The notes beneath the pieces were generated by a model that was given only the letters and a program-made list of their open reading frames with translations, did no database searches and was not told the origin of the DNA. A stretch of 64,000 nt of DNA from Meridianimaribacter flavus (lineage in GTDB: Bacteria > Bacteroidota > Bacteroidia > Flavobacteriales > Flavobacteriaceae). Numbering within the stretch: the first letter of the stretch is position 1; each line of letters starts with the position of its first letter. This document shows, one piece after another, positions 1-64,000 of this stretch. A program made the translations under genes and the position numbers. Where the stretch lies: positions 806,001-870,000 of the forward strand of contig NZ_SOQZ01000001.1 in the NCBI RefSeq assembly GCF_004366715.1, written 5' to 3'.

Positions 1-1
1 T

Positions 2-685
2 GATGAAAGAGCTAACTTTCCACTGTACTATCCAGTAGATACTAATAATATTGGAAGTGAAAGACGTTCTTTATATCATGTGTTAATTAAAGCGGTTAGA
101 GACGGAAAAATCAAGAATATCTATGATGATTCTTATTTCACTGCTAAAAGAACACTTAAAGATTTAGCTGATATTACAACAAAAGTAGATACTTTAGGTA
201 TTGGATACGACCAATTCAACGCTGAAGGATTCGTGGATCCTGAATATATTACTACAACTAGAATTGAAGCTTACGATATTAAAGCATATTTAATTAAAGG
301 TCTGTGGTATTTTGACAAGAGACAAGGTGAGTTAAAGTACAGATTACTTGGTATTGCTCCAGCAGCACCAGACGTAAACTTTATTAACTCAAATGACGAA
401 GCTAATAAAGTGCCTAATGCTTTGTTTTGGGTATTTTATCCTGAAGCAAGAGAGGTTCTGCATGAAGCAAAATCATTCAATAACAAAAATAGTGCAATGC
501 CAATATCTTTTGACCACTTGTTAAACTCAAGACGTTTTAACGGTTACATGTACAAAGAGGAAAATGTATATGGAGATAGAGAGGTTAAAGAATATGTTGC
601 AGATAACGCATTAATGCAGTTATTAGAATCTGATCGTATCAAAGAAAAGATTAGAAACTTTGAACAAGATATGTGGTCTTACTAA
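2..685 (+). CDS. gldN: Gliding motility / type IX secretion protein GldN (C-terminal part)
   Basis: The reading frame is already open at base 2, so the N-terminus lies outside the window; about 227 residues remain. The sequence (DERANFPLYYPVD near the visible start, YDIKAYLIKGLWYFDKR in the middle, RNFEQDMWSY at the end) matches what I know of GldN, the periplasmic partner of GldK/GldL/GldM in the type IX secretion and gliding motor. The GTG at 80 is an internal valine codon, not the start. The gene ends just before a strong terminator at 702-740, which fits gldN being last in a gldKLMN operon, although gldM is not in view. Identification is by family recall. Confidence 0.85.
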   Translation, partial: DERANFPLYYPVDTNNIGSERRSLYHVLIKAVRDGKIKNIYDDSYFTAKRTLKDLADITTKVDTLGIGYDQFNAEGFVDPEYITTTRIEAYDIKAYLIKGLWYFDKRQGELKYRLLGIAPAAPDVNFINSNDEANKVPNALFWVFYPEAREVLHEAKSFNNKNSAMPISFDHLLNSRRFNGYMYKEENVYGDREVKEYVADNALMQLLESDRIKEKIRNFEQDMWSY

Positions 686-701
686 GTATAGACTTCTACA
701 T

Positions 702-740
702 AAAACAAAAAGCTCGCTTATTAAGTGAGCTTTTTGTTTT
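702..740 (+). terminator. Rho-independent terminator after gldN
   Basis: An extended stem (AAAAAGCTCGCTTA pairing with TAAGTGAGCTTTTT, one G-T pair) with a short loop is followed by a T-rich run. It sits 17 bases after the gldN stop codon. Confidence 0.85.
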
Positions 741-760
741 TTAATAATTACCCTTCGCCT

Positions 761-768
761 TACCTTTG
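761..768 (+). promoter_or_regulatory. Bacteroidetes-type -7 promoter element (TAnnTTTG)
   Basis: TACCTTTG matches the Bacteroidetes -7 consensus TAnnTTTG, 18 bases upstream of the ATG at 786. The predicted transcript start is close to 775, leaving a very short leader. No clear -33 TTG was seen at ideal spacing. Confidence 0.5.
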
Positions 769-785
769 TCACTCTTTAATTGTAC

Positions 786-1826
786 ATGGAAGTAGATTAT
801 ATAATAGTAGGTTGTGGACTAGCAGGAATTGCCTTTTGCGAGCAGTTACGACAGAACAACAAATCTTTTGTGGTATTTGATAATTCATCTCAGCACTCAT
901 CAACTGTTGCAGCAGGATTATATAACCCAGTTATTTTAAAACGATTTACTGAAGTTTGGAGAGCTCAAGAACAATTGGATATTGCTTTGCCTTATTATAA
1001 AAGCCTTGAAAGTTTGTTAAGTAAGAAACTAGATTATAAATCGTCTATTTACAGAAGGTTTTCATCAATTGAAGAACAAAACGAATGGTTCTCAGCTGCT
1101 GATAAACCAGCTTTAGAGCCTTATTTATCTACAAAGATTGTGAAGAATACCAATGTATCGATTGATGCTCCTTTTGGTTTTGGAGAAGTCTTACATACAG
1201 GTAGAATTGATACTAATGTGCTTATTGATTCGTATAGGTTATTTCTTGAAGACAATAATAGACTACACAAAGAGTTGTTTAAATATGAAGATCTAATATT
1301 AGATGGGCAAGAGATAAAGTACAATACTATTAGTGCATCACATATTGTGTTTTCTGAAGGTTTTGGGATTTTAAAAAATCCGTATTTTAAAAACCTTCCA
1401 CTTAGTGGAACTAAAGGTGAGATACTAACCATTAAAGCACCAGACTTAAAGCTAGACTACATCTTAAAGTCATCAGCTTTTTTAGTGCCTTTGGGAGACG
1501 ATTTATATTCTGTTGGAGCGACTTATAATTGGGATGATAAAACAAACTCAACAACTATTGAAGCAAAAGAAGAACTAGTTAATAAATTGAAAAAGTTTAT
1601 GACTTGCAGTTTTGAAGTTGTTAATCAAGTAGCAGGAATAAGACCAACGGTAAAAGATAGAAGACCTTTAGTAGGTTCGCATAATAATTACAACAACGTT
1701 TTTGTATTAAATGGACTAGGAACTAGAGGTGTTATGATTGCTCCTTATGTTGCACAGCAACTCTTTAACCATATTGAAAAAGATGAGCCTTTAGAGCCTG
1801 AAATTAATATTTCGCGCTTCAATTAA
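786..1826 (+). CDS. FAD-dependent oxidoreductase (DAO-type fold)
   Basis: The predicted protein of 346 residues opens with a Rossmann dinucleotide-binding motif, VGCGLAG (about residues 8-14), followed by a conserved AAGLYNPV stretch. The C-terminus carries VAGIRPTVKDRRPLVG and LNGLGTRGVMIAPY, typical of the D-amino-acid-oxidase/glycine-oxidase superfamily. It is likely a cytosolic FAD enzyme; the substrate cannot be read from the sequence. I place the start at the ATG at 786 rather than the in-frame TTG at 780, because the -7 element at 761-768 puts transcription start just upstream and MEVDYIIVG is the usual family beginning. It is a single gene, convergent with the DUF983 gene. Confidence 0.8.
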   Translation: MEVDYIIVGCGLAGIAFCEQLRQNNKSFVVFDNSSQHSSTVAAGLYNPVILKRFTEVWRAQEQLDIALPYYKSLESLLSKKLDYKSSIYRRFSSIEEQNEWFSAADKPALEPYLSTKIVKNTNVSIDAPFGFGEVLHTGRIDTNVLIDSYRLFLEDNNRLHKELFKYEDLILDGQEIKYNTISASHIVFSEGFGILKNPYFKNLPLSGTKGEILTIKAPDLKLDYILKSSAFLVPLGDDLYSVGATYNWDDKTNSTTIEAKEELVNKLKKFMTCSFEVVNQVAGIRPTVKDRRPLVGSHNNYNNVFVLNGLGTRGVMIAPYVAQQLFNHIEKDEPLEPEINISRFN

Positions 1827-1861
1827 TAGATTCTTCCCTTTGGTAAGGTTAGGATAGGTCT

Positions 1862-2245
1862 TTACTTCTTAGCTAAAGTCTTATCATAATGCATAAAAAG
1901 ATTAATCCATATATTTCTGGATAATCGCATTATTATTGGTCCAAAAGCAACCAAAGTCCCAATTATAGCTATAAAAGCAACTTTTAAGCTAGTATTTAAA
2001 AATAAGTAACTAATAACAAAAGCAGCAACAGCAAACGCAATACCTACACCGTAACTCACATACATTGAACCATAAAAAAACGAAGGTTCAATTCTGTATT
2101 TTGTGTTACAATTTGAACATCTCTCATTTATCTTTAGAGTATCACCTAAAACATAAGGGTTTTTTGTAGTATACATAGATTCTTCATGACATTTAGGGCA
2201 TGCGCCAGTGAAAATGCTATATAATTTGCTTCCTTTTTTTATCAT
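1862..2245 (-). CDS. DUF983 family membrane protein
   Basis: This is a small protein of about 127 residues with a zinc-ribbon-like N-terminus (CPKCHEES, then CSNCNTKY) followed by two hydrophobic membrane segments (GVGIAFAVAAFVISYLF and VAFIAIIGTLVAFGPIIM). That architecture is characteristic of DUF983, whose function is unknown. A longer in-frame start exists at 2284, but it lies at the minus-strand promoter element (2282-2289), so the ATG at 2245 is the likely start. The gene is divergent from the ABC-F gene, sharing the region 2246-2326. Confidence 0.8.
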   Translation of the reverse strand: MIKKGSKLYSIFTGACPKCHEESMYTTKNPYVLGDTLKINERCSNCNTKYRIEPSFFYGSMYVSYGVGIAFAVAAFVISYLFLNTSLKVAFIAIIGTLVAFGPIIMRLSRNIWINLFMHYDKTLAKK

Positions 2246-2281
2246 GATTAAAAGTTTATTTTTGCGTTTTGTATCTCTATA

Positions 2282-2289
2282 CAAAAATA
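2282..2289 (-). promoter_or_regulatory. -7 promoter element for the DUF983 gene
   Basis: Read on the minus strand this is TATTTTTG, matching TAnnTTTG, 37 bases upstream of the ATG at 2245. It decides the start choice of that gene. Confidence 0.45.
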
Positions 2290-2326
2290 CTCTTTAATCA
2301 TTAATTCTTTGTAACAATAGTAGCAA

Positions 2327-4240
2327 ATGCTCAATATTCATAATCTATCCATTTCTTTTCAAGGCGAATATCTATTCGAAGAAATCACCTTTAAATTAGG
2401 CTCTGGAGATAGAGTAGGATTGATTGGAAAAAACGGAGCAGGAAAATCCACAATGCTTAAAATTCTTTCTGGAGAAATGGAAGCCGATTCAGGTCAAATG
2501 GCAGCAGATAAAAACTTAAGTATTGGGTTTTTAAAACAAGATATCGACTTTGTTTTTGGAAGAACAGTTTTAGAAGAGTCTTACCAAGCTTTTGAAGAGA
2601 TTAAATCGCTCGAAGCTAAAATGGAAGAGATAAATACGCAATTAGCTGAACGTACAGACTATGAAAGTGAAGGGTATAACCAGCTAATGATTGATCTTAA
2701 CGATGTACAACATCAATATGAGATTATTGGAGGTTATAATTATCAAGGTGAAACCGAAAAAATACTACAAGGTTTAGGATTTAAACGCGAAGACTTTGGT
2801 AAACTAACCGATACATTTTCTGGAGGATGGAGAATGCGTATTGAACTCGCTAAACTATTACTTCAAAACAACGATATATTATTACTAGATGAGCCTACAA
2901 ACCATTTAGATATCGAATCTATTATTTGGTTAGAAGGGTTTTTGAAAAGTTATAATGGAGCAGTGGTTATTGTGTCTCACGACAAAATGTTTTTAGACAA
3001 TGTAACCAACAGAACTATTGAAATTTCATTAGGAAGAATTTACGATTATCCTAAACCGTATTCAAAGTTTTTAGTATTACGTAAAGAAATCAAAGACCAG
3101 CAGCTAGCAGCTCAGAAAAATCAAGAAAAGCAAATTCAACAAACTGAGAAGTTAATTGAAAAATTTAGAGCCAAAGCATCAAAAGCTTCTATGGCACAAT
3201 CGCTTATAAAAAAGCTGGATAGAATTGATAGAATTGAGGTCGATGAAGATGATAACAGCGTAATGACACTTAATTTTCCGGTTTCCATTACTCCAGGAAA
3301 AGTAGTTGTTGAAGCCGAAGGCGTTTCAAAACAATATGAAGACTTACAAGTATTGAATAATATTGACCTTACTATTGAGCGCGATTCTAAAACTGCATTC
3401 GTTGGTCAAAATGGTCAAGGAAAATCTACACTAGCAAAAATTATTGTTAATGAAATAAAGCATCAAGGACATCTAAAACTTGGACACAATGTGCAAATAG
3501 GATATTTTGCCCAAAACCAAGCCGAATATTTAGATGGTAACAAAACTGTGCATGACACCATGATTGATGCTGCTAACGAAACTAACCGAACTAAAGTAAG
3601 AGATATTTTAGGGGCCTTTTTATTTAGAGGAGAAGAAGTTGATAAGTATGTACGTGTGCTTTCAGGAGGTGAGCGTAACCGTTTGGCAATGGCAAAATTA
3701 ATGCTTCAGCCGTTTAACGTTTTGGTAATGGATGAGCCTACAAACCATCTCGATATTAAATCCAAAAATGTGTTGAAAGAAGCGTTAAAGCGTTTTGAAG
3801 GGACTTTAATTTTGGTATCTCACGATAGAGATTTTCTTCAAGGTTTAGTAGATAAAGTTTATGAGTTCAAAGACCAGAAAATTAAAGAATATTTAGGTGA
3901 CATAGACTATTACTTAGAGCAACGAAATGTTGAAAGTCTTAGGGAAATAGAAAAAAGAGACGTTGTTAAAGAAGCTCCTAAAGAAGCAAATAACAAACAA
4001 TCCTACCAAGATCAAAAGAAACTAAAATCTTTAAATAATAAACTAAGTAATACCGAGTCTAAAATCAACTCACTTGAAAAAGAAATAAAAAACATTGATG
4101 TTGAGCTCGCTACCAATTATGATGAAGTCGTTTCAGACCCTAAATTTTTTGATACCTATCAAGCTAAAAAAGACCAATTAGAAACATTGATGTTAGAATG
4201 GGAGACTATTCAGGAAGAAATTGATGGTATGACCTCATAA
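2327..4240 (+). CDS. ABC-F family ATPase
   Basis: A soluble 637-residue protein with two ABC nucleotide-binding domains and no membrane segment, which is the ABC-F pattern. The first Walker A is GKNGAGKST (about residue 37), the first signature FSGGWRMR and the first Walker B LLLDEPTNHLD. The second set is GQNGQGKST, LSGGERNR and VMDEPTNHLD. The charged linker between the domains (about 250-290) and a C-terminal coiled coil (about 545-637) resemble Uup/YfmM-type members. ABC-F proteins act on ribosomes (translation factors or antibiotic protection); whether this one is housekeeping or protective cannot be told. Confidence 0.9.
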   Translation: MLNIHNLSISFQGEYLFEEITFKLGSGDRVGLIGKNGAGKSTMLKILSGEMEADSGQMAADKNLSIGFLKQDIDFVFGRTVLEESYQAFEEIKSLEAKMEEINTQLAERTDYESEGYNQLMIDLNDVQHQYEIIGGYNYQGETEKILQGLGFKREDFGKLTDTFSGGWRMRIELAKLLLQNNDILLLDEPTNHLDIESIIWLEGFLKSYNGAVVIVSHDKMFLDNVTNRTIEISLGRIYDYPKPYSKFLVLRKEIKDQQLAAQKNQEKQIQQTEKLIEKFRAKASKASMAQSLIKKLDRIDRIEVDEDDNSVMTLNFPVSITPGKVVVEAEGVSKQYEDLQVLNNIDLTIERDSKTAFVGQNGQGKSTLAKIIVNEIKHQGHLKLGHNVQIGYFAQNQAEYLDGNKTVHDTMIDAANETNRTKVRDILGAFLFRGEEVDKYVRVLSGGERNRLAMAKLMLQPFNVLVMDEPTNHLDIKSKNVLKEALKRFEGTLILVSHDRDFLQGLVDKVYEFKDQKIKEYLGDIDYYLEQRNVESLREIEKRDVVKEAPKEANNKQSYQDQKKLKSLNNKLSNTESKINSLEKEIKNIDVELATNYDEVVSDPKFFDTYQAKKDQLETLMLEWETIQEEIDGMTS

Positions 4241-4290
4241 AGAGTATTCTTTTTTAAGTTTTTTTTAACGGCTTACCACGAGCAAATAAA

Positions 4291-4298
4291 TATTTTTG
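4291..4298 (+). promoter_or_regulatory. -7 promoter element before the efflux operon
   Basis: TATTTTTG matches TAnnTTTG, 27 bases before the ATG of the membrane-fusion protein gene; it is the probable promoter of the three-gene efflux operon. Confidence 0.45.
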
Positions 4299-4324
4299 TA
4301 GGTATTACCATCAAAAATCATTTA

Positions 4325-5458
4325 ATGAGAAAACTAATACTCTCAGCTATTGGGCTAGTTATTATTTTGTTAGCTGTTTTCGGAGCCTATTTAATCATTG
4401 AAAATAGCAATAAGCCAAAACCTAGAATAGAAAAAGTAGTAAAGACTGTTTTTGCTGAAACAGTAACAAATACAACAGTTCCAATAACCATACCTGCAAA
4501 TGGAACTTTGGTGGCAAAACATAAATTAGAACTATATTCCGAAGTACAAGGTGTATTTCAAAGTAGTGCTCACGATTTTAAAGCAGGACAACCATACCGA
4601 AAAGGCGAATCCTTAATTAGAATAAATAGTAGCGAGTATTATGCTTCAGTGCAATCAGCAAAAAGTGATTTGTATAACTTGATAACTTCTATAATGCCAG
4701 ATTTAAGACTGGATTTCCCTGAAGTTTTCCCAGCCTGGGAAGCATATCTTAATAATTTTGATATTAGCAAAAGCGTTGCACCTTTACCTGAAACCAATGA
4801 TGAAAAAGCTAATTACTTTATCACAGGAAGAGGTATTGTGTCGTCTTACTACAATATTAAAAATTTAGAGCAACGTCTTTCAAAGTATAGTATTTCTGCT
4901 CCTTTTAATGGAATTTTAACCGAAGCTTTAGTAACTAAAGGTACTTTGGTGCGTTCTGGTCAAAAATTAGGAGAATATATCGATACTTCGGTTTATGAGT
5001 TAGAATTGGCAATTAGTAAAACCTTTAGTGATTTACTTCAAATAGGAGAAAAAGTAGAGCTAAACACACTAGAAGGTAACCAAACCTATACAGGTAATGT
5101 GACAAGAGTTAACGGTAGAATTGACCAAGCTACTCAAACCATAAAAGTGTTTGTAGAAGTAAAAGGTGACAATTTAAAAGAAGGGATGTTTCTTGAAGCC
5201 AATTTAGAGGCTAAAGACGAACCAAATGCGATTAAAATTTCAAGAAAGCTACTAGTTGATGAATCTGAAATATTCATTATTAAAGACAGTATTTTAGATT
5301 TAATACAAGTTAAGCCAGTTTATTTTTCACCAAAAGAAGTTGTGATAAAAGGTGTTCCTGACGGAACAAAAATTTTGTCTAAATCAGTCCCTGGAGCTTA
5401 TGCTGGTATGCTAGTAAAAGTTAACCAAGAATCGACTTCACAACAAACCAATAACTGA
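4325..5458 (+). CDS. RND efflux periplasmic adaptor (HlyD/MFP family)
   Basis: A 377-residue protein with an N-terminal membrane anchor (LILSAIGLVIILLAVFGAYLII), then the lipoyl/barrel-sandwich halves (ANGTLVAKHKLELYSEVQG and YSISAPFNGILTEALVTKG) and a beta-barrel segment (NLKEGMFLEANLEA), as in the membrane fusion proteins of RND pumps. It bridges inner-membrane pump and outer-membrane channel. The RND permease starts 3 bases downstream and a TolC-like gene follows, forming a complete tripartite operon. The substrate is unknown. Confidence 0.88.
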   Translation: MRKLILSAIGLVIILLAVFGAYLIIENSNKPKPRIEKVVKTVFAETVTNTTVPITIPANGTLVAKHKLELYSEVQGVFQSSAHDFKAGQPYRKGESLIRINSSEYYASVQSAKSDLYNLITSIMPDLRLDFPEVFPAWEAYLNNFDISKSVAPLPETNDEKANYFITGRGIVSSYYNIKNLEQRLSKYSISAPFNGILTEALVTKGTLVRSGQKLGEYIDTSVYELELAISKTFSDLLQIGEKVELNTLEGNQTYTGNVTRVNGRIDQATQTIKVFVEVKGDNLKEGMFLEANLEAKDEPNAIKISRKLLVDESEIFIIKDSILDLIQVKPVYFSPKEVVIKGVPDGTKILSKSVPGAYAGMLVKVNQESTSQQTNN

Positions 5459-5460
5459 TT

Positions 5461-8400
5461 ATGAGAAAAATAATTAGCTATTTCATAAAGTATGAAGTTG
5501 CAGTAAATATAATTATCATTGCGTTTCTCATCTTTGGGGTTTTAGGCGTTTTTCAATTAAAATCATCCTTTTTTCCGTTACAAGAATCTGAAACCATTTC
5601 CATAAATATTACCTACCCTGGAGCAGCACCTCAAGAGATCGAAGAAGGTATTGTTTTAAAAGTTGAAGACAACCTTAAAGGATTAGTAGGTGTTGAGCGA
5701 GTAACTTCCACCTCAAGAGAAAATGGAGGAAGCATTACCGTTGAAATTGAAAGTGATGAGGATATAGACGATATGCTCGCCGAAGTAAAAAATGCAGTTG
5801 ATAGAGTGCCGAATTTCCCAACAGGAATGGAACCTTTAGTGGTTGCAAAACAAGAACGTATTAGACAAACCATTGATTTTGCCATTAGTGGAGATAATAT
5901 TGAACTCGCTTCATTAAAACAAATAGGACGACAAATAGAAAACGATTTGAGAGCTATGGATGGGATTTCTCAAATCAGTATTTCTGGTTATCCTGAAGAA
6001 GAAATAGAAATTGCAGTACGAGAAAATGACCTTTTAGCGTATAACTTAACCTTTTCTGAGGTAGCAAATGCAGTCGCTCAAGCTAATATTTTATCCACTG
6101 GTGGAAATATAAAAACCGATAGTGAAGATTACTTAATTAGAGCAAACAATAGGTCTTATTATGGTAATGAGTTAAACCACTTGCCTGTTAGAGCAAGAGA
6201 AGATGGTACAGTAGTGCGATTACAAGATGTGGCAACTATAAAAGACCGTTTTTCTGAAACACCAAATGCATCCTATTTTAATGGTAATGTTGCAGTAAAT
6301 GTTGAAATTACAAATACAAATAGCGAAGACCTTCTTTCTGCTGCAGAAAAAGTAAACGCGTACATTGAGGAATTTAATCAAAAGCATTCAGGAGTTAAAA
6401 TAGATGTGGTTAGCGACTCTTCAATACGGTTAAACCAAAGAACACAATTACTTTTAGAAAATGGTGCAGTAGGTATCTTGTTAGTGCTATTCTTTTTATC
6501 ACTATTTCTTAATACGCGTTTAGCTTTTTGGGTGGCGTTAGGTTTACCTGTAGCCTTTCTAGGAATGTTCATTTTTGCACCTTTGTTTAATGTAACCATT
6601 AATGTATTGTCTTTGTTTGGAATGATAATAGTTATTGGTATTCTGGTAGATGATGGTATTGTAATTTCTGAAAATATCTACCAGCATTTTGAAAAAGGAA
6701 AACCAAGAATACAAGCTGCAATAGATGGTACCATGGAAGTTGTACCTCCTATTTTATCAGCGATTCTTACAACCGTTTTAGCCTTTTCAACGTTTCTGTT
6801 TTTAGATGGTCGTATAGGTGCGTTTTTTAGCGAAGTTTCGGTTATTGTAATGTTGACCTTAGTTGTGTCGTTGGTTGAAGCATTAATTATTCTTCCTGCT
6901 CATATTGCACATTCTAAAGCGCTTACACATCTTTCCGAAGAAGAAAAGGCAAAGAAAAAAGGAATAGCAAAACTGTTTTTAAAACTTAGGAAGTTTAATG
7001 AACTAGGAGACAAATTCATGGTGTATCTTAGAGATACGTTATACACTCCAGCATTACGATTTGCTTTAAACCAACGCTTTATAACATTTGCAATACTCTT
7101 AGCTATGATGATTCTTACCATAGGATCTTTTCAAGCAGGTCTTATTAGAAGTGCGTTTTTCCCAAGTATTGCGAGTGATAGAGTGAGTATAGACTTATTA
7201 ATGCCTGAAGGAACAAACCCAAAAATCACAGACTCAATAATAACCATGGTTGAAACTGCTGCTTGGGAAGTTAACGAGGATTACACACAAAGGCAATCTG
7301 GTAATAAGCAAGTGGTTCAAAATATTATCAAACGTGTAGGTCCAGGAAACAACAAAGCAAGTTTAAGTGTTAACTTGTTACCAGGAGAAGAACGTGATTT
7401 TGGTTCACCTGAAATTACAAATTCTATTAGAGAAGCTGTTGGAGAAGTGTATGGAGTGGAGCGTTTAACTTTTGGTTCGGGAGGAAACTTTGGAGGTAAT
7501 CCTGTGTCTATTTCTTTATTAGGAAATAATACCGAAGAGCTTAAATTGGCTAAAGATGAATTGAGGCTCGCCTTAGAAAATAATCCACTTTTAACTGATA
7601 TTTCTGATACTGACCCAGAAGGAATAAAAGAAATTAATATTGAACTTAAAGAATCGGCTTATGCACTTGGTTTAAATTTAAGAGAAGTGATGAGTCAAGT
7701 GAGAGCAGGTTTTTTTGGTTTGCAAGCACAACGTTTTCAACGTGGTCAAGATGAAATTCGTGTTTGGGTACGATATGATAGGGTTAATAGAGAGTCAATT
7801 AACGACCTTGATGAAATGCGTATCGTTACACCTTTAGGTCAACGAGTTCCATTTGGAGAAATAGCAACTTATGAAATAAAAAGAGGCGACGAGAGTATTA
7901 GTCACCTTGACGGAAGAAGAGAAATTCAGGTTAATGCAGACTTAAAAGATATTAAAGGAAGTCCAACCGAGATTTTACAAGACATAAGAACTAATGTTAT
8001 GCCAGAGCTGATGTCTAAATATCCTACCATTAGTGCATCTTACGAAGGGCAAAACAGAGAGAAAAACAAGCTCACCAATTCAGCAAGAATAGTAGTTCCA
8101 GTTGTTATATTCTTAATATATGTAGTTATTGCGTTTACATTTAGAAGTTATAGTCAACCATTATTGTTGATACTTATGATTCCGTTTAGTTTCATAGCAG
8201 TAGCTTGGGGACATTGGTTTCATGATTTTCCAATTAATATCTTGTCAGCTTTAGGAATTATCGCATTAGTTGGAATTATGGTAAATGATGGATTGGTACT
8301 CATAGGTAAATTCAATTCCTTTTTAAAAGAAGGTATGAAATTTGACGATGCCCTTTTTGAGGCAGGTAAAGCCCGATTTAGAGCTATATTCTTAACCTCA

Positions 8401-8655
8401 TTAACTACAATTGCTGGTATTGCACCTTTACTTTTAGAAAAGAGTAGGCAAGCACAATTTTTAAAGCCAATGGCAATTTCAATAGCCTATGGTATTGGTA
8501 TCGCTACAGTTTTAACATTGTTAATTTTACCGCTTTTAATTTCAGTGACTAATAGCGCAAAAAAGAATTCTAAATGGTTGGCAACAGGTAAAAATGTTAC
8601 TAAAGAAGAAGTAGAACGTGCTATAAAAGAACAAAATATTGAAGATGAACATTAA
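5461..8655 (+). CDS. RND family efflux permease (AcrB/MMPL type)
   Basis: A protein of 1064 residues, the normal length for an RND transporter, with the duplicated arrangement of a single N-terminal helix, a periplasmic loop, six helices, and repeat. The N-terminal LKSSFFPLQESETISIN and TYPGAAPQEIEEGIVLKVE are typical of the hydrophobe/amphiphile efflux branch. Membrane helix 4 shows the proton-relay aspartates in VIGILVDDGIVISENI. It is the inner-membrane, proton-driven component of the operon. Confidence 0.92.
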   Translation: MRKIISYFIKYEVAVNIIIIAFLIFGVLGVFQLKSSFFPLQESETISINITYPGAAPQEIEEGIVLKVEDNLKGLVGVERVTSTSRENGGSITVEIESDEDIDDMLAEVKNAVDRVPNFPTGMEPLVVAKQERIRQTIDFAISGDNIELASLKQIGRQIENDLRAMDGISQISISGYPEEEIEIAVRENDLLAYNLTFSEVANAVAQANILSTGGNIKTDSEDYLIRANNRSYYGNELNHLPVRAREDGTVVRLQDVATIKDRFSETPNASYFNGNVAVNVEITNTNSEDLLSAAEKVNAYIEEFNQKHSGVKIDVVSDSSIRLNQRTQLLLENGAVGILLVLFFLSLFLNTRLAFWVALGLPVAFLGMFIFAPLFNVTINVLSLFGMIIVIGILVDDGIVISENIYQHFEKGKPRIQAAIDGTMEVVPPILSAILTTVLAFSTFLFLDGRIGAFFSEVSVIVMLTLVVSLVEALIILPAHIAHSKALTHLSEEEKAKKKGIAKLFLKLRKFNELGDKFMVYLRDTLYTPALRFALNQRFITFAILLAMMILTIGSFQAGLIRSAFFPSIASDRVSIDLLMPEGTNPKITDSIITMVETAAWEVNEDYTQRQSGNKQVVQNIIKRVGPGNNKASLSVNLLPGEERDFGSPEITNSIREAVGEVYGVERLTFGSGGNFGGNPVSISLLGNNTEELKLAKDELRLALENNPLLTDISDTDPEGIKEINIELKESAYALGLNLREVMSQVRAGFFGLQAQRFQRGQDEIRVWVRYDRVNRESINDLDEMRIVTPLGQRVPFGEIATYEIKRGDESISHLDGRREIQVNADLKDIKGSPTEILQDIRTNVMPELMSKYPTISASYEGQNREKNKLTNSARIVVPVVIFLIYVVIAFTFRSYSQPLLLILMIPFSFIAVAWGHWFHDFPINILSALGIIALVGIMVNDGLVLIGKFNSFLKEGMKFDDALFEAGKARFRAIFLTSLTTIAGIAPLLLEKSRQAQFLKPMAISIAYGIGIATVLTLLILPLLISVTNSAKKNSKWLATGKNVTKEEVERAIKEQNIEDEH

Positions 8656-9961
8656 GTATTCTATATCTGTAATTTTTATTTTAATAGCGAGTTTAGTCAG
8701 CGCTCAAGATGTACTCACTACACAAGAAGTAATTGAAATTGCTTTGGAGAATAACTATGGTATTAAAATAGCGAATAAAAATGTTGAAATTGCCGAAAAT
8801 AATACCAATGTTTTAAATACTGGATACTTGCCAACAGTAACAGCAAGTGGAGGAGCAACATATAATATTGATAATACAGAAGCAGAGTTTTCTGATGGAA
8901 GTGTTACAACTTTAGAAGGTGCCGAAAGTTCGCGTTACAATGCGTCAATTAACCTAAATTATACATTATTTGATGGATTAGGAAGGCGATATAACTACAA
9001 AAGATTAAAGGAAGAAGAGCAATTATCAGAACTACAAGCAAGAGAAACAATTGAAAATACAATATTACAATTACTCTCAGTATATTACAATGTAGCTCAA
9101 TTGTCTGAAAACACTTCGGCTTTAGAACAAACCTTAAACATCTCAAAAGATAGGTTAACAAGAGCACAATACCAGTTTGATTATGGTCAAAGCACAAAAC
9201 TTGGTGTATTGAACGCTCAAGTTGATATTAATAACGACAGCATTAATTACATTAACGCTAATCAGCAATTAAAAAATTCTAAACGCGATTTAAATGTTGT
9301 GATGGGTAATGTTATGAATTCTCAGTTTGAAGCAGATACTTTGGTAACGTTTAAACTTCAGCTTAATAAAGACCAATTGTTAGAACAAATGAAATCTAAC
9401 AACGTTACATTATTACAATTAGAAAAAAACATTTTAATAAGCGAATACGATATAAAATTTAATAAGGCTGCATATTTACCAACCTTAGGATTAACAGGTT
9501 CTTATGGATGGAATAAAAACAATAACAATGCTGCATCATTCTTAGCTGTATCAACTAATACAGGTTTGTCTGGTGGATTAAATTTAAGCTGGAATTTATT
9601 TGATGGAGGAAGCGCTATAACCAGAGTTAAAAACGCTAAAATAAATTTAGAAACTCAGCAGTTACAAAAAGATCAAATTATAATTGATATCGAACGAAAC
9701 TTCAATAATGCTTGGGACGATTACCAAAATAAGTTAACGATATATAGGGTTCAGGAAGAAAATATAATCACCTCTAAAAATAATTTCGACCGTACTCAAG
9801 AAAAATTTAAACTCGGTCAAGTAACTTCTATAGAGTTTAGACAAGCTCAATTAAACTTGCTTAATGCTGAACTTAGTAAAAACCAAGCAAAATATGATGC
9901 TAAATTAGCTGAACTTACCCTTCTTCAAATCAGTGGTGAGTTATTGAATGTTCAATTTTAA
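8645..9961 (+). CDS. TolC-family outer membrane efflux protein
   Basis: A signal peptide (YSISVIFILIASLVSA followed by Q) leads into two OEP repeats with long helical coiled-coil stretches, including FDYGQSTKLGVLNAQVDIN and FKLGQVTSIEFRQAQLNLL, the paired signatures of TolC channels. I choose the ATG at 8645, which overlaps the end of the RND gene by 11 bases; an in-frame TTG at 8639 is also possible. It forms the outer-membrane exit duct of the tripartite pump. Confidence 0.88.
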   Translation: MNIKYSISVIFILIASLVSAQDVLTTQEVIEIALENNYGIKIANKNVEIAENNTNVLNTGYLPTVTASGGATYNIDNTEAEFSDGSVTTLEGAESSRYNASINLNYTLFDGLGRRYNYKRLKEEEQLSELQARETIENTILQLLSVYYNVAQLSENTSALEQTLNISKDRLTRAQYQFDYGQSTKLGVLNAQVDINNDSINYINANQQLKNSKRDLNVVMGNVMNSQFEADTLVTFKLQLNKDQLLEQMKSNNVTLLQLEKNILISEYDIKFNKAAYLPTLGLTGSYGWNKNNNNAASFLAVSTNTGLSGGLNLSWNLFDGGSAITRVKNAKINLETQQLQKDQIIIDIERNFNNAWDDYQNKLTIYRVQEENIITSKNNFDRTQEKFKLGQVTSIEFRQAQLNLLNAELSKNQAKYDAKLAELTLLQISGELLNVQF

Positions 9962-9972
9962 AAGCGTGGTAA

Positions 9973-10155
9973 ATGGAAGAGCATTTTTTTCAATGTCCTT
10001 ACTGTTGGGAAGAAATTTCCATGCTTGTTGATACTTCACAAAGTAATCAAAACTACATCGAAGATTGTGAAGTTTGTTGCAATCCTATTAGGTTGAATAT
10101 CAGTGTAAAAAACAATCAAATTTCTGGTTTTGAAGTGAATAATATAGAGCAGTAG
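9973..10155 (+). CDS. CPXCG-motif cysteine-rich small protein
   Basis: A 60-residue protein beginning MEEHFFQCPYCWEEI, with a second CEVCC pair at about residues 32-36. The two cysteine pairs suggest a zinc ribbon. The family is known as the CPXCG-motif cysteine-rich proteins, widespread and of unknown function. It starts 11 bases after the TolC gene and is probably the last gene of the efflux operon. Confidence 0.75.
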   Translation: MEEHFFQCPYCWEEISMLVDTSQSNQNYIEDCEVCCNPIRLNISVKNNQISGFEVNNIEQ

Positions 10156-10298
10156 CGTTTTGTTAGTTTGCTTAAAATCAATTATTTATGTTTTTTTGGT
10201 GTTGTGGAGTTGTGCATTTCATCGAAAATAATTGGTGATTCAACGACTTATATCTATATTCGTTATATAAATGTGCTCCCTCAACAAAATCTACTATT

Positions 10299-11204
10299 AT
10301 GAAAACCATAAAAACTACATTGTTATTCTGTCTAGTAACAGTTTTTTCATTTGCTAGTATTTCCACCAAAGAAAAAGATGCTTTAAAAGCATTATATAAC
10401 TCTACAGGAGGTCAGTCTTGGACTAAAACTTGGGATTTAAACGCGCCTGTATCTAATTGGCATGGAGTTGTTATTAGAAATGATAAAGTTGTTGAGTTGA
10501 ATTTAGAGTTCAATAACTTAACAGGAAATTTACCATTTGAATTTGGTGATTTAGTTAATCTTGAAAAAATTAACTTTTTCAGAAATAACATCACAGGTAG
10601 CATTCCTTCTTCAATAGGAAAATTAAAATCCTTAAGATATTTAAACATAGCTTTCAATAAGCTTAATGGAGAGTTGCCACATACAATTACTGATTTAACA
10701 TCATTAGTTTCATTACAGTTGTACATGAATAGTATTGAAGGAACAATACCTTCTCAAATTGGTAATTTAACAAGATTAAGAACATTAGAATTATATAACA
10801 ACAATTTAAAAGGTTCAATTCCTGCTTCTATTGAAAAGTTGACTAACCTAAGAGAATTTTTAGTTAGTAGTAATAACTTAACAGGAAAGCTTCCTTCAAG
10901 CATTTCTAATCTTAAAAAACTTAAAGTATTAAGCGTTTTTGATAATAACTTATTTGGAATAGTACCTTCTTCAATTGGTGACTTAACTAATTTAGAAGAG
11001 CTAGTACTTGCTGATAATGCCTTTTATGGTGATTTACCATCTGAATTAGCAAGCTTAACAAATCTAAAAGTTTTATTATTAGGAAATAATGCATTTAAAG
11101 GAGACTTAGCATCTTTACAAGATAAGTTTCCAAATATTAGAAACTTTGATGCTCAAAATAATAACTCTAAAGGAAGCATTGCAACTTTAGATACTGAAGA
11201 TTAA
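10299..11204 (+). CDS. Secreted leucine-rich-repeat protein (plant-type LRRs)
   Basis: The 301-residue protein has a signal peptide (TTLLFCLVTVFSFASIS) and a cap segment (ALKALYNSTGGQSWTKTW) typical of bacterial and plant LRR proteins. It then carries about nine 23-24-residue repeats of the plant-like type (LxxLxLxxNxLxGxIPxxIGxL, for example NNLTGKLPSSISNLKKLKV). No C-terminal type IX sorting domain or membrane anchor is visible; the protein ends in NNNSKGSIATLDTED. It probably acts outside the inner membrane in protein-protein or adhesion contacts. It stands alone, followed by a strong terminator. Confidence 0.8.
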   Translation: MKTIKTTLLFCLVTVFSFASISTKEKDALKALYNSTGGQSWTKTWDLNAPVSNWHGVVIRNDKVVELNLEFNNLTGNLPFEFGDLVNLEKINFFRNNITGSIPSSIGKLKSLRYLNIAFNKLNGELPHTITDLTSLVSLQLYMNSIEGTIPSQIGNLTRLRTLELYNNNLKGSIPASIEKLTNLREFLVSSNNLTGKLPSSISNLKKLKVLSVFDNNLFGIVPSSIGDLTNLEELVLADNAFYGDLPSELASLTNLKVLLLGNNAFKGDLASLQDKFPNIRNFDAQNNNSKGSIATLDTED

Positions 11205-11232
11205 ATTTTTAAAGTATTTTAATTAGTTATTT

Positions 11233-11265
11233 CTCCCAACAGATTTTTCTGTTGGGAGTTTTATT
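11233..11265 (+). terminator. Rho-independent terminator after the LRR gene
   Basis: A perfect 11-bp stem (CTCCCAACAGA / TCTGTTGGGAG) with a TTTT loop is followed by TTTATTTT, 28 bases after the LRR stop codon. Confidence 0.92.
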
Positions 11266-11277
11266 TTGAATAAAGTT

Positions 11278-11306
11278 TTGTAATCAAAAAAAACGTATTA
11301 TATTTG
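11278..11306 (+). promoter_or_regulatory. tRNA-fMet promoter (TTG ... TATATTTG)
   Basis: A -33 TTG at 11278-11280 and a -7 TATATTTG at 11299-11306 match the Bacteroidetes sigma consensus with appropriate spacing. The tRNA 5' end is at 11318. Confidence 0.6.
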
Positions 11307-11317
11307 CAGTCCAATAT

Positions 11318-11391
<74 letters not shown>

Positions 11392-11415
11392 TAAGGTCTA
11401 AGACCTATAAAACCA

Positions 11416-11446
11416 ACGGTTTGTGTACGCACAAACCGTTTTTTTA
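11416..11446 (+). terminator. Terminator between tRNA-fMet and the integrase, carried by the island
   Basis: A perfect 10-bp stem ACGGTTTGTG / CACAAACCGT with loop TACG, then a T run. It lies inside attL, so the island supplies a new tRNA terminator to replace the original one, now displaced to 31764-31792. Confidence 0.9.
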
Positions 11447-11471
11447 TGTCTGTTAATTCCTTACTTTTACG

Positions 11472-11494
11472 TAACGTATACGCTAACGTATACG
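11472..11494 (+). repeat. Paired CGTATACG motifs, candidate integrase/excisionase arm sites (left)
   Basis: Two copies of TAACGTATACG (11472-11482 and 11484-11494), each containing the 8-base palindrome CGTATACG, repeat with a 12-bp period just upstream of the integrase start at 11503. A matching pair with the same 12-bp period lies beside attR (31647-31666). They may be recombinase or directionality-factor arm sites, or an operator of the integrase promoter. Confidence 0.55.
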
Positions 11495-11502
11495 TTTCTC
11501 GT

Positions 11503-12783
11503 ATGAAAGCCAATTATTCCGAACCAAAAATCTACACTGGAGGTATATCTATTGATACATGGTCGAAATTGACCAGAGCTGAACAAAAAGAAGCTTTGTC
11601 TAAAGATTGGTATGTTTACTATTCCTTTCGACACCCAAAAACTTTAAAGCTAAAAAGACAAAATCCTATTAAAGGTGGAGCGAATAGATTTAAGACAAAA
11701 AGGGAGAGAATTACATTTTTAAAACAGCTACAAAGAAACTTGTCTTTAATGCTTCAAGCAGGGTTCAGTCCTTATGAGTATCAGCCGGAATTAGAGAACA
11801 ATTTTTTTGGTGTTACTAACCCAGTAGAAAAAGAAAAAAACTTGAAAGTTGTTCGAAATGATGTTCAACCTATAGAAGATGGTTGCACAACAATAAATGA
11901 AGCATTTGAGCTTGGATTAAAATTAAAAGAGCAAGTGCTTGCTGAAACCTCATATCCTAAATTTAAAAGTAAAATAAATCAATTTAAAAGGTGGCTCTTG
12001 GACAATGATTTTAAATTGAGTGATGATGTGAGAAGGATAACAAAGAAAAACGTAATTACCTATTTAAATTATGTTTTGACTCGTACTAGCTCTAGAAATA
12101 GAAACAATTCCAGAACTGACTTAAATTCTTTGTTTCAACTATGGGTAGATAATGAACTTATTAAGGAGAATTTTATTTTGGAAATAAATACTCTAAAATC
12201 TAAACCAAAATTAAATAAAACATATACACCTGAAGTGCAAGAACTATTGTTTGAGTATATGTCAGAGAAAAGTCCAATTTTGGAACTATATGTTAGGTTT
12301 ATTTACTATAACTTGTTGAGACCAATTGAAGTATGTAGGTTAAGGATAAAAGATGTAGATGTAATCAATAAAAGATTGACTTATAAGGCTAAAAACAAGT
12401 TGGTCAGGACAATGATTATTCCTGATGCACTGGTTGAATTACTGCCTGATCTTAAAACTAAAAGTCCTGAGCATTGGTTATTTACGCCCAATAAAATTGG
12501 AGGTTTTTGGATTACATCTGATAGTGAAAGGCGAAATTATTTTACCAAAGAATTTAAGAAAGTAAAGGACCATTTTAAGCTTGGTAGAGAATATGGTCTT
12601 TATAGCTTTAGGCATACAAGTATAACTAATCTTTACAGAGAGTTTAGAAAGACGATGACTCCTTTTGAAACCAAAAGTAAGCTTATGTTGATAACTGGTC
12701 ACAAGACTATGGATGCTTTGGAAATGTATTTAAGAGATATTGACGCTGAACTACCTGAAGACTACTCACAATATTTAAAATAG
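11503..12783 (+). CDS. Tyrosine recombinase / integrase of the island
   Basis: The protein of about 426 residues has an N-terminal arm-type DNA-binding region (DWYVYYSFRHPKTLKLKRQ), a SAM-like core-binding domain and a C-terminal catalytic domain. Catalytic residues visible are the first Arg in NLLRPIEVCRLR, the HxxR-like box in LYSFRHTSITNLY, His in ITGHKTMDALEMYL, and the nucleophilic Tyr in that MYL segment. An in-frame ATG at 11446 exists, but it lies in the terminator T-run and would translate the CGTATACG repeats, so the ATG at 11503 is preferred. It should catalyse recombination between the tRNA-fMet attB and the element attP. Confidence 0.88.
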   Translation: MKANYSEPKIYTGGISIDTWSKLTRAEQKEALSKDWYVYYSFRHPKTLKLKRQNPIKGGANRFKTKRERITFLKQLQRNLSLMLQAGFSPYEYQPELENNFFGVTNPVEKEKNLKVVRNDVQPIEDGCTTINEAFELGLKLKEQVLAETSYPKFKSKINQFKRWLLDNDFKLSDDVRRITKKNVITYLNYVLTRTSSRNRNNSRTDLNSLFQLWVDNELIKENFILEINTLKSKPKLNKTYTPEVQELLFEYMSEKSPILELYVRFIYYNLLRPIEVCRLRIKDVDVINKRLTYKAKNKLVRTMIIPDALVELLPDLKTKSPEHWLFTPNKIGGFWITSDSERRNYFTKEFKKVKDHFKLGREYGLYSFRHTSITNLYREFRKTMTPFETKSKLMLITGHKTMDALEMYLRDIDAELPEDYSQYLK

Positions 12784-12788
12784 CTACT

Positions 12789-13580
12789 ATGAATTACAAA
12801 GAATGGTTTGCCATCACCAAGAAAATAGATTTAGAAAATTTTGATAAAGACGATAAAGATGATTTTGATCTATATGATTTTGATGCTTTTCTCAAAAAGG
12901 CAGGTGTTCAATACCCTCTCGTAAGAGACTTTTATTTAAACTATTTTGCCTACAAGTTGTTTTTTGTGATTGATGTTTTAGATTTAAATCAGTTCATAAA
13001 GTATCATTTTAATGAATCCGAATTTCAAGATGAACTTTTGGATGTTTTAAAATATAAAATTGTTCCCCTGCTAAATACTACTATAAAAAGGCAGCGTTTT
13101 AAAGTTGATATTAATACATCACACAAAGAACTACAGTTGGATTTATATCTTGATCAGTCTAATACTGTTTATATGCCATATTTTGAAAGCAGTCATTTTT
13201 ATCACCTTGCTTATGTGAATATGTTAGGTGATGATTTAGTTTGTAGAAAGGAAATAATAGAAAAATTTATTTCATTGCATGAAAAAAAGGAAGCGTATTT
13301 GCCTAGGTTGAAGTGGGTTGGTAATTTCTCGCACCTATCCTTTATTATTTTGTCTTTGATAGAAAACGGATATATAGAAAAACCAATGAAAAATTATAAG
13401 CTATCTATTACTACAATATCAAGTTTAATTTTAGAGTCTTTCGATTTCGAAAATAATTCAATTCCAAATAAGGAAACTCTTGAACGATTTATGAGAAAAT
13501 CTGGTGCAAAATATAAAAATGTAGAGGGTCAATTTGAAACTTTAGGCTTTAAAATACCTAAGGCAGATCGCTTTAAATAG
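12789..13580 (+). CDS. RteC-like regulatory protein (weak)
   Basis: A 263-residue acidic, helical protein directly behind the integrase. The C-terminal half contains LPRLKWVGNFSHLSFIILSL followed by ENGYIE, which resembles the LKWTG...LxxLIYAL...G pattern of RteC, a regulator of excision and transfer in Bacteroides conjugative transposons. Overall similarity cannot be judged by eye and the N-terminus is unfamiliar. The position, 5 bases after the integrase gene and before the replication-type genes, supports a mobility-control role. Confidence 0.45.
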   Translation: MNYKEWFAITKKIDLENFDKDDKDDFDLYDFDAFLKKAGVQYPLVRDFYLNYFAYKLFFVIDVLDLNQFIKYHFNESEFQDELLDVLKYKIVPLLNTTIKRQRFKVDINTSHKELQLDLYLDQSNTVYMPYFESSHFYHLAYVNMLGDDLVCRKEIIEKFISLHEKKEAYLPRLKWVGNFSHLSFIILSLIENGYIEKPMKNYKLSITTISSLILESFDFENNSIPNKETLERFMRKSGAKYKNVEGQFETLGFKIPKADRFK

Positions 13581-13582
13581 TC

Positions 13583-13594
13583 ATTCCGCGGAAT
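13583..13594. repeat. GC-rich perfect palindrome ATTCCGCGGAAT
   Basis: A 12-base perfect palindrome with a CCGCGG core, 2 bases after the RteC-like stop codon and followed by AGTACGGACTCGTG, is unusual in this AT-rich context. It could be a protein-binding site, part of a replication or transfer origin, or chance. Confidence 0.4.
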
Positions 13595-13679
13595 AGTACG
13601 GACTCGTGTTTTTGTAACATGTTGATTTTTAGATTTTTTTTTGAAAATTTTGATACTTCAAATTAAAATTAGAAATCCC

Positions 13680-14189
13680 ATGAAACAAATCCTAAACATT
13701 AGGCTTGAAGAAGAGCTAAAAAACCTTATTGAGTTAGAAGCTAGAGAAGAGGGTATTACTCCTTCCGAATTATCTAGAAATATTCTATCCGAATATTTTG
13801 ATTATCATCCAGAATTTAATGACAAATTTATTGGTGTTAGGGAAATAGCCATTGTTGAAATAAGTACTTCTAGCTCTGTAAAGAGTGTGATCTCGGATTT
13901 AACTAATTCAGTTTTATGGCTGCTGTATGCGTCTATTAATAATCGTAACTTTTCTTATGAGCATCTTAATGAAAACAAAGTTAGGTTAGAAAAATTATCT
14001 AAATCTATCGAATTAAGTAATGACTTGAGGTTCGAGTTTTTAAAGGCTCTTAATGACATTAATAGAGTGTTTTTTGAAGGAGGGCAAAGCCAGAATCTAA
14101 TGTTTATGCACCCAAATACAATGTATACACTTAATTACCAATTGTTGTATGCAGAAGTATGTAGGTTAATCTCTATCAACTATGATTAA
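13680..14189 (+). CDS. Ribbon-helix-helix type DNA-binding protein
   Basis: From the ATG at 13680 the protein starts MKQILNIRLEEELKNLIELE with AREEGITPSELSRNIL next. This beta strand, helix, turn, helix pattern is typical of CopG/MobC-like ribbon-helix-helix proteins. The remaining 120 residues are helical and unrecognised. An upstream ATG at 13641 would add a hydrophobic tail unlike the family and is less likely. It overlaps the next ATPase gene by 8 bases. It is probably a repressor or accessory DNA-binding protein of the element's maintenance module. Confidence 0.55.
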   Translation: MKQILNIRLEEELKNLIELEAREEGITPSELSRNILSEYFDYHPEFNDKFIGVREIAIVEISTSSSVKSVISDLTNSVLWLLYASINNRNFSYEHLNENKVRLEKLSKSIELSNDLRFEFLKALNDINRVFFEGGQSQNLMFMHPNTMYTLNYQLLYAEVCRLISINYD

Positions 14190-15219
14190 GTTTAATAGAG
14201 GGGTAGTCAATAAAGAAATGCTAGATGCGGTTAAAAATGATATTGAAAAGAATGGCTCTAACGACCAGCAAAATTGCTTTGTTACAAAACCAGTAAATCA
14301 ATGGATAAATGAAGCTAAATCAAGACCAATTCCTAAGATGTTGTTTGGGAGGTTTTGGTATGAAGGAGAAGTCTGTATTTTATTTGCAGACACTAACGTG
14401 GGGAAAAGTGTCTTGGCAGTTCAAATCGCGGATAGTATATCAAGACAAAAACCTATTGCAGAGTTTCCATTGGAAGTTGTGCCACAAAGAACAATTTATC
14501 TTGACTTTGAATTGTCTGATAAACAATTTGAAAAGAGGTATTCCAATAATTACAGTAATCATTATCAGTTTAGCGATAATTTTTTAAGAACTGAAATAAA
14601 TGTAAATCATGAACTTCCTAAAAGTGTAAATTCTTTTGAGGAGTTTGTCGTGCTTTCATTGAAGCAAGAAATAAAACTACATTCTCCAAAGGTTATTATT
14701 ATAGACAATATAACTTATCTAAGGTCTGATAATGAACGGGCAAAAGATGCTTTGTCATTAATGAAGGAATTAAAGGCAATCGCAAAAGAGTTTAAAATCT
14801 CAGTTTTAGTTTTAGCCCATACTCCAAAACGTGATTCCAAAATGCAATTATCAAAAAATGATCTAGCTGGCAGTAAAATGTTAATTAATTTTTGTGATTC
14901 AGCTTTTGCTATCGGGCAGAGTCAAAAGGATAAAGGGTTGAGATACATAAAACAAATTAAACAACGTAATACAGAATGTGTATACCATTCTGGTAATGTG
15001 GTAATTTTTGAGCTGAAGCAAAAGTTTAATTTTTTAATGTTTGATTTTATTGGGTATGATGATGAAATAAACCACCTGTCTGAATCAAATTTAAATGAAA
15101 AGCAGCTTAGAAATCAATGTATTGCAGATTTACATAAACAAGGTCTGTCAAATTGTGAAATAGCTCGACAATTGGATATTTCTGAGGGTACAGTTAGATA
15201 TCAGCTTAACAAATTGTAA
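14182..15219 (+). CDS. RepA-like AAA/RecA-fold ATPase with C-terminal HTH
   Basis: The protein of 345 residues contains Walker A FADTNVGKS (about residues 69-77), a Walker B-like VIIIDNITYL (about 173-182), and motifs SVLVLAHTPKRD and DLAGSKMLINFCDSAFAIG of the hexameric RepA/AAA_25 family found in plasmids and integrative elements. A C-terminal helix-turn-helix (SNCEIARQLDISEGTVRYQL) is appended. Likely a replication initiator-helicase or loader of the element. It is co-transcribed with the preceding ribbon-helix-helix gene and the following small ORF. Confidence 0.7.
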   Translation: MIKFNRGVVNKEMLDAVKNDIEKNGSNDQQNCFVTKPVNQWINEAKSRPIPKMLFGRFWYEGEVCILFADTNVGKSVLAVQIADSISRQKPIAEFPLEVVPQRTIYLDFELSDKQFEKRYSNNYSNHYQFSDNFLRTEINVNHELPKSVNSFEEFVVLSLKQEIKLHSPKVIIIDNITYLRSDNERAKDALSLMKELKAIAKEFKISVLVLAHTPKRDSKMQLSKNDLAGSKMLINFCDSAFAIGQSQKDKGLRYIKQIKQRNTECVYHSGNVVIFELKQKFNFLMFDFIGYDDEINHLSESNLNEKQLRNQCIADLHKQGLSNCEIARQLDISEGTVRYQLNKL

Positions 15220-15227
15220 AACCAAGA

Positions 15228-15458
15228 ATGACCGCTAAAGATGTATATAATATTGCAAAGACGCTATTGCCAGAGCAAGAGTATACACATCTATTTAAGC
15301 TGATTAAAAATGATTTCCCTAGTGAAGAAAATTTCAATTTTAAAAAGTTAAAACGAAACTCATTCAAAATTGAAGATTTAAAAGTACAACAGTATTTGTT
15401 GAAAACTGTTTTCAATAAATCAATTATTGAAGAAAGACAAAAATCATTGAACTCGTAA
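15228..15458 (+). CDS. Small hypothetical protein of the replication module
   Basis: A 76-residue lysine-rich protein starting 8 bases after the ATPase stop codon. No known domain was recognised (MTAKDVYNIAKTLLPEQE at the N-terminus). Its last codons fall inside the repeat cluster at 15452-15502. The tight spacing and lack of a better frame argue that it is real. Confidence 0.5.
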   Translation: MTAKDVYNIAKTLLPEQEYTHLFKLIKNDFPSEENFNFKKLKRNSFKIEDLKVQQYLLKTVFNKSIIEERQKSLNS

Positions 15459-15502
15459 ACTCGTAAGTAAAATTAGAGTTTACGGTTTTACGAATTTACG
15501 AG
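15452..15502. repeat. Clustered TTTACG repeats forming a large inverted repeat before the Toprim gene
   Basis: CTCGTAAACTCGTAA (15452-15466) is repeated in inverted form as TTACGAATTTACGAG (15488-15502), 14 of 15 positions matching, with another GTTTACG between them. Five copies of the TTTACG/CGTAA core lie within about 50 bases, ending 2 bases before the ATG at 15505. It could be an operator, an iteron-type replication origin or a hairpin controlling translation. Confidence 0.6.
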
Positions 15503-15504
15503 AA

Positions 15505-16359
15505 ATGAATTACAAATATAGTTTGGATAATAGTAGCAGGAAATTTAATTGTCCTAAATGTCAAAAGAAGACATTCGTTCGTTATTTGGATAATGAAACA
15601 GGTTCGTATTTAAACTATAACATAGGTAGATGTGATAGGGAATCAAAATGTCAGTATCATTTAAAGCCTAATGGCAATACTACGCTTTCGAAATTAATAT
15701 CCATAATTGAGTGTCAAAACCCAACTGTATTACATTTTGATAATGTATTACAGTCAATTAAAGGAACTGTGAGGAATAATAATTTGATAAAATTTTTACT
15801 ACAATACTTTACGTATTCTGAAGTGCGAAAGGCAATTTTAGAGTATAATATAGGGATGTCGGATCATTGGAAAGGAGCGACGATTTTTTGGCAAATGGAC
15901 CATCATCTTAATTTGTACTCTGGTAAAATAATGTTATATGATCCAATATCAGGTAAACGTGTAAAACACCCTTATCCACATATAAACTGGGTGCATAAAG
16001 TATATGGTATTTCAAATTTTGTATTAAGACAGTGTCTGTTTGGTATACACAACTTGTATACAAGAGATTTACAAACGATTGTTTGTATTGTAGAATCAGA
16101 AAAAACTGCAATTATCATGAGTTTAATTTTTCCAAAGTACTTGTGGTTGGCAACAGGTAGTAAGTCCAATTTTAAACTTAGTTTATTGGAACCACTTTTT
16201 AATCATAATATTGTGGTGTACCCTGACAAATCCGAATATGAAGATTGGCATAAAAAAACACAAATATTTAAAACCAAGGGATTCAAAATTAAGTGTAGTA
16301 ATTATTTAGAAGGGTTGGCGCAACAAGAAGGGATAGACCTTGCCGATATTTTTGTATGA
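15505..16359 (+). CDS. Zinc-finger/Toprim primase-like protein (DUF6371-like)
   Basis: A 284-residue protein whose N-terminus has a primase-type zinc-binding set (FNCPKCQKKT ... RCDRESKCQYH) followed by a Toprim-like segment containing VCIVESEKTAIIMSL with the catalytic Glu, then LATGSKSNF and VVYPDKSEYEDW with the metal-binding Asp. The combination is that of Bacteroidetes DUF6371/primase-helicase-like proteins found on plasmids and integrative elements. It probably primes or supports replication of the excised element. It is preceded by the repeat cluster. Confidence 0.65.
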   Translation: MNYKYSLDNSSRKFNCPKCQKKTFVRYLDNETGSYLNYNIGRCDRESKCQYHLKPNGNTTLSKLISIIECQNPTVLHFDNVLQSIKGTVRNNNLIKFLLQYFTYSEVRKAILEYNIGMSDHWKGATIFWQMDHHLNLYSGKIMLYDPISGKRVKHPYPHINWVHKVYGISNFVLRQCLFGIHNLYTRDLQTIVCIVESEKTAIIMSLIFPKYLWLATGSKSNFKLSLLEPLFNHNIVVYPDKSEYEDWHKKTQIFKTKGFKIKCSNYLEGLAQQEGIDLADIFV

Positions 16360-16470
16360 ACTATTTAAGTTATTGTATAAAATCCTTATCTTGACTCACC
16401 CTTAGAAATTAATACTCGTTGACCCAAATTATTTTAAACTAAAGCTATACAAAAATAGTATTAACAATTT

Positions 16471-19400
16471 ATGACATTCAACGAAGACTCTAGAGTAAAA
16501 CTTCCTGCTATACTACATTTAACCCAACTTGGGTATAAATACATTTCCTTAAAAGATGCTGTTTGGGATGAAGATACCAACATCTTTACAGATATTTTTA
16601 AATCATCTATGACTAAGGTGAATCCGGATTTATCACCTGTAGAAATTGATAGACTATATCAAGATGTAGCACTAGATTTAGAAAATGAAGATTTAGGTAA
16701 AGCCTTTTATGATAAGCTAATCAATCGTTCTGGAACACGATTAATTGATTTTGAAAATTTTGAAAACAACGATTTTCACGTTGTTACCGAGTTGACTTAC
16801 AAAAACGGTGAAGACGAGTTTAGACCAGATGTTATTTGTCTAATTAACGGAATGCCTTTAGTCTTCATCGAAGTTAAAAAGCCTAATAATCGTGATGGTG
16901 TTTTAGCAGAACGTAAACGCATTATCACACGTTTTCAAAATAAGAAGTTTAGAAAATTTGTAAATCTTACACAGTTTATGATTTTCTCAAACAATATGGA
17001 GTATGATGATAATGAGATTGAACCTTGGCAAGGTGCTTTTTATGCGTCACCTTCTTATGTAAAACCTATTTTCAATTATTTTAGGGAAGAAATCGGTTTT
17101 AACCTATCGCAGGTTTTAAAACCTTTAGATGAATCGGTAGAAGCTTTTATTTTAAAAGACACCAATTATCCTTCCATAAAGAATAGCGAAGAATACAAAA
17201 CCAATAAAAATCCAGATAGTGCAACCAATCGCATATTAACGTCTTTATTATCTAAAGAGCGTTTGCAGTTTGTTTTACAATTTGCGTTGGCTTATGTAAA
17301 AGAAACCAGTGGATTACAAAAACACATTATGCGTTATCCTCAAATGTTTGCTACCAAAGCCATTGAGGCACATTTAGATAAGGAGAAAAGGAAAGGCATC
17401 ATTTGGCATACACAGGGTTCTGGCAAAACGGCTTTAGCGTATTACAACACACATTTTCTAACGGACTATTTTCAGAAGAAAAGAATCATTCCAAAATTCT
17501 ACTTTATTGTTGACCGTTTGGATTTATTAACCCAAGCTAGAGATGAATTTACAGCTCGCGGATTAAAAGTTCATACTGTAAGTTCTCGCGATGAATTTGT
17601 TGCCGACTTAAAAAAAACAACAGCAGTTTATAATGATAAGGGGCAACGTGAAATCACCGTTGTCAATATTCATAAATTTAAGGATGATACTGATGTTAGC
17701 CGAGAAACCGATTACAACATCAACATACAACGTGTCTACTTTTTAGATGAAGTACACCGTAGTTACAACCCTAAAGGGAGTTTTTTGGCGAACTTGGAGC
17801 AATCTGATAAAAACGCCATTAAAATTGGATTAACAGGAACGCCTTTAATTGGCGAAAGCTTAAAATCTAAAGATTTATTCGGTAGTTACATTCATAAATA
17901 TTACTACAATAAATCCATTGCGGACGGTTATACCTTAAAGTTGATTCGGGAGGAAATAGAAACTGAATACAAAATCCTGCTAAAGAAAGCATTAGATAGT
18001 ATTGATGTACTGAAAGGCGATTTAGATAAAAAAATAGCCTATGCGCATCCTTCGTTTGTAGCACCCATGCTCGATTATATTGTAAAGGATTTAGAATTGT
18101 TCCGTCAGCGAAATGCTGATGCCTCTACTGGCGGAATGGTAATTTGCGACAGTAGCGAGCAAGCAAGAGAAATGTTCAAAATTTTCAATAGCTACAGAGA
18201 TGAAGAAAGTGAAGCGTCGACTTTACCACAAGCTGCGGAAGAAGCCAGCGAATACCTAACTAAACAAAAGGAAAGCTACAAGGTTAAAAAAGCAGCGCTT
18301 ATTTTATACGATAGCGGTTCTAAAGAAGAATTGGAAAAATGGCGCGACGATTTTAAAGCAGGCAAAATAGACATCTTGTTTGTCTACAATATGTTGCTGA
18401 CTGGTTTTGATGCCAAACGCTTAAAGAAAATCTATTTAGGGCGTATCATTAAGGCACACAACTTATTACAAGCCTTAACACGTGTTAACCGAACCTACAA
18501 AAACTATCGTTTTGGCTATGTGGTAGACTTTGCAGACATTTCTAAAGAGTTTGATAAAACCAATAAAGCCTATTTTGATGAGCTTCAGGATGTATTGGGA
18601 GACGAGATGGAAAGCTATTCCAACCTCTTTATGTCGCGTGACGAAATGGAAAAGAACATTTTAGAGATTAAAGAGAAACTAGCAGATTTCGACCTAAAGA
18701 ATGCTGAAAACTTTTCATCTCAAATTTCACAAATCGATGACCATTCCGAGATGCTTCAAATTAGAAAAGCATTGGACGATGCACGTTCCTTATACAACAT
18801 CATTCGTTTGGTGGGTGAATATGAGCTATTAGAAAAAATCGACTTCAGAAAACTAAACACCTTACGCATTGAAGCCGAAAACCATTTGGCATTAATGAAT
18901 GCCAAAAACGCTTTAGAAACCAACGAGGAAATTGGCAACTTACTGAATGTGGCTTTAGAGGATGTGCTCTTTATGTTCAAAAAAGTAGGCGAAGCCGAAA
19001 TGGTGTTGGCAGACGACCTTAAAGACTTGCTCAAGAAAACACGTGAAGCGCTTGGTGGAAATTTCGATACCAAAGACCCAGAATGGGTATCGCTATACGA
19101 TGAGTTGCGTAGACTATTCGACAATAAAAATTTAAGTGAAGTATCACGTGAAGAAATGGAAGCGAATATGACCTCGCTAAAACAAATTCACGAAAAAATA
19201 AAAGAACTGAATCGTAAAAACGATTTATTAAAAGACAAGTACCAAGGCGATACCAAATATGCTCGTGTACAAAAACGCTTGGTAGAAGCTGGCAAACCTT
19301 CAAAATTAAAAACCGTAATTATTGAAGCTTTACAGCACATTAAAGAAGAAACCGATGTAGCAGTACTTAATCGTGCCGATAGTTTAAACAACGAACACTA

Positions 19401-19539
19401 TTTTGGTCAATTGGTAGCGCGTTTGGTATTTCAAGAATTTAGCAAACAAAAAGTTTCTATGGATGTAGAAACCGTAGAATTTATAAAAAACATTATCGTA
19501 GAAGAATATTTAAACGAATATTACGGAAGAACCGCATAA
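16471..19539 (+). CDS. hsdR: Type I restriction endonuclease subunit R
   Basis: A protein of 1022 residues. The N-terminal nuclease domain (PD-D/ExK type) shows FRPDVICLINGMPLVFIEVKK (read as RPDV ... EVKK, about residues 116-134). The SF2 translocase follows with Walker A TQGSGKT (about 313-319), DEVH in FLDEVHRSYN (about 427), LTGTPL, and the motif VI region LLQALTRVNRTYKNYRFG. A helical C-terminal part contacts the methylase complex. It cleaves DNA that is unmethylated at the HsdS-defined site after ATP-driven translocation. It is the first gene of a five-gene operon; hsdM begins 3 bases after it. Confidence 0.93.
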   Translation: MTFNEDSRVKLPAILHLTQLGYKYISLKDAVWDEDTNIFTDIFKSSMTKVNPDLSPVEIDRLYQDVALDLENEDLGKAFYDKLINRSGTRLIDFENFENNDFHVVTELTYKNGEDEFRPDVICLINGMPLVFIEVKKPNNRDGVLAERKRIITRFQNKKFRKFVNLTQFMIFSNNMEYDDNEIEPWQGAFYASPSYVKPIFNYFREEIGFNLSQVLKPLDESVEAFILKDTNYPSIKNSEEYKTNKNPDSATNRILTSLLSKERLQFVLQFALAYVKETSGLQKHIMRYPQMFATKAIEAHLDKEKRKGIIWHTQGSGKTALAYYNTHFLTDYFQKKRIIPKFYFIVDRLDLLTQARDEFTARGLKVHTVSSRDEFVADLKKTTAVYNDKGQREITVVNIHKFKDDTDVSRETDYNINIQRVYFLDEVHRSYNPKGSFLANLEQSDKNAIKIGLTGTPLIGESLKSKDLFGSYIHKYYYNKSIADGYTLKLIREEIETEYKILLKKALDSIDVLKGDLDKKIAYAHPSFVAPMLDYIVKDLELFRQRNADASTGGMVICDSSEQAREMFKIFNSYRDEESEASTLPQAAEEASEYLTKQKESYKVKKAALILYDSGSKEELEKWRDDFKAGKIDILFVYNMLLTGFDAKRLKKIYLGRIIKAHNLLQALTRVNRTYKNYRFGYVVDFADISKEFDKTNKAYFDELQDVLGDEMESYSNLFMSRDEMEKNILEIKEKLADFDLKNAENFSSQISQIDDHSEMLQIRKALDDARSLYNIIRLVGEYELLEKIDFRKLNTLRIEAENHLALMNAKNALETNEEIGNLLNVALEDVLFMFKKVGEAEMVLADDLKDLLKKTREALGGNFDTKDPEWVSLYDELRRLFDNKNLSEVSREEMEANMTSLKQIHEKIKELNRKNDLLKDKYQGDTKYARVQKRLVEAGKPSKLKTVIIEALQHIKEETDVAVLNRADSLNNEHYFGQLVARLVFQEFSKQKVSMDVETVEFIKNIIVEEYLNEYYGRTA

Positions 19540-19542
19540 ACA

Positions 19543-21168
19543 ATGACAAAAGACATCAACAACGAACCCTTTGTAATAAAAACCAAAACACTTATAGACG
19601 AGCTTAAAGCCGTTTGTGCCAGTTATGGTTTGGGTAATGATGGTAATGAGTTTAAAATCATTAGCCAGATATTTTTATACAAATTTTTAAACGACAAATT
19701 CGCTTATGAGGTTAAACAGGTAAAGCCAGAATTGGCAGACGTGGAGCATTGGGAAAAGGAGCTGGCAAACATACCAGATACAGAATACCAAATGTTACGT
19801 TACCAAATGAGCGATAGCACCGCGTTTTTGTTGCCACACCAATTAATACCAAATCTATTTGAACGCCAAAACGAACCCGATTTTGCCAAAACCGTAGACG
19901 ATACCTTAATGGATATTGCGGCAACCAATAACGATTTGTTTGCTGTAAAAACCGAAGACGGACAAAAAATACGCCTCTTTGACCGTATTACCGAGTTTGT
20001 AAGTAGTAAGCGAGACGCTTTCGCAAAAGCCTTATTTAACAAATTGGTGATTTTCAATTTTGAAAATATAATGGGCGAAGGCTTTGACTTTTTCTCTACC
20101 ATTTTTGAATATCTAATTAAAGACTACAACAGCGATGCTGGTGGTAAGTATGCCGAATATTACACACCACACGCTGTATCTAAAATTATTGCCAACATCT
20201 TGGTACCAGAACCTGTGAGTAATAAAACCATTTACGACCCAAGTGCTGGTTCAGGAACATTGTTAATGAATTTGGCGCACGCCATAGGCAACGATAAATG
20301 TACGGTGTACTCACAAGACATCTCGCAAAAATCGTCTAACCTGTTGCGTTTAAATTTAGTACTGAACAATTTGGTGCACAGTATAGAAAACGTGATACAA
20401 GGAAACACAATGACCGATCCGTATCATAAAAAAGATGGCGATTTACGAAAGTTTGATTACATCGTAAGTAATCCACCATTTAAGCTCGATTTTAGTGACG
20501 ATGTAGAAACCCTAAAGAAAAAGGAAAACAAAAACCGCTTTTTTGCAGGTGTACCCAATGTGCCTAAAAAGGCGAAAGACAAAATGGCGATTTACACCTT
20601 GTTTTTACAGCACATAATGCACAGCCTTAATGCTACAGGAAAAGCCGCTATTGTAGTGCCCACAGGTTTTATTACTGCACAAAGCGGTATCGATAAAAAA
20701 ATACGCCAAAAACTGGTAGACAACAAAATGTTGGCAGGTGTGGTAAGTATGCCCTCTAACATATTTGCAACTACAGGTACCAATGTCTCTATTGTGTTTT
20801 TAGATAAGGAAAACAAGGAAGATGTGGTTTTGATTGATGCCTCTAATTTAGGGACTACGGTAAAAGAGGGTAAAAACCAAAAAACACTATTAAGCGAAAC
20901 CGAAGAAGACCAAATTATTGAAACATTTACGAACAAGACCGAAGTGGAAGATTTCTCGGTAGTGGTAAAGTACGATGATATAAAAGCAAAAAACTACTCC
21001 TTAAGTGCTGGACAGTATTTTGAAGTAAAAATTGAATATGTAGATATTACTGCGGAAGAGTTTGATGCTAAAATCAAAAACTTTGAAAGCAATTTAGAAG
21101 AACTGTTTGCTGAAAGTGATACGTTGGAAAAAGAAATTCAGAATAATTTGAAGAGTTTGAAATTATGA
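19543..21168 (+). CDS. hsdM: Type I restriction-modification methyltransferase subunit M
   Basis: A 541-residue N6-adenine methyltransferase. The N-terminal HsdM helical domain is followed by AdoMet motif I DPSAGSGTLL (about residues 232-241) and the catalytic NPPF in IVSNPPFKLDF (about 308-318). The C-terminal coiled coil pairs with HsdS. Its stop codon overlaps the hsdS start (ATGA). The gene is clearly richer in G+C than the genes downstream, as is the hsdR end. Confidence 0.94.
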   Translation: MTKDINNEPFVIKTKTLIDELKAVCASYGLGNDGNEFKIISQIFLYKFLNDKFAYEVKQVKPELADVEHWEKELANIPDTEYQMLRYQMSDSTAFLLPHQLIPNLFERQNEPDFAKTVDDTLMDIAATNNDLFAVKTEDGQKIRLFDRITEFVSSKRDAFAKALFNKLVIFNFENIMGEGFDFFSTIFEYLIKDYNSDAGGKYAEYYTPHAVSKIIANILVPEPVSNKTIYDPSAGSGTLLMNLAHAIGNDKCTVYSQDISQKSSNLLRLNLVLNNLVHSIENVIQGNTMTDPYHKKDGDLRKFDYIVSNPPFKLDFSDDVETLKKKENKNRFFAGVPNVPKKAKDKMAIYTLFLQHIMHSLNATGKAAIVVPTGFITAQSGIDKKIRQKLVDNKMLAGVVSMPSNIFATTGTNVSIVFLDKENKEDVVLIDASNLGTTVKEGKNQKTLLSETEEDQIIETFTNKTEVEDFSVVVKYDDIKAKNYSLSAGQYFEVKIEYVDITAEEFDAKIKNFESNLEELFAESDTLEKEIQNNLKSLKL

Positions 21169-22397
21169 CTGAGTATCTTTTAAGCGATCTTTTAAAAATA
21201 AAGAATGGTAGAGACCATAAACATCTTGAAGATGGTGAAATTCCCGTTTTTGGTAGTGGTGGAATTATGCGGTATGCAAACGAATCTCTTTATGAAGAAG
21301 AAAGTATTTTACTACCACGAAAAGGAACATTAGATAATATTCAGTATACCAATAAGCCTTTTTGGACAGTAGATACAATCTATTATACCGAAGTTAATAA
21401 GGTTAAGGTTGATGCTTATTACTTATATCATTATTTGAAATTATTGGATTTAAGCAATCTTAATTCAGGGACAGGTGTTCCAAGTATGACCTTTGGAGCG
21501 TACTATGGTATAAAAATCAGCCTGCCTGAATTAAAAGTCCAAAAACAAATCGCCAAAGTCTTATCCGATTTAGATGCCAAAATAGAAGTCAACAACAAAA
21601 TAAACCAAGAGTTAGAGGCACTCGCCAAAACCATTTACGACTATTGGTTTGTCCAGTTTGATTTTCCAGACCAAAACGGTAAGCCCTACAAATCTTCTGG
21701 CGGCAAGATGGTGTATAATGAGGAATTAAAACGTGAGATTCCTGAGGGGTGGAATGAAGGGAAATTTGGAGAGTATGCAACAGTAAGCTCAGGATATGCT
21801 TTCAAATCTTCAAATTGGCAAACAAAAGGATGTCCAGTTTTAAAGATAAAAGATATTACCGAAGAAGGAAAGGTTAATACATCAGATTTGGCTTATGTAT
21901 CAACGGAAATCGCAAAAAAAGCTAATCGTTTTAACTCAAAAGAAGGTGATGTAATTATAGCTATGACTGGTGCAACTATTGGAAAGTTTGCAATAATTCC
22001 AGATGATGATTATTTGATTAATCAAAGAGTTGGTTTGTACTCACTAGGAAAAGAAAGATTAAGAAGGCTACCTTTTTTATATTCATCATTAAAACAAGAG
22101 TATTTTAGGCTTCAAGTATTTAAAATAGGTTCTGGTGCAGCGCAACCTAATATAAGTGGAGAGCAATTAGATAATATTCCTTTAATATTTCCTAAAGAAG
22201 ACTTAATTAAAAAGTATAACCAAAAGTTTGAGCCTTTTTTTAAGAAAATATTAGAAAATCAAAAAGAAAACCAAAAACTCGCTGCCTTACGCGATTGGTT
22301 GTTACCTATGCTTATGAATGGGCAGGTTACCGTTGGTGAGGCAAAAGAGGAGTTGGGTATGGTTGCGGAGGATAATGCTAAATATGGTGAGGTATGA
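21165..22397 (+). CDS. hsdS: Type I restriction-modification specificity subunit S
   Basis: A 410-residue protein with two target recognition domains (about 1-120 and 190-340), separated by the conserved central coiled coil (LKVQKQIAKVLSDLDAKIEV) and ended by the matching distal helix (KENQKLAALRDWLLPMLMNG). The conserved LPRKGTLDNIQY and GDVIIAMTGATIGKF segments are characteristic. Both domains are intact, so a bipartite recognition site is expected; the site itself cannot be predicted. It overlaps hsdM and the downstream ATPase gene by 4 bases each. Confidence 0.92.
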   Translation: MTEYLLSDLLKIKNGRDHKHLEDGEIPVFGSGGIMRYANESLYEEESILLPRKGTLDNIQYTNKPFWTVDTIYYTEVNKVKVDAYYLYHYLKLLDLSNLNSGTGVPSMTFGAYYGIKISLPELKVQKQIAKVLSDLDAKIEVNNKINQELEALAKTIYDYWFVQFDFPDQNGKPYKSSGGKMVYNEELKREIPEGWNEGKFGEYATVSSGYAFKSSNWQTKGCPVLKIKDITEEGKVNTSDLAYVSTEIAKKANRFNSKEGDVIIAMTGATIGKFAIIPDDDYLINQRVGLYSLGKERLRRLPFLYSSLKQEYFRLQVFKIGSGAAQPNISGEQLDNIPLIFPKEDLIKKYNQKFEPFFKKILENQKENQKLAALRDWLLPMLMNGQVTVGEAKEELGMVAEDNAKYGEV

Positions 22398-24673
22398 GGT
22401 TGGCGGCGGTTTATATACTTGAGCATTACCTATTTGATGGACCACAAACAATAAACCTAATAGGTAAATACTTCTATTCCTTTGAAAAAAAGGAAAAAGA
22501 AATTGTAATAAATAGAGTTAAAAATAAAAATTATGTTGAAAGGCTACATGAATATCGTATAACCGAATTTTCTGCAATTGTTGGTGCTAATGGCAGTGGT
22601 AAAACTACCCTCTTTTCTATAATTAATAAATTTAATGACTACACTAAATCAGTCTTTATTTATGAAAACGAGGAAGATGAGCTTACTATTGAAAATAGAA
22701 CAGGTAAAGTTAATGAACATGGAAATATTTCTGATTTAGATAATTATAAGATATACTTTGAAAATAATAAACTGGAAACAATAGTCAACGTTGATATACC
22801 AATTCTTTATTATTCACCAATAGCAGATAGTGATCTTTCTAGGTTTAGCTCGCCAATATCTAAAACTACTCATTTTAAGTCAACTCTTGCCGAATATTAC
22901 TTGGATAATGTAGAACGGTCACTTCTGCTTTTGACGGATGAGGTGGTAAATGAAATCAAAAGTGTTTATCCTCAACTTCCTCTTTATGATTATTTAAGGG
23001 TGTTTGCTAAACCTCTAAATAAAAGAGATTTGAGAAATACTTATGGAGGGTTTGAGAATGAAGGAGACATTGAAAAAATTCAAAAAAGTAGTTTAGATAA
23101 ATTATGGAATGAATACCCAAATAAAGATAAAGTACATTTATTACATGAAAGTAAGGACTTTTTTAAGGATCTAGAGGTAAATATTTTTTCATATTTAATT
23201 ATTGATGGTACTTCAATTCAAACAGCCTTTAATGGTGTTTATGAAGTCCCATTCGATGATATTATAAAGGAAAAGGACTTTTTTAAAAAACTAGATCATT
23301 TCTTCTTTCATAAATTGGCCTATATAGATAAATATATTTATAAAGAACTAAGAAAAAACTATAATGATAATTATTATCACAATTTGCTTTATGTGTTCGA
23401 AGAGACCAATTTTGATGGGGAATTAAAGAAAAAAAAGGATAAAATCCTTTTGATAATCAGTGAATTAAAAGATAAATCATCGAGCTTCAAATCTCAAGGT
23501 CTAATTGACTATGTATCCAATAGTTTAGACTCATTAATTGAAAAGGATTTAATAGGTGAAGAATTTACAAATATAAGTCATAATTTAACTAATTACATAG
23601 ATCATATGTTTAATAAATATGATGTTAAAGATAGTGATTTGGGAAAAATGATAGAGTCTGATTTGACTAAAATAGAAGAAGGTATTAACAAATCTTTCGA
23701 TGAAATTTTTGAGGCTAGATTTGAGATTATTGATCAATTAAAATCAGGGGCAAAACGCGCTATTCGTCTTTTTGATTCAATTATAAACCTTTATTCAAGT
23801 TTGCAATCAATCATAGATAAGGAAGGGTTTAAATTAGGTGAGGGAGTTTTAAATGTGGATCTTCAAGTGGTAGATTTTGAAGGGTTCAAGGAGGTGATGC
23901 AATTGTATAAAAGAGTAATTCAAGAGCTTAATACTAATTCGGTTATTGATGCACAATTATTAGAGTTTAGACCTAATAAAAGATTATCATTTGGGGAAAA
24001 GTCATTGATAAACCTATTCAGTAGCCTCTATGAGTTTACAATTAAAAAGCATCATCATATGCGTCGCAAAGAGCATTATATTTTGCTGTTGGATGAAGCA
24101 GATTTAGGTTTTCATCCTTTATGGAAAAAAGGATTTGTAAGTGTGATAGCAAAGGTGACACCTTTAATTTTACAAAAATTGAATGACGATATAGATAATT
24201 CAAAAAATCCAAACTTAAATAATCGTAAAATACAAGTAATAATATCTACACATGATTGTTTAACTCTTTCTGATATTCCAAATTATAACATAACATATAT
24301 AGAAAGAGAGAATGATGGAACTACTGATAATATTCGCATACTATCTCAAAAAGAAAAACCGACAAAATCATTTGGAGCTAACATTACAGATTTATTAGCA
24401 GATTCTTTTTTTATTGGAGATGGTTTAGTTGGAGATTTTGCAAGAGATAAGATAGAAGAAGTTATCAATTGGTTAAATTCTGAAAAATTGGATGATGTTG
24501 TTACATTAGAATTTGCAGAAAAGGTTAAAACTATAATCGAGATAATAGATGAACCAATTTTAAAGACTAAGCTGCTGGAGATGTATGGTGAAAAAACAGG
24601 TGAAAATGTAAGGGATAAAATATTGGATGAACAGATAGCTTATTTAAAAAGTTTGAAGAGTGATAAACATTAA
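22394..24673 (+). CDS. Restriction-linked AAA family ATPase (PtuA-like)
   Basis: The protein of 759 residues has the SMC/ABC-type split ATPase pattern: Walker A GANGSGKTT (about 64-72), a long helical insertion (about 150-520), the signature-like LSFGEKSLINLFSSL (about 531-545), Walker B ILLLDEADLGFHP (about 563-575) and a downstream ISTHDCLTLSD histidine switch. It overlaps hsdS by ATGA and the HNH gene by 14 bases, so translation is coupled. ATPase plus HNH pairs form the Septu (PtuA/PtuB) defence logic, but this ATPase is long and assignment to that family is inference. Base composition is much more AT-rich than hsdM. Confidence 0.7.
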   Translation: MRLAAVYILEHYLFDGPQTINLIGKYFYSFEKKEKEIVINRVKNKNYVERLHEYRITEFSAIVGANGSGKTTLFSIINKFNDYTKSVFIYENEEDELTIENRTGKVNEHGNISDLDNYKIYFENNKLETIVNVDIPILYYSPIADSDLSRFSSPISKTTHFKSTLAEYYLDNVERSLLLLTDEVVNEIKSVYPQLPLYDYLRVFAKPLNKRDLRNTYGGFENEGDIEKIQKSSLDKLWNEYPNKDKVHLLHESKDFFKDLEVNIFSYLIIDGTSIQTAFNGVYEVPFDDIIKEKDFFKKLDHFFFHKLAYIDKYIYKELRKNYNDNYYHNLLYVFEETNFDGELKKKKDKILLIISELKDKSSSFKSQGLIDYVSNSLDSLIEKDLIGEEFTNISHNLTNYIDHMFNKYDVKDSDLGKMIESDLTKIEEGINKSFDEIFEARFEIIDQLKSGAKRAIRLFDSIINLYSSLQSIIDKEGFKLGEGVLNVDLQVVDFEGFKEVMQLYKRVIQELNTNSVIDAQLLEFRPNKRLSFGEKSLINLFSSLYEFTIKKHHHMRRKEHYILLLDEADLGFHPLWKKGFVSVIAKVTPLILQKLNDDIDNSKNPNLNNRKIQVIISTHDCLTLSDIPNYNITYIERENDGTTDNIRILSQKEKPTKSFGANITDLLADSFFIGDGLVGDFARDKIEEVINWLNSEKLDDVVTLEFAEKVKTIIEIIDEPILKTKLLEMYGEKTGENVRDKILDEQIAYLKSLKSDKH

Positions 24674-25550
24674 TAATAGGTCAGCCAAAAAAGCAAAAAT
24701 TATTCATTTGAATAATCTAAGAGCAAAGGTTTTAAAGTCTAAGCATTTAAATAGTTTGCCTAATTATATTTTAAAGTTTATAAAAGCTAATCTGGATGAA
24801 TTATTATCTGCCAACCCTCTTGAGTTGACTGAGCTAAATAAAAAATATTATAGTATTCAAAAATCAAGCAATAAGAGAAAGTATGATTCAATAATTAAAA
24901 AAGTCTTCTCATATAAAAATTTTAGTAAAGATAAAAAAGAGTATAATCTTAATGATCTTTCAAATAATATTTCAATAAAATATTGTCCATATTGTAATAG
25001 ACAATCTACCATAAATGTCAGAGCAAATTTAATCAAACCAGATTTTGATCATTATTTTCCTCAATCTAGGTATCCTATTTTGGGACTTTCGTTTCATAAT
25101 TTAATTCCCTCATGTACTGTTTGTAATAGTAGATTTAAATTAAATAAACCCTTAAGATTAAAGTTCTATCCCCATCCCTATATGGATAACATAATTGAAG
25201 ATTTTAATTTTTCATACAAGTATGACATCAACTCAAAAAATACAATTTCGATTATCTTAAATAAAAATAACCCAATCCCACCAAAAGTTATTAGGCATTT
25301 AAAACTGTTTAAGATACTGGAGACTTATAATGCTCACAATGATGAAATTTTTGATTTGATAAAACTCAAGCAAATATATTCTGATAGATATTTACATATT
25401 TTATCATCACAAACATATACTGGTTTAAAAGTTTCTCAAAAAGAGTTATATAGATTAGCCTTTGGAGTTTTTTATGATAGTGAAGATTTTGGCAGTAGAC
25501 CGTTTAGTAAACTAAAAAAAGATATTCTGGAAGAGCTTAATATAATTTAG
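24660..25550 (+). CDS. HNH endonuclease partner (PtuB-like)
   Basis: A 296-residue protein from a GTG start that overlaps the ATPase gene by 14 bases. The central part carries a zinc-coordinated HNH fold: CPYCNRQS (about 109), FDHYFPQSRYPILGLSFHNL (about 131-150), and CTVCNSRFK (about 156). The DHxxPxSxYP...NLxPxCxxCN pattern is that of the TIGR02646/PtuB-type HNH nucleases. It is expected to be the effector nuclease triggered by the upstream ATPase. The N-terminal 100 residues are lysine-rich and unassigned. Confidence 0.7.
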   Translation: MININNRSAKKAKIIHLNNLRAKVLKSKHLNSLPNYILKFIKANLDELLSANPLELTELNKKYYSIQKSSNKRKYDSIIKKVFSYKNFSKDKKEYNLNDLSNNISIKYCPYCNRQSTINVRANLIKPDFDHYFPQSRYPILGLSFHNLIPSCTVCNSRFKLNKPLRLKFYPHPYMDNIIEDFNFSYKYDINSKNTISIILNKNNPIPPKVIRHLKLFKILETYNAHNDEIFDLIKLKQIYSDRYLHILSSQTYTGLKVSQKELYRLAFGVFYDSEDFGSRPFSKLKKDILEELNII

Positions 25551-25786
25551 TCTTGAAAAATCAGAAATTGTAAAAATGGTTACACTACCCAAGGAGCTAA
25601 CGTCAATTCTAATTGAAAAGAATTTCTTTAATCAAGAACATTGTGATTGTTTGTCTTTATGTAATATATTATGACAATAAAATAATGTTAACCTATTGTT
25701 TTAATTACGGCAAGTTAGTGTTAAAAACAATACACTAAAATTAGTTTTGGTATTTTATACAATTAAAGTTTAAAGTATCTATAGTC
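25551..25786. other. Intergenic region between the HNH gene and the XRE-S24 repressor gene
   Basis: The two flanking genes converge here. A 32-codon open frame from an ATG at 25576 (MVTLPKELTSILIEKNFF...) is present but without recognisable features. No clear terminator hairpin was seen. It marks the border between the defence and SOS-type modules of the island. Confidence 0.4.
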
Positions 25787-26566
25787 TTATTTTATCTTTA
25801 AATTGTTTTCCAAAGCCTTTAACTCAACACCAAGTTCATTAAACATACTAAGAATACTACTAATTTTAAGTTCTTCCTCTGAATATTCTTGCGTATTTAT
25901 ACTACATGTAAATTCCCAAATTTCTAAAACCTCGTCTATAGGCACACTGTAGTCGTTATAGGTTTTGTTATCTGACATCAATAACAATGACCCATTAAAA
26001 TCTATATTGTTCATTACGCGTTTATACACCATACCATCATTAAGTGTAACCAATACATAGGTGCGTCCTGTCTTAATTTCATTTCTATCTTCTATAAATC
26101 TACCTACAACAAAAGCTCCATCCTTCATAGGTAACATAGAATCTCCTTTTATAGGAAAAGCTCTGTGCTTTCCAGTAGGTAAAAAAGGCAACTTTATCTT
26201 TTGCAGCTGTTCAATATATTCAGGATCATCATAGCCACTTAAATATCCAGCAGATGCTTTAGCAGGAACAATTTCGATTAAATCATCACTATCAGTATCT
26301 ACAGTTATAGGGAATAAAACACGTTGATTACCAATTTCAATAAATGATGCATCCTTAGATTTAGTTAAATCATTTTTCAATAGTATGTCTATAGGCAATT
26401 TAAAAAAATCGGATAGTTGTATTAAAAACTCTATAGTAGGTGCTGATCTATTTTCCTCATAAGAACCAATCCTAGACCTTGATACGTTTAGATGCTCAGC
26501 TAACGCTTCTTGAGTTAACCCTTTTAGCTTTCTAAGATGACGAATATTTTTTGCTACAATTTTCAT
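25787..26566 (-). CDS. LexA-like transcriptional repressor (XRE HTH + S24 peptidase)
   Basis: A 259-residue protein. The N-terminal XRE helix-turn-helix spans about 6-62 (GLTQEALAEHLNVSRSRIGS). After a linker comes an S24/LexA peptidase: an Ala-Gly cleavage-type bond at 106-107 (KASAGYLSG), the catalytic Ser in KGDSMLP (Ser143), and Lys182 in MVYKRV. That set predicts RecA-stimulated self-cleavage and derepression after DNA damage, as for LexA, phage CI and HdiR. It is transcribed divergently from the polymerase operon with a dyad in between. Self-cleavage is inferred, not shown. Confidence 0.85.
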   Translation of the reverse strand: MKIVAKNIRHLRKLKGLTQEALAEHLNVSRSRIGSYEENRSAPTIEFLIQLSDFFKLPIDILLKNDLTKSKDASFIEIGNQRVLFPITVDTDSDDLIEIVPAKASAGYLSGYDDPEYIEQLQKIKLPFLPTGKHRAFPIKGDSMLPMKDGAFVVGRFIEDRNEIKTGRTYVLVTLNDGMVYKRVMNNIDFNGSLLLMSDNKTYNDYSVPIDEVLEIWEFTCSINTQEYSEEELKISSILSMFNELGVELKALENNLKIK

Positions 26567-26570
26567 AATA

Positions 26571-26605
26571 CTACAAATATAAGCAATAATTGCTTTAATA
26601 TGTAG
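26571..26605. promoter_or_regulatory. Candidate operator: 35-bp dyad in the divergent repressor/polymerase promoter
   Basis: The dyad is centred on 26588, with a perfect core AAGCAATAATTGCTT (26581-26595) and outer arms CTACAAATAT / TAATATGTAG that extend it to 14 of 17 matching half-site positions. It ends 13 bases before the ATG at 26619 and begins 5 bases before the repressor start codon, so binding would block both promoters. It is the obvious target for the XRE-S24 protein. Confidence 0.7.
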
Positions 26606-26606
26606 C

Positions 26607-26614
26607 TAATTTTG
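26607..26614 (+). promoter_or_regulatory. -7 promoter element of the polymerase operon
   Basis: TAATTTTG matches TAnnTTTG and ends 4 bases before the ATG at 26619, predicting a transcript that starts at or next to the start codon (leaderless). It abuts the 35-bp dyad. Confidence 0.45.
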
Positions 26615-26618
26615 TGTT

Positions 26619-27833
26619 ATGGAAAAGAATATTTTACATCTGGATTTAGATACATTTTTTGTTTCATGTGAGCGTCTTATTGATAGGCGTTTACAAAACA
26701 AACCATTATTGGTTGGTGGTACTGGAGACAGAGGAGTTGTAGCTGCTTGCAGTTATGAAACTCGATCTTTTGGTGTTCACTCTGGGATGTCTATGAAAGT
26801 TGCTAGAAGATTATGCCCTGAAGCAATAGTTATTAGAGGCAATTCTTCCATTTACACTAAATATTCGCACACAGTAACAGAAATTATAAAGGAGAGTGTT
26901 CCTGTATTTGAAAAAGCTAGCGTCGATGAGTTTTATGCAGACCTATCAGGCATGGATAAATTTTATGGCTGCTACAAATACGCCTCTGAATTACGGAAAA
27001 GAATTATTAAGGAATCTGGACTTCCAATTTCATTTGGTTTGTCAACAAATAAAATAGTCTCAAAAGTTGCAACTGGAGAAGCAAAACCTAATAATCAATT
27101 AAAAATCGATACAGGATTTGAAAAAGAGTTTCTTGCGCCTTTATCGATTCGAAAGATACCATCTGTTGGAGAAAAGACGTATCAAGTTTTACGTAATCTA
27201 GGAGTCGACACAGTGGGTGTTGTACAACAAATGCCTTTAGAAATGATGGTAAGTGCTTTGGGTGTAAATGGAAGAACGATTTGGAAACGTGCACATGGCA
27301 TTGACAATCCACCTCTAGTACCATTTCATGAACGAAAATCAATATCAACAGAGCGTACTTTCAACAAAGACACAATCGATATTAAAGTATTAAAGACTAC
27401 AATTTTTGCAATGGCTGAAAATTTGGCCTTTCAATTGAGAAGAGGCAACAAATTAGCTGGCACTATAAGTGTAAAGATTAGATATTCAGATTTTAACACC
27501 TACAACAAACAAGTAAAAATACCGTATTCAAGTGCTGATCATATTATAATTCCTAGAGTACTTGAGTTATTTGAAAAACTATACCAGCGTCGCTTATTAA
27601 TCCGATTAGTTGGTGTTAAAATTAGTGATATAGTAAGTGGTCATTATCAAATCAATCTATTTGATGATACTGAAGAAATGATTAGTCTTTATAATGCCAT
27701 GGATAAAGTAAGATTGCGTTATGGAGAGTTAAGCATTATGAGAGCTTCATCTATGGGAGCTAAAACTATTGGTCGTTTTAATAATCCTTTCAGTGGTGAA
27801 CCTCCAGTGTTACTGGCACATCGAAAACAATAA
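26619..27833 (+). CDS. dinB: Y-family translesion DNA polymerase (DinB/UmuC type)
   Basis: A 404-residue polymerase with catalytic carboxylates D9 (HLDLDTFF) and D103/E104 (ASVDEFYADL), a thumb helix-hairpin-helix (IRKIPSVGEKTYQVLRNLG), the little-finger domain, and a beta-clamp-binding peptide QINLF near the C-terminus. It inserts nucleotides opposite damaged bases. It is the first gene of a three-gene operon; the stop codon overlaps the dnaE start (TAATG). A UmuC assignment is also possible, but no separate umuD is present; the upstream S24 protein is a repressor instead. Confidence 0.88.
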   Translation: MEKNILHLDLDTFFVSCERLIDRRLQNKPLLVGGTGDRGVVAACSYETRSFGVHSGMSMKVARRLCPEAIVIRGNSSIYTKYSHTVTEIIKESVPVFEKASVDEFYADLSGMDKFYGCYKYASELRKRIIKESGLPISFGLSTNKIVSKVATGEAKPNNQLKIDTGFEKEFLAPLSIRKIPSVGEKTYQVLRNLGVDTVGVVQQMPLEMMVSALGVNGRTIWKRAHGIDNPPLVPFHERKSISTERTFNKDTIDIKVLKTTIFAMAENLAFQLRRGNKLAGTISVKIRYSDFNTYNKQVKIPYSSADHIIIPRVLELFEKLYQRRLLIRLVGVKISDIVSGHYQINLFDDTEEMISLYNAMDKVRLRYGELSIMRASSMGAKTIGRFNNPFSGEPPVLLAHRKQ

Positions 27834-30817
27834 TGTATTTAAACTGCCACACATATTATTCCTTACGTTATGGCACGTTTTCTGAAATTGAACTTTTAGA
27901 GCTTGCCAAGGAGAACAATGTTGATGCTTTAGTGCTAACAGACATCAATAATACTTCGGCATGTTTAAACTTTATTAGAAAAGCAAAAGAATTTAACATT
28001 AAGCCTGTAATAGGAATTGACTTTAGAAACGGTAACGATCAATTATTTGTAGGTATAGCTAAAAACAATGAAGGGTTTAAGGAGTTAAACCAATTTTTAT
28101 CTTACCATTCTGAAAATGATATAGAGTTACCTGATGTACCTACTAAAACACTAGGTAATTGTTATTTAGTCTATCCTTTTGAAAAAGTCTTACAACTTGA
28201 AAAAAATGAGTTCAAACCTAACGAGTTTATTGGTGTCTCGATTGAAGAACTTAAAAAGTTACGCTTCTCAAAGTTGTTAAACCTCAAAAACAAACTGGTT
28301 GTACAACAACAAGTAACCATTAGAAACAAACGAGACTTCAATGCACATCGACTGCTTCGTTCAATTGATAAAAACTGTTTATTAAGTAAGCTAGATAAAT
28401 CTGAAGAATGTTTAGCAACTGATAAAATGCATCAAAAAGAAAGTTTAGAAGATGCTTTTAAAGATTTTACATTCATATTAAATAATACAAAAAAGATACT
28501 TGATAGCTGTACAATAGACTTTTCATTTGGCAATGAAAGAGTATCACAAAATTTAAAATTGTATACAGACTCATCTAAAACTGATTTTAAGTTATTAGAG
28601 AGCTTATGTTTTAAGAACTTAAACAAACGATACACCGACCCTACAAATGAAGTTTTGAAACGATTAGACACTGAACTTCACACTATCAAAACATTAGGCT
28701 TTGTTTCTTTTTTCCTTATCAACTATGACATTGTTAATTACGCAAAAAGTAAAGGATATTTTCATGTAGGTCGTGGTAGTGGAGCTAATAGCATTGTAGC
28801 CTATATTATAGGTATAACTGATGTTGATCCAATTGAACTCGATCTTTACTTTGAGCGTTTTATAAATCCTTTTAGAGCTTCACCTCCTGATTTTGACATT
28901 GACTTCTCTTGGAAAGATAGAGATGATGTTACCGCATATATTTTCAAGCGTTTTAACCATACAGCTTTGATGGCTACCTACAACACCTTTAAATATCGTG
29001 CAGTGGTTAGAGAATTGGGCAAAGTTTTTGGTTTACCTAAAGAAGAAATTGATAAACTTAGTAAAGGAAATTATAGGCAATCCGATTTAGACGAACTATC
29101 TCAATTGGTTTTACGTTATGGAAAATTAATCGAGGGATTTCCTAATTACCTTAGTGTACATTCTGCTGGAATAATAATTTTAGATAAGCCTGTACATTAT
29201 TATTCTGCAACAGATTTACCTCCTAAAGGTTTTCCTACTGTTCAGTTTGATATGATTATTGCTGAAGATGTAGGCATATTTAAGTTTGATATATTAGGGC
29301 AAAGGGGTTTAGCTAAAATAAAAGATGCATTAGAAATTATTAAAACCAATAGACCTGAAGTTAATGATATTGACATTACAAATGTTGAAGCATTTAAGAC
29401 TGACAAAAACATCAACCAACTTCTAAAAACAGGTGGTGCAATTGGAGCGTACTATGTTGAGTCACCTGCTATGCGAGGTTTAATGCAACAACTCCAAACT
29501 GAAGATTACTTGGGCTTAGTGGCAGCTAGTTCTATAATAAGACCAGGTGTATCTGGTTCAGGAATGAAAGACGAATACATTAGACGCCATAGAAACCCTG
29601 AAAAACGAAAAGATGCGCATCCAATATTATTACAAATAATGCCAGAGACCTATGGTGTCATGGTTTATCAAGAAGATGTATTGAAGGTTGCCAATCAATT
29701 TGCAGACCTCACCCTTGGGGAAGCGGATATATTACGTCGAGGTATGAGTGGAAAATATAGATCGCGAAAAGAGTTTTTAGAAGTAGAACAAAAGTTCATT
29801 TCAAATTGTAGAAACAAAGGGTTTGAAGATGACTTAATTTTTGAAGTTTGGAATCAAATTAAAAGTTTTGCTGGTTACGCTTTCGCTAAAGGACACTCAG
29901 CATCTTATGCTGTTGAAAGTTATCAAAGTTTGTTTTTGAAGTGCTACTACCCTTTGGAGTTTATGACTGCAGTTTTAAATAATGGTGGTGGGTTTTACAG
30001 TACAGAACATTATCTACATGAAGCTAAACAACAAGGTGCTAAGATTTGTTTGCCATGCATTAATAGAAGTGACCATCCCAATAGATTAATTGGTAGTTCC
30101 ATTTATTTAGGGTTTGGGTATTTGAAAAATTTAGAGACCTATACCATACAAAGAATCTTAAGTAATAGACAATTATTTGGCGATTACAAGTCTCTTGATG
30201 ATTTTATAGATCGTGTTTCTATTAGCATTGAACAATTAACAATCCTCATACGCATTAATGCATTTAGATTTACAAAAAAGCATAAAACCGAATTGTTGTG
30301 GCAAGCTATTTTTAAACTAAATGCCCAAGGCTCTAAAACAAAACAAGATCAGCTATTTAAAATTCAACATAAGAAATTTGAGCTACCTAAATTAAAGACT
30401 AATTGGATTGAAGATGCTTATGATGAAATGGAACTACTAGGTTTTCCATTATGCAATTACTTTAATTTAGTTAGTGAAAAAATACATGGTGGTATTACAG
30501 CAAGTGAGATGAAAAACCACATTGGTGAAAATGTAATTATATATGGGAGTCTTGTGACTACCAGATTTAATAGAACATCACAAGGTAAATTAATGCGGCT
30601 TAGCACATTTATAGATCAAGAAGGTAAATATTTTGACGCTGTACACTTTAGTAATATTGTAGATAAATTTCCTATTAACGGTCTAGGAGTGTACATGTGT
30701 TACGGTTCAATTAAAGACCGATTTGGCTTTTATAGCATGGTTATCGTATCAAGTAAAAAAATGGGCATAATTAGCGATCCACGTAACGCATCCTTAAAAC
30801 ATCTTAAATCAATATAG
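27833..30817 (+). CDS. dnaE: DNA polymerase III alpha subunit-like (DnaE family), short accessory form
   Basis: A 994-residue C-family polymerase: PHP domain at the N-terminus (CHTYYSLRYGTFSEIELL), palm with HVGRGSGANSIVAYIIG and the catalytic PDFDIDFSW (about 352-360), fingers with YPLEFMTAVLNN, and an OB-like C-terminus. It is clearly shorter than replicative DnaE (about 1150-1450 residues) and sits behind a Y-family polymerase, so it is probably a damage-induced second alpha subunit (DnaE2-like role). Part of the PHP metal-site pattern looks degenerate, as expected for accessory alphas. Confidence 0.88.
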   Translation: MYLNCHTYYSLRYGTFSEIELLELAKENNVDALVLTDINNTSACLNFIRKAKEFNIKPVIGIDFRNGNDQLFVGIAKNNEGFKELNQFLSYHSENDIELPDVPTKTLGNCYLVYPFEKVLQLEKNEFKPNEFIGVSIEELKKLRFSKLLNLKNKLVVQQQVTIRNKRDFNAHRLLRSIDKNCLLSKLDKSEECLATDKMHQKESLEDAFKDFTFILNNTKKILDSCTIDFSFGNERVSQNLKLYTDSSKTDFKLLESLCFKNLNKRYTDPTNEVLKRLDTELHTIKTLGFVSFFLINYDIVNYAKSKGYFHVGRGSGANSIVAYIIGITDVDPIELDLYFERFINPFRASPPDFDIDFSWKDRDDVTAYIFKRFNHTALMATYNTFKYRAVVRELGKVFGLPKEEIDKLSKGNYRQSDLDELSQLVLRYGKLIEGFPNYLSVHSAGIIILDKPVHYYSATDLPPKGFPTVQFDMIIAEDVGIFKFDILGQRGLAKIKDALEIIKTNRPEVNDIDITNVEAFKTDKNINQLLKTGGAIGAYYVESPAMRGLMQQLQTEDYLGLVAASSIIRPGVSGSGMKDEYIRRHRNPEKRKDAHPILLQIMPETYGVMVYQEDVLKVANQFADLTLGEADILRRGMSGKYRSRKEFLEVEQKFISNCRNKGFEDDLIFEVWNQIKSFAGYAFAKGHSASYAVESYQSLFLKCYYPLEFMTAVLNNGGGFYSTEHYLHEAKQQGAKICLPCINRSDHPNRLIGSSIYLGFGYLKNLETYTIQRILSNRQLFGDYKSLDDFIDRVSISIEQLTILIRINAFRFTKKHKTELLWQAIFKLNAQGSKTKQDQLFKIQHKKFELPKLKTNWIEDAYDEMELLGFPLCNYFNLVSEKIHGGITASEMKNHIGENVIIYGSLVTTRFNRTSQGKLMRLSTFIDQEGKYFDAVHFSNIVDKFPINGLGVYMCYGSIKDRFGFYSMVIVSSKKMGIISDPRNASLKHLKSI

Positions 30818-30869
30818 CCATAAACTTCGCCTAATCCATTTGATTTCTTAATTTTAAGAAAAAATAAAC

Positions 30870-31613
30870 ATGTGTTTTCATACTAGTACCACTAACAAGG
30901 TTAAAAAATTAGAGAAACATTTTAAAGTAGGTGTTGTTGACCCTTCAATGGAATCTTATTTTGACAAACCTACTTATCATCACAACGGTTTTTCACACCC
31001 AAACATGCTGGTAATACCACAAGAGCGTTCGGACGTATTAGCTCCTGGGATTTGGGGTATTGTCCCTAGTTATAAAACGAAAGATGACATAAAAGATTAC
31101 CACAAAGAGGCAGTCCGTTATGGAGGAGGTCTAAACGCCCGATCAGAAAAAGCATTTAATCATTTTATATACAAAAATGCCATAATGGAAAAGCGTTGTA
31201 TAATTCCTGTTTCTGGTTTTTTTGAGCCACATGATTATAAAGGAAAAAAATATCCTTTTTATTTCAAAAATAAGGAAGACTATCCTTTAGCATTAGCAGG
31301 TCTTTATACAGTTATTGACACATACATAACTTTTACAATTTTAACCAAAGAAGCTTCTCCTCTATTTGCTAAAATTCATAATAAAAAGAATAGACAGCCT
31401 TTAATATTGGATGAAGAATTGACCCACAATTGGCTATCTGTAGATTTAAACGAATCTGAAATAGAGGACATACTACAATTTAGTTATCCAGAAGAACAGC
31501 TTAGTGCTTTTCCTGTAAGTAAAGATTTGTTTAGTCCAAAGGTTGATAGTAATAAAAAAGAAATAATTGAAGAAGTAAAATATTCAGAATTATCTGAATC
31601 TTTAATGAATTAA
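30870..31613 (+). CDS. SOS response-associated peptidase family protein (SRAP; YedK/HMCES)
   Basis: A 247-residue protein starting MCFHTSTT, with the invariant Cys2 that forms a covalent thiazolidine link to abasic sites in single-stranded DNA after Met removal. Other family residues are Asn in GGLNARSEK, Glu in PVSGFFEPH and His in AKIHNKKNRQPLIL. It shields abasic sites during replication. It follows dnaE by 52 bases and is the last gene before attR, completing a damage-tolerance module with the two polymerases. Confidence 0.9.
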   Translation: MCFHTSTTNKVKKLEKHFKVGVVDPSMESYFDKPTYHHNGFSHPNMLVIPQERSDVLAPGIWGIVPSYKTKDDIKDYHKEAVRYGGGLNARSEKAFNHFIYKNAIMEKRCIIPVSGFFEPHDYKGKKYPFYFKNKEDYPLALAGLYTVIDTYITFTILTKEASPLFAKIHNKKNRQPLILDEELTHNWLSVDLNESEIEDILQFSYPEEQLSAFPVSKDLFSPKVDSNKKEIIEEVKYSELSESLMN

Positions 31614-31646
31614 TATTCATTTGCTATATTTGTTTTTATTAATTAG

Positions 31647-31666
31647 CGTATACAATTCCGTATACG
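31647..31666 (+). repeat. Paired CGTATAC(G) motifs, candidate arm sites (right)
   Basis: CGTATAC at 31647-31653 and CGTATACG at 31659-31666 are spaced by 12 bp, like the pair near attL (11475 and 11487). They lie about 50 bp inside attR. Confidence 0.55.
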
Positions 31667-31717
31667 GTTTTATAGTGTGAAGTGTAATTAGGGCTTGCTT
31701 TTGAGGTGGTTTTGAAA

Positions 31718-31760
31718 CTCATAACCCGAAGGTCACTGGTTCGAGTCCAGTTCCCGCTAC
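31718..31760 (+). repeat. attR, second copy of the 43-bp tRNA-fMet repeat
   Basis: Identical to 11349-11391. It contains the anticodon loop to 3' end of tRNA-fMet but lacks the 5' half, so it is an attachment-site remnant and not a functional tRNA gene. Confidence 0.93.
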
Positions 31761-31763
31761 AAC

Positions 31764-31792
31764 AAGCCAAATACGAAAGTGTTTGGCTTTTT
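31764..31792 (+). terminator. Original terminator of tRNA-fMet, now displaced to the right of attR
   Basis: Stem AAGCCAAA / TTTGGCTT with loop TACGAAAGTG and a T-rich tail, 4 bases after attR. In the uninterrupted chromosome it would directly follow tRNA-fMet. Confidence 0.85.
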
Positions 31793-31914
31793 AATTTTAT
31801 GAAAAGTCTGAGAATACCAATTATAAACTATATTTTAGTTACTTTTATAAATTAGAGGCATTGAGCATAGTTTTTTGCCCTTTATAACTAACTAATATTT
31901 AACGTAACATTATT

Positions 31915-33567
31915 ATGATTGGAATTCTATCCTTTGTTGGGTTTACTGCGCTTGTGGCTATAATTTCCTATTATGCAACGCGTAAAACTGATGAAAAATC
32001 TTCCGATGGATACTTTTTAGGAGGACGAAGTCTAACTGCAGGAGTTATTGCAGGATCTTTATTATTGACTAATTTATCAACCGAACAAATTGTTGGTCTT
32101 AATGGTAGCGCATATACTGATGGTTTATCAGTAATGGCATGGGAAACCTTAGCAGCTATTGCTATGATTGTAACTGCTATTTTCTTGTTGCCAAGATACC
32201 TTAAAAGTGGACTAACAACAATTCCTCAGTTTTTAGCAAATAGATTTGACGTCTCTACTAAAACTATAACATCAGCTTTGTTTTTGACGGGTTATGTTGT
32301 GGTATTGCTACCTGTAATTTTGTACTCTGGTTCTGTAGCAATTAGCGGAATGTTTGATGTGCCAACACTATTAAACGTTTCAGATTCTTCAGCTCTGGTA
32401 ATTTGTATATGGGGAATTGGAATAATTGGATCTATTTATGCAGTTTTTGGAGGCTTAAAAGCTGTTGTAGTATCAGATTCAATTAACGCAATAGGTTTAT
32501 TGATAGGAGGAATATTGATACCAGTTTTCGGATTAATGGCAATTGGTGATGGTTCGGTTTTTGGAGGTTTAGAAACACTTATGTCTGCAAACCCAGAGCG
32601 TTTTGATTCTACAGGTAACCCAGGACAAGAGGTTCCTTTTTCAACCATTTTTACAGGAATGATGTTGGTTCAGTTATTTTATTGGGGAACCAACCAACAA
32701 ATCATACAAAGAGCACTTGGGGCTAAAAACTTAGCTGAAGGACAAAAAGGATTAGTACTTGCTTCATTTATAAAAATTTTAGGACCATTAATTTTAGTGC
32801 TTCCAGGTATGATTGCCTATTACTATTTTGAAGGTGGACTTGCTTCTAGTGATTTAGCGTATCCTGAATTAGTACGAGCTGTATTACCTAAATATCTTGT
32901 TGGATTTTTCGCAGCAGTGTTGTTTGGTGCTATTTTAAGTTCTTTTAATAGTGTATTGAATAGTTCGGTAACATTGTTTGGTATTGATATTTACAAACAA
33001 CATATCAATAAAAATGCCGATGAATCTACAGTTGTAAAATATGGTAAAATCTTTGGAATATGCTTAGCATTGGCAGCAATGTTTATTGCTCCTATGATAG
33101 AAAATGCAGGAAGCTTATTTAAGTATTTACAAGAAATTAATGGTATTTACAGCATTCCAATACTTACAATTATTGTTGTTGGATATTTAACCAAAAGAGT
33201 ACCAGCCATTGCTGCTAAAATTGGTATTATATCAGGATCAATAATGTATATTGTCAGTCAGTTCATAATTGGTCCAAATAAAGTAGAAAAAGCATTAGAA
33301 GCTGCAAAAGCTTCAGGAGTTACAGATCCTGCTGCATTAAAGTTGGTAGAAGCCGAAGCATATCCACACTTTTTGCACATTATGGCTATCTTGTTTGTAG
33401 CTAACATTATAATAATGCTTGTGATTGGATATTTCTTCCCAAGAAAAGAAGCTTATGTGCAAGAGTATACTGAGCAAGTTGATATTACACCATGGAAACA
33501 TGTAAAGCTTGTAGGCGGATTAATTACACTTATAGTAGTTGCTATTTACGTCTATTTTTCAAAGTAA
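31915..33567 (+). CDS. Sodium:solute symporter family protein (SLC5/SSS)
   Basis: A 550-residue integral membrane protein with about 14 hydrophobic helices. The start shows the family pattern: DGYFLGGRSLTAGVIAGSLL, then NLSTEQIVGLNGSAY. A conserved GAILSSFNSVLNSSVTLFGID segment lies near residue 335. Related transporters take up sugars or other organic solutes with Na+; the substrate cannot be named. It is a single gene ended by a terminator at 33591. Confidence 0.88.
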   Translation: MIGILSFVGFTALVAIISYYATRKTDEKSSDGYFLGGRSLTAGVIAGSLLLTNLSTEQIVGLNGSAYTDGLSVMAWETLAAIAMIVTAIFLLPRYLKSGLTTIPQFLANRFDVSTKTITSALFLTGYVVVLLPVILYSGSVAISGMFDVPTLLNVSDSSALVICIWGIGIIGSIYAVFGGLKAVVVSDSINAIGLLIGGILIPVFGLMAIGDGSVFGGLETLMSANPERFDSTGNPGQEVPFSTIFTGMMLVQLFYWGTNQQIIQRALGAKNLAEGQKGLVLASFIKILGPLILVLPGMIAYYYFEGGLASSDLAYPELVRAVLPKYLVGFFAAVLFGAILSSFNSVLNSSVTLFGIDIYKQHINKNADESTVVKYGKIFGICLALAAMFIAPMIENAGSLFKYLQEINGIYSIPILTIIVVGYLTKRVPAIAAKIGIISGSIMYIVSQFIIGPNKVEKALEAAKASGVTDPAALKLVEAEAYPHFLHIMAILFVANIIIMLVIGYFFPRKEAYVQEYTEQVDITPWKHVKLVGGLITLIVVAIYVYFSK

Positions 33568-33590
33568 AATAAACCTCAATTAACTTAAAA

Positions 33591-33620
33591 AACCTTTCAA
33601 ATAGCTTGAAAGGTTTTTTT
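33591..33620 (+). terminator. Rho-independent terminator after the symporter
   Basis: Perfect 10-bp stem AACCTTTCAA / TTGAAAGGTT, loop ATAGC, then a T run. Confidence 0.92.
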
Positions 33621-33634
33621 ATAATATTAAGCTG

Positions 33635-33642
33635 TATCTTTG
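33635..33642 (+). promoter_or_regulatory. -7 promoter element of era
   Basis: TATCTTTG matches TAnnTTTG and lies 14 bases before the era ATG. Confidence 0.5.
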
Positions 33643-33655
33643 CCAACAAGAAATA

Positions 33656-34543
33656 ATGAAAATGCATAAAGCTGGATTTGTAAATATTATAGGAAACCCT
33701 AACGTTGGTAAGTCAACACTTATGAATGCGTTTATAGGTGAAAAATTATCAATAATAACTTCTAAGGCGCAAACTACTCGTCATAGAATATTAGGTATTG
33801 TAAATGGAGACGACTTTCAGGTAGTTTTAAGTGATACACCAGGAATTATAAAACCAGCATATGAGCTTCAAGAATCCATGATGGATTTTGTAAAATCTGC
33901 TTTTGATGATGCCGATGTATTAATCTACATGGTTGAAATAGGAGAAAAGGAATTGAAAGATGAAGCCTTTTTCAAGAAAATCACCAATTCTAAAATCCCT
34001 GTTTTATTATTATTGAATAAAATAGATACTTCTGACCAGCAACAGCTAGAAGAGCAAGTCCAATCTTGGGCAATAAAAGTGCCAAATGCTGAAATTTTTC
34101 CTATTTCTGCATTAGAAGGATTTCAAGTAAAAGAAGTATTTAACAGAATTATAGAGTTGCTTCCAGAGTCACCACCTTTTTATCCAAAAGATCAGCTTAC
34201 TGATAAGCCTGAGCGCTTTTTTGTTAATGAAACCATTCGCGAAAAAATACTTTTACACTATAAGAAAGAAATTCCTTATGCTGTAGAAATTGATACCGAA
34301 GAGTTTTTTGAAGAAGAAAATATTATTAGAATGCGTTCGGTAATTATGGTAGAGCGCGATACTCAAAAAGGTATTATCATTGGACATAAAGGCTCTGCTT
34401 TAAAACGCGTAGGGATTGAGGCTAGAAAAGATTTAGAAAAATTCTTTGGAAAACAAATTCATTTAGAATTATATGTAAAAGTCAATAAAAATTGGCGTAC
34501 AAATACAAATCAATTAAAGCGTTTTGGGTATAACCAAAAGTAA
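33656..34543 (+). CDS. era: GTPase Era
   Basis: A 295-residue protein with the G1 motif GNPNVGKST, the QTTRHRILGI switch region, G3 DTPG, G4 LNKIDT and a C-terminal KH domain (IIGHKGSALKRVGIEARKDLE). That order and length define Era, which binds 16S rRNA during 30S subunit maturation. It is followed by der, another ribosome-assembly GTPase, with its own promoter. Confidence 0.96.
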   Translation: MKMHKAGFVNIIGNPNVGKSTLMNAFIGEKLSIITSKAQTTRHRILGIVNGDDFQVVLSDTPGIIKPAYELQESMMDFVKSAFDDADVLIYMVEIGEKELKDEAFFKKITNSKIPVLLLLNKIDTSDQQQLEEQVQSWAIKVPNAEIFPISALEGFQVKEVFNRIIELLPESPPFYPKDQLTDKPERFFVNETIREKILLHYKKEIPYAVEIDTEEFFEEENIIRMRSVIMVERDTQKGIIIGHKGSALKRVGIEARKDLEKFFGKQIHLELYVKVNKNWRTNTNQLKRFGYNQK

Positions 34544-34579
34544 AACACTTTTTTATCTAAAAATACTGCAAACTAATAT

Positions 34580-34587
34580 TATCTTTG
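34580..34587 (+). promoter_or_regulatory. -7 promoter element of der
   Basis: TATCTTTG matches TAnnTTTG and lies 22 bases before the der ATG. Confidence 0.5.
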
Positions 34588-34609
34588 CAGGCGCAAAAAA
34601 ATAATCATA

Positions 34610-35914
34610 ATGAGCAACATAGTAGCTATTGTAGGAAGACCAAATGTAGGAAAATCAACCTTCTTTAATCGTTTAATACAACGTAGAGAAGCCATTGTTG
34701 ATGCTGTTAGTGGAGTTACCAGAGACCGTCATTATGGAAAAAGTGACTGGAACGGTAAAGAGTTTTCTCTTATCGACACAGGTGGTTATGTTATTGGTAG
34801 TGATGATGTTTTTGAAGCCGAAATTGATAAACAAGTAGAACTTGCTATTGATGAAGCTGATGCCATTATTTTTATGGTTGATGTAGAAACTGGTGTGACA
34901 GGAATGGACGAAGACGTTGCTAAACTTCTTCGTAAAGTTGAAAAACCAGTGTTTTTAGCTGTTAATAAAGTTGACAATGCTAAGCGTGCTGAAGATGCAG
35001 TAGAGTTTTATGCATTAGGTCTTGGAGAGTACTACACTATTGCAAGTATTAATGGTAGTGGAACAGGAGATTTGTTAGATGCTCTAGTTGAAGCCTTACC
35101 TGAAAAAGAAGAAGTAGAAGAAGAAGAGTTGCCACGATTTGCAGTTGTAGGTCGTCCCAATGCAGGGAAATCTTCTTTTATAAATGCTTTGATAGGTGAA
35201 GATAGATATATAGTTACTGATATTGCTGGTACTACAAGAGACTCCATTGATACAAAATATAATCGTTTTGGCTTTGAGTTCAATTTAGTAGACACCGCAG
35301 GAATACGTAAAAAATCTAAAGTAAAAGAAAACCTTGAGTTTTATTCAGTAATGCGAAGCGTTAGAGCTATTGAACATTGCGATGTGTGCTTATTGGTTTT
35401 AGATGCTACAAGAGGGTTTGATGGTCAAGTACAAAACATTTTTTGGCTAGCCGAACGTAACCGTAAAGGCATTGTTATTTTGGTGAACAAATGGGATTTG
35501 GTTGAAAAGGATAATAAAACAACCAGAGAGTTTGAAAAAATGATAAGACGAGAAACTGAACCTTTTGTTGATGTGCCAATTGTGTTTATTTCGGTATTGA
35601 ACAAGCAACGTATTTTTAAAGCTATTGAAACAGCTGTTGAAGTTTATAAAAACAGAACAAAGCGTATAAAAACTAGTGTGCTTAATGAAGTATTATTGCC
35701 AATTATAGACCATAATCCACCACCAGCATATAAAGGTAAGTATGTAAAAATCAAATACATTATGCAATTGCCAACACCACAACCGCAATTTGCATTTTTC
35801 TGTAATTTACCTCAATATGTTAAAGAACCTTATAAGCGCTTTTTAGAAAATAAACTTAGGGAACATTTTGATTTTCATGGAGTTCCTGTAAGCGTTTATA
35901 TGCGTAAGAAATAG
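34610..35914 (+). CDS. der: Ribosome biogenesis GTPase Der (EngA)
   Basis: A 434-residue protein with two tandem GTPase domains: [14 protein letters not shown] / DTGGY / NKVD in the first half and [14 protein letters not shown] / DTAGI / NKWDLVEKD in the second, followed by a KH-like C-terminal domain ending [11 protein letters not shown]. The duplicated G domain is unique to Der, which acts in 50S subunit assembly. Confidence 0.97.
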
Positions 35915-35925
35915 CTGCTATTTTA

Positions 35926-36426
35926 TTAATCCCATTTTTTTATAATTGAATCTAGAGCATTATTAATGCCTTGGTAGTAATTCTCTTTTTTAAAAAAGGG
36001 AAGCATTGAAGTATTAATAATATCTTGACAGATGGAATCTGTAAGTGTTTTTTCAGTTTCATAACCTGTTGCAATCGCTACTTGTTTTTGTGGTTTGCAA
36101 ATAGCAATAATTAATCCGTTGTCCTTTTTGTATTGTCCAACTCCCCAATAATTTCCAATTTCAATAGCGTATTCCTGTATACTTAAATGATTCGGAACTA
36201 TTGAGTCTATAGTGATAATTACTATTTGATTGGTAGTTGTAGATTCATAATCGGCTATTTTATGAGATAAAGCGTTTTCTTCTTCAAAAGAAAAAAGGTT
36301 TGAAAAGTCAGAAATAATATTCTGTTGTTCATTCTTGGGCAAATGTGAAAAAGGATTCTTCCTTTCTGGTTGATGTCCTTTGCACGAAATAAATATGATA
36401 AATAATAATACAATCGTCTTTTTCAT
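35926..36426 (-). CDS. TPM-domain lipoprotein
   Basis: From the ATG at 36426 the protein has about 166 residues with a lipoprotein signal (LLFIIFISCKGHQPE). A TPM/TLP18.3-type domain follows (YESTTTNQIVIITIDSI, YWGVGQYKKDNGLIIAICK, TGYETEKTLTDSICQDI). It is the third TPM-domain gene in a row and starts 2 bases after the stop of the preceding one. It may be a diverged duplicate of the neighbour lacking the glycine-rich tail. Function unknown; TPM proteins occur with LemA at the cell envelope. Confidence 0.8.
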   Translation of the reverse strand: MKKTIVLLFIIFISCKGHQPERKNPFSHLPKNEQQNIISDFSNLFSFEEENALSHKIADYESTTTNQIVIITIDSIVPNHLSIQEYAIEIGNYWGVGQYKKDNGLIIAICKPQKQVAIATGYETEKTLTDSICQDIINTSMLPFFKKENYYQGINNALDSIIKKWD

Positions 36427-36428
36427 AA

Positions 36429-37262
36429 CTACCAACTTCCTGAGGCTCCACCACCTCCAAATCCGCCTCCACCGAAGCCACCACTAAAACCACCTCCACC
36501 AAAGCTTCCACCACCTGAGCTTCCGCCAAAAATACCTCCACCAGAACTTCTCCCGTAACTGCCTCGTCCCATATTACTTAAAATAATGGCTTCTAAAATA
36601 TCTCTACTGTCTAAGTCTTTACCTTTGCCACCACTATTTCCGCCACCTTTACCACGACGATTACTAGAAATTGCTATTAAGAGCACAATAAACATCACAA
36701 ACAAGACCACAAAAACACCAATAGGAAAACTATAGTCTTCTTTAGTAGATTCGGCTTTAAATTCACCGTTTAATACTTCAAAAATTGCGTCTGTTCCTTT
36801 GTCTAGTCCACTGTAAAAATTCCCTTTTTTAAATTCAGGAATCATGACTCTGTTTATAATACGTTCGGCTAAAATATCAGTAAGTCGATATTCCATACCG
36901 TAACCTGTATTAATATCTATTTGACGGTCGTCTTTAGCGAGTAAGATTAAAATTCCGTTATCCTCTTTAGCTTGTCCAATTCCCCATTTGTGTCCCCAAT
37001 TTGCACCAACTAGCGTAATGTCATCTCCATTTAATGTGCTAATGATAGCAACTACTATTTGAGATGAAGTAGAATCGGCATATTTTATCAGTTTTTGCTC
37101 TAAATGGTCTTTTTGAGAGTTAGATAACAATCCAATATAGTCGTAAACGCTAGTTTGATCGCTACCTGTAGGTTTTTCAGGGATTTTAAATTGAGCAAAT
37201 GAAAACTGAGTAGCAAAAAAGCATACAATCACAAAACATAATATGTAAACTCTATTGCGCAT
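36429..37262 (-). CDS. TPM domain protein with glycine-rich C-terminus (YgcG-like)
   Basis: A 277-residue protein with a signal peptide (VYILCFVIVCFFATQFSFAQ), a TPM domain (GLLSNSQKDHLEQKLIKYAD; GWGIGQAKEDNGILILLAKD), a transmembrane helix (FPIGVFVVLFVMFIVLLIAI), and a glycine/serine-rich tail ending GGGASGSW. This domain order is that of the YgcG family. It overlaps the upstream TPM gene by one base (37262), so the cluster is one transcript. Confidence 0.85.
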   Translation of the reverse strand: MRNRVYILCFVIVCFFATQFSFAQFKIPEKPTGSDQTSVYDYIGLLSNSQKDHLEQKLIKYADSTSSQIVVAIISTLNGDDITLVGANWGHKWGIGQAKEDNGILILLAKDDRQIDINTGYGMEYRLTDILAERIINRVMIPEFKKGNFYSGLDKGTDAIFEVLNGEFKAESTKEDYSFPIGVFVVLFVMFIVLLIAISSNRRGKGGGNSGGKGKDLDSRDILEAIILSNMGRGSYGRSSGGGIFGGSSGGGSFGGGGFSGGFGGGGFGGGGASGSW

Positions 37263-37699
37263 TAAATTTTTGATATTTCATTTGGGAGTTCATCAGTATC
37301 AAAATGATTCCAAGGAAAATGATGCTGTAATTGCTCTCCAGCAGTTAAAATACCATAGATTAATCCGTCCTTATAACGACCAGATTTAAAATGAGATTGG
37401 ATAGTGTTTTTTGTGCTTTCCCAAAAGTCATTAGCCACAACATTATTAATGCCTTTATCTCCATAAATAGCAAACGACTTATCTTCTACAGCTACATAAA
37501 TTAAAACACCATTTTGCAATTTGGTATTGTCCATTTTTAAATAATGAAACACTTCCATAGCACGTGCTTCGGCATTTCCATTATCGGATTTTTCTAAATG
37601 AACACGAATTTCACCCGAAGTTAAACGTTCAGCGTCTCGTATGGCTTTAATAACCTCTTGTTCTTCGGTTTGTGAAAGAAAATTTTCAACGGTAGACAT
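37262..37699 (-). CDS. TPM domain protein (TLP18.3/Psb32-like), soluble
   Basis: A 145-residue protein without a signal peptide: ERLTSGEIRVHLEKSD, then KLQNGVLIYVAVEDKSFAIYGD with HFKSGRYKDGLIYGI, the conserved TPM core. It overlaps lemA by one base (stop/start TAATG) and the next gene likewise. It is probably part of a membrane-associated complex with LemA and the YgcG-like protein, based on conserved gene order. Confidence 0.82.
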   Translation of the reverse strand: MSTVENFLSQTEEQEVIKAIRDAERLTSGEIRVHLEKSDNGNAEARAMEVFHYLKMDNTKLQNGVLIYVAVEDKSFAIYGDKGINNVVANDFWESTKNTIQSHFKSGRYKDGLIYGILTAGEQLQHHFPWNHFDTDELPNEISKI

Positions 37700-38301
37700 T
37701 AATTGTCAGATTTGTAATCGTTTATGTCAATACCTTTTTCAGCGCCTTCGTCAGATTCAAAACGTTCTTTTTTCTCAAATCCAAAAAAGCCTGCGTATAG
37801 GTTGTTAGGAAACTGTCTTACTAAGTTATTGTAAGGTGTAATGGTTTCATTAAAACGGTCGCGTTCTACTTTAATTCGTTTTTCAACACGATCAAGACTG
37901 TTCATCAATTCCTTGTAGTTTTCATTAGCTTTTAAGTCTGGATAGCGCTCAAAAACAGCTAGTAACCTAGATAAAGCCGAGGTCATAGTGCTTTGCACTT
38001 CTTTAAACTGGGTGAGTTGCTCAGGAGTAATATTTGATGGGTCAATTTGTATGCTTGTGGCTTTAGAACGCGCATCAGTAACTATTTTAAAAGTTTCTTG
38101 CTCATATTCGGCATAGCGTTCGGCTACTTTCATTAAGTTAGGTATAAGGTCGCTTCTTAGTTGGTAAGCACTTTCTACCTTGGACCATTGCTCACCAATG
38201 TTTTCGTCAAGACTTATAGCTTCGTTGTAAAAACCTTTTCCTTTAGTGTACAAACCTATTGCGATTATTGCAACAATAATCCATGGTAACCATTTTTTCA
38301 T
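37699..38301 (-). CDS. lemA: LemA family protein
   Basis: A 200-residue protein with one N-terminal membrane helix (WLPWIIVAIIAIGLY) and the LemA fold: YNEAISLDENIGEQWSKVE, AYQLRSDLIPNLMKVAERYA, YNNLVRQFPNNLYAGFFGF. This helical envelope protein is typically followed by TPM genes, as here. Function unknown. It starts 12 bases after the MerR gene. Confidence 0.92.
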   Translation of the reverse strand: MKKWLPWIIVAIIAIGLYTKGKGFYNEAISLDENIGEQWSKVESAYQLRSDLIPNLMKVAERYAEYEQETFKIVTDARSKATSIQIDPSNITPEQLTQFKEVQSTMTSALSRLLAVFERYPDLKANENYKELMNSLDRVEKRIKVERDRFNETITPYNNLVRQFPNNLYAGFFGFEKKERFESDEGAEKGIDINDYKSDN

Positions 38302-38313
38302 GATAAGAGAGTT

Positions 38314-38643
38314 TTAAAGTTGTGATTTAATTTTGATTAGTTGCGCCTTTATAGCTTCTAATTTACTAATTATTTCAAAATTACTTAGCGATTTTTTCTT
38401 TTCTTCTTTAAGATGAGTTTTAGCGCCTTCAAGAGTAAATCCTCGTTCTTTTACCAAGTGGTAAATAAACTTTAGGTTTTTAATATCTTCTGGTGTGAAT
38501 TTACGGTTGCCCTTTGCGTTCTTTTTAGGCTTTAGAATATCAAACTCTTTTTCCCAAAAACGAATCAATGATGCATTGACGTCAAAAGCTTTTGCAACTT
38601 CGCCAATGCCATAGTATCGTTTTTCTGGGAGTTCTATATGCAT
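38314..38643 (-). CDS. MerR-type HTH transcriptional regulator
   Basis: A 109-residue protein with a winged helix-turn-helix of the MerR class (YYGIGEVAKAFDVNASLIRF, then WEKEFDILKPKKNAKGNRKF) and a helical C-terminus. No metal-binding cysteines are visible, so it is a non-metal MerR type. It is placed between the M23 peptidase gene (4-base gap) and lemA, an order common in this family. Confidence 0.88.
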   Translation of the reverse strand: MHIELPEKRYYGIGEVAKAFDVNASLIRFWEKEFDILKPKKNAKGNRKFTPEDIKNLKFIYHLVKERGFTLEGAKTHLKEEKKKSLSNFEIISKLEAIKAQLIKIKSQL

Positions 38644-38647
38644 AAAA

Positions 38648-39619
38648 TTAATCTAAAGATTGGTTTTCTAAAGAAGCTTTTTCTAGTAAGTCAGAGAATT
38701 CTTCAGCAGATAAATTTCCGTAATAAAAGTTAATAGGGTTGATGCGTTCACCATCCTTAAAAATCTCATAGTGTAAATGTGGAGCTTCCGAACGTCCTGT
38801 ACTACCAACAAAACCTATTAAATCACCACGTTTAACCTTTTGGTTAGCACGCACATTGTAGTTGTATAAGTGCGCATAAAGGCTAACGTATCCGTAACCA
38901 TGGTCTATTCTAATATGTTTACCATAACCAGTAGCTCTGTTGTCTGCTCTGGTAACAACACCATCTCCAGAAGCGTAAACAGGAGTTCCGCGAGGAGCTG
39001 TAAAATCCATACCAAAATGAAATTTTCTTACTTTAGTAAAAGGGTCAGTTCTATAACCATAACCTGATGCCATACGAGTTAATTCGGCATTGTTAACAGG
39101 CTGAATGGCAGGTATTGAGGCTAAAAACTTTTCTTTGTCTTTTGCTAAAGTTGCTATTTCGTCTAATGAGCGTGATTGCACAACAATTTGCTTTTGAAGA
39201 ATGTCCATTCTTCGGTGGCTTTCAATAATTAATTTAGAGTTGTCAAATCCTTCTAAGTCTTTGTAACGGTTAATACCACCAAAACCAGCTTTTCGTTGTT
39301 CTTCAGGAATAGGGTTTGCTTCAAAATACAGTCGATAAATAGCATTGTCGCGCTCTTCAATATTGGCAAGTACATCTTGCGTTTCATCCATTTTTTTATT
39401 GAGCAACTGAAATTGTAGCTGCATATTAGAAAGCTCACGTTTTAAAGCCTTTTCTTTTGGAGATTCAATATATTGACTTGCGATAAACACAAATAAAAAA
39501 CCAAACAAGGCAGAAGCTAATAAAAACAGTGAAATGTACTTAAATGTTCGTCTCTTCTTTCGTTCTATTTTTCTATACGAAAGTGTTTCAGAATCATAAT
39601 AATATTTTACCTTACTCAT
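38648..39619 (-). CDS. M23 family metallopeptidase (cell wall endopeptidase)
   Basis: A 323-residue protein with a cytoplasmic basic start, one membrane helix (YISLFLLASALFGFLFVFIA), a coiled-coil segment (about 60-130) and a C-terminal LytM/M23 domain with zinc ligands in FHFGMDFTAPRGTPV (His, Asp) and the HLHYE motif (APHLHYEIFKDG). It should cut peptidoglycan cross-links during growth or division. It is the first gene of the minus-strand operon running to the TPM lipoprotein. Confidence 0.92.
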   Translation of the reverse strand: MSKVKYYYDSETLSYRKIERKKRRTFKYISLFLLASALFGFLFVFIASQYIESPKEKALKRELSNMQLQFQLLNKKMDETQDVLANIEERDNAIYRLYFEANPIPEEQRKAGFGGINRYKDLEGFDNSKLIIESHRRMDILQKQIVVQSRSLDEIATLAKDKEKFLASIPAIQPVNNAELTRMASGYGYRTDPFTKVRKFHFGMDFTAPRGTPVYASGDGVVTRADNRATGYGKHIRIDHGYGYVSLYAHLYNYNVRANQKVKRGDLIGFVGSTGRSEAPHLHYEIFKDGERINPINFYYGNLSAEEFSDLLEKASLENQSLD

Positions 39620-39748
39620 TTCTTTATTTATACTATTTTTGCAATTGATAAAATCATTTCAATCAAATGAATTTTATTTGCAAACGACCAAAGATAAAAA
39701 TTGTTTCGCAATTAATATAATTTTAACAAGAACGAGAATTAAACATAC

Positions 39749-42361
39749 ATGAAGTCTCAAGAGATACGCTCAAAATTTCTAAAGTTTTTTGAAGATAAAA
39801 AACATACTATTGTACCATCTGCACCAATGGTGTTAAAAGATGATCCAACTTTAATGTTTGTCAACTCTGGAATGGCACCTTTTAAAGAATATTTTTTAGG
39901 TAATGCCACACCAAAAAGCAATAGAATTGCTGATACTCAAAAATGCTTGCGTGTTTCTGGAAAGCACAACGATTTAGAAGAGGTTGGTTATGATACTTAT
40001 CATCATACATTGTTTGAAATGTTGGGTAACTGGAGTTTTGGCGATTACTTTAAAAAAGAAGCGATTGCTTGGGCTTGGGAATTATTGACAGAGGTTTATA
40101 AAATAGACAAAGACATTTTATACGTAACTGTTTTTGAAGGAGACGAAGAAGATGGTACGCCATTAGATACCGAAGCCTACGATATTTGGAAACAGTACAT
40201 TGCAGAAGACCGAATTTTAAAAGGCAATAAAAAAGATAATTTCTGGGAAATGGGAGATCAAGGTCCTTGTGGTCCTTGTAGTGAGATTCATGTTGATATT
40301 CGTTCTGCTGAAGAAAAAGCAAAGGTTTCTGGTAAGGATTTGGTGAATATGGATCATCCGCAAGTGGTTGAAATCTGGAACCTGGTTTTTATGCAATACA
40401 ATCGTAAAGCTAATGGTTCTCTAGAAAACTTACCAAACAAACATATAGATACCGGAATGGGCTTTGAGCGTTTGTGTATGGTATTACAAAATGTGCAAAG
40501 TAACTATGATACTGATGTTTTTACACCGATAATTCGTGAAATTGAAACCATTGCAGATAAAGATTACGGTAAAAACGATAAGATAGATGTTGCCATTAGA
40601 GTTATCTCTGATCACGTTCGTGCAGTTGCATTTTCTATTGCTGACGGACAATTACCAAGTAATACAGGAGCTGGTTATGTAATTCGTAGAATTTTGCGTC
40701 GTGCTATTCGTTACGGATTTACGTTTTTAGATCAAAAAGAGCCGTTTATTTACCGTTTGGTGGATGTGCTTATCAAAAAAATGGGAGAAGCTTTCCCTGA
40801 ATTAAAAGAGCAAAGACAACTTATCGAAAATGTTATAAAAGAAGAAGAAGCTTCTTTCTTAAGAACATTAGATCAAGGGTTATTATTGCTTGATAGAATT
40901 ATAACACATTCTAACACCAAAGAAATTTCAGGAAATAAAGTTTTTGAACTTAAAGATACTTATGGTTTTCCAGAAGATTTAACCGATTTAATTCTTCGTG
41001 AAAACGGATTTACCTATAACCACGAAGAGTTTGATAAAAAACTAAAAGAGCAACAAGAACGTGGTAAGCAAGCTTCTCAATTAAAATCAGACGATTGGAC
41101 AATTGTTCTTGAAGATGACGAGCAAGAGTTTATTGGTTATGATGTTACTGAAGCTAATGTTAAGCTTACCAAATACCGAAAAGTAACCTCAAAAAAGGAT
41201 GGTGAAATGTACCAGCTGGTGTTTAATTTAACACCGTTTTATGCTGAAGGTGGTGGACAAGTTGGTGATAAAGGCTATCTAGAAGATGCTTCTGGTGATG
41301 TTGTATATATTGTTGATACCAAAAAGGAAAACAATGTTATTATTCATTTTGCAAAGAGTCTTCCTAAAAATGTACAAGGCACTTTTAAAGCAACTGTAGA
41401 TGCAAAACAACGTTACAGAACGGAGTGTAACCATACTGCAACACACTTATTGCATCAGGCATTACGCGAGATTTTAGGAACACATGTTGAGCAAAAAGGT
41501 AGTGCGGTACATAGTAAGTATTTGCGTTTTGACTTTTCGCATTTTTCTAAACTAACCGTTGATGAATTGCGTGATGTAGAAAACTTTGTAAATGCTAGAA
41601 TTGAAGGCAAATTACCATTGCAAGAACAACGCAATATTCCAATGCAACAAGCTATTGATGAAGGTGCAATGGCGTTGTTTGGAGAAAAATATGGCGATAC
41701 TGTACGTACTATAAAATTCGGTAAATCTATAGAACTTTGTGGTGGAACTCACGTAAAAAACACTGCAGATATTTGGCATTTTAAAATTGTATCTGAAGGC
41801 GCAGTTGCTGCTGGAATTCGTCGTATTGAAGCTATCACAAACGATGCTGTAAAAGATTTCTATTTTGAAAACAATCGTGCGTATTTTGAAATGAAAGATT
41901 TACTTAATAATGCTAAAGAACCAGTAAAAGCATTACAGAATCTTCAAGAGGAAAATACAAACCTAAAAAAACAAATAGAGCAGCTTTTAAAAGATAAAGC
42001 TAAAAACCTAAAAGGTGAGCTTAAAAATGAATTGACCGAAGTTAATGGCATCACATTTCTAGCAAAACAAGTTGATTTAGATGCAGCAGGAATAAAAGAT
42101 TTATGCTTTGAGCTAGGAAGTCAATATGATAACCTATTCCTACTTTTTGGTGCTGAAAACGATGGTAAGGCATTATTGTCTTGTTATATCTCAAAAGAAT
42201 TGGTTGCTGAAAAAAGCTTGAATGCTGGACAAATTGTTAGAGAATTAGGGAAACACATCCAAGGTGGTGGAGGCGGACAACCGTTTTTTGCAACTGCAGG
42301 AGGAAAAAATCCTAGTGGTATAAAAGACGCTTTGGAAGCAGTGAAAAGTTATATCGCTTAA
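39749..42361 (+). CDS. alaS: Alanyl-tRNA synthetase
   Basis: An 870-residue protein of full family length: class II catalytic core ([32 protein letters not shown]), editing domain with zinc-binding HTATH ([14 protein letters not shown]) and the later CGGTHV motif, and a C-terminal C-Ala region with [15 protein letters not shown]. It charges tRNA-Ala. It is divergent from the M23 operon. Confidence 0.97.
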
Positions 42362-42367
42362 ATTATC

Positions 42368-42387
42368 ATTCTGTTTTTAAGCAGAAT
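42368..42387. repeat. Short hairpin before the GSCFA gene
   Basis: ATTCTG pairs with CAGAAT around an 8-base loop, 6 bases before the ATG at 42393. It is similar in style to the hairpins before ddl and yaaA. Confidence 0.35.
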
Positions 42388-42392
42388 TCATT

Positions 42393-43343
42393 ATGAAACT
42401 ACAAACCCAAATACCGTTACAATCAGAGCCGAATAATCAAATAGATTATCATTCTAAAATAGCGCTGTTTGGGTCTTGTTTTGTTGAAAATATAGGAGAG
42501 AAGTTTAACTATTTTAAGCTTCAGAATTTTCAAAATCCATTAGGTATTTTATTTCATCCGCTAGCCATTGAAAGTTTGGTTGCTAATGCGATTAATTCTA
42601 AAACGTACACCGAAGAAGATATCTTTTTTCATAACGAACAATGGCATTGTTATGAAGCGCATTCCAAGTTAAGTAGTGATAATAAAGATGATTTGTTGCA
42701 TGCATTGAACAATGCTGTTCAGTCAACAAATCAGCAAATACACCAAGCAACACATGTTATTGTTACATTAGGAACTGCTTGGGTTTATAGATATACAGCA
42801 TCAGATGTTATTGTTGCCAATTGCCATAAAGTACCACAAAAACAATTTACAAAAGAGCTGCTAACGGTTGATGAAATTTCAGAATCATTACAAGCTATAG
42901 TTGCTTTAATAAAAAGCGTTAATCCAAAAGCGTCCGTAATTTTTACGGTGTCTCCTGTGCGACATATTAAAGATGGTTTTGTTGAGAACACGCAAAGTAA
43001 AGCGCATTTAGTTGCAGCTATTCATCAAGTTGTTGAACCAAGAAAGCAGCAGTATTATTTCCCTTCGTATGAAATTATGCTGGACGAACTTCGTGACTAT
43101 CGTTTTTATAAAGCCGATATGTTGCATCCAAATGATATAGCAGTAAATTACATTTGGGAAAAATTCAAACAGGTTTGGATTTCAGAAAAGGCTCATAAAA
43201 CATTAAACGAGGTTGATGTGATACAAAAAGGCCTTCAACACAGACCGTTTAATCCAAACTCTAATAGCCATAAGGCATTTCTTCAATCATTAAAAGACAA
43301 GCAAAACCAGTTGCAGCAGTCTTTTTCGCATATCGTATTTTAA
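42393..43343 (+). CDS. GSCFA domain-containing protein
   Basis: A 316-residue protein with the name-giving motif near the N-terminus (IALFGSCFVENIGEKF), then VTLGTAWVY and the C-terminal DMLHPNDIAVNYIWEKF block. This is the SGNH-hydrolase-like arrangement of the GSCFA family, common in Bacteroidetes. Likely an esterase-type cytosolic enzyme of unknown substrate. Confidence 0.9.
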   Translation: MKLQTQIPLQSEPNNQIDYHSKIALFGSCFVENIGEKFNYFKLQNFQNPLGILFHPLAIESLVANAINSKTYTEEDIFFHNEQWHCYEAHSKLSSDNKDDLLHALNNAVQSTNQQIHQATHVIVTLGTAWVYRYTASDVIVANCHKVPQKQFTKELLTVDEISESLQAIVALIKSVNPKASVIFTVSPVRHIKDGFVENTQSKAHLVAAIHQVVEPRKQQYYFPSYEIMLDELRDYRFYKADMLHPNDIAVNYIWEKFKQVWISEKAHKTLNEVDVIQKGLQHRPFNPNSNSHKAFLQSLKDKQNQLQQSFSHIVF

Positions 43344-43422
43344 ATATACGACATATTACGTATTTCTTTCAGTTTCTTAAAGTTGCATTTTTGAATCAGT
43401 TATTAATTAAAAATATTCAACA

Positions 43423-43956
43423 ATGAAAGATTTAAGAAAATTTATGGTATTAATCATGGTAACAGCCATGGTAGGATTAACTTCATGTTCAAGTGATGAC
43501 GATGGCGGAAGTGGTGGAGGAGCTGCATCAGGAACTTTATCAGCAAAAATAGATGGTAGTTCTTGGCAGTCTTTAGAAATTTCTTCTTCTGCAACTGTTG
43601 CAAATAATGGTAATAACCTTATTATTATAGCAACTAATAGTGATGGTAAAGCATTTTCATTTTCAATTTGGGGATATGAAGGCGTAGGAACTTATGAATT
43701 TACAGGTGCTACTACAGTTTTTAATACTGCTTCATATTCTGAAACTGATGTAGACTTAAACAATCCACAGAACTCAACAACAGAGCTTTGGCAAGCACCT
43801 TATGATGATACGCTTGCAGGAACACTGTCTGTTTCTGAAGAAACTGAAACTAAAATAATTGGAACATTCGAATTTTCAGGTAAGAATGTTAATGGAGACC
43901 AATCTGTAAAAATGATTTCAGATGGTGCTTTTAATTTAAATAAGCAAGTGCAGTAA
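43423..43956 (+). CDS. DUF6252-type lipoprotein
   Basis: A 177-residue protein with a lipoprotein signal (LIMVTAMVGLTSCSSDDDGG), a glycine linker, and a beta-rich domain starting AKIDGSSWQSLEI with GTFEFSGKNVNGDQSVKMIS later, the pattern of the Bacteroidetes DUF6252 family. Surface or periplasmic; function unknown. It is followed 11 bases later by the beta-propeller gene, so the two are probably co-transcribed. Confidence 0.72.
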   Translation: MKDLRKFMVLIMVTAMVGLTSCSSDDDGGSGGGAASGTLSAKIDGSSWQSLEISSSATVANNGNNLIIIATNSDGKAFSFSIWGYEGVGTYEFTGATTVFNTASYSETDVDLNNPQNSTTELWQAPYDDTLAGTLSVSEETETKIIGTFEFSGKNVNGDQSVKMISDGAFNLNKQVQ

Positions 43957-43967
43957 TTGTTTTAGTT

Positions 43968-45878
43968 ATGAAAACGCTATTAATTCAATTTAAGAGCTTA
44001 GTATTGGTTGCACTATTAGTTAGTGTAACCTTTGCTAATGCGCAAAAAGCAGAAGCACCAAGTCAAAGTTATGACTTAGGAGCTAAGATTAATGAAATGA
44101 CATTGACTATTGGAGGTGTATTGGTAGTGGCGACAAATGATGGTTTGGTAGGGATAAAACCAACAGAAAGCCAACCAGTTTTTACCTTTAATAATTTTGG
44201 AAAGCTAAAACCAGAAGAGACTGATTTTATTCCAGGTTCACCATATATAGTCGTCTCTCAAGGAGCGACTTCGGGTTTTGCAGGATTGTCTAAAACCAAA
44301 AGAGCAGTGATAGATTATGTTCAAGGTAAAGTGATTTTCAATTCAGATGATGATAGCTGGAATCAAATTTATACTTGTAATGTTATGTTGCCACAAAACA
44401 AATTAGTAGTTAGTGGTATTCAGAAAATAGGCGATAAGTTTGAAAAAATGACTCCTAAAGTAGCAGTTTACGACCTTAACACTTCTAAGCTAGACTATAG
44501 TTTCTTTTTGGATAAACCAGGTAGAGTAGGAATTGCAAAAGACTTTAGTGTTACAGGAACGCCTTTGCTCTTAAAGAACTCTTTAATTATACCAACAGCA
44601 CAAGGACTTATTGCTAAATCGCATTCAGGTGAAGATTTATGGCAAACTAAAATAAAAGGTGTTAATTGGATGGTTGCCGATGAAACTGAAAAAGAAATTT
44701 ATGGTTTTGAAACTACTACAAATGGTAAAAACACCAGAATCCATAAAATTGGAAGTAATGGAGCTGAGCTTTGGGAAGATGATAGAAAAGTAAAAGGTAT
44801 TGTTACAAACTTTGAAATTCTACCTCAAGGTCTAGCTGTAGTTAGTGATGTTGCAGGAGGCACAGGAGCTTTAGGTGCAAAATCAGAATCAAAAATAACC
44901 ATGTTTAGTGCAGCTACAGGAGAAGATCTATGGGATAAAGCACCAAAAACAAAAGGATACGTTCAGCATTTTTACATAATGGAAGATGGTATTTTATTCG
45001 GAATAGAATCAGGAGGTATCAATAAAATTTCATTTGACGGCAAACCCCTTTTCAAAAAGCCTCTTAAAACAGGAGAAAATATTATGGTAATGGCACACAC
45101 ACCACAAGGGTTACTATATATTACAGGTGAAGACGCTAATATTGTGAATTTAGAAACAGGAGAAGAGGTTTGGGGTAAGCCGTTAAAATATAAAAGAGCA
45201 GCATCAGTAGCATCAACCTTTGATGCTAAAAATGACAGATATTTAATTGCTGCTGATGGAAAAATTATGGCTGTTGATGCAAATTCAGGAGAAGTTAGTG
45301 ATCTTGCTAAGTGCGATTTTGAAGAAAAAGAAGATCCTAATCATATGGAAATAAGAGATACTGGTATCTTTTTGTCATCAAGTCAAAATATGACCTCTTT
45401 AGCATTTGACGGAAATGAAAATTATCATACTTACCATAAATCACCAGGAAGAAGCACTTTTGGTAAAATTGTAGGAGGTATTACAGCAGTAGCATCTACA
45501 GCAATGACAGTTTCTATGAGTATGAAAGCTGGTGCTAACAGAAGTGCTTTTGGTAGTGTAAATGACCTTGATAGCTATAACGATTATGGTAAAGAAGCTA
45601 AAAGAGCTGCCGATATGTTTGCTGGAATAGCAGGAGCTTCTTTTGACTATTTATCTACTAGATTTAAATCAACTGCAGCAACCGAAAATGCACAGTTTAT
45701 TTTAACTAAATTAGATAATGGTGTTGGGTTAGTTAAAGTAAATAAAGACACTGGTAATACAGATAAAGAAATTGTTTTAAACGACAAAAAGCCTGAGTAT
45801 GAGGTGGATGAATTTGGAGGTTTTCTTTTCTATAAAGCCAATGATAAAACGATTTATGCTTACAATCTTAATAATTAA
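43968..45878 (+). CDS. Secreted PQQ-like beta-propeller protein
   Basis: A 636-residue protein with a signal peptide (SLVLVALLVSVTFANAQ) and repeated propeller-blade signatures with the SxxTGEDLWD / LETGEEVWGKPL pattern typical of PQQ-binding-like repeats. A glycine/alanine-rich stretch (about 490-545) interrupts the C-terminal part. The methanol-dehydrogenase active-site residues cannot be confirmed, so it is probably a structural or binding propeller rather than an enzyme. Confidence 0.72.
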   Translation: MKTLLIQFKSLVLVALLVSVTFANAQKAEAPSQSYDLGAKINEMTLTIGGVLVVATNDGLVGIKPTESQPVFTFNNFGKLKPEETDFIPGSPYIVVSQGATSGFAGLSKTKRAVIDYVQGKVIFNSDDDSWNQIYTCNVMLPQNKLVVSGIQKIGDKFEKMTPKVAVYDLNTSKLDYSFFLDKPGRVGIAKDFSVTGTPLLLKNSLIIPTAQGLIAKSHSGEDLWQTKIKGVNWMVADETEKEIYGFETTTNGKNTRIHKIGSNGAELWEDDRKVKGIVTNFEILPQGLAVVSDVAGGTGALGAKSESKITMFSAATGEDLWDKAPKTKGYVQHFYIMEDGILFGIESGGINKISFDGKPLFKKPLKTGENIMVMAHTPQGLLYITGEDANIVNLETGEEVWGKPLKYKRAASVASTFDAKNDRYLIAADGKIMAVDANSGEVSDLAKCDFEEKEDPNHMEIRDTGIFLSSSQNMTSLAFDGNENYHTYHKSPGRSTFGKIVGGITAVASTAMTVSMSMKAGANRSAFGSVNDLDSYNDYGKEAKRAADMFAGIAGASFDYLSTRFKSTAATENAQFILTKLDNGVGLVKVNKDTGNTDKEIVLNDKKPEYEVDEFGGFLFYKANDKTIYAYNLNN

Positions 45879-46081
45879 ATCTTGTTGTTGAGATTTCCTG
45901 ATTGAGCGTAATTTTTGTAGGATTACGCTTAATCTTTTTTAATTGCTTCTTATCGAAAAAAAAGATGATGAACTTCAATATGTTATATATTCGTAATGCT
46001 ATTAATCAATTTTTTAAAAAGGCGTCAGTCATATTATCTGGTAAGGACAGGTATTTTCTGATGCTTTTTTTATTGCCAAAA

Positions 46082-48025
46082 ATGAGGATACTTTTAGTTA
46101 CACTTCTATTCATATTTCAATCATCTTATACCTATTCACAAAACTTAGATAGCTTACTTACGGCTGCTAAAGAAATAAAGAATGATTCAGTAAGAATCAG
46201 GACGTATAACAAGATTGGATTTAGTTATATATTCAACGATTCTGATAAAGCACTTCAAGTCATTACCGAAGGGAAAACGCAAGCCAAAGAGAGTGGGTTT
46301 AATTTTGGTTTAGCCGAATTAACAAATACACATGGTATCTATATGGATGTCACAGGTAAATCTGATTCAGCTAAATATTATTTCACTAAAGCGTTAGATT
46401 TAAGTCAGGAGTACAACTTCAAAAATATTGAAGTCATGTGCATTAATAATTTAGGAATGTTTCATTGGAACAGAAGCGAGTATGATAACGCATTGAGGTT
46501 CTTTTTTGATGCTTTAAGAATGAATGATGCCATTGGCGATGAAAAACAAAGTCATACGTATCTTAACAATATAGGTCTTATATATCAAGAAATGAATCTT
46601 AATGAAAAGGCATTGAGTTATCATGAGAAGGCGTTAAAAATTCGAGAAGAGCATAACTTAGAGAATGACCAGATTACGTCATTAAATAACATTGGCATCA
46701 ACCTAAAAGATTTAGGACGCATTGATGAAGCTATAATGACATATAAAAAAGGGTTAGTAATAGCAAAACGCACTAATAACCTTATAGAGTATTACAGGTT
46801 GTTAGATAACCTTGCAAATGCCTATAATGAAAATAATAACTATGATTTGGCTATCAAAACCTATTTACAAGCTTTGGATAAGCCTGAAGGTTTTGAGTCT
46901 GATGAAGCGTCTGAATTATCAACATACTCCAATTTAACAGCGTTGTATAATGAAATTAATGAACCACAAACCGCTTTGGGTTATGCTGAAAAAGGATTTA
47001 AACTGATTCAGAAATATCCTCAAATAAAAGCCAATTCAGGAGATCTTAACTTAAATACAGCAGAGAGTTATTACATGCTTCGAAATTTTAAAAAAGCACG
47101 AGAGCACACTCATAAATTTAGAATTTTAAAAGACTCTATTTTTTCTGAAAAGAATGCGCAAGCTATTGCTGATCTTGAAGTGAAATATGACACCGAAAAA
47201 AAGGAAAAAGAAATACTGATACAACGTGCTGAACTTGCTGAGCATAAACTAACTATTCAAAAACAAAACTATCAACTTTATGGAGTGGTTTGCTTAGCAA
47301 TAGTTTTAGGGTTGATAGGATACTTATTTTTCAATCAGCAAAAACTTAAAAACAAGCAGCTAAAAAAAGAAAATGAACTCAAAGATGCGTTGATAAAAAT
47401 TGAAACTCAAAATAAGCTACAAGAACAACGCTTGAGAATTTCAAGAGATTTGCATGATAATATTGGTGCGCAGCTTACCTTTATAATTTCTTCTATAGAC
47501 AATCTTAAGTATGGTTTTGATATTAAAGATGAAACCCTAAACAAACGACTAGAAAGCATTAGCAATTTCACCTCAGAAACCATCTATGAGTTGCGCGATA
47601 CTATTTGGGCAATGAATAAGGAAGAGATAACAATTGAAGACCTTATTTTACGAATTACAAATTACAAGGATAAAGCAAGATTTGCGTCGCAGGAAATAGA
47701 GTTCAATATTAATGTTTCTAATAAAGTTGATATTGAAAAGTCGTTTTCTTCGGTAACAGGAATAGGAATCCATAGAGTTGTTCAAGAAGCTGTACATAAT
47801 GCGATAAAACATGCTAAGGCAACTAAAATTGAAATTAGTATAGACAAACCTAAGAACTACAAACTATCAATAATTGATAACGGAAAAGGTTTTGATCTCA
47901 ACACTATCGAAAAAGGAAACGGTTTAACAAACATGAAAAAGCGTGTCAATGATTTAGGAGGTGAGTTTTCAATTGATTCTAAATTAAATGAAGGCACAAT
48001 AATATCACTTACGTTCCCAAATTAA
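46082..48025 (+). CDS. TPR-containing sensor histidine kinase (copy 1)
   Basis: From the ATG at 46082 there are 647 residues: signal peptide (LLVTLLFIFQSSYTYSQ), about six TPRs in the periplasm, one membrane helix (VVCLAIVLGLIGYLFF), a coiled coil, a HisKA_3 dimerisation segment with the phospho-acceptor in SRDLHDNIGAQLTF, and a C-terminal ATPase (NAIKHAKATKI, DNGKGF, GNGLTNMKKRV). The frame is open back to 45902, but that would add an odd basic leader before the signal peptide. It is followed 38 bases later by a paralogue and then one response regulator. Confidence 0.88.
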   Translation: MRILLVTLLFIFQSSYTYSQNLDSLLTAAKEIKNDSVRIRTYNKIGFSYIFNDSDKALQVITEGKTQAKESGFNFGLAELTNTHGIYMDVTGKSDSAKYYFTKALDLSQEYNFKNIEVMCINNLGMFHWNRSEYDNALRFFFDALRMNDAIGDEKQSHTYLNNIGLIYQEMNLNEKALSYHEKALKIREEHNLENDQITSLNNIGINLKDLGRIDEAIMTYKKGLVIAKRTNNLIEYYRLLDNLANAYNENNNYDLAIKTYLQALDKPEGFESDEASELSTYSNLTALYNEINEPQTALGYAEKGFKLIQKYPQIKANSGDLNLNTAESYYMLRNFKKAREHTHKFRILKDSIFSEKNAQAIADLEVKYDTEKKEKEILIQRAELAEHKLTIQKQNYQLYGVVCLAIVLGLIGYLFFNQQKLKNKQLKKENELKDALIKIETQNKLQEQRLRISRDLHDNIGAQLTFIISSIDNLKYGFDIKDETLNKRLESISNFTSETIYELRDTIWAMNKEEITIEDLILRITNYKDKARFASQEIEFNINVSNKVDIEKSFSSVTGIGIHRVVQEAVHNAIKHAKATKIEISIDKPKNYKLSIIDNGKGFDLNTIEKGNGLTNMKKRVNDLGGEFSIDSKLNEGTIISLTFPN

Positions 48026-48063
48026 TTTCTAACTTTAAACAAATCAACCAACTACTTTTTAAT

Positions 48064-49938
48064 ATGAAAACATTTTGGCTGACAGTTTTTGGTATTCTTT
48101 ATTTTTCTATTGGTTTTTCTCAAAACAATGTAGCGGTACTTAATGACTCAGCAATGGATATTTATAAAACCAATCCTCAAAAGTCAATTGAGTTATTGGA
48201 AAAGGCATTGTCAATTTCTAAAAAAAATAAAGTAGTTAACAGCATTGCACAAAGCAAAAATAATTTAGGAATTGTTAAACGAGATTTAGGATTATTCACT
48301 GAAGCTAAATTGCTGTCAACTGCTGCTTTGGAAACATCAACAGATTCTATAATCATTGCTTCAGCCTATAATAATGTTGGTGCGTGTAATCGTAATTTAG
48401 GATTGTATGAAGATGCTTTAGCGGCTTACGTAGAAGCGCTTAAAATCTACGATGCTAAAAGCATGGATTCGCATAGAGCAACTGTAACAAACAATATAGG
48501 AACAGTATATAGCTACCTTGGAATGAACCAACAAGCTATTGAAAATCATCTTAAAGCCAAAGATATTTTTGAGGCTGAAGACAATAAAAAAGGAATGTCT
48601 GAAGTCTACAATAGTATTGCTATTATTTATGCTAATGATGGTGACTTGCTAAAATCACTTGATTATTTTAAAGCCTCCTTAAAGCTTGAAGAAGACTTGA
48701 ACAGTCAAAAAGGAATTGCGGAATCCACCAACAATGTTGGAGCAGTATATTATTATTTAGAAGAAATAGACTCTGCTTTATTGTATTTTAATAAATCAGT
48801 AAAGGCAGAGCGTGCTATAGGCAACCAAACTGGAATTGGTGCTACTTACAATAATATTGCTGATGTGTTGATTGAAAACAATCGTTTGGAAGAAGCCAAA
48901 GTGTATCTAGATAGTGGTTACTATTATACCAGAAAAGCAAAATCGGCAACAGATATAGAAACAGCGTTACACAATTACTCTCAATATTACGAAGCTAAAA
49001 ACCAGCCTCAAAAAGCCTTAGAGTATTACAAAAGTTTCACTTTGTTTAGAGACAGTATTTTAAATATTGAAACCAATGGTAAGGTTGCCGAATTGGAAAT
49101 TCAATATCAAACTGAAAAGAAAGAAAAAGAAATCTTGTCGCAACGTGCTGATTTAGCCGAAAAAGAACTCGATTTAAGTAAAAAGAACAACTACATTTTA
49201 GGTTTAGTAGCATTGGCAATTGTACTCTCGCTTTTGGGTTACTTAGTGTATAGTCAACAAAAGATAAAAAACCGACAGTTGCTTCGCGAAAATCAGCTTA
49301 AAGATGCTTTGGCAAAAATTGAAACTCAAAGTAAGCTTCAAGACCAAAGACTACGAATTTCAAGAGATTTACACGATAACATTGGAGCGCAATTAACGTT
49401 TATCATTTCATCTTTAGATAATTTAAAATACGGATTTAAACTCCCAGAAAAGTTAGGCGATAAGCTTAAAAGTATAAGCACATTCACCTCATCAACCATT
49501 TATGAGTTACGCGATACTATTTGGGCAATGAATAAAAATGAAATATCTATTGAAGATTTACAATCTAGAATTTCAAATTTTATTGATAAAGCACATATCG
49601 CTTCAGAAGGTATTGAATTCAATTTCAAAAAAGGAGAACAGATTAATGATGACTTACAGTTTACTTCTGTTGAGGGAATGAACATTTATCGTATTATTCA
49701 AGAGGCGGTTAATAATGCTATAAAATATGCTGAAGCGACTAAAATAACGGTTGAGGTAAATCAGGTAGATGATAAACTTTTAGTTCAAGTTTCTGATAAC
49801 GGAAAAGGGTTTGATGCTCAAAAAGTTGAACTTGGTAACGGACTCAATAATATGAAAAAACGCGCTCATGAAATTGATGGAGAGTTAACAGTAACCTCTG
49901 CAGAAGGTAACGGAACAACAGTTAAGTTACAAATGTAA
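48064..49938 (+). CDS. TPR-containing sensor histidine kinase (copy 2)
   Basis: A 624-residue protein, paralogous to the preceding gene: signal peptide (LTVFGILYFSIGFSQ), TPRs (LYEDALAAYVEALKIYD and others), membrane helix (ILGLVALAIVLSLLGYLVYS), phospho-acceptor His in SRDLHDNIGAQLTF, and ATPase motifs NAIKYAEATKI, DNGKGF, GNGLNNMKKRA. The catalytic halves of the two are nearly identical in several blocks, pointing to tandem duplication. It probably signals through the LuxR-type regulator 64 bases downstream. Confidence 0.9.
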   Translation: MKTFWLTVFGILYFSIGFSQNNVAVLNDSAMDIYKTNPQKSIELLEKALSISKKNKVVNSIAQSKNNLGIVKRDLGLFTEAKLLSTAALETSTDSIIIASAYNNVGACNRNLGLYEDALAAYVEALKIYDAKSMDSHRATVTNNIGTVYSYLGMNQQAIENHLKAKDIFEAEDNKKGMSEVYNSIAIIYANDGDLLKSLDYFKASLKLEEDLNSQKGIAESTNNVGAVYYYLEEIDSALLYFNKSVKAERAIGNQTGIGATYNNIADVLIENNRLEEAKVYLDSGYYYTRKAKSATDIETALHNYSQYYEAKNQPQKALEYYKSFTLFRDSILNIETNGKVAELEIQYQTEKKEKEILSQRADLAEKELDLSKKNNYILGLVALAIVLSLLGYLVYSQQKIKNRQLLRENQLKDALAKIETQSKLQDQRLRISRDLHDNIGAQLTFIISSLDNLKYGFKLPEKLGDKLKSISTFTSSTIYELRDTIWAMNKNEISIEDLQSRISNFIDKAHIASEGIEFNFKKGEQINDDLQFTSVEGMNIYRIIQEAVNNAIKYAEATKITVEVNQVDDKLLVQVSDNGKGFDAQKVELGNGLNNMKKRAHEIDGELTVTSAEGNGTTVKLQM

Positions 49939-50002
49939 TATACGTCATGTATCGTATAGGTGAAATTCAATACGTTTACTATTTTTATAAAAATACCAGC
50001 TA

Positions 50003-50653
50003 ATGAACATTAAAATAGCCATAGTTGACGACAACACATTTTTAATAAATGCAGTAAAAGAAAAGCTGTCTTTTTTTGAGGACTTGAATTTTAAATTTTC
50101 AGCAATGAATGGTTCTGATTTATTATCTAAATTGGAAAGCAATCACAATCTTGATTTAATCCTTATGGATATTGAAATGCCAGTGCTTAATGGTATTGAA
50201 ACTACTGAAATAGTGAAGCAAAAATATCCTCATATAAAAATCATTATGCTTACTGTTTTTGATAATGATGAAAACATTTTCAATGCTATAAAAGCAGGAG
50301 CTGATGGCTATTTGCTAAAAGAAATTAATGCTAAAGATTTACATAGTGGTATTCTTGAAACATTAAATGGAGGCGCAGCTATGAATCCTTCAATAGCATT
50401 AAAAACCTTGAAATTACTTCGAAATCCTATGAGTATTGAAAACGAAAAGGATAAAGAAGATATTAAACTTACTGCAAGAGAGACTGAAGTATTAGAGCAC
50501 TTGAGCAAAGGATTAAATTACGTGCAAATTGCTGAAAACTTAATTCTTTCAACAGGCACAGTAAGAAAGCATATTGAAAATATTTACAAAAAGCTACAAG
50601 TGCATAATAAACTTGAAGCGGTACAAAAAGCAAAGAAAAATAACCTTATTTAA
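50003..50653 (+). CDS. LuxR/NarL-type response regulator
   Basis: A 216-residue regulator with an N-terminal receiver (AIVDDNTF; phospho-acceptor Asp in LILMDIEMPVLNG) and a C-terminal LuxR HTH (LTARETEVLEHLSKGLNYVQ, then IAENLILSTGTVRKHIENIY). It is the only response regulator beside two HisKA_3 kinases, so both probably feed it. Its 3' end overlaps the convergent coaD gene by 8 bases. Confidence 0.93.
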   Translation: MNIKIAIVDDNTFLINAVKEKLSFFEDLNFKFSAMNGSDLLSKLESNHNLDLILMDIEMPVLNGIETTEIVKQKYPHIKIIMLTVFDNDENIFNAIKAGADGYLLKEINAKDLHSGILETLNGGAAMNPSIALKTLKLLRNPMSIENEKDKEDIKLTARETEVLEHLSKGLNYVQIAENLILSTGTVRKHIENIYKKLQVHNKLEAVQKAKKNNLI

Positions 50654-51101
50654 TGTTTACACTATCAGGAACTAAAACAGTGTAATCACCATTATTGCGA
50701 ATAACATCTCTAACAATTGAAGACGAAATAAACGATGTTTTTGCAGCAGTAAGCAAGAAAACAGTTTCAATTTTAGAAAGTTTACGGTTGGTATGTGCTA
50801 TAGCTTTTTCAAACTCAAAATCAGCAGGATTACGTAAGCCACGTAAAATAAATTGAGCATCAATCTTTTTACAGAATTCTATAGTTAAACCTTCATAAGT
50901 TACTACAGACACTTTAGGTTCGTCTTTAAACGCATTTTCAATAAAGGCTTTACGTTCTTCAAGAGAAAACATATAGTTTTTATCAGCATTAATACCAATA
51001 GCTACAACTACTTCATCAAAAAGCTTTACACCACGTTTAATAATATCGTAATGTCCTAAAGTAATTGGGTCAAAAGACCCTGGAAAGATTGCGCGTTTCA
51101 T
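50646..51101 (-). CDS. coaD: Phosphopantetheine adenylyltransferase
   Basis: A 151-residue protein with the nucleotidyltransferase HxGH-type motif in FPGSFDPITLGHYDIIKRG and the later SSSIVRDVIRNNGDYTVLVP, as in CoaD. It converts 4'-phosphopantetheine and ATP to dephospho-CoA. It follows ddl on the minus strand (18-base gap), probably one operon. Confidence 0.95.
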   Translation of the reverse strand: MKRAIFPGSFDPITLGHYDIIKRGVKLFDEVVVAIGINADKNYMFSLEERKAFIENAFKDEPKVSVVTYEGLTIEFCKKIDAQFILRGLRNPADFEFEKAIAHTNRKLSKIETVFLLTAAKTSFISSSIVRDVIRNNGDYTVLVPDSVNIK

Positions 51102-51119
51102 AATGTAAAATTACAGATT

Positions 51120-52094
51120 TTATTTCAAAGCCTCTTCAATAGCATTTTCAAAAAGAGCGCTTAAGCTTATTCCTGCTGTTGCAGCTTGCTGAGGTAATAT
51201 GCTGGCTTTAGTTAAACCAGGTACTGTGTTAACTTCTAAAAGATGAGGTTCTCCATCTTTAAAAATATATTCGCTTCGGCTAAACCCTTTTAGCTTCAAA
51301 ATGGTATACACCTGTTTAGCAACAGTGTTTACCTTTTCTTCTTGTGATTTACTTAATCTGGCAGGAGTTATTTCTTGCGATTCACCCAAATATTTTGCTT
51401 TGTAATCAAAAAAATCATTGTTGCTCACAATTTCGGTAATCGGTAAAACGGTTACTTCTCCTTTGTAAGTAATCACACCAACCGAAACTTCAGTGCCATC
51501 TAAAAACGATTCAATAATTACTTCGTCATCTTCTTTAAAAGCTACATCAAGAGCGGTTTTTATGTCTTCTTTGTTATAGACTTTAGTGATTCCAAAACTA
51601 CTACCAGCTTTATTGGCTTTTACAAAACAAGGTAACCCAACTTTGTTGACAATGTCGTTTTCATTAACTGCATCTCCTTGGTTGAGGTAATAGGAGGTTG
51701 CGGTTTTAATTCCGTAAGGTTTTAAGGTGCTTAAACAGTCACGTTTGTTAAATGTTAATGCGGCTTGATACATACCACAACTAGTATGCGGAATGTTTAA
51801 CAGCTCAAGATATCCTTGCATGTAGCCATCTTCACCAGGAGTACCATGAATAGCATTAAACACACAATCAAAAGTTATTTTCTTGCCTTCAAGAGTAATC
51901 GAAAAGTCATTTCTGTCAATAGGAAATTCTACATCATTGTCATTAACATAAACCCATTTGTGCTTAAAAATATGTATTCTGTAAGCGTTGTATTTTGAAG
52001 TGTCTAGAGTTTCATAAACCACTTGACCGCTTTTTAAGGATATTTCATACTCGCTAGAATATCCTCCCATTATAATGGCAATATTTTTTTTCAT
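51120..52094 (-). CDS. ddl: D-alanine--D-alanine ligase
   Basis: From the ATG at 52094 the product has 324 residues: IIMGGYSSEYEISLKSG at the N-terminus, the HGTPGEDGYMQGYLELL motif, ATP-grasp residues in LPCFVKANKAGSSFGITKV, and the C-terminal HLLEVNTVPGLTKASILP. It makes the D-Ala-D-Ala dipeptide for peptidoglycan. The in-frame ATG at 52112 would fall within a small hairpin and is less likely. Divergent from the PASTA gene. Confidence 0.95.
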   Translation of the reverse strand: MKKNIAIIMGGYSSEYEISLKSGQVVYETLDTSKYNAYRIHIFKHKWVYVNDNDVEFPIDRNDFSITLEGKKITFDCVFNAIHGTPGEDGYMQGYLELLNIPHTSCGMYQAALTFNKRDCLSTLKPYGIKTATSYYLNQGDAVNENDIVNKVGLPCFVKANKAGSSFGITKVYNKEDIKTALDVAFKEDDEVIIESFLDGTEVSVGVITYKGEVTVLPITEIVSNNDFFDYKAKYLGESQEITPARLSKSQEEKVNTVAKQVYTILKLKGFSRSEYIFKDGEPHLLEVNTVPGLTKASILPQQAATAGISLSALFENAIEEALK

Positions 52095-52100
52095 ATAAAG

Positions 52101-52116
52101 TCCTGTGTTCACAGGA
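52101..52116. repeat. Short hairpin upstream of ddl
   Basis: Perfect 7-bp stem TCCTGTG / CACAGGA with a TT loop, 6 bases upstream of the ddl start codon. Confidence 0.35.
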
Positions 52117-52229
52117 ATTGCTGTTAATTAATAATCACTCGATAATCCGAAACAAACAATAAAACGTAACTAATAATAGTTAAGCTAAAATAGCACATTA
52201 AAGCAAAAGAAAAAACCTTTGAGTTTTTA

Positions 52230-52237
52230 TATATTTG
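52230..52237 (+). promoter_or_regulatory. -7 promoter element of the PASTA gene
   Basis: TATATTTG matches TAnnTTTG and ends 20 bases before the ATG at 52258. Confidence 0.5.
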
Positions 52238-52257
52238 TCATAATCTAATTTCCATTT

Positions 52258-52815
52258 ATGAGTTTAGTAAAGTTTCTTACCAGCAAAGCATTTTTAAAAC
52301 AAATTGCACTGGCTATCGTTGCTCTTGTAGTATTATCGTTTTTAATATTACAATGGTTGAAAAGTTACACCAACCATGGTGAGTTTGTAGAAGTGCCAGA
52401 TTTAAAAGGTAAGACTTTAGAAACCGTTCAAATAGAATTAGGTGATAATGACTTGCAAATGGAAATTCAGGATTCGGCTAACTACAATCCTAATTATCCT
52501 AAATATTCAGTTATTGAGCAATATCCTTTAGCAGGAACTCAGGTTAAAGAAAACCGAAAAATCTATCTTATTTTAAATCCATCAGGTTATCGTAAGGTTG
52601 CAGTCCCAAATATTGTAAGACGTACTTTTAGACAAGCCAAACCAACTCTAGAAGCATTAGGGTTTGAAGTAGGAAAAATCACTTATGTTGACGACCTTGG
52701 TAAAGATGAGGTGATTGCTGTAAAATATGAAGGAGAAACTCTTAAAGCTGGAGATTTATTACCACTAACCACAAAAATTGATTTGGTTTTAGGTAATGGT
52801 AACCGATCAAACTAA
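52258..52815 (+). CDS. PASTA domain-containing membrane protein
   Basis: A 185-residue protein with one N-terminal membrane helix (IALAIVALVVLSFLILQWL) and two to three PASTA repeats (VEVPDLKGKTLETVQIELGD; VPNIVRRTFRQAKPTLEALG) facing the periplasm. PASTA modules bind muropeptide-like ligands; the small Bacteroidetes form is not fused to a kinase. The pseudouridine synthase gene starts 2 bases after its stop codon and ddl is divergent, a conserved neighbourhood. Confidence 0.88.
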   Translation: MSLVKFLTSKAFLKQIALAIVALVVLSFLILQWLKSYTNHGEFVEVPDLKGKTLETVQIELGDNDLQMEIQDSANYNPNYPKYSVIEQYPLAGTQVKENRKIYLILNPSGYRKVAVPNIVRRTFRQAKPTLEALGFEVGKITYVDDLGKDEVIAVKYEGETLKAGDLLPLTTKIDLVLGNGNRSN

Positions 52816-52817
52816 AC

Positions 52818-53855
52818 ATGGCAGATCACGATACTTCAATAGACGACAATGATGATGAGTTGTACGAACATTATTCGTTTACCGCTGAAAAAGGTCAGCA
52901 ACCACTTCGTATAGATAAATATTTAATGAATTTTATTGAAAACGCAACACGTAATAAAATTCAAACTGCTGCAAAAAACGGAAGTATTTACGTTAATGAT
53001 ACTCCTGTAAAGCAAAATTACAAGGTAAAACCATTTGATAAAATTAGAGTACTTTTTGAGCATCCTCCTTATGAGTATTTGTTAACGCCTGAGAATATTC
53101 CGTTGGATATTGTTTATGAAGATGACGAGCTATTGGTAGTTAATAAACCAGCAGGAATGGTTGTGCATCCTGGTCATGGTAACTATTCAGGGACTTTAAT
53201 AAACGCTTTAACCTATCATTTTGATAATTTACCAAACAATTCTAGTAATCGTCCTGGATTAGTGCATCGTATCGATAAAGATACTAGCGGACTTCTAGTG
53301 GTTGCAAAAACTGAAGAGGCTATGACGCATTTGTCTAAGCAGTTTTTTGATAAAACCAGTGAGCGCGAATATGTGGCTTTGGTTTGGGGAAATGTAGATG
53401 AAGATTCAGGTACTGTAGAAGGTAATATTGGTCGTCATCCAAAAAACAGACTGCAAAACACCGTTTTTGAGGGAGATGATGCCGATAAAGGCAAGCCAGC
53501 AGTAACTCATTATAAAGTAATTGAGCGTTTAGGCTATGTAACTTTGGTGTCTTGTAAGTTAGAAACTGGGCGTACACACCAAATTCGAGTGCACATGAAA
53601 CACATTGGACATACACTGTTTAATGACGAACGTTATGGTGGCGAAAAAATACTAAAAGGAACAACTTTCAATAAGTACAAGCAGTTTGTGGAGAACTGTT
53701 TTAAAGTATTGCCACGACAAGCGCTACATGCTAAAACACTTGGCTTTGAGCATCCTAAAACTGGCGAGTTTTTACGTTTTAATACCGAAATTCCTGAAGA
53801 CATGCAGCAGTGTGTTGAAAAATGGCGTAACTACTCCAAGCATCAAGAATTATAA
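52818..53855 (+). CDS. RluA-family pseudouridine synthase (RluD-like)
   Basis: A 345-residue protein with an S4 RNA-binding domain (LRIDKYLMNFIENATRNKI) and a catalytic domain whose active-site Asp is in GLVHRIDKDTSGLLVVAKT; LETGRTHQIRVHMKHIGH follows. It isomerises uridines in 23S rRNA; the exact sites (RluD-type) are inferred from family resemblance. Translationally coupled to the PASTA gene. Confidence 0.93.
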   Translation: MADHDTSIDDNDDELYEHYSFTAEKGQQPLRIDKYLMNFIENATRNKIQTAAKNGSIYVNDTPVKQNYKVKPFDKIRVLFEHPPYEYLLTPENIPLDIVYEDDELLVVNKPAGMVVHPGHGNYSGTLINALTYHFDNLPNNSSNRPGLVHRIDKDTSGLLVVAKTEEAMTHLSKQFFDKTSEREYVALVWGNVDEDSGTVEGNIGRHPKNRLQNTVFEGDDADKGKPAVTHYKVIERLGYVTLVSCKLETGRTHQIRVHMKHIGHTLFNDERYGGEKILKGTTFNKYKQFVENCFKVLPRQALHAKTLGFEHPKTGEFLRFNTEIPEDMQQCVEKWRNYSKHQEL

Positions 53856-53876
53856 TAACCAATAATTTAGCACAGT

Positions 53877-54239
53877 ATGACTTTTAAAAGTTTGGTTCCA
53901 ATGCTTTACACTGAGCAAATTGAAGAAACCATTGCGTTTTACACTACACATTTAGGGTTTACTTGTGGTGAAAAAAATGACGATTGGAATTGGGCTGCCA
54001 TACATAGAGATGAAGTTGAGTTTATGTTGGCAAAACCCAATGCACATATTTCCTTTACTAAACCACAGTTTACTGGTTCATTTTATATAAAAGTAGATGA
54101 TGTAGATGCGCTTTGGCATCAACTTAAAGACAAAGTAACCCTTTGCTATCCAATAGAAAATTTTGAATGGAATATGCGAGAGTTTGCCATCTATGATAAC
54201 AATGGCTATGTCATTCAGATAGGAGAGGAGTTATCATAA
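53877..54239 (+). CDS. VOC family protein (glyoxalase/bleomycin resistance fold)
   Basis: A 120-residue protein with the vicinal-oxygen-chelate pattern: MLYTEQIEETIAFYTTHLGF, IHRDEVEFMLAKPN, FYIKVDDVDALWHQLKDK, and FAIYDNNGYVIQIGEEL. The metal ligands of true glyoxalases are not obvious, so it is likely a binding or resistance-type member. Single gene. Confidence 0.8.
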   Translation: MTFKSLVPMLYTEQIEETIAFYTTHLGFTCGEKNDDWNWAAIHRDEVEFMLAKPNAHISFTKPQFTGSFYIKVDDVDALWHQLKDKVTLCYPIENFEWNMREFAIYDNNGYVIQIGEELS

Positions 54240-54302
54240 TTTTTGTCAATAGTTTTATTGAAAAGAATAAAACCTAAAGTTGATTTTATAATTAGGTAAT
54301 TG

Positions 54303-54310
54303 TAACTTTG
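54303..54310 (+). promoter_or_regulatory. -7 promoter element of yaaA
   Basis: TAACTTTG matches TAnnTTTG; a TTG at 54280-54282 lies upstream at plausible -33 spacing. Confidence 0.5.
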
Positions 54311-54341
54311 AAAAAGAACTATTGTTTAACTTTTAAAGAGA

Positions 54342-54359
54342 TTCCTGCTTTCGCAGGAA
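54342..54359. repeat. REP-like hairpin before yaaA
   Basis: Perfect 7-bp stem TTCCTGC / GCAGGAA with loop TTTC, ending 6 bases before the ATG at 54366, so it overlaps the ribosome binding region. This TTCCTGCTTTCGCAGGAA motif is, from memory, a repeated intergenic hairpin in flavobacterial genomes. Confidence 0.5.
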
Positions 54360-54365
54360 ATGATT

Positions 54366-55124
54366 ATGAAACTCGTTTTATCACCAGCAAAATCTTTAGA
54401 TTACGAAAGTAAACTTCCCACAACAAAAACTACTGAAGCTTGTTTTTTAAACGAAGCTGAACGCCTTAATAAATTACTTAAAAAGAAGTCGGCTAAAAGT
54501 TTGTCAAAGCTTATGAATATCTCTGATAATCTTGGGCAATTAAACTACGAACGTAATCAGGACTGGAGTTTACCATTTACTCAAGACAATGCAAGACAAG
54601 CTGTGTATGCTTTTAGTGGTGATGTGTATAGAGGCTTAGACGCTTACACTATTGAAAGTAGTAAGTTAGACACTTTGGAAGACACAGTTCGCATTATTTC
54701 TGGACTCTATGGTGTTTTAAAACCATTGGATTTAATTCAACCTTACCGTTTAGAAATGGGAACTAAATTTCCGGTAGGAAAAAACAAAAACTTATACGAG
54801 TTCTGGAAAAAGAAAGTTACTCAAGCACTCAATGACGAGCTGCAAGACGATGAGGTGTTCTTAAATTTAGCGAGTAACGAGTATTTTAAAGCTATTGATA
54901 CCAAAGCATTAAAGGTTCCTGTAATTACTGCCAGTTTTAAGGATTTAAAAAATGGCGAATACAAAACCATCATGACTTTTGCTAAACTTGCCAGAGGTTA
55001 TATGACACGATACATTGTAGATACCAATGCCAAAACCATTGACGACCTTAAAGGGTTTAACTACGAAGGTTATGGCTTTAGCGAAAGCATGTCTACTAAA
55101 AACGACTTGGTATTTATAAGATAA
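54366..55124 (+). CDS. yaaA: Peroxide stress protein YaaA (DUF328)
   Basis: A 252-residue protein from the ATG at 54366: MKLVLSPAKSLDYESKLP, then FSGDVYRGLDAYTI and LYGVLKPLDLIQPYRLEMGT, with the C-terminal GFNYEGYGFSESMS. This is the YaaA pattern; the E. coli homologue limits free iron under peroxide stress. Its stop codon directly abuts the stop codon of the convergent bTHX gene. Confidence 0.93.
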   Translation: MKLVLSPAKSLDYESKLPTTKTTEACFLNEAERLNKLLKKKSAKSLSKLMNISDNLGQLNYERNQDWSLPFTQDNARQAVYAFSGDVYRGLDAYTIESSKLDTLEDTVRIISGLYGVLKPLDLIQPYRLEMGTKFPVGKNKNLYEFWKKKVTQALNDELQDDEVFLNLASNEYFKAIDTKALKVPVITASFKDLKNGEYKTIMTFAKLARGYMTRYIVDTNAKTIDDLKGFNYEGYGFSESMSTKNDLVFIR

Positions 55125-55256
55125 TCAGGCCTTAGCTTTTTTATCAATATTTATTTTTTGCTCAGTAGTTGGACGTTTTTTTATTTTTTGACGTCTAACA
55201 CCTGAAGACCCTCTGTGTATTTTTCCGCGTCGTGTTTTTTTATCACCTTTTCCCAT
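55125..55256 (-). CDS. 30S ribosomal protein bTHX
   Basis: A 43-residue very basic protein, found by reading the minus strand: MGKGDKKTRRGKIHRGSSGV at the N-terminus, followed by RRQKIKKRPTTEQ and a lysine-rich end. The MGKGDKKTxRGKI start is the signature of bTHX, a small 30S-head protein known from Thermus and most Bacteroidetes. Its stop codon (55125-55127) immediately follows that of yaaA. Confidence 0.9.
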   Translation of the reverse strand: MGKGDKKTRRGKIHRGSSGVRRQKIKKRPTTEQKINIDKKAKA

Positions 55257-55336
55257 GTTTATTATTATTGGTTACTACAGTAAAATACAAATTTTTTATA
55301 CTTTAGTCAAGCAATCGATAATCCTCTCAATTCTAT

Positions 55337-56059
55337 ATGGTTTACTATTTAATATTGGCTATTCAATTTTTTTGTGTGTATCACGTTTTCAAACATAAAA
55401 ATGAATATTACTGGGTGTTTCTTATCATTTTTGTTCCAGTAATAGGTTGTGCAGTTTATTTAATTAGTAATGTTTATAATAAAAGAGATGCCGAAAAAGT
55501 AGCTAGTGATATTACGTCTATTATCAACCCAACAAAAAAAGTTAGGGATTTAGAAAGCAAACTTCAATTTTCTGATACTTATCAAAATAGATTAAATTTA
55601 GCTGATGCTTATTTTGAAATATCTGATTACTCAAATGCTAGTCTACATTATGAACAGTTGCTTGAAGACAAATCGCAAAGCAACGTATTTGTAAAAAAGA
55701 AGCTTTTAGAAAGTTATTACTACGCACAAGAGTATGAAAAAGCAATTGAGATTGCTGAAACAATAAAAGACCACCAAGAGTTTGTTAATACCATTTCGCA
55801 ATTTACTTACGGATTATGTCTTGAAAAGCTTAACAGATTTGATGAAGCTGAAACCAATATGAAAGTAATAAACCAACGTTATTCCCATTACAACGAGCGC
55901 TTGGTATTGGCCGAATTTTTATTGAGTCAACAAAAAAATGATGATGCTTACGATATTTTAAATGATATTAACGCAGAGTCACAACACATGACCAAACCTA
56001 ACCGAAGAATTTACAGGGCAACCATAAATAAAGTTAAGGACTACTTAAACAAAGCATAG
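55337..56059 (+). CDS. Membrane-anchored TPR protein
   Basis: A 240-residue protein with two N-terminal membrane helices in a PLDc_N-like arrangement (YYLILAIQFFCVYHVF and YWVFLIIFVPVIGCAVYLI), then tetratricopeptide repeats (NRLNLADAYFEISDYSNASL, then HYEQLLEDK; RFDEAETNMKVINQRYSHYN). Likely an assembly or scaffold protein at the inner membrane. The next gene begins directly after its stop codon. Confidence 0.7.
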   Translation: MVYYLILAIQFFCVYHVFKHKNEYYWVFLIIFVPVIGCAVYLISNVYNKRDAEKVASDITSIINPTKKVRDLESKLQFSDTYQNRLNLADAYFEISDYSNASLHYEQLLEDKSQSNVFVKKKLLESYYYAQEYEKAIEIAETIKDHQEFVNTISQFTYGLCLEKLNRFDEAETNMKVINQRYSHYNERLVLAEFLLSQQKNDDAYDILNDINAESQHMTKPNRRIYRATINKVKDYLNKA

Positions 56060-56740
56060 TTGTTTTTTCATAAACATCCATACCAACCTTTTATTCAAAA
56101 TGACACTACAAAGTTAATTGTAGGCACATTACCACCACCAAGATTTTCAACAGGTGAGTTGCTAGAAAAAGATGTAGACTTTTGTTACGGCAGCTATTAC
56201 AATAGCTTGTGGTTGTTTATTGATAAAATTCATAATTTGAATTTACGATACGATAATTCACAAGAGGCTATTGAAGAACGTAAACGCTTTTTAATACAGC
56301 ATAAAATAGGTGTTTGTGATATTGTTGAAAGTGCAGAACGTGACAAAATTGATGCTTCCGATTTAGGAATGACTAACATTGTGTTGCGAGATCTTATTGG
56401 TTACATTAAGCAATACCCAACTATTGATACCTTACTGTTTACAGGTGGGAACAGTAAAAATGGACCAGAATATTTTTTTAGAAAACACATTAAAGACTAT
56501 AATATTAAGTTGAAAGTGGTGTCTAACGAAGTTCCAAGAATACACGAGTTTGTTATTCCGATAGAAGGGAAGAAACCTACTGAAGCTACTCGAAAAATAA
56601 AAACCGTGTCCTTGACTTCTGGGTCAGGAGCAGCAAATATTTCAATAAGTAGATTGCCATTGTATAAACAGTTAAAAGCTAAAAATCCTGATTTTAATAC
56701 TTTTGATTTTAGGGTTATGCAGTATAGTGAGTTTTTTTAG
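56060..56740 (+). CDS. Uracil-DNA glycosylase superfamily protein
   Basis: A 226-residue protein starting HKHPYQPFI and LIVGTLPPPRF, with a conserved Asn/Gly-rich segment (LLFTGGNSKNGPEYFF) and a late SLTSGSGAANIS motif. This is the pattern of the Mug-like uracil-DNA glycosylase family in Bacteroidetes. No upstream ATG exists in frame; translation seems to start at the TTG at 56060, the base after the TPR gene stop codon, implying translational coupling. Confidence 0.75.
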   Translation: MFFHKHPYQPFIQNDTTKLIVGTLPPPRFSTGELLEKDVDFCYGSYYNSLWLFIDKIHNLNLRYDNSQEAIEERKRFLIQHKIGVCDIVESAERDKIDASDLGMTNIVLRDLIGYIKQYPTIDTLLFTGGNSKNGPEYFFRKHIKDYNIKLKVVSNEVPRIHEFVIPIEGKKPTEATRKIKTVSLTSGSGAANISISRLPLYKQLKAKNPDFNTFDFRVMQYSEFF

Positions 56741-56775
56741 GTAGAATAACTCTTTTGTATAAATTATTACAATAA

Positions 56776-57468
56776 TTAATCTGCAAGTTTAATTAACTCT
56801 TTTTCTAAGAATTCATATTTTTCTTTCCCAAGTTGCGTTGATCTTAATATTGCAGTTTTATCTTGGTATAACTCATAGTCTTTAAAATCAACCAATTCCC
56901 TAGATTTGTTACATAGAAACTCATACAATGTTTGGTTATCAATTTTAGAGTGTTTAAATCTATATTTATAGCTTAAGTCAGAATACAATTTCCCCATTGA
57001 ATAATCAATTGTGCTCTCAATTATCTCGCTAAATTTTTTGTTTAACTCAAAGGTACCTGACTCAAGAATAACACGAACTTCATTTAGTGTGTCCTTGAAT
57101 TCTTCTATATCATAATCGCAATCTATTTTTACACCAATTTCATGGTTGTTAATTTGAGAATATTCATAAAGATTCATAGATGAGATTAGTGCAGTTTCCT
57201 CGTTTATATAAATTTTAGAGTGTAAATTTTTAATTGAAAAAATATTTATATTATTAAATGTTTTTAACCACTTGGAATCATTATATTTTAATTCATTTTC
57301 TCTGTGTAAAATATAAACTTGATCTACACTTTTAAAAGCGTCAGATAATCGTACTTTAAGTCTTTGATTTAGTTTGAAATATGGAGAGACTATAATTAAG
57401 AAGTTCTCAGCATTTTTAAGGATATTTTCTATCTCAAATGAAATTTCAGTGGTGCCAATTACTTTCAA
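56776..57468 (-). CDS. Phospholipase D-like domain protein
   Basis: A 230-residue protein whose first part carries a single PLD-type HxK motif (KNLHSKIYINEETALISSMN, then LYEYSQINNHEIGVKI) within a fold that begins LIIVSPYFKLNQRLK. Such one-motif PLD proteins are often nucleases or are fused to helicases in defence systems. No partner gene is adjacent, so the role is unknown. The start of the accessory minus-strand region. Confidence 0.65.
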   Translation of the reverse strand: MKVIGTTEISFEIENILKNAENFLIIVSPYFKLNQRLKVRLSDAFKSVDQVYILHRENELKYNDSKWLKTFNNINIFSIKNLHSKIYINEETALISSMNLYEYSQINNHEIGVKIDCDYDIEEFKDTLNEVRVILESGTFELNKKFSEIIESTIDYSMGKLYSDLSYKYRFKHSKIDNQTLYEFLCNKSRELVDFKDYELYQDKTAILRSTQLGKEKYEFLEKELIKLAD

Positions 57469-57582
57469 TAGTGTTTTATTTAGGGTTTTTAAGTTAAGCG
57501 TAAGAGTATTTTAGATGGACTAATAGTTTATAGGGATTAAAGATAGTGTTTTTATAGTCATACATTGTTGTAAACAATTTTT

Positions 57583-58167
57583 TTATCCATCATAGCCAAA
57601 ATGTACATTATAGCATTCGACTTCTTCTGATTTAATTTCTTTAAAAACCTCTTTTTCTAAATCAATAACCCAAGATTTTAATATTTTTTTATAGTATTCA
57701 ACATCCTCATCTTCAACAAGGCTGAAAATAATTTCTTTTTTTGAATTTTTAATTAATTTACAAGAAGTTAAAGCAATATAGTTTTCAGAGTTTTTGCTGG
57801 TAAAAGTAACTTCATCTAAAATCGAATAGTTAGGCCTTGTCGATGAGTTCTTGATTATTTTTTTCAAAATCAGAACTTTTATATTGCCTTTCTGTAAATA
57901 AACTAAAGCTTTGTCAGACCTATCGAGGACTTCTCCGCTTACTTTTTCAAACTCTTTGTATTTTTCCAATTCTGTAATGTTTCGAAAAGTAACATTTTCA
58001 GAATTCTTTTTTGAGGTTGAATTGTTGTCAGATTTGGGTTCAGTTTCTGAATTGTTTTTGTCAAGTTCAATTTTTGAATCAGTATTTCTTTCTTGTGATT
58101 TCTTTTCTTGTTGACAACTAAAAGTCAAAAAAAGAATTAAAACTAAAATGCTTTTTATTGTTTTCAT
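57583..58167 (-). CDS. Hypothetical lipoprotein
   Basis: A 194-residue protein with a lipoprotein signal (ILVLILFLTFSCQQEKK), a serine/asparagine/lysine-rich linker, and a C-terminal domain (VLDRSDKALVYLQKGNIKVL) that I cannot place in a family. An outer membrane or periplasmic location is expected. A repeat element of the local family lies directly upstream of its start (58177-58330). Confidence 0.65.
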   Translation of the reverse strand: MKTIKSILVLILFLTFSCQQEKKSQERNTDSKIELDKNNSETEPKSDNNSTSKKNSENVTFRNITELEKYKEFEKVSGEVLDRSDKALVYLQKGNIKVLILKKIIKNSSTRPNYSILDEVTFTSKNSENYIALTSCKLIKNSKKEIIFSLVEDEDVEYYKKILKSWVIDLEKEVFKEIKSEEVECYNVHFGYDG

Positions 58168-58176
58168 AAATTACTT

Positions 58177-58330
58177 ACAACGTGTTTGTATATGGAAAGT
58201 TGCTTGTTTGTGTGCGAAATATTACAATTACACACCAAACTGAATATCCGCAAGAACTTCTAGGAGTAGGCGAGAACCTGTCAGACGACTGATAGACAAG
58301 CAATTACTTATAGCTATTGTTGGGTACAGT
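58177..58330 (-). repeat. Intergenic imperfect-palindrome repeat, copy 1 (attC-like)
   Basis: The element fills the gap between the TIR gene and the lipoprotein gene. Its arms GTTGCTTGTTT (58199-58209) and ACAAGCAATT (58296-58305) are near-complementary. In gene orientation it begins with ACCCAAC and ends with GTTGTAA, roughly the RYYYAAC ... GTTRRRY ends of integron attC sites (the first fits, the second only partly). It shares CTTATAnnTATTGTT with copy 3. Confidence 0.5.
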
Positions 58331-58333
58331 TTT

Positions 58334-59275
58334 TTAAAATGGTAAATCGTCATAATCTTCTTCTTTAGCTTTTTCAAATGATTTTAGGCTTAATCCATCC
58401 AATTTATATTTCCATGCTATTTCATTAAAATGACTTAGAAATCTAGTTTCTTTGAGGTTTTCGTTATCTATTATTTTGTCTTGTAAATGTTCAACTTTCT
58501 CTTTCGGTAAATCTTTAATTTTTTTTAGTGCTTTTAGTCTTTCAATTCCTTGATTAGCAGTATTTGAAAGTAAAATTAATTCAACAAGAGTATTCAAATA
58601 TTTTCCTTTTGTCTTTTCGTTTCTAGATATAATTTCAAATATTCCTTCTGCGACTTGACCTACGTTTTTTCCGATTGCTTGAAATCCTTGGTATTTTCCA
58701 ATAAACCCATAAGGGTCAAGTCCTCTTCGAATAGGTATAATTAGTACGTTTCTACCAACAGCAACTCCGACTTCTTGGTCAGTCCAACTACTTTCTTTAA
58801 ATCCTTCCATTAATACAGCACAAAAAGCATCCATTGAAAATAGTCCTTTTTCTATTTCGTCCTGCCACTGTTTTGTGGGTTCAATATCTTCGTGTGCTAC
58901 AAATGATGAAATTCCATATTTTTCCAATTCTGCTTTTAGAATTCCAATTGTTTTTTTAAAACTTGCTAAATGACTGATGAAAAGTTTAAAATGCCCAGGT
59001 TTCCAAAATGTTGCTTCAGCTTCCTTTACTTTAAGAGGAATTGAAGAAACAGATTCGTGTTTAATTCCTAATTCAGATGCAATTTCTAATACAATATTAT
59101 CTTCTACTTTCGGTAAAACTTCTTTAACATAAACGTATTTACTGTTATAACTTGGTTGGTGGTCAGTTGGTATTCCGTAACTTTCAAAATAGCCATCAAT
59201 TTCGTTGAACTTCATTCTCTCTTGAAGTTCTCTTCCGATTTTATCTATTAATTCTATTTTTTGCAGTTTTTTCAT
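58334..59275 (-). CDS. TIR domain-containing protein
   Basis: A 313-residue protein. Residues about 97-200 form a TIR domain: KLFISHLASFKKTIGILKAE, FVAHEDIEPTKQWQDEI, then FCAVLMEGFKESSWTDQEVG with the Glu expected to be the NADase catalytic residue. The N-terminal part and the C-terminal helical region are unassigned. Bacterial TIR proteins commonly act as NAD-degrading effectors or signal generators in phage defence. No ThsA-like partner is adjacent. A terminator-like hairpin lies upstream. Confidence 0.85.
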   Translation of the reverse strand: MKKLQKIELIDKIGRELQERMKFNEIDGYFESYGIPTDHQPSYNSKYVYVKEVLPKVEDNIVLEIASELGIKHESVSSIPLKVKEAEATFWKPGHFKLFISHLASFKKTIGILKAELEKYGISSFVAHEDIEPTKQWQDEIEKGLFSMDAFCAVLMEGFKESSWTDQEVGVAVGRNVLIIPIRRGLDPYGFIGKYQGFQAIGKNVGQVAEGIFEIISRNEKTKGKYLNTLVELILLSNTANQGIERLKALKKIKDLPKEKVEHLQDKIIDNENLKETRFLSHFNEIAWKYKLDGLSLKSFEKAKEEDYDDLPF

Positions 59276-59313
59276 CGAATGTATTACAACTAGTTATAAT
59301 AGCTAAATATATA

Positions 59314-59348
59314 AAAACCTATTATTTATATCCTAAATAATAGGTTTT
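59314..59348. terminator. Hairpin between the RHS-like gene and the TIR gene
   Basis: Perfect 15-bp stem AAAACCTATTATTTA / TAAATAATAGGTTTT with a 5-base loop, T-rich on both strands. It can end transcription of the minus-strand gene at 59415-61244 and insulate the TIR gene. Confidence 0.7.
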
Positions 59349-59414
59349 ATCTAACTTTTTATGGGTATATACCAAGTTACTTTACAGTGAAGTTTTAAAT
59401 AGTATATCTTATTG

Positions 59415-61244
59415 CTAATTATTTTGTTTTAATTTCATTTTAGCAATTCTAACCAAATGCTGTTTAATAGGGTTTTTCATATTAGCCATACAATAGTCAA
59501 AAAGACTTTTGTTGGTATTTATTAAAGTTTCATAAGCAATAAAATTATCTACATAGTAGATTTCTTCTAAAACAGCTAAAAATTTAGGAAATAGTTTGGT
59601 GCCTTCAGGATAGTGATTTTTTAACACTACACCCAAATCGGTAATGTGTTGTGCGGCAGCAGTAGGGTCAACACTGTAGGCTTCAAGATAGCCTTGGGCA
59701 AAAGAGGTTAGCCCATAGTTGCTATAGTCTTTTTTAGGGTAAGTTATTTTTGTAGTATTGGTTTTACTGGTGTTGTTAGTAGTGTTGCTAGCAGTTGTAG
59801 TACTTTTTGTATTGGAGGTGGTTGGTGTGCTATTGGTAGTAGTGTTGCTTTTTAGTACATCGGCAGAAGGGTTAAACAAACGCGCTTTGTAAACATGCTT
59901 TTCTAGAGCCTTATTGTACTCTGGAAATACATAGGTTGTAGCACCATCTACCGAAACCACTAAGTTAAGCGATGTGGTGTTACCTAAAGTGCCAACCATA
60001 GCGTATTTACCACGTACATACTCGCCATTTTCAAAAAGGTATACGTTCTTTTTATCTTCTGCTGGAATATACCACAAATCGTTAATCGCTGTACCAGGAA
60101 CAGCGACTACTTTTTCGTTGGTAACCGTAGGCATATTTAAAAAAGCATAGGCCTTATTTGCGGTTTTATTTGTGCCTATAAAAGCACCAAGGCCTTTAAT
60201 ATAGTTTATAAAGTTCCAGTCTTTTAATTCGCCTTCGTCACCTCGTTCTAGAGCTTTTACTTTAAGACCGTTAAACAAGAGTACATTTTCGGCACCTGTA
60301 CTTAGTATTTCTACCGGAATTTTCTGGTCTTTTTTGTATGTGCCAAGATAGGCATTGCGAGCAATGTAATAGGTTTTTGAAAGGGGATCGTAAAACACAA
60401 AATCATTTATAAATCTTGAAAACAGCATTTTCTTAAACTCTTTTCCATTAATAAAAACTATCGGAACAAGGCGTGCATTGGCAACAGCTCCGTTGGTAAG
60501 ATCTGTCATTTGTACCGTTAGAGCTTGTAAACCCTTTTCATATTCGTTATGGTAAATAATGCTTCTGGTAGATGGAGGTGCTACTTTACCGTCAAATTTA
60601 TTTAGAAGCGGTTGTTTTGTTTCGGCATCTAGTATCGTGCGAATTATCCAATTACCTTGCGCATCATACTCATACGTATATATAGTGGCAGGAAATCCTT
60701 GGGTGTGTGCATATACTTCGAGGCCATTTTTGTAGCGTATTTCTCGTACTACAATTTCTCCATCTTTGTGTGTGCGTATTTCGTTTACGGTACACTTAGT
60801 GCCATCTTGTGTATAGGAGTATGTTATAGTACTAATATTATTTTTAGGATTGGTATACGTGGTTTTTACGACTCTGTTTTTTGAGTCGTACTCAAAGACT
60901 CGGTAGGGACTGTTATCTTGTTTTTCTTCAAGTAGTTTGCCTTTGTTATCATATACATATTGATAGGTGCTATATCTATCTTTAAAGTAAACAACCCTCC
61001 CTTGGTTATCACGACGTATTTCAAATTCAGCATTATAAGGAAACCATTGCCCATCTTTGGTGTAGTAATCTGATATGCTTTCTTGAAAAACAGCACCTTT
61101 TAAGTTTTGATATTGCAAACTGCTTCCTCTAGGTATAGGGTTTTTAGGCGCATGAATCCAGTCAACATGTTGGGCAAAACCTGAATAGGTAGTTAATGTA
61201 ATGACTAAAAGTAGTAATGATAGTTTGGTGTTGAAATTTTTCAT
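59415..61244 (-). CDS. Secreted protein with YD/RHS-like repeats
   Basis: A 609-residue protein with a signal peptide (LSLLLLVITLTTYSGFAQ) and an N-terminal set of tyrosine/aspartate-rich repeats (YVYDNKGKLLEEKQD, FEYDSKNRVVKTTYT, YTYEYDAQGNWIIRT) resembling RHS/YD motifs. A beta-rich middle and a Thr/Ser/Asn-rich linker (about 475-505) follow, then a helical C-terminus. It lacks the toxin-delivery core of full RHS proteins. Function unknown. A perfect dyad lies at its start codon (61246-61264). Confidence 0.6.
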   Translation of the reverse strand: MKNFNTKLSLLLLVITLTTYSGFAQHVDWIHAPKNPIPRGSSLQYQNLKGAVFQESISDYYTKDGQWFPYNAEFEIRRDNQGRVVYFKDRYSTYQYVYDNKGKLLEEKQDNSPYRVFEYDSKNRVVKTTYTNPKNNISTITYSYTQDGTKCTVNEIRTHKDGEIVVREIRYKNGLEVYAHTQGFPATIYTYEYDAQGNWIIRTILDAETKQPLLNKFDGKVAPPSTRSIIYHNEYEKGLQALTVQMTDLTNGAVANARLVPIVFINGKEFKKMLFSRFINDFVFYDPLSKTYYIARNAYLGTYKKDQKIPVEILSTGAENVLLFNGLKVKALERGDEGELKDWNFINYIKGLGAFIGTNKTANKAYAFLNMPTVTNEKVVAVPGTAINDLWYIPAEDKKNVYLFENGEYVRGKYAMVGTLGNTTSLNLVVSVDGATTYVFPEYNKALEKHVYKARLFNPSADVLKSNTTTNSTPTTSNTKSTTTASNTTNNTSKTNTTKITYPKKDYSNYGLTSFAQGYLEAYSVDPTAAAQHITDLGVVLKNHYPEGTKLFPKFLAVLEEIYYVDNFIAYETLINTNKSLFDYCMANMKNPIKQHLVRIAKMKLKQNN

Positions 61245-61245
61245 C

Positions 61246-61264
61246 TAGCTGTAAGTTACAGCTA
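61246..61264. promoter_or_regulatory. Perfect dyad at the start of the RHS-like gene
   Basis: TAGCTGTAA and TTACAGCTA are inverted around a single G (61255). The dyad begins 1 base upstream of the start codon (61242-61244), so it could be a translational hairpin or an operator. Confidence 0.5.
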
Positions 61265-61543
61265 CAATGTTATTTCAAAATGAACTATAAAAAAATACGT
61301 CAACTGTCGTATTTTTGTTTTGCTTACTACTGTATTTCACTAATCAAAGCTTATAAATAGTACGTGTTGTAAATGTTGTAAGTAGGATTATAAGGTTTTT
61401 TTAATAGAACTAATGTCGGTGTTTGGGAACTCTAATGAATTTTATCATTAAGGGTTCCTTTATATCAAGAAGGTTATTATTCAATTTAGTTGAATGCTAA
61501 TAGGAAGCCAATTGATATAAGTAAGAGCGAAGTGAATTTATAA
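61265..61543. other. Intergenic region, no gene seen
   Basis: About 280 bases of AT-rich sequence. The only structure I see is a hairpin at 61426-61458 (GGAACTCTAATGA pairing with TCATTAAGGGTTCC, one bulge). No ORF or RNA gene was recognised. Confidence 0.5.
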
Positions 61544-61705
61544 TTAATCTAAAAGTCCGCTATGAAGATGATCTCCATTCTTAGCATTAGGCTTCACAAC
61601 TTTTCGATTTCCTAAAAAAATTGACTTTACAATTTCTGTTCCTTCCATATCTAAAACTTTAGAGGTGTCTTTTTCCTTTTGGTTTTCTTTATTGTTGTTT
61701 TTCAT
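61544..61705 (-). CDS. Small hydrophilic hypothetical protein
   Basis: From the ATG at 61705 the product has 53 residues, starting MKNNNKENQKEKDTSKVLD and ending NAKNGDHLHSGLLD; it is rich in Lys and Asn. No family was recognised. A longer frame to 61753 is possible. The support is only an open frame with plausible spacing. Confidence 0.4.
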   Translation of the reverse strand: MKNNNKENQKEKDTSKVLDMEGTEIVKSIFLGNRKVVKPNAKNGDHLHSGLLD

Positions 61706-61829
61706 TATCTGGTTTTTAGTTGTTTGGTAGTGGTTTTTGCTGTGTGAGTACATTCATTTATAAATATAAATTTAGCAAAAACACGTCGAATTTTGATGGA
61801 AATTTTATGAGCAAAAAATATTGTATTTG

Positions 61830-62219
61830 TTATTTAACATCATTATTAATTTCTATCCAATATCCATTTGGGTCTTTAAAGTAAATCTGTTTGATTCCAT
61901 CTTTTCGCACATAAATTGTATTCGGATTGTCTTTCCAATCAAAAAATTCAATTTTTAAGTTCTTTAGATTATCAATTAAGGCGTCTAAATTAGATGTAGA
62001 TAAAGCAAAATGTACAGCTTTATTTATTTTTATTTCTGAATTTGGACGAGGAATAAGATGAAGCTGTTTGCCTTCATTTAATGATAGCCATCTCGTTTCA
62101 GAATTAGAAGCCGTATTTTCAATTTCTTTAAGTTGAAGCACGTTTTGATAAAACTGAACAGACTCGTCTACATCTTTTACTGAAAGCGCTATATGATTAA
62201 ATGAAAAGGTGTGTGTCAT
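61830..62219 (-). CDS. VOC family protein (glyoxalase-like)
   Basis: A 129-residue protein with the VOC pattern: FNHIALSVKDVDESVQFYQN at the N-terminus with a metal-ligand-type His, then EGKQLHLIPRPN, KAVHFALSTSNLDALIDNLK and IKQIYFKDPNGYWIEIN with the second Glu ligand. This is closer to metal-binding glyoxalase/dioxygenase members than the VOC gene at 53877. Substrate unknown. Confidence 0.85.
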   Translation of the reverse strand: MTHTFSFNHIALSVKDVDESVQFYQNVLQLKEIENTASNSETRWLSLNEGKQLHLIPRPNSEIKINKAVHFALSTSNLDALIDNLKNLKIEFFDWKDNPNTIYVRKDGIKQIYFKDPNGYWIEINNDVK

Positions 62220-62259
62220 TATCTTATTAATTCTTCATTAAGTTGTTAGTAAATGTTTA

Positions 62260-62697
62260 TTATAGGTAATTAAAGAATAACTCAACAAAAACACCAAGAA
62301 CAACACTTAATATTGCAGTTAAATTAGATAAAGGTTTTAATTTAAATGTGTTTGCAAATGCAAGCCATAAACACAGCAGCGCACAAATTGATAAAATTAT
62401 TGTTCCGTATAAAGGTACTATGCTATTGAAAAGACCTATTAGATTAAAAATAGGGTCTAGCAAAGCAGTAAACCCAAAAAGGGCTAAAGTAAAGTTTGTC
62501 TTTTTATGTCCTATAAATAGGTAATAACTCGCAGCTAAAAGCTCAACACTAATAGCCAAAGGACCAAATTGGTTATAGTATTCTCTTTTAAAATACGCTT
62601 CTAATCCTTGAGGAAATTCAATTTTTGATATAAAAGCAACACTTAAAGAAATCCCAACAATCAAAAGTGATAATGCAATAATTTTTCTTTTTTTCAT
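62260..62697 (-). CDS. Hypothetical membrane protein, four helices
   Basis: A 145-residue protein with four hydrophobic segments (IALSLLIVGISLSVAFI, PLAISVELLAASYYLFIG, LALFGFTALLDPIFNLIGL, IILSICALLCLWLAF). No family was recognised. It lies between members of the intergenic repeat family. Confidence 0.55.
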   Translation of the reverse strand: MKKRKIIALSLLIVGISLSVAFISKIEFPQGLEAYFKREYYNQFGPLAISVELLAASYYLFIGHKKTNFTLALFGFTALLDPIFNLIGLFNSIVPLYGTIILSICALLCLWLAFANTFKLKPLSNLTAILSVVLGVFVELFFNYL

Positions 62698-62699
62698 AA

Positions 62700-62862
62700 G
62701 GTCTTTCTAAATGTTTTACAATGGTTTGGCTATGAGAGTTATGTAATTTAGTAAATAAAAACCGAATAGAAAATCTGTGAGTTTAGTCGTTTCGAAATTT
62801 GGGGTAGACGAGAATCTATTTGCGGATAGGCAAGCAAGTAGTTATTAAAGGTCATTGTGAGC
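62700..62862 (-). repeat. Intergenic repeat, copy 2 (diverged)
   Basis: It fills the gap between two minus-strand genes. Bases 62764-62800 match 63513-63549 (copy 3) at 36 of 37 positions. The right arm (GCAAGCAA around 62830) matches copy 1, but the left arm and the AAC/GTT ends are degraded. Confidence 0.5.
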
Positions 62863-62869
62863 TACTGCT

Positions 62870-63427
62870 TTAGTGTTTGTTTTCAGTTTGCAATAACTCT
62901 TTTAAAGGTCTTCTTAGTTTTTTATAGTCCTCTGGCATTTGAAGAAATGGCTCAATGGTAAAAGTAATTGTGTTTTTTGCATTGAAAACCCAATAGTTTC
63001 CTTTTAATTTTCCGTCATCAGTCTTAATATTATCCAGAGGAATATTGTTAATTGAAAATTCATTTTTTTCTTCACTATACCAAATTCCTAATGCTTCTAA
63101 ATCTTTTTCTTTAATATAATTGAGTGTTAAATGTGGTTGGATTACATTGTTGATAGTTTTTAAATTAAAGCTTTTAACAGGAAAATTATTTAATTCTTTT
63201 GACCAAGCTGTGTTTTTTCTTTTCACATCAAGAATTTTATTCCACTGTTCCAGTACTAGTGTACTATCCTTTTTTGTCTGTATAACTGTAAATAAACCTT
63301 CTTGGATAATTTCAATTTTTTTATTTTGAGGGTATATAGTTATGGTGGTTTTCTCAGAAGCTATTCTACCATCTTCAATTCCAAAAAAAGAAGCCAATGC
63401 AAAGAATAATATTTTTATTTGTTCCAT
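62870..63427 (-). CDS. Hypothetical protein, possibly exported
   Basis: A 185-residue protein with a short hydrophobic N-terminus (IKILFFALASFFGIEDG) that may be a signal peptide, followed by a beta-rich, lysine-rich domain (TITIYPQNKKIEIIQEGLFT; YWVFNAKNTITFTIEPFL). No family was recognised. Repeats flank it on both sides. Confidence 0.5.
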   Translation of the reverse strand: MEQIKILFFALASFFGIEDGRIASEKTTITIYPQNKKIEIIQEGLFTVIQTKKDSTLVLEQWNKILDVKRKNTAWSKELNNFPVKSFNLKTINNVIQPHLTLNYIKEKDLEALGIWYSEEKNEFSINNIPLDNIKTDDGKLKGNYWVFNAKNTITFTIEPFLQMPEDYKKLRRPLKELLQTENKH

Positions 63428-63439
63428 TTATCGTTCGGT

Positions 63440-63640
63440 TTTTTAATTAGCGGTCAAGTTTAGCGACTATGAGTAGTTGCTTGTTTAAGCAACTAATTTA
63501 GAAATACAAGCTGAATAGAAAATCTGTGAGTCTAGTCGTTTCGAAATTTAGAAATAGCAGGCTGAAGACTAGCATTAAATTATGTAAGCGGCTGGTGCCT
63601 AAACCGTTTCCTGATTTGTATGGCTTATATATATTGTTAG
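63440..63640 (-). repeat. Intergenic repeat, copy 3
   Basis: It lies between the partial TPR gene and the hypothetical gene. It contains the 11-mer GTTGCTTGTTT (63476-63486) exactly as in copy 1, CTTATAnnTATTGTT (63623-63637) as in copy 1, the 37-base block shared with copy 2, and a perfect local hairpin AGTTGCTT / AAGCAACT (63475-63494). Confidence 0.5.
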
Positions 63641-63647
63641 TCTTTGT

Positions 63648-64000
63648 TTATTTTTTATTTAGAGCTTCAATTCTTTCTTTATAGTAATCGTCACCACTCA
63701 TTTCATAAGCCTTTTTTAAGTATTTTAAGGCATTCTCTTTGTCATTTTGAGATTCATAATACTCAGCCATCGAATCATAAGCATTTGCACTTGTTGGATT
63801 GTATTTAATATTCATTTCAAAAAACATTAATGCCTTCTTAGGTTGACCCATTTGCATATTCATGTAGCCATAACCATTTAGCATTTCGTCTATCATAGGT
63901 GCAGTAGGAACACCAAAATGTTCAGTATAGATTTGTTCCTGCTCCTTCAATAGCGAAACCAATTCTTCTATTGGTGTTTGTGGATTATTATATTTTTGAG
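63648..64000 (-). CDS. C-terminal part of a TPR-containing protein, cut by the window end
   Basis: The frame is open through base 64000, so the N-terminus lies outside. The visible roughly 117 residues include MIDEMLNGYGYMNMQMGQPK and two TPR-like units (ALMFFEMNIKYNPTSANAYD; ENALKYLKKAYEMSGDDYYK). This C-terminal tail is typical of flavobacterial esterase-fold (alpha/beta hydrolase) proteins, but the catalytic part is not in view, so that is a guess. Confidence 0.6.
   Translation of the reverse strand, partial: QKYNNPQTPIEELVSLLKEQEQIYTEHFGVPTAPMIDEMLNGYGYMNMQMGQPKKALMFFEMNIKYNPTSANAYDSMAEYYESQNDKENALKYLKKAYEMSGDDYYKERIEALNKK

Follow-up and report, generated by a model that had tools for sequence, protein, structure and literature searches.

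A palindrome between divergent promoters in Meridianimaribacter flavus is most likely a double operator at which a LexA-like repressor holds back its own gene and error-prone polymerases

The stretch of DNA analyzed here (the window) comprises 64,000 nucleotides of contig NZ_SOQZ01000001.1 of Meridianimaribacter flavus. Within it, a gene for a putative LexA-like repressor lies back to back with a dinB-like polymerase gene, and a 35-bp dyad (26571-26605) occupies the gap between the two start codons. A dnaE2-like gene and a SRAP gene follow dinB; because the gap in front of the latter is 52 bp, SRAP is probably in the same operon as dinB-dnaE2. The features of the region are as follows.

25787 to 26566, minus strand: repressor, HTH_3 plus Peptidase_S24, 259 aa, with Ala106-Gly107, Ser143 and Lys182 (Pfam; residues invariant in 12 aligned proteins)
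26571 to 26583, no strand: putative operator site 1, CTAC-AAATA-TAAG (conservation; the four half-sites covary in variant classes)
26574 to 26581, minus strand: predicted -7 box of the repressor promoter, TATATTTG, consensus TAnnTTTG (sequence; 120 of 136 elements have the exact box; box position as in PMC9723704)
26584 to 26586, plus strand: linker CAA, presumed to mark position -33 of the dinB promoter (less conserved where the polymerase promoter is absent)
26593 to 26605, no strand: putative operator site 2, CTTT-AATAT-GTAG (right TAG retained in 29 of 35 loci without a polymerase neighbor)
26607 to 26614, plus strand: predicted -7 box of the dinB promoter, TAATTTTG (exact at 89 of the 101 loci where a polymerase gene lies divergently, versus 2 of the 35 others)
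26619 to 27833, plus strand: dinB-like Y-family polymerase, IMS domains (Pfam)
27833 to 30817, plus strand: DnaE2-like PolIII alpha subunit (Pfam)
30870 to 31613, plus strand: SRAP, SOS response associated peptidase (Pfam)

Both Pfam matches of the repressor (PF01381, 5.8e-15; PF00717, 3.7e-08) are above the cut-off. No LexA DNA-binding family is present in its Pfam list; the domain found is HTH_3/XRE rather than the winged helix of a canonical LexA. With its HTH_3 + S24 composition, the protein is assigned by sequence to the non-canonical LexA type known from Bacteroidetes in the main text of PMC8565304, and the roles of the Ala-Gly bond and of the Ser-Lys residues are taken from the pattern published there. 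The closest named relative, from Winogradskyella marincola, is 92% identical. By Pfam, the genome has just two S24 proteins, this repressor and a second one that is named UmuD because of its UmuC-like neighbor. At that second locus (L102; same genome, C5) the umuC-like gene comes first and the umuD-like gene second, whereas umuD usually stands ahead of umuC.

The SOS module sits in a tRNA-Met island of 20.4 kb (11318-31760), which runs from tRNA-Met (11318-11391) to an exact 43-bp repeat of the 3' half of the tRNA (31718-31760). A tyrosine integrase gene adjoins tRNA-Met at the left of the island, and the 43-bp repeat comes directly after SRAP, the SOS module being the last cargo. The island also carries a type I restriction-modification system (16471-22397) and, at 22394-25550, an AAA ATPase with a second gene that together form a candidate defense pair (PADLOC PDC-M62A/B, 7e-51 and 3e-56). 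When ten 20-kb regions of relatives are compared, repressor-dinB-dnaE is kept in all ten and SRAP in seven; the other 13 island and flank genes of the window find only 22-27% matches, in four of the ten.

The dyad noted in a preliminary description is real. Its arms (26571-26587 and 26589-26605) are complementary at 14 of 17 positions around one central base, and the 15 bases of its core, AAGCAATAATTGCTT (26581-26595), form a perfect dyad, of which the 3.22-Mb genome has no other exact copy. On the repressor side, four bases lie between the 35-bp dyad and the start codon (26564-26566); on the dinB side, 13 lie between it and the ATG (26619). By itself the symmetry is unusual, moderately rare, and not unique: the window holds four 35-mers, the dyad included, that pair at 14/17, and a dyad of this kind turned up in 19 of 20,000 shuffled versions of the 52-bp gap. 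It stands above chance because it is conserved in relatives.

Matches to the repressor were found in 82 of 299 family genomes (cut-off 1e-40), and a scan of named genomes gave 80 further loci, some from the same genomes. After removal of two loci without upstream DNA (L110, L114), 162 of 164 loci remained, with 141 distinct upstreams, each of which was scored by its best match to a 41-position consensus. A score of at least 25 was reached by 136 of the 141, and of at least 30 by 116, versus 202 and none of 7050 shuffled upstreams; because the consensus was drawn from the same repressor family, the score shows recurrence, not independent discovery. Lack of conservation next to homologous repressors had been set beforehand as a refutation, which fails because the dyad is kept there: 125 of the 141 distinct upstreams score 28 or higher, compared to 1 of the 7050 shuffles. 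Five loci (L052, L061, L089, L090, L091) scored below 25 in the scanned stretch and were dropped from the resulting set of 136 elements; at L061 the two-site profile did locate an element (G118), 214 bp upstream of the repressor.

Comparison of relatives yields the conserved frame CTAC-N5-TAAG-N9-CTnn-N5-GTAG-N-TAnnTTTG; an alignment (A2) of 49 rows holds the window and 48 of 61 non-redundant elements. Judged by this frame, the conserved unit is a pair of 13-bp sites, CTAC-N5-TAAG and CTnn-N5-GTAG, rather than a "perfect core." The centers of the two sites are 22 bp apart, with one extra base in L035. Within 70 in-register elements (70 of 84 loci, 14 having been excluded by hand), conservation is concentrated in the outer arms, in the left inner arm, and in both -7 boxes. 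Several distant relatives carry a perfect CTACAAATAGTAG as site 2, and in more distant relatives this site takes the form CTAC-AAATA-GTAG. The window's own site 2 is a weak palindrome (CTTT/GTAG), a point counted against a double operator, and one site alone may be occupied. The outer bases of the four half-sites read C,G,C,G in 107 of the 136 elements, T,A,T,A in 7, and G,T,G,C in 2, while the remaining 20 deviate at one or two of the four positions; such concerted classes are expected if the same protein reads each half-site.

The two sites are interlocked with the predicted promoters. In PMC9723704, TAnnTTTG at -12 to -5 is described as the flavobacterial sigma-A box, and 5.5% of the mRNAs in that study are leaderless. 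Under this box rule, dinB would start on the A of its own ATG (26619) and the repressor at 26569, giving a predicted leaderless dinB transcript (0 nt) and a repressor leader of 3 nt. Exactly four bases lie between box and ATG in 48 dinB loci; the 52-bp gap between divergent start codons recurs in 48 of 65 distinct dinB-adjacent loci. Site 1 covers the -7 box of the repressor; in the dinB promoter, site 2 falls in the spacer that separates the -33 region from the -7 box. The exact right box goes with a divergent dinB or dnaE gene (Fisher p 3e-19 for the counts listed above; rows not independent), whereas the right arm TAG is retained in 83 of 101 loci with a polymerase gene and in 29 of 35 without (Fisher p 1; rows again not independent). 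Since loci that lack a polymerase neighbor lose the right box but keep the right arm, the operator is separable from the promoter. The linker base C at 26584 is found in 95% of loci with a polymerase neighbor versus 43% without, and the start of the linker would coincide with position -33 of the dinB promoter.

The class of operator follows residue 41 of the HTH in 100 of 101 regulators, the exception being L147: Ser in 83/83 of the CTAC class, Thr in 7/7 TTNC, Ala in 8/9 CTWA, and Ser in 2/2 GTAC. Residue 38 is Glu in all CTAC and CTWA regulators, Ala or Ser in TTNC, and Gln in GTAC. On a tree of the S24 part, built from 103 of 107 proteins (L135 was too short; L052, L089, and L173 were omitted), 101 of them with an operator class, the class shifts at least 9 times. 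Independent pairs gave a mean of 4.7/5 in the same direction and none in the opposite one; there are 5 pairs on supported branches (best p 0.0625), too few for the test to reach significance. A structure model, used solely to place residue 41, has pLDDT values of 77-93 for residues 1-50 and is poor beyond (mean 50.5); it puts this residue in the loop after the recognition helix.

In the reading that we consider very likely, the dyad serves as double operator to the XRE-S24 repressor encoded beside it, which is a Bacteroidetes-type non-canonical LexA. Two repressor dimers would bind the two 13-bp CTAC-N5-GTAG-type sites, which at 22 bp are about two helical turns apart. Occupancy of site 1, over the repressor's own -7 box, would provide autoregulation, and occupancy of site 2, between the -33 region and the -7 box, would repress dinB-dnaE2-SRAP. 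Upon DNA damage, RecA filaments would trigger cleavage of the Ala106-Gly107 bond by Ser143/Lys182, and the cleaved repressor would free both promoters at once. The anatomy of the region, its conservation, and the tracking of operator by HTH are seen in the DNA itself, as are the unlinked copies before SOS-type genes described below; binding, double occupancy, cleavage, and induction are what we infer. The "ideal LexA-like operator" common to both divergent promoters that had been proposed thus appears to be shared, and by comparison LexA-like in function, but it comprises two sites rather than one. The proposal that it could autoregulate the repressor gains support from the same comparison and from the position of site 1.

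A wider reading, in which the operator is part of a genome-wide SOS regulon that includes recA, umuDC, and the island integrase, is unlikely for this genome. Published homologues do control 8.90 +/- 3.27 operons in several families (main text of PMC8565304). However, the score of the two-site profile is 54.5 bits at the window, 21 for the reverse reading there, and at most 16 elsewhere in the genome. The suggestion that recA or the island integrase would be targets was not borne out. Neither recA nor the umuC promoter in this genome is preceded by a two-site element or a CTAC-type site, the two kinds of site that the scan detects, single weak sites being beyond its reach; for the integrase no site was found in this genome, and the window has no perfect CTAC-N5-GTAG. 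In the genome as a whole this perfect form occurs at 32 places versus 38 for the control, and because it is no commoner than the control, single-site targets are unrecognizable by sequence. Searches with the core gave 27 forward and 33 reverse matches to AAGCAATAATTGCTT with up to two mismatches, compared to 7 and 13 for the reversed pattern, a two- to fourfold excess that is possibly an effect of palindromy or composition; no SOS gene was seen adjoining the one-mismatch match (L002), the only match outside the window that was inspected. CTN7GTAG-N-TAnnTTTG is found at three places in the genome, the window included. Of the other two, one falls in a topoisomerase-like reading frame and one in a putative lipoprotein frame, and the next-best profile matches (L207-L214) are in or near unrelated genes, all of these frames having been read by eye.

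Across the 299 family genomes, the profile gave 78 matches in 69 genomes: 65 at a repressor's own promoter, 2 reverse readings of such a site, and 11 elsewhere (coordinates compared by eye). Eight of these 11 unlinked copies precede SOS-type genes, with six adjoining dnaE2 (at 3 to 174 bases), one before a SRAP operon, and one before an RNase_T/GIY-YIG exonuclease, a type listed as a target in PMC8565304; the other three are weak and at unrelated genes.

Binding of one dimer to the central perfect dyad AAGCAATAATTGCTT, with the outer arms incidental, is improbable. The core is indeed a perfect 15-base dyad and is nearly intact in close relatives, but it is made up of the linker flanked by the inner halves of the two sites. 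In distant relatives it becomes AAGCAACAAAAACTAC while the CTAC and GTAG arms persist; its right half is poorly conserved, with columns 20-22 ranking among the weakest (0.4-1.0 bit over the 70 in-register elements), and class changes hit all four half-sites. The perfect core is therefore rejected as the recognized motif, as it is not the conserved part. Least credible is a bidirectional promoter with no operator, its symmetry being that of two back-to-back -7 boxes (CAAAnnTA facing TAnnTTTG), since both boxes are well conserved but the right arm outlasts the right box at loci without a polymerase gene, the operator class follows HTH residues, and the arms lie partly outside the boxes.

The double operator has close counterparts in the Bacteroidetes non-canonical LexA group that recognizes CTAA-N5-TTAG (Sanchez-Osuna 2021, PMC8565304). 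As described in the main text of that work, these systems share with the present one HTH_3 + S24, an Ala-Gly bond, a Ser-Lys dyad, a 4-5-4 palindrome, a divergent error-prone polymerase, and autoregulation, which is here predicted; EMSA and mitomycin induction have been published for homologues. The half-site here is CTAC rather than CTAA, and the two sites have a fixed 22-bp spacing and are common to two promoters, whereas the published account has some promoters with two or more motif instances without such an architecture. 'CTAC' and 'GTAG' are absent from its main text. The window sites match neither of the published motifs, GGA-N5-TCC and CTAA-N5-TTAG, but are CTAC-N5-GTAG-like; the motif is not taken as defining because PMC8565304 accepts regulators with diverged motifs. 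A 4-N5-4 palindrome is present in the repressor's own promoter and before a DinB/UmuC gene, as two sites between repressor and dinB. CTAA-type members occur within the same repressor family, and membership in the group was assigned via these relatives, not via the GGA-N5-TCC reference proteins; four loci of the family (L044, L050, L053, L158) have CTAA-N5-TTAG-like sites in the same register. The window motif thus reads as a CTAC-N5-GTAG variant of the published CTAA-N5-TTAG. A diverged operator in E. anophelis, TTAC-AAATT-GTAA (PMC8565304), is likewise a 4-5-4 palindrome ending in AC/GT, between a divergent repressor and error-prone polymerase, and that system is induced by mitomycin C; its outer base is T/A rather than C/G, and a single site is described there.

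In two pairs of relatives, the aligned sequences indicate that the HTH-coding segment and the operator differ as one block in otherwise near-identical DNA. Aestuariibaculum L158 compared with L151 and L146 has flanks that are 87-100% identical, an HTH-coding part that is 55-69% identical, and an operator-holding bin at 79%, whereas L151 and L146 are 89-100% identical throughout. By aligned bases, the divergent block of L158 ends inside the last half-site, and the dinB -7 box is identical. L158 combines CTAA/TTAG with A41; L026 and L151 combine CTAC/GTAG with S41. Psychroserpens L161 and Algicola L109 have the same block pattern with more diverged flanks (84-96%). Among 87 regulators with the first 250 codons, pairs with S24 DNA at least 82% identical have a median HTH identity of 80% when the class is the same (n=73) and of 60%, with a maximum of 62%, when it differs (n=8; pairs share members). 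Among relatives, the operator thus appears to change, and sometimes to be swapped, together with the repressor segment by which it is read.

Lambdoid phage immunity regions, in which the repressor HTH and operators are exchanged as a block, have tandem operators shared by divergent promoters. Here, however, the block belongs to a polymerase/SOS module on a bacterial chromosome, and exchange is limited to the HTH half of the gene. Tentatively, the HTH-coding segment and the double operator may form a specificity cassette of ~300 bp that, like phage immunity regions, is passed in one piece by recombination between SOS-mutasome modules; repeated re-coding of the repressor/operator pair could then let one genome host several mobile polymerase modules without cross-repression, some of them located on tRNA-integrated islands that also carry defense genes. 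A search of titles and abstract openings found no paper on HTH/operator exchange in SOS repressors. Residue-41 tracking, the HTH/operator block difference, and the unlinked copies before SOS-type genes go beyond the main text of PMC8565304.

For a repressor family described as recently as 2021, the locus offers an exact, testable candidate operator (two sites, 22 bp), within a presumably inducible mutagenesis module borne on an integrated island. L158 versus L151/L146 are natural swap pairs in which the contribution of HTH plus operator is already isolated, and residue 41 is one candidate specificity residue for the family. Another candidate specificity is seen in L086 and L087, with a GTAC-type operator class, which have Glu at HTH residue 31 and Gln at residue 38.
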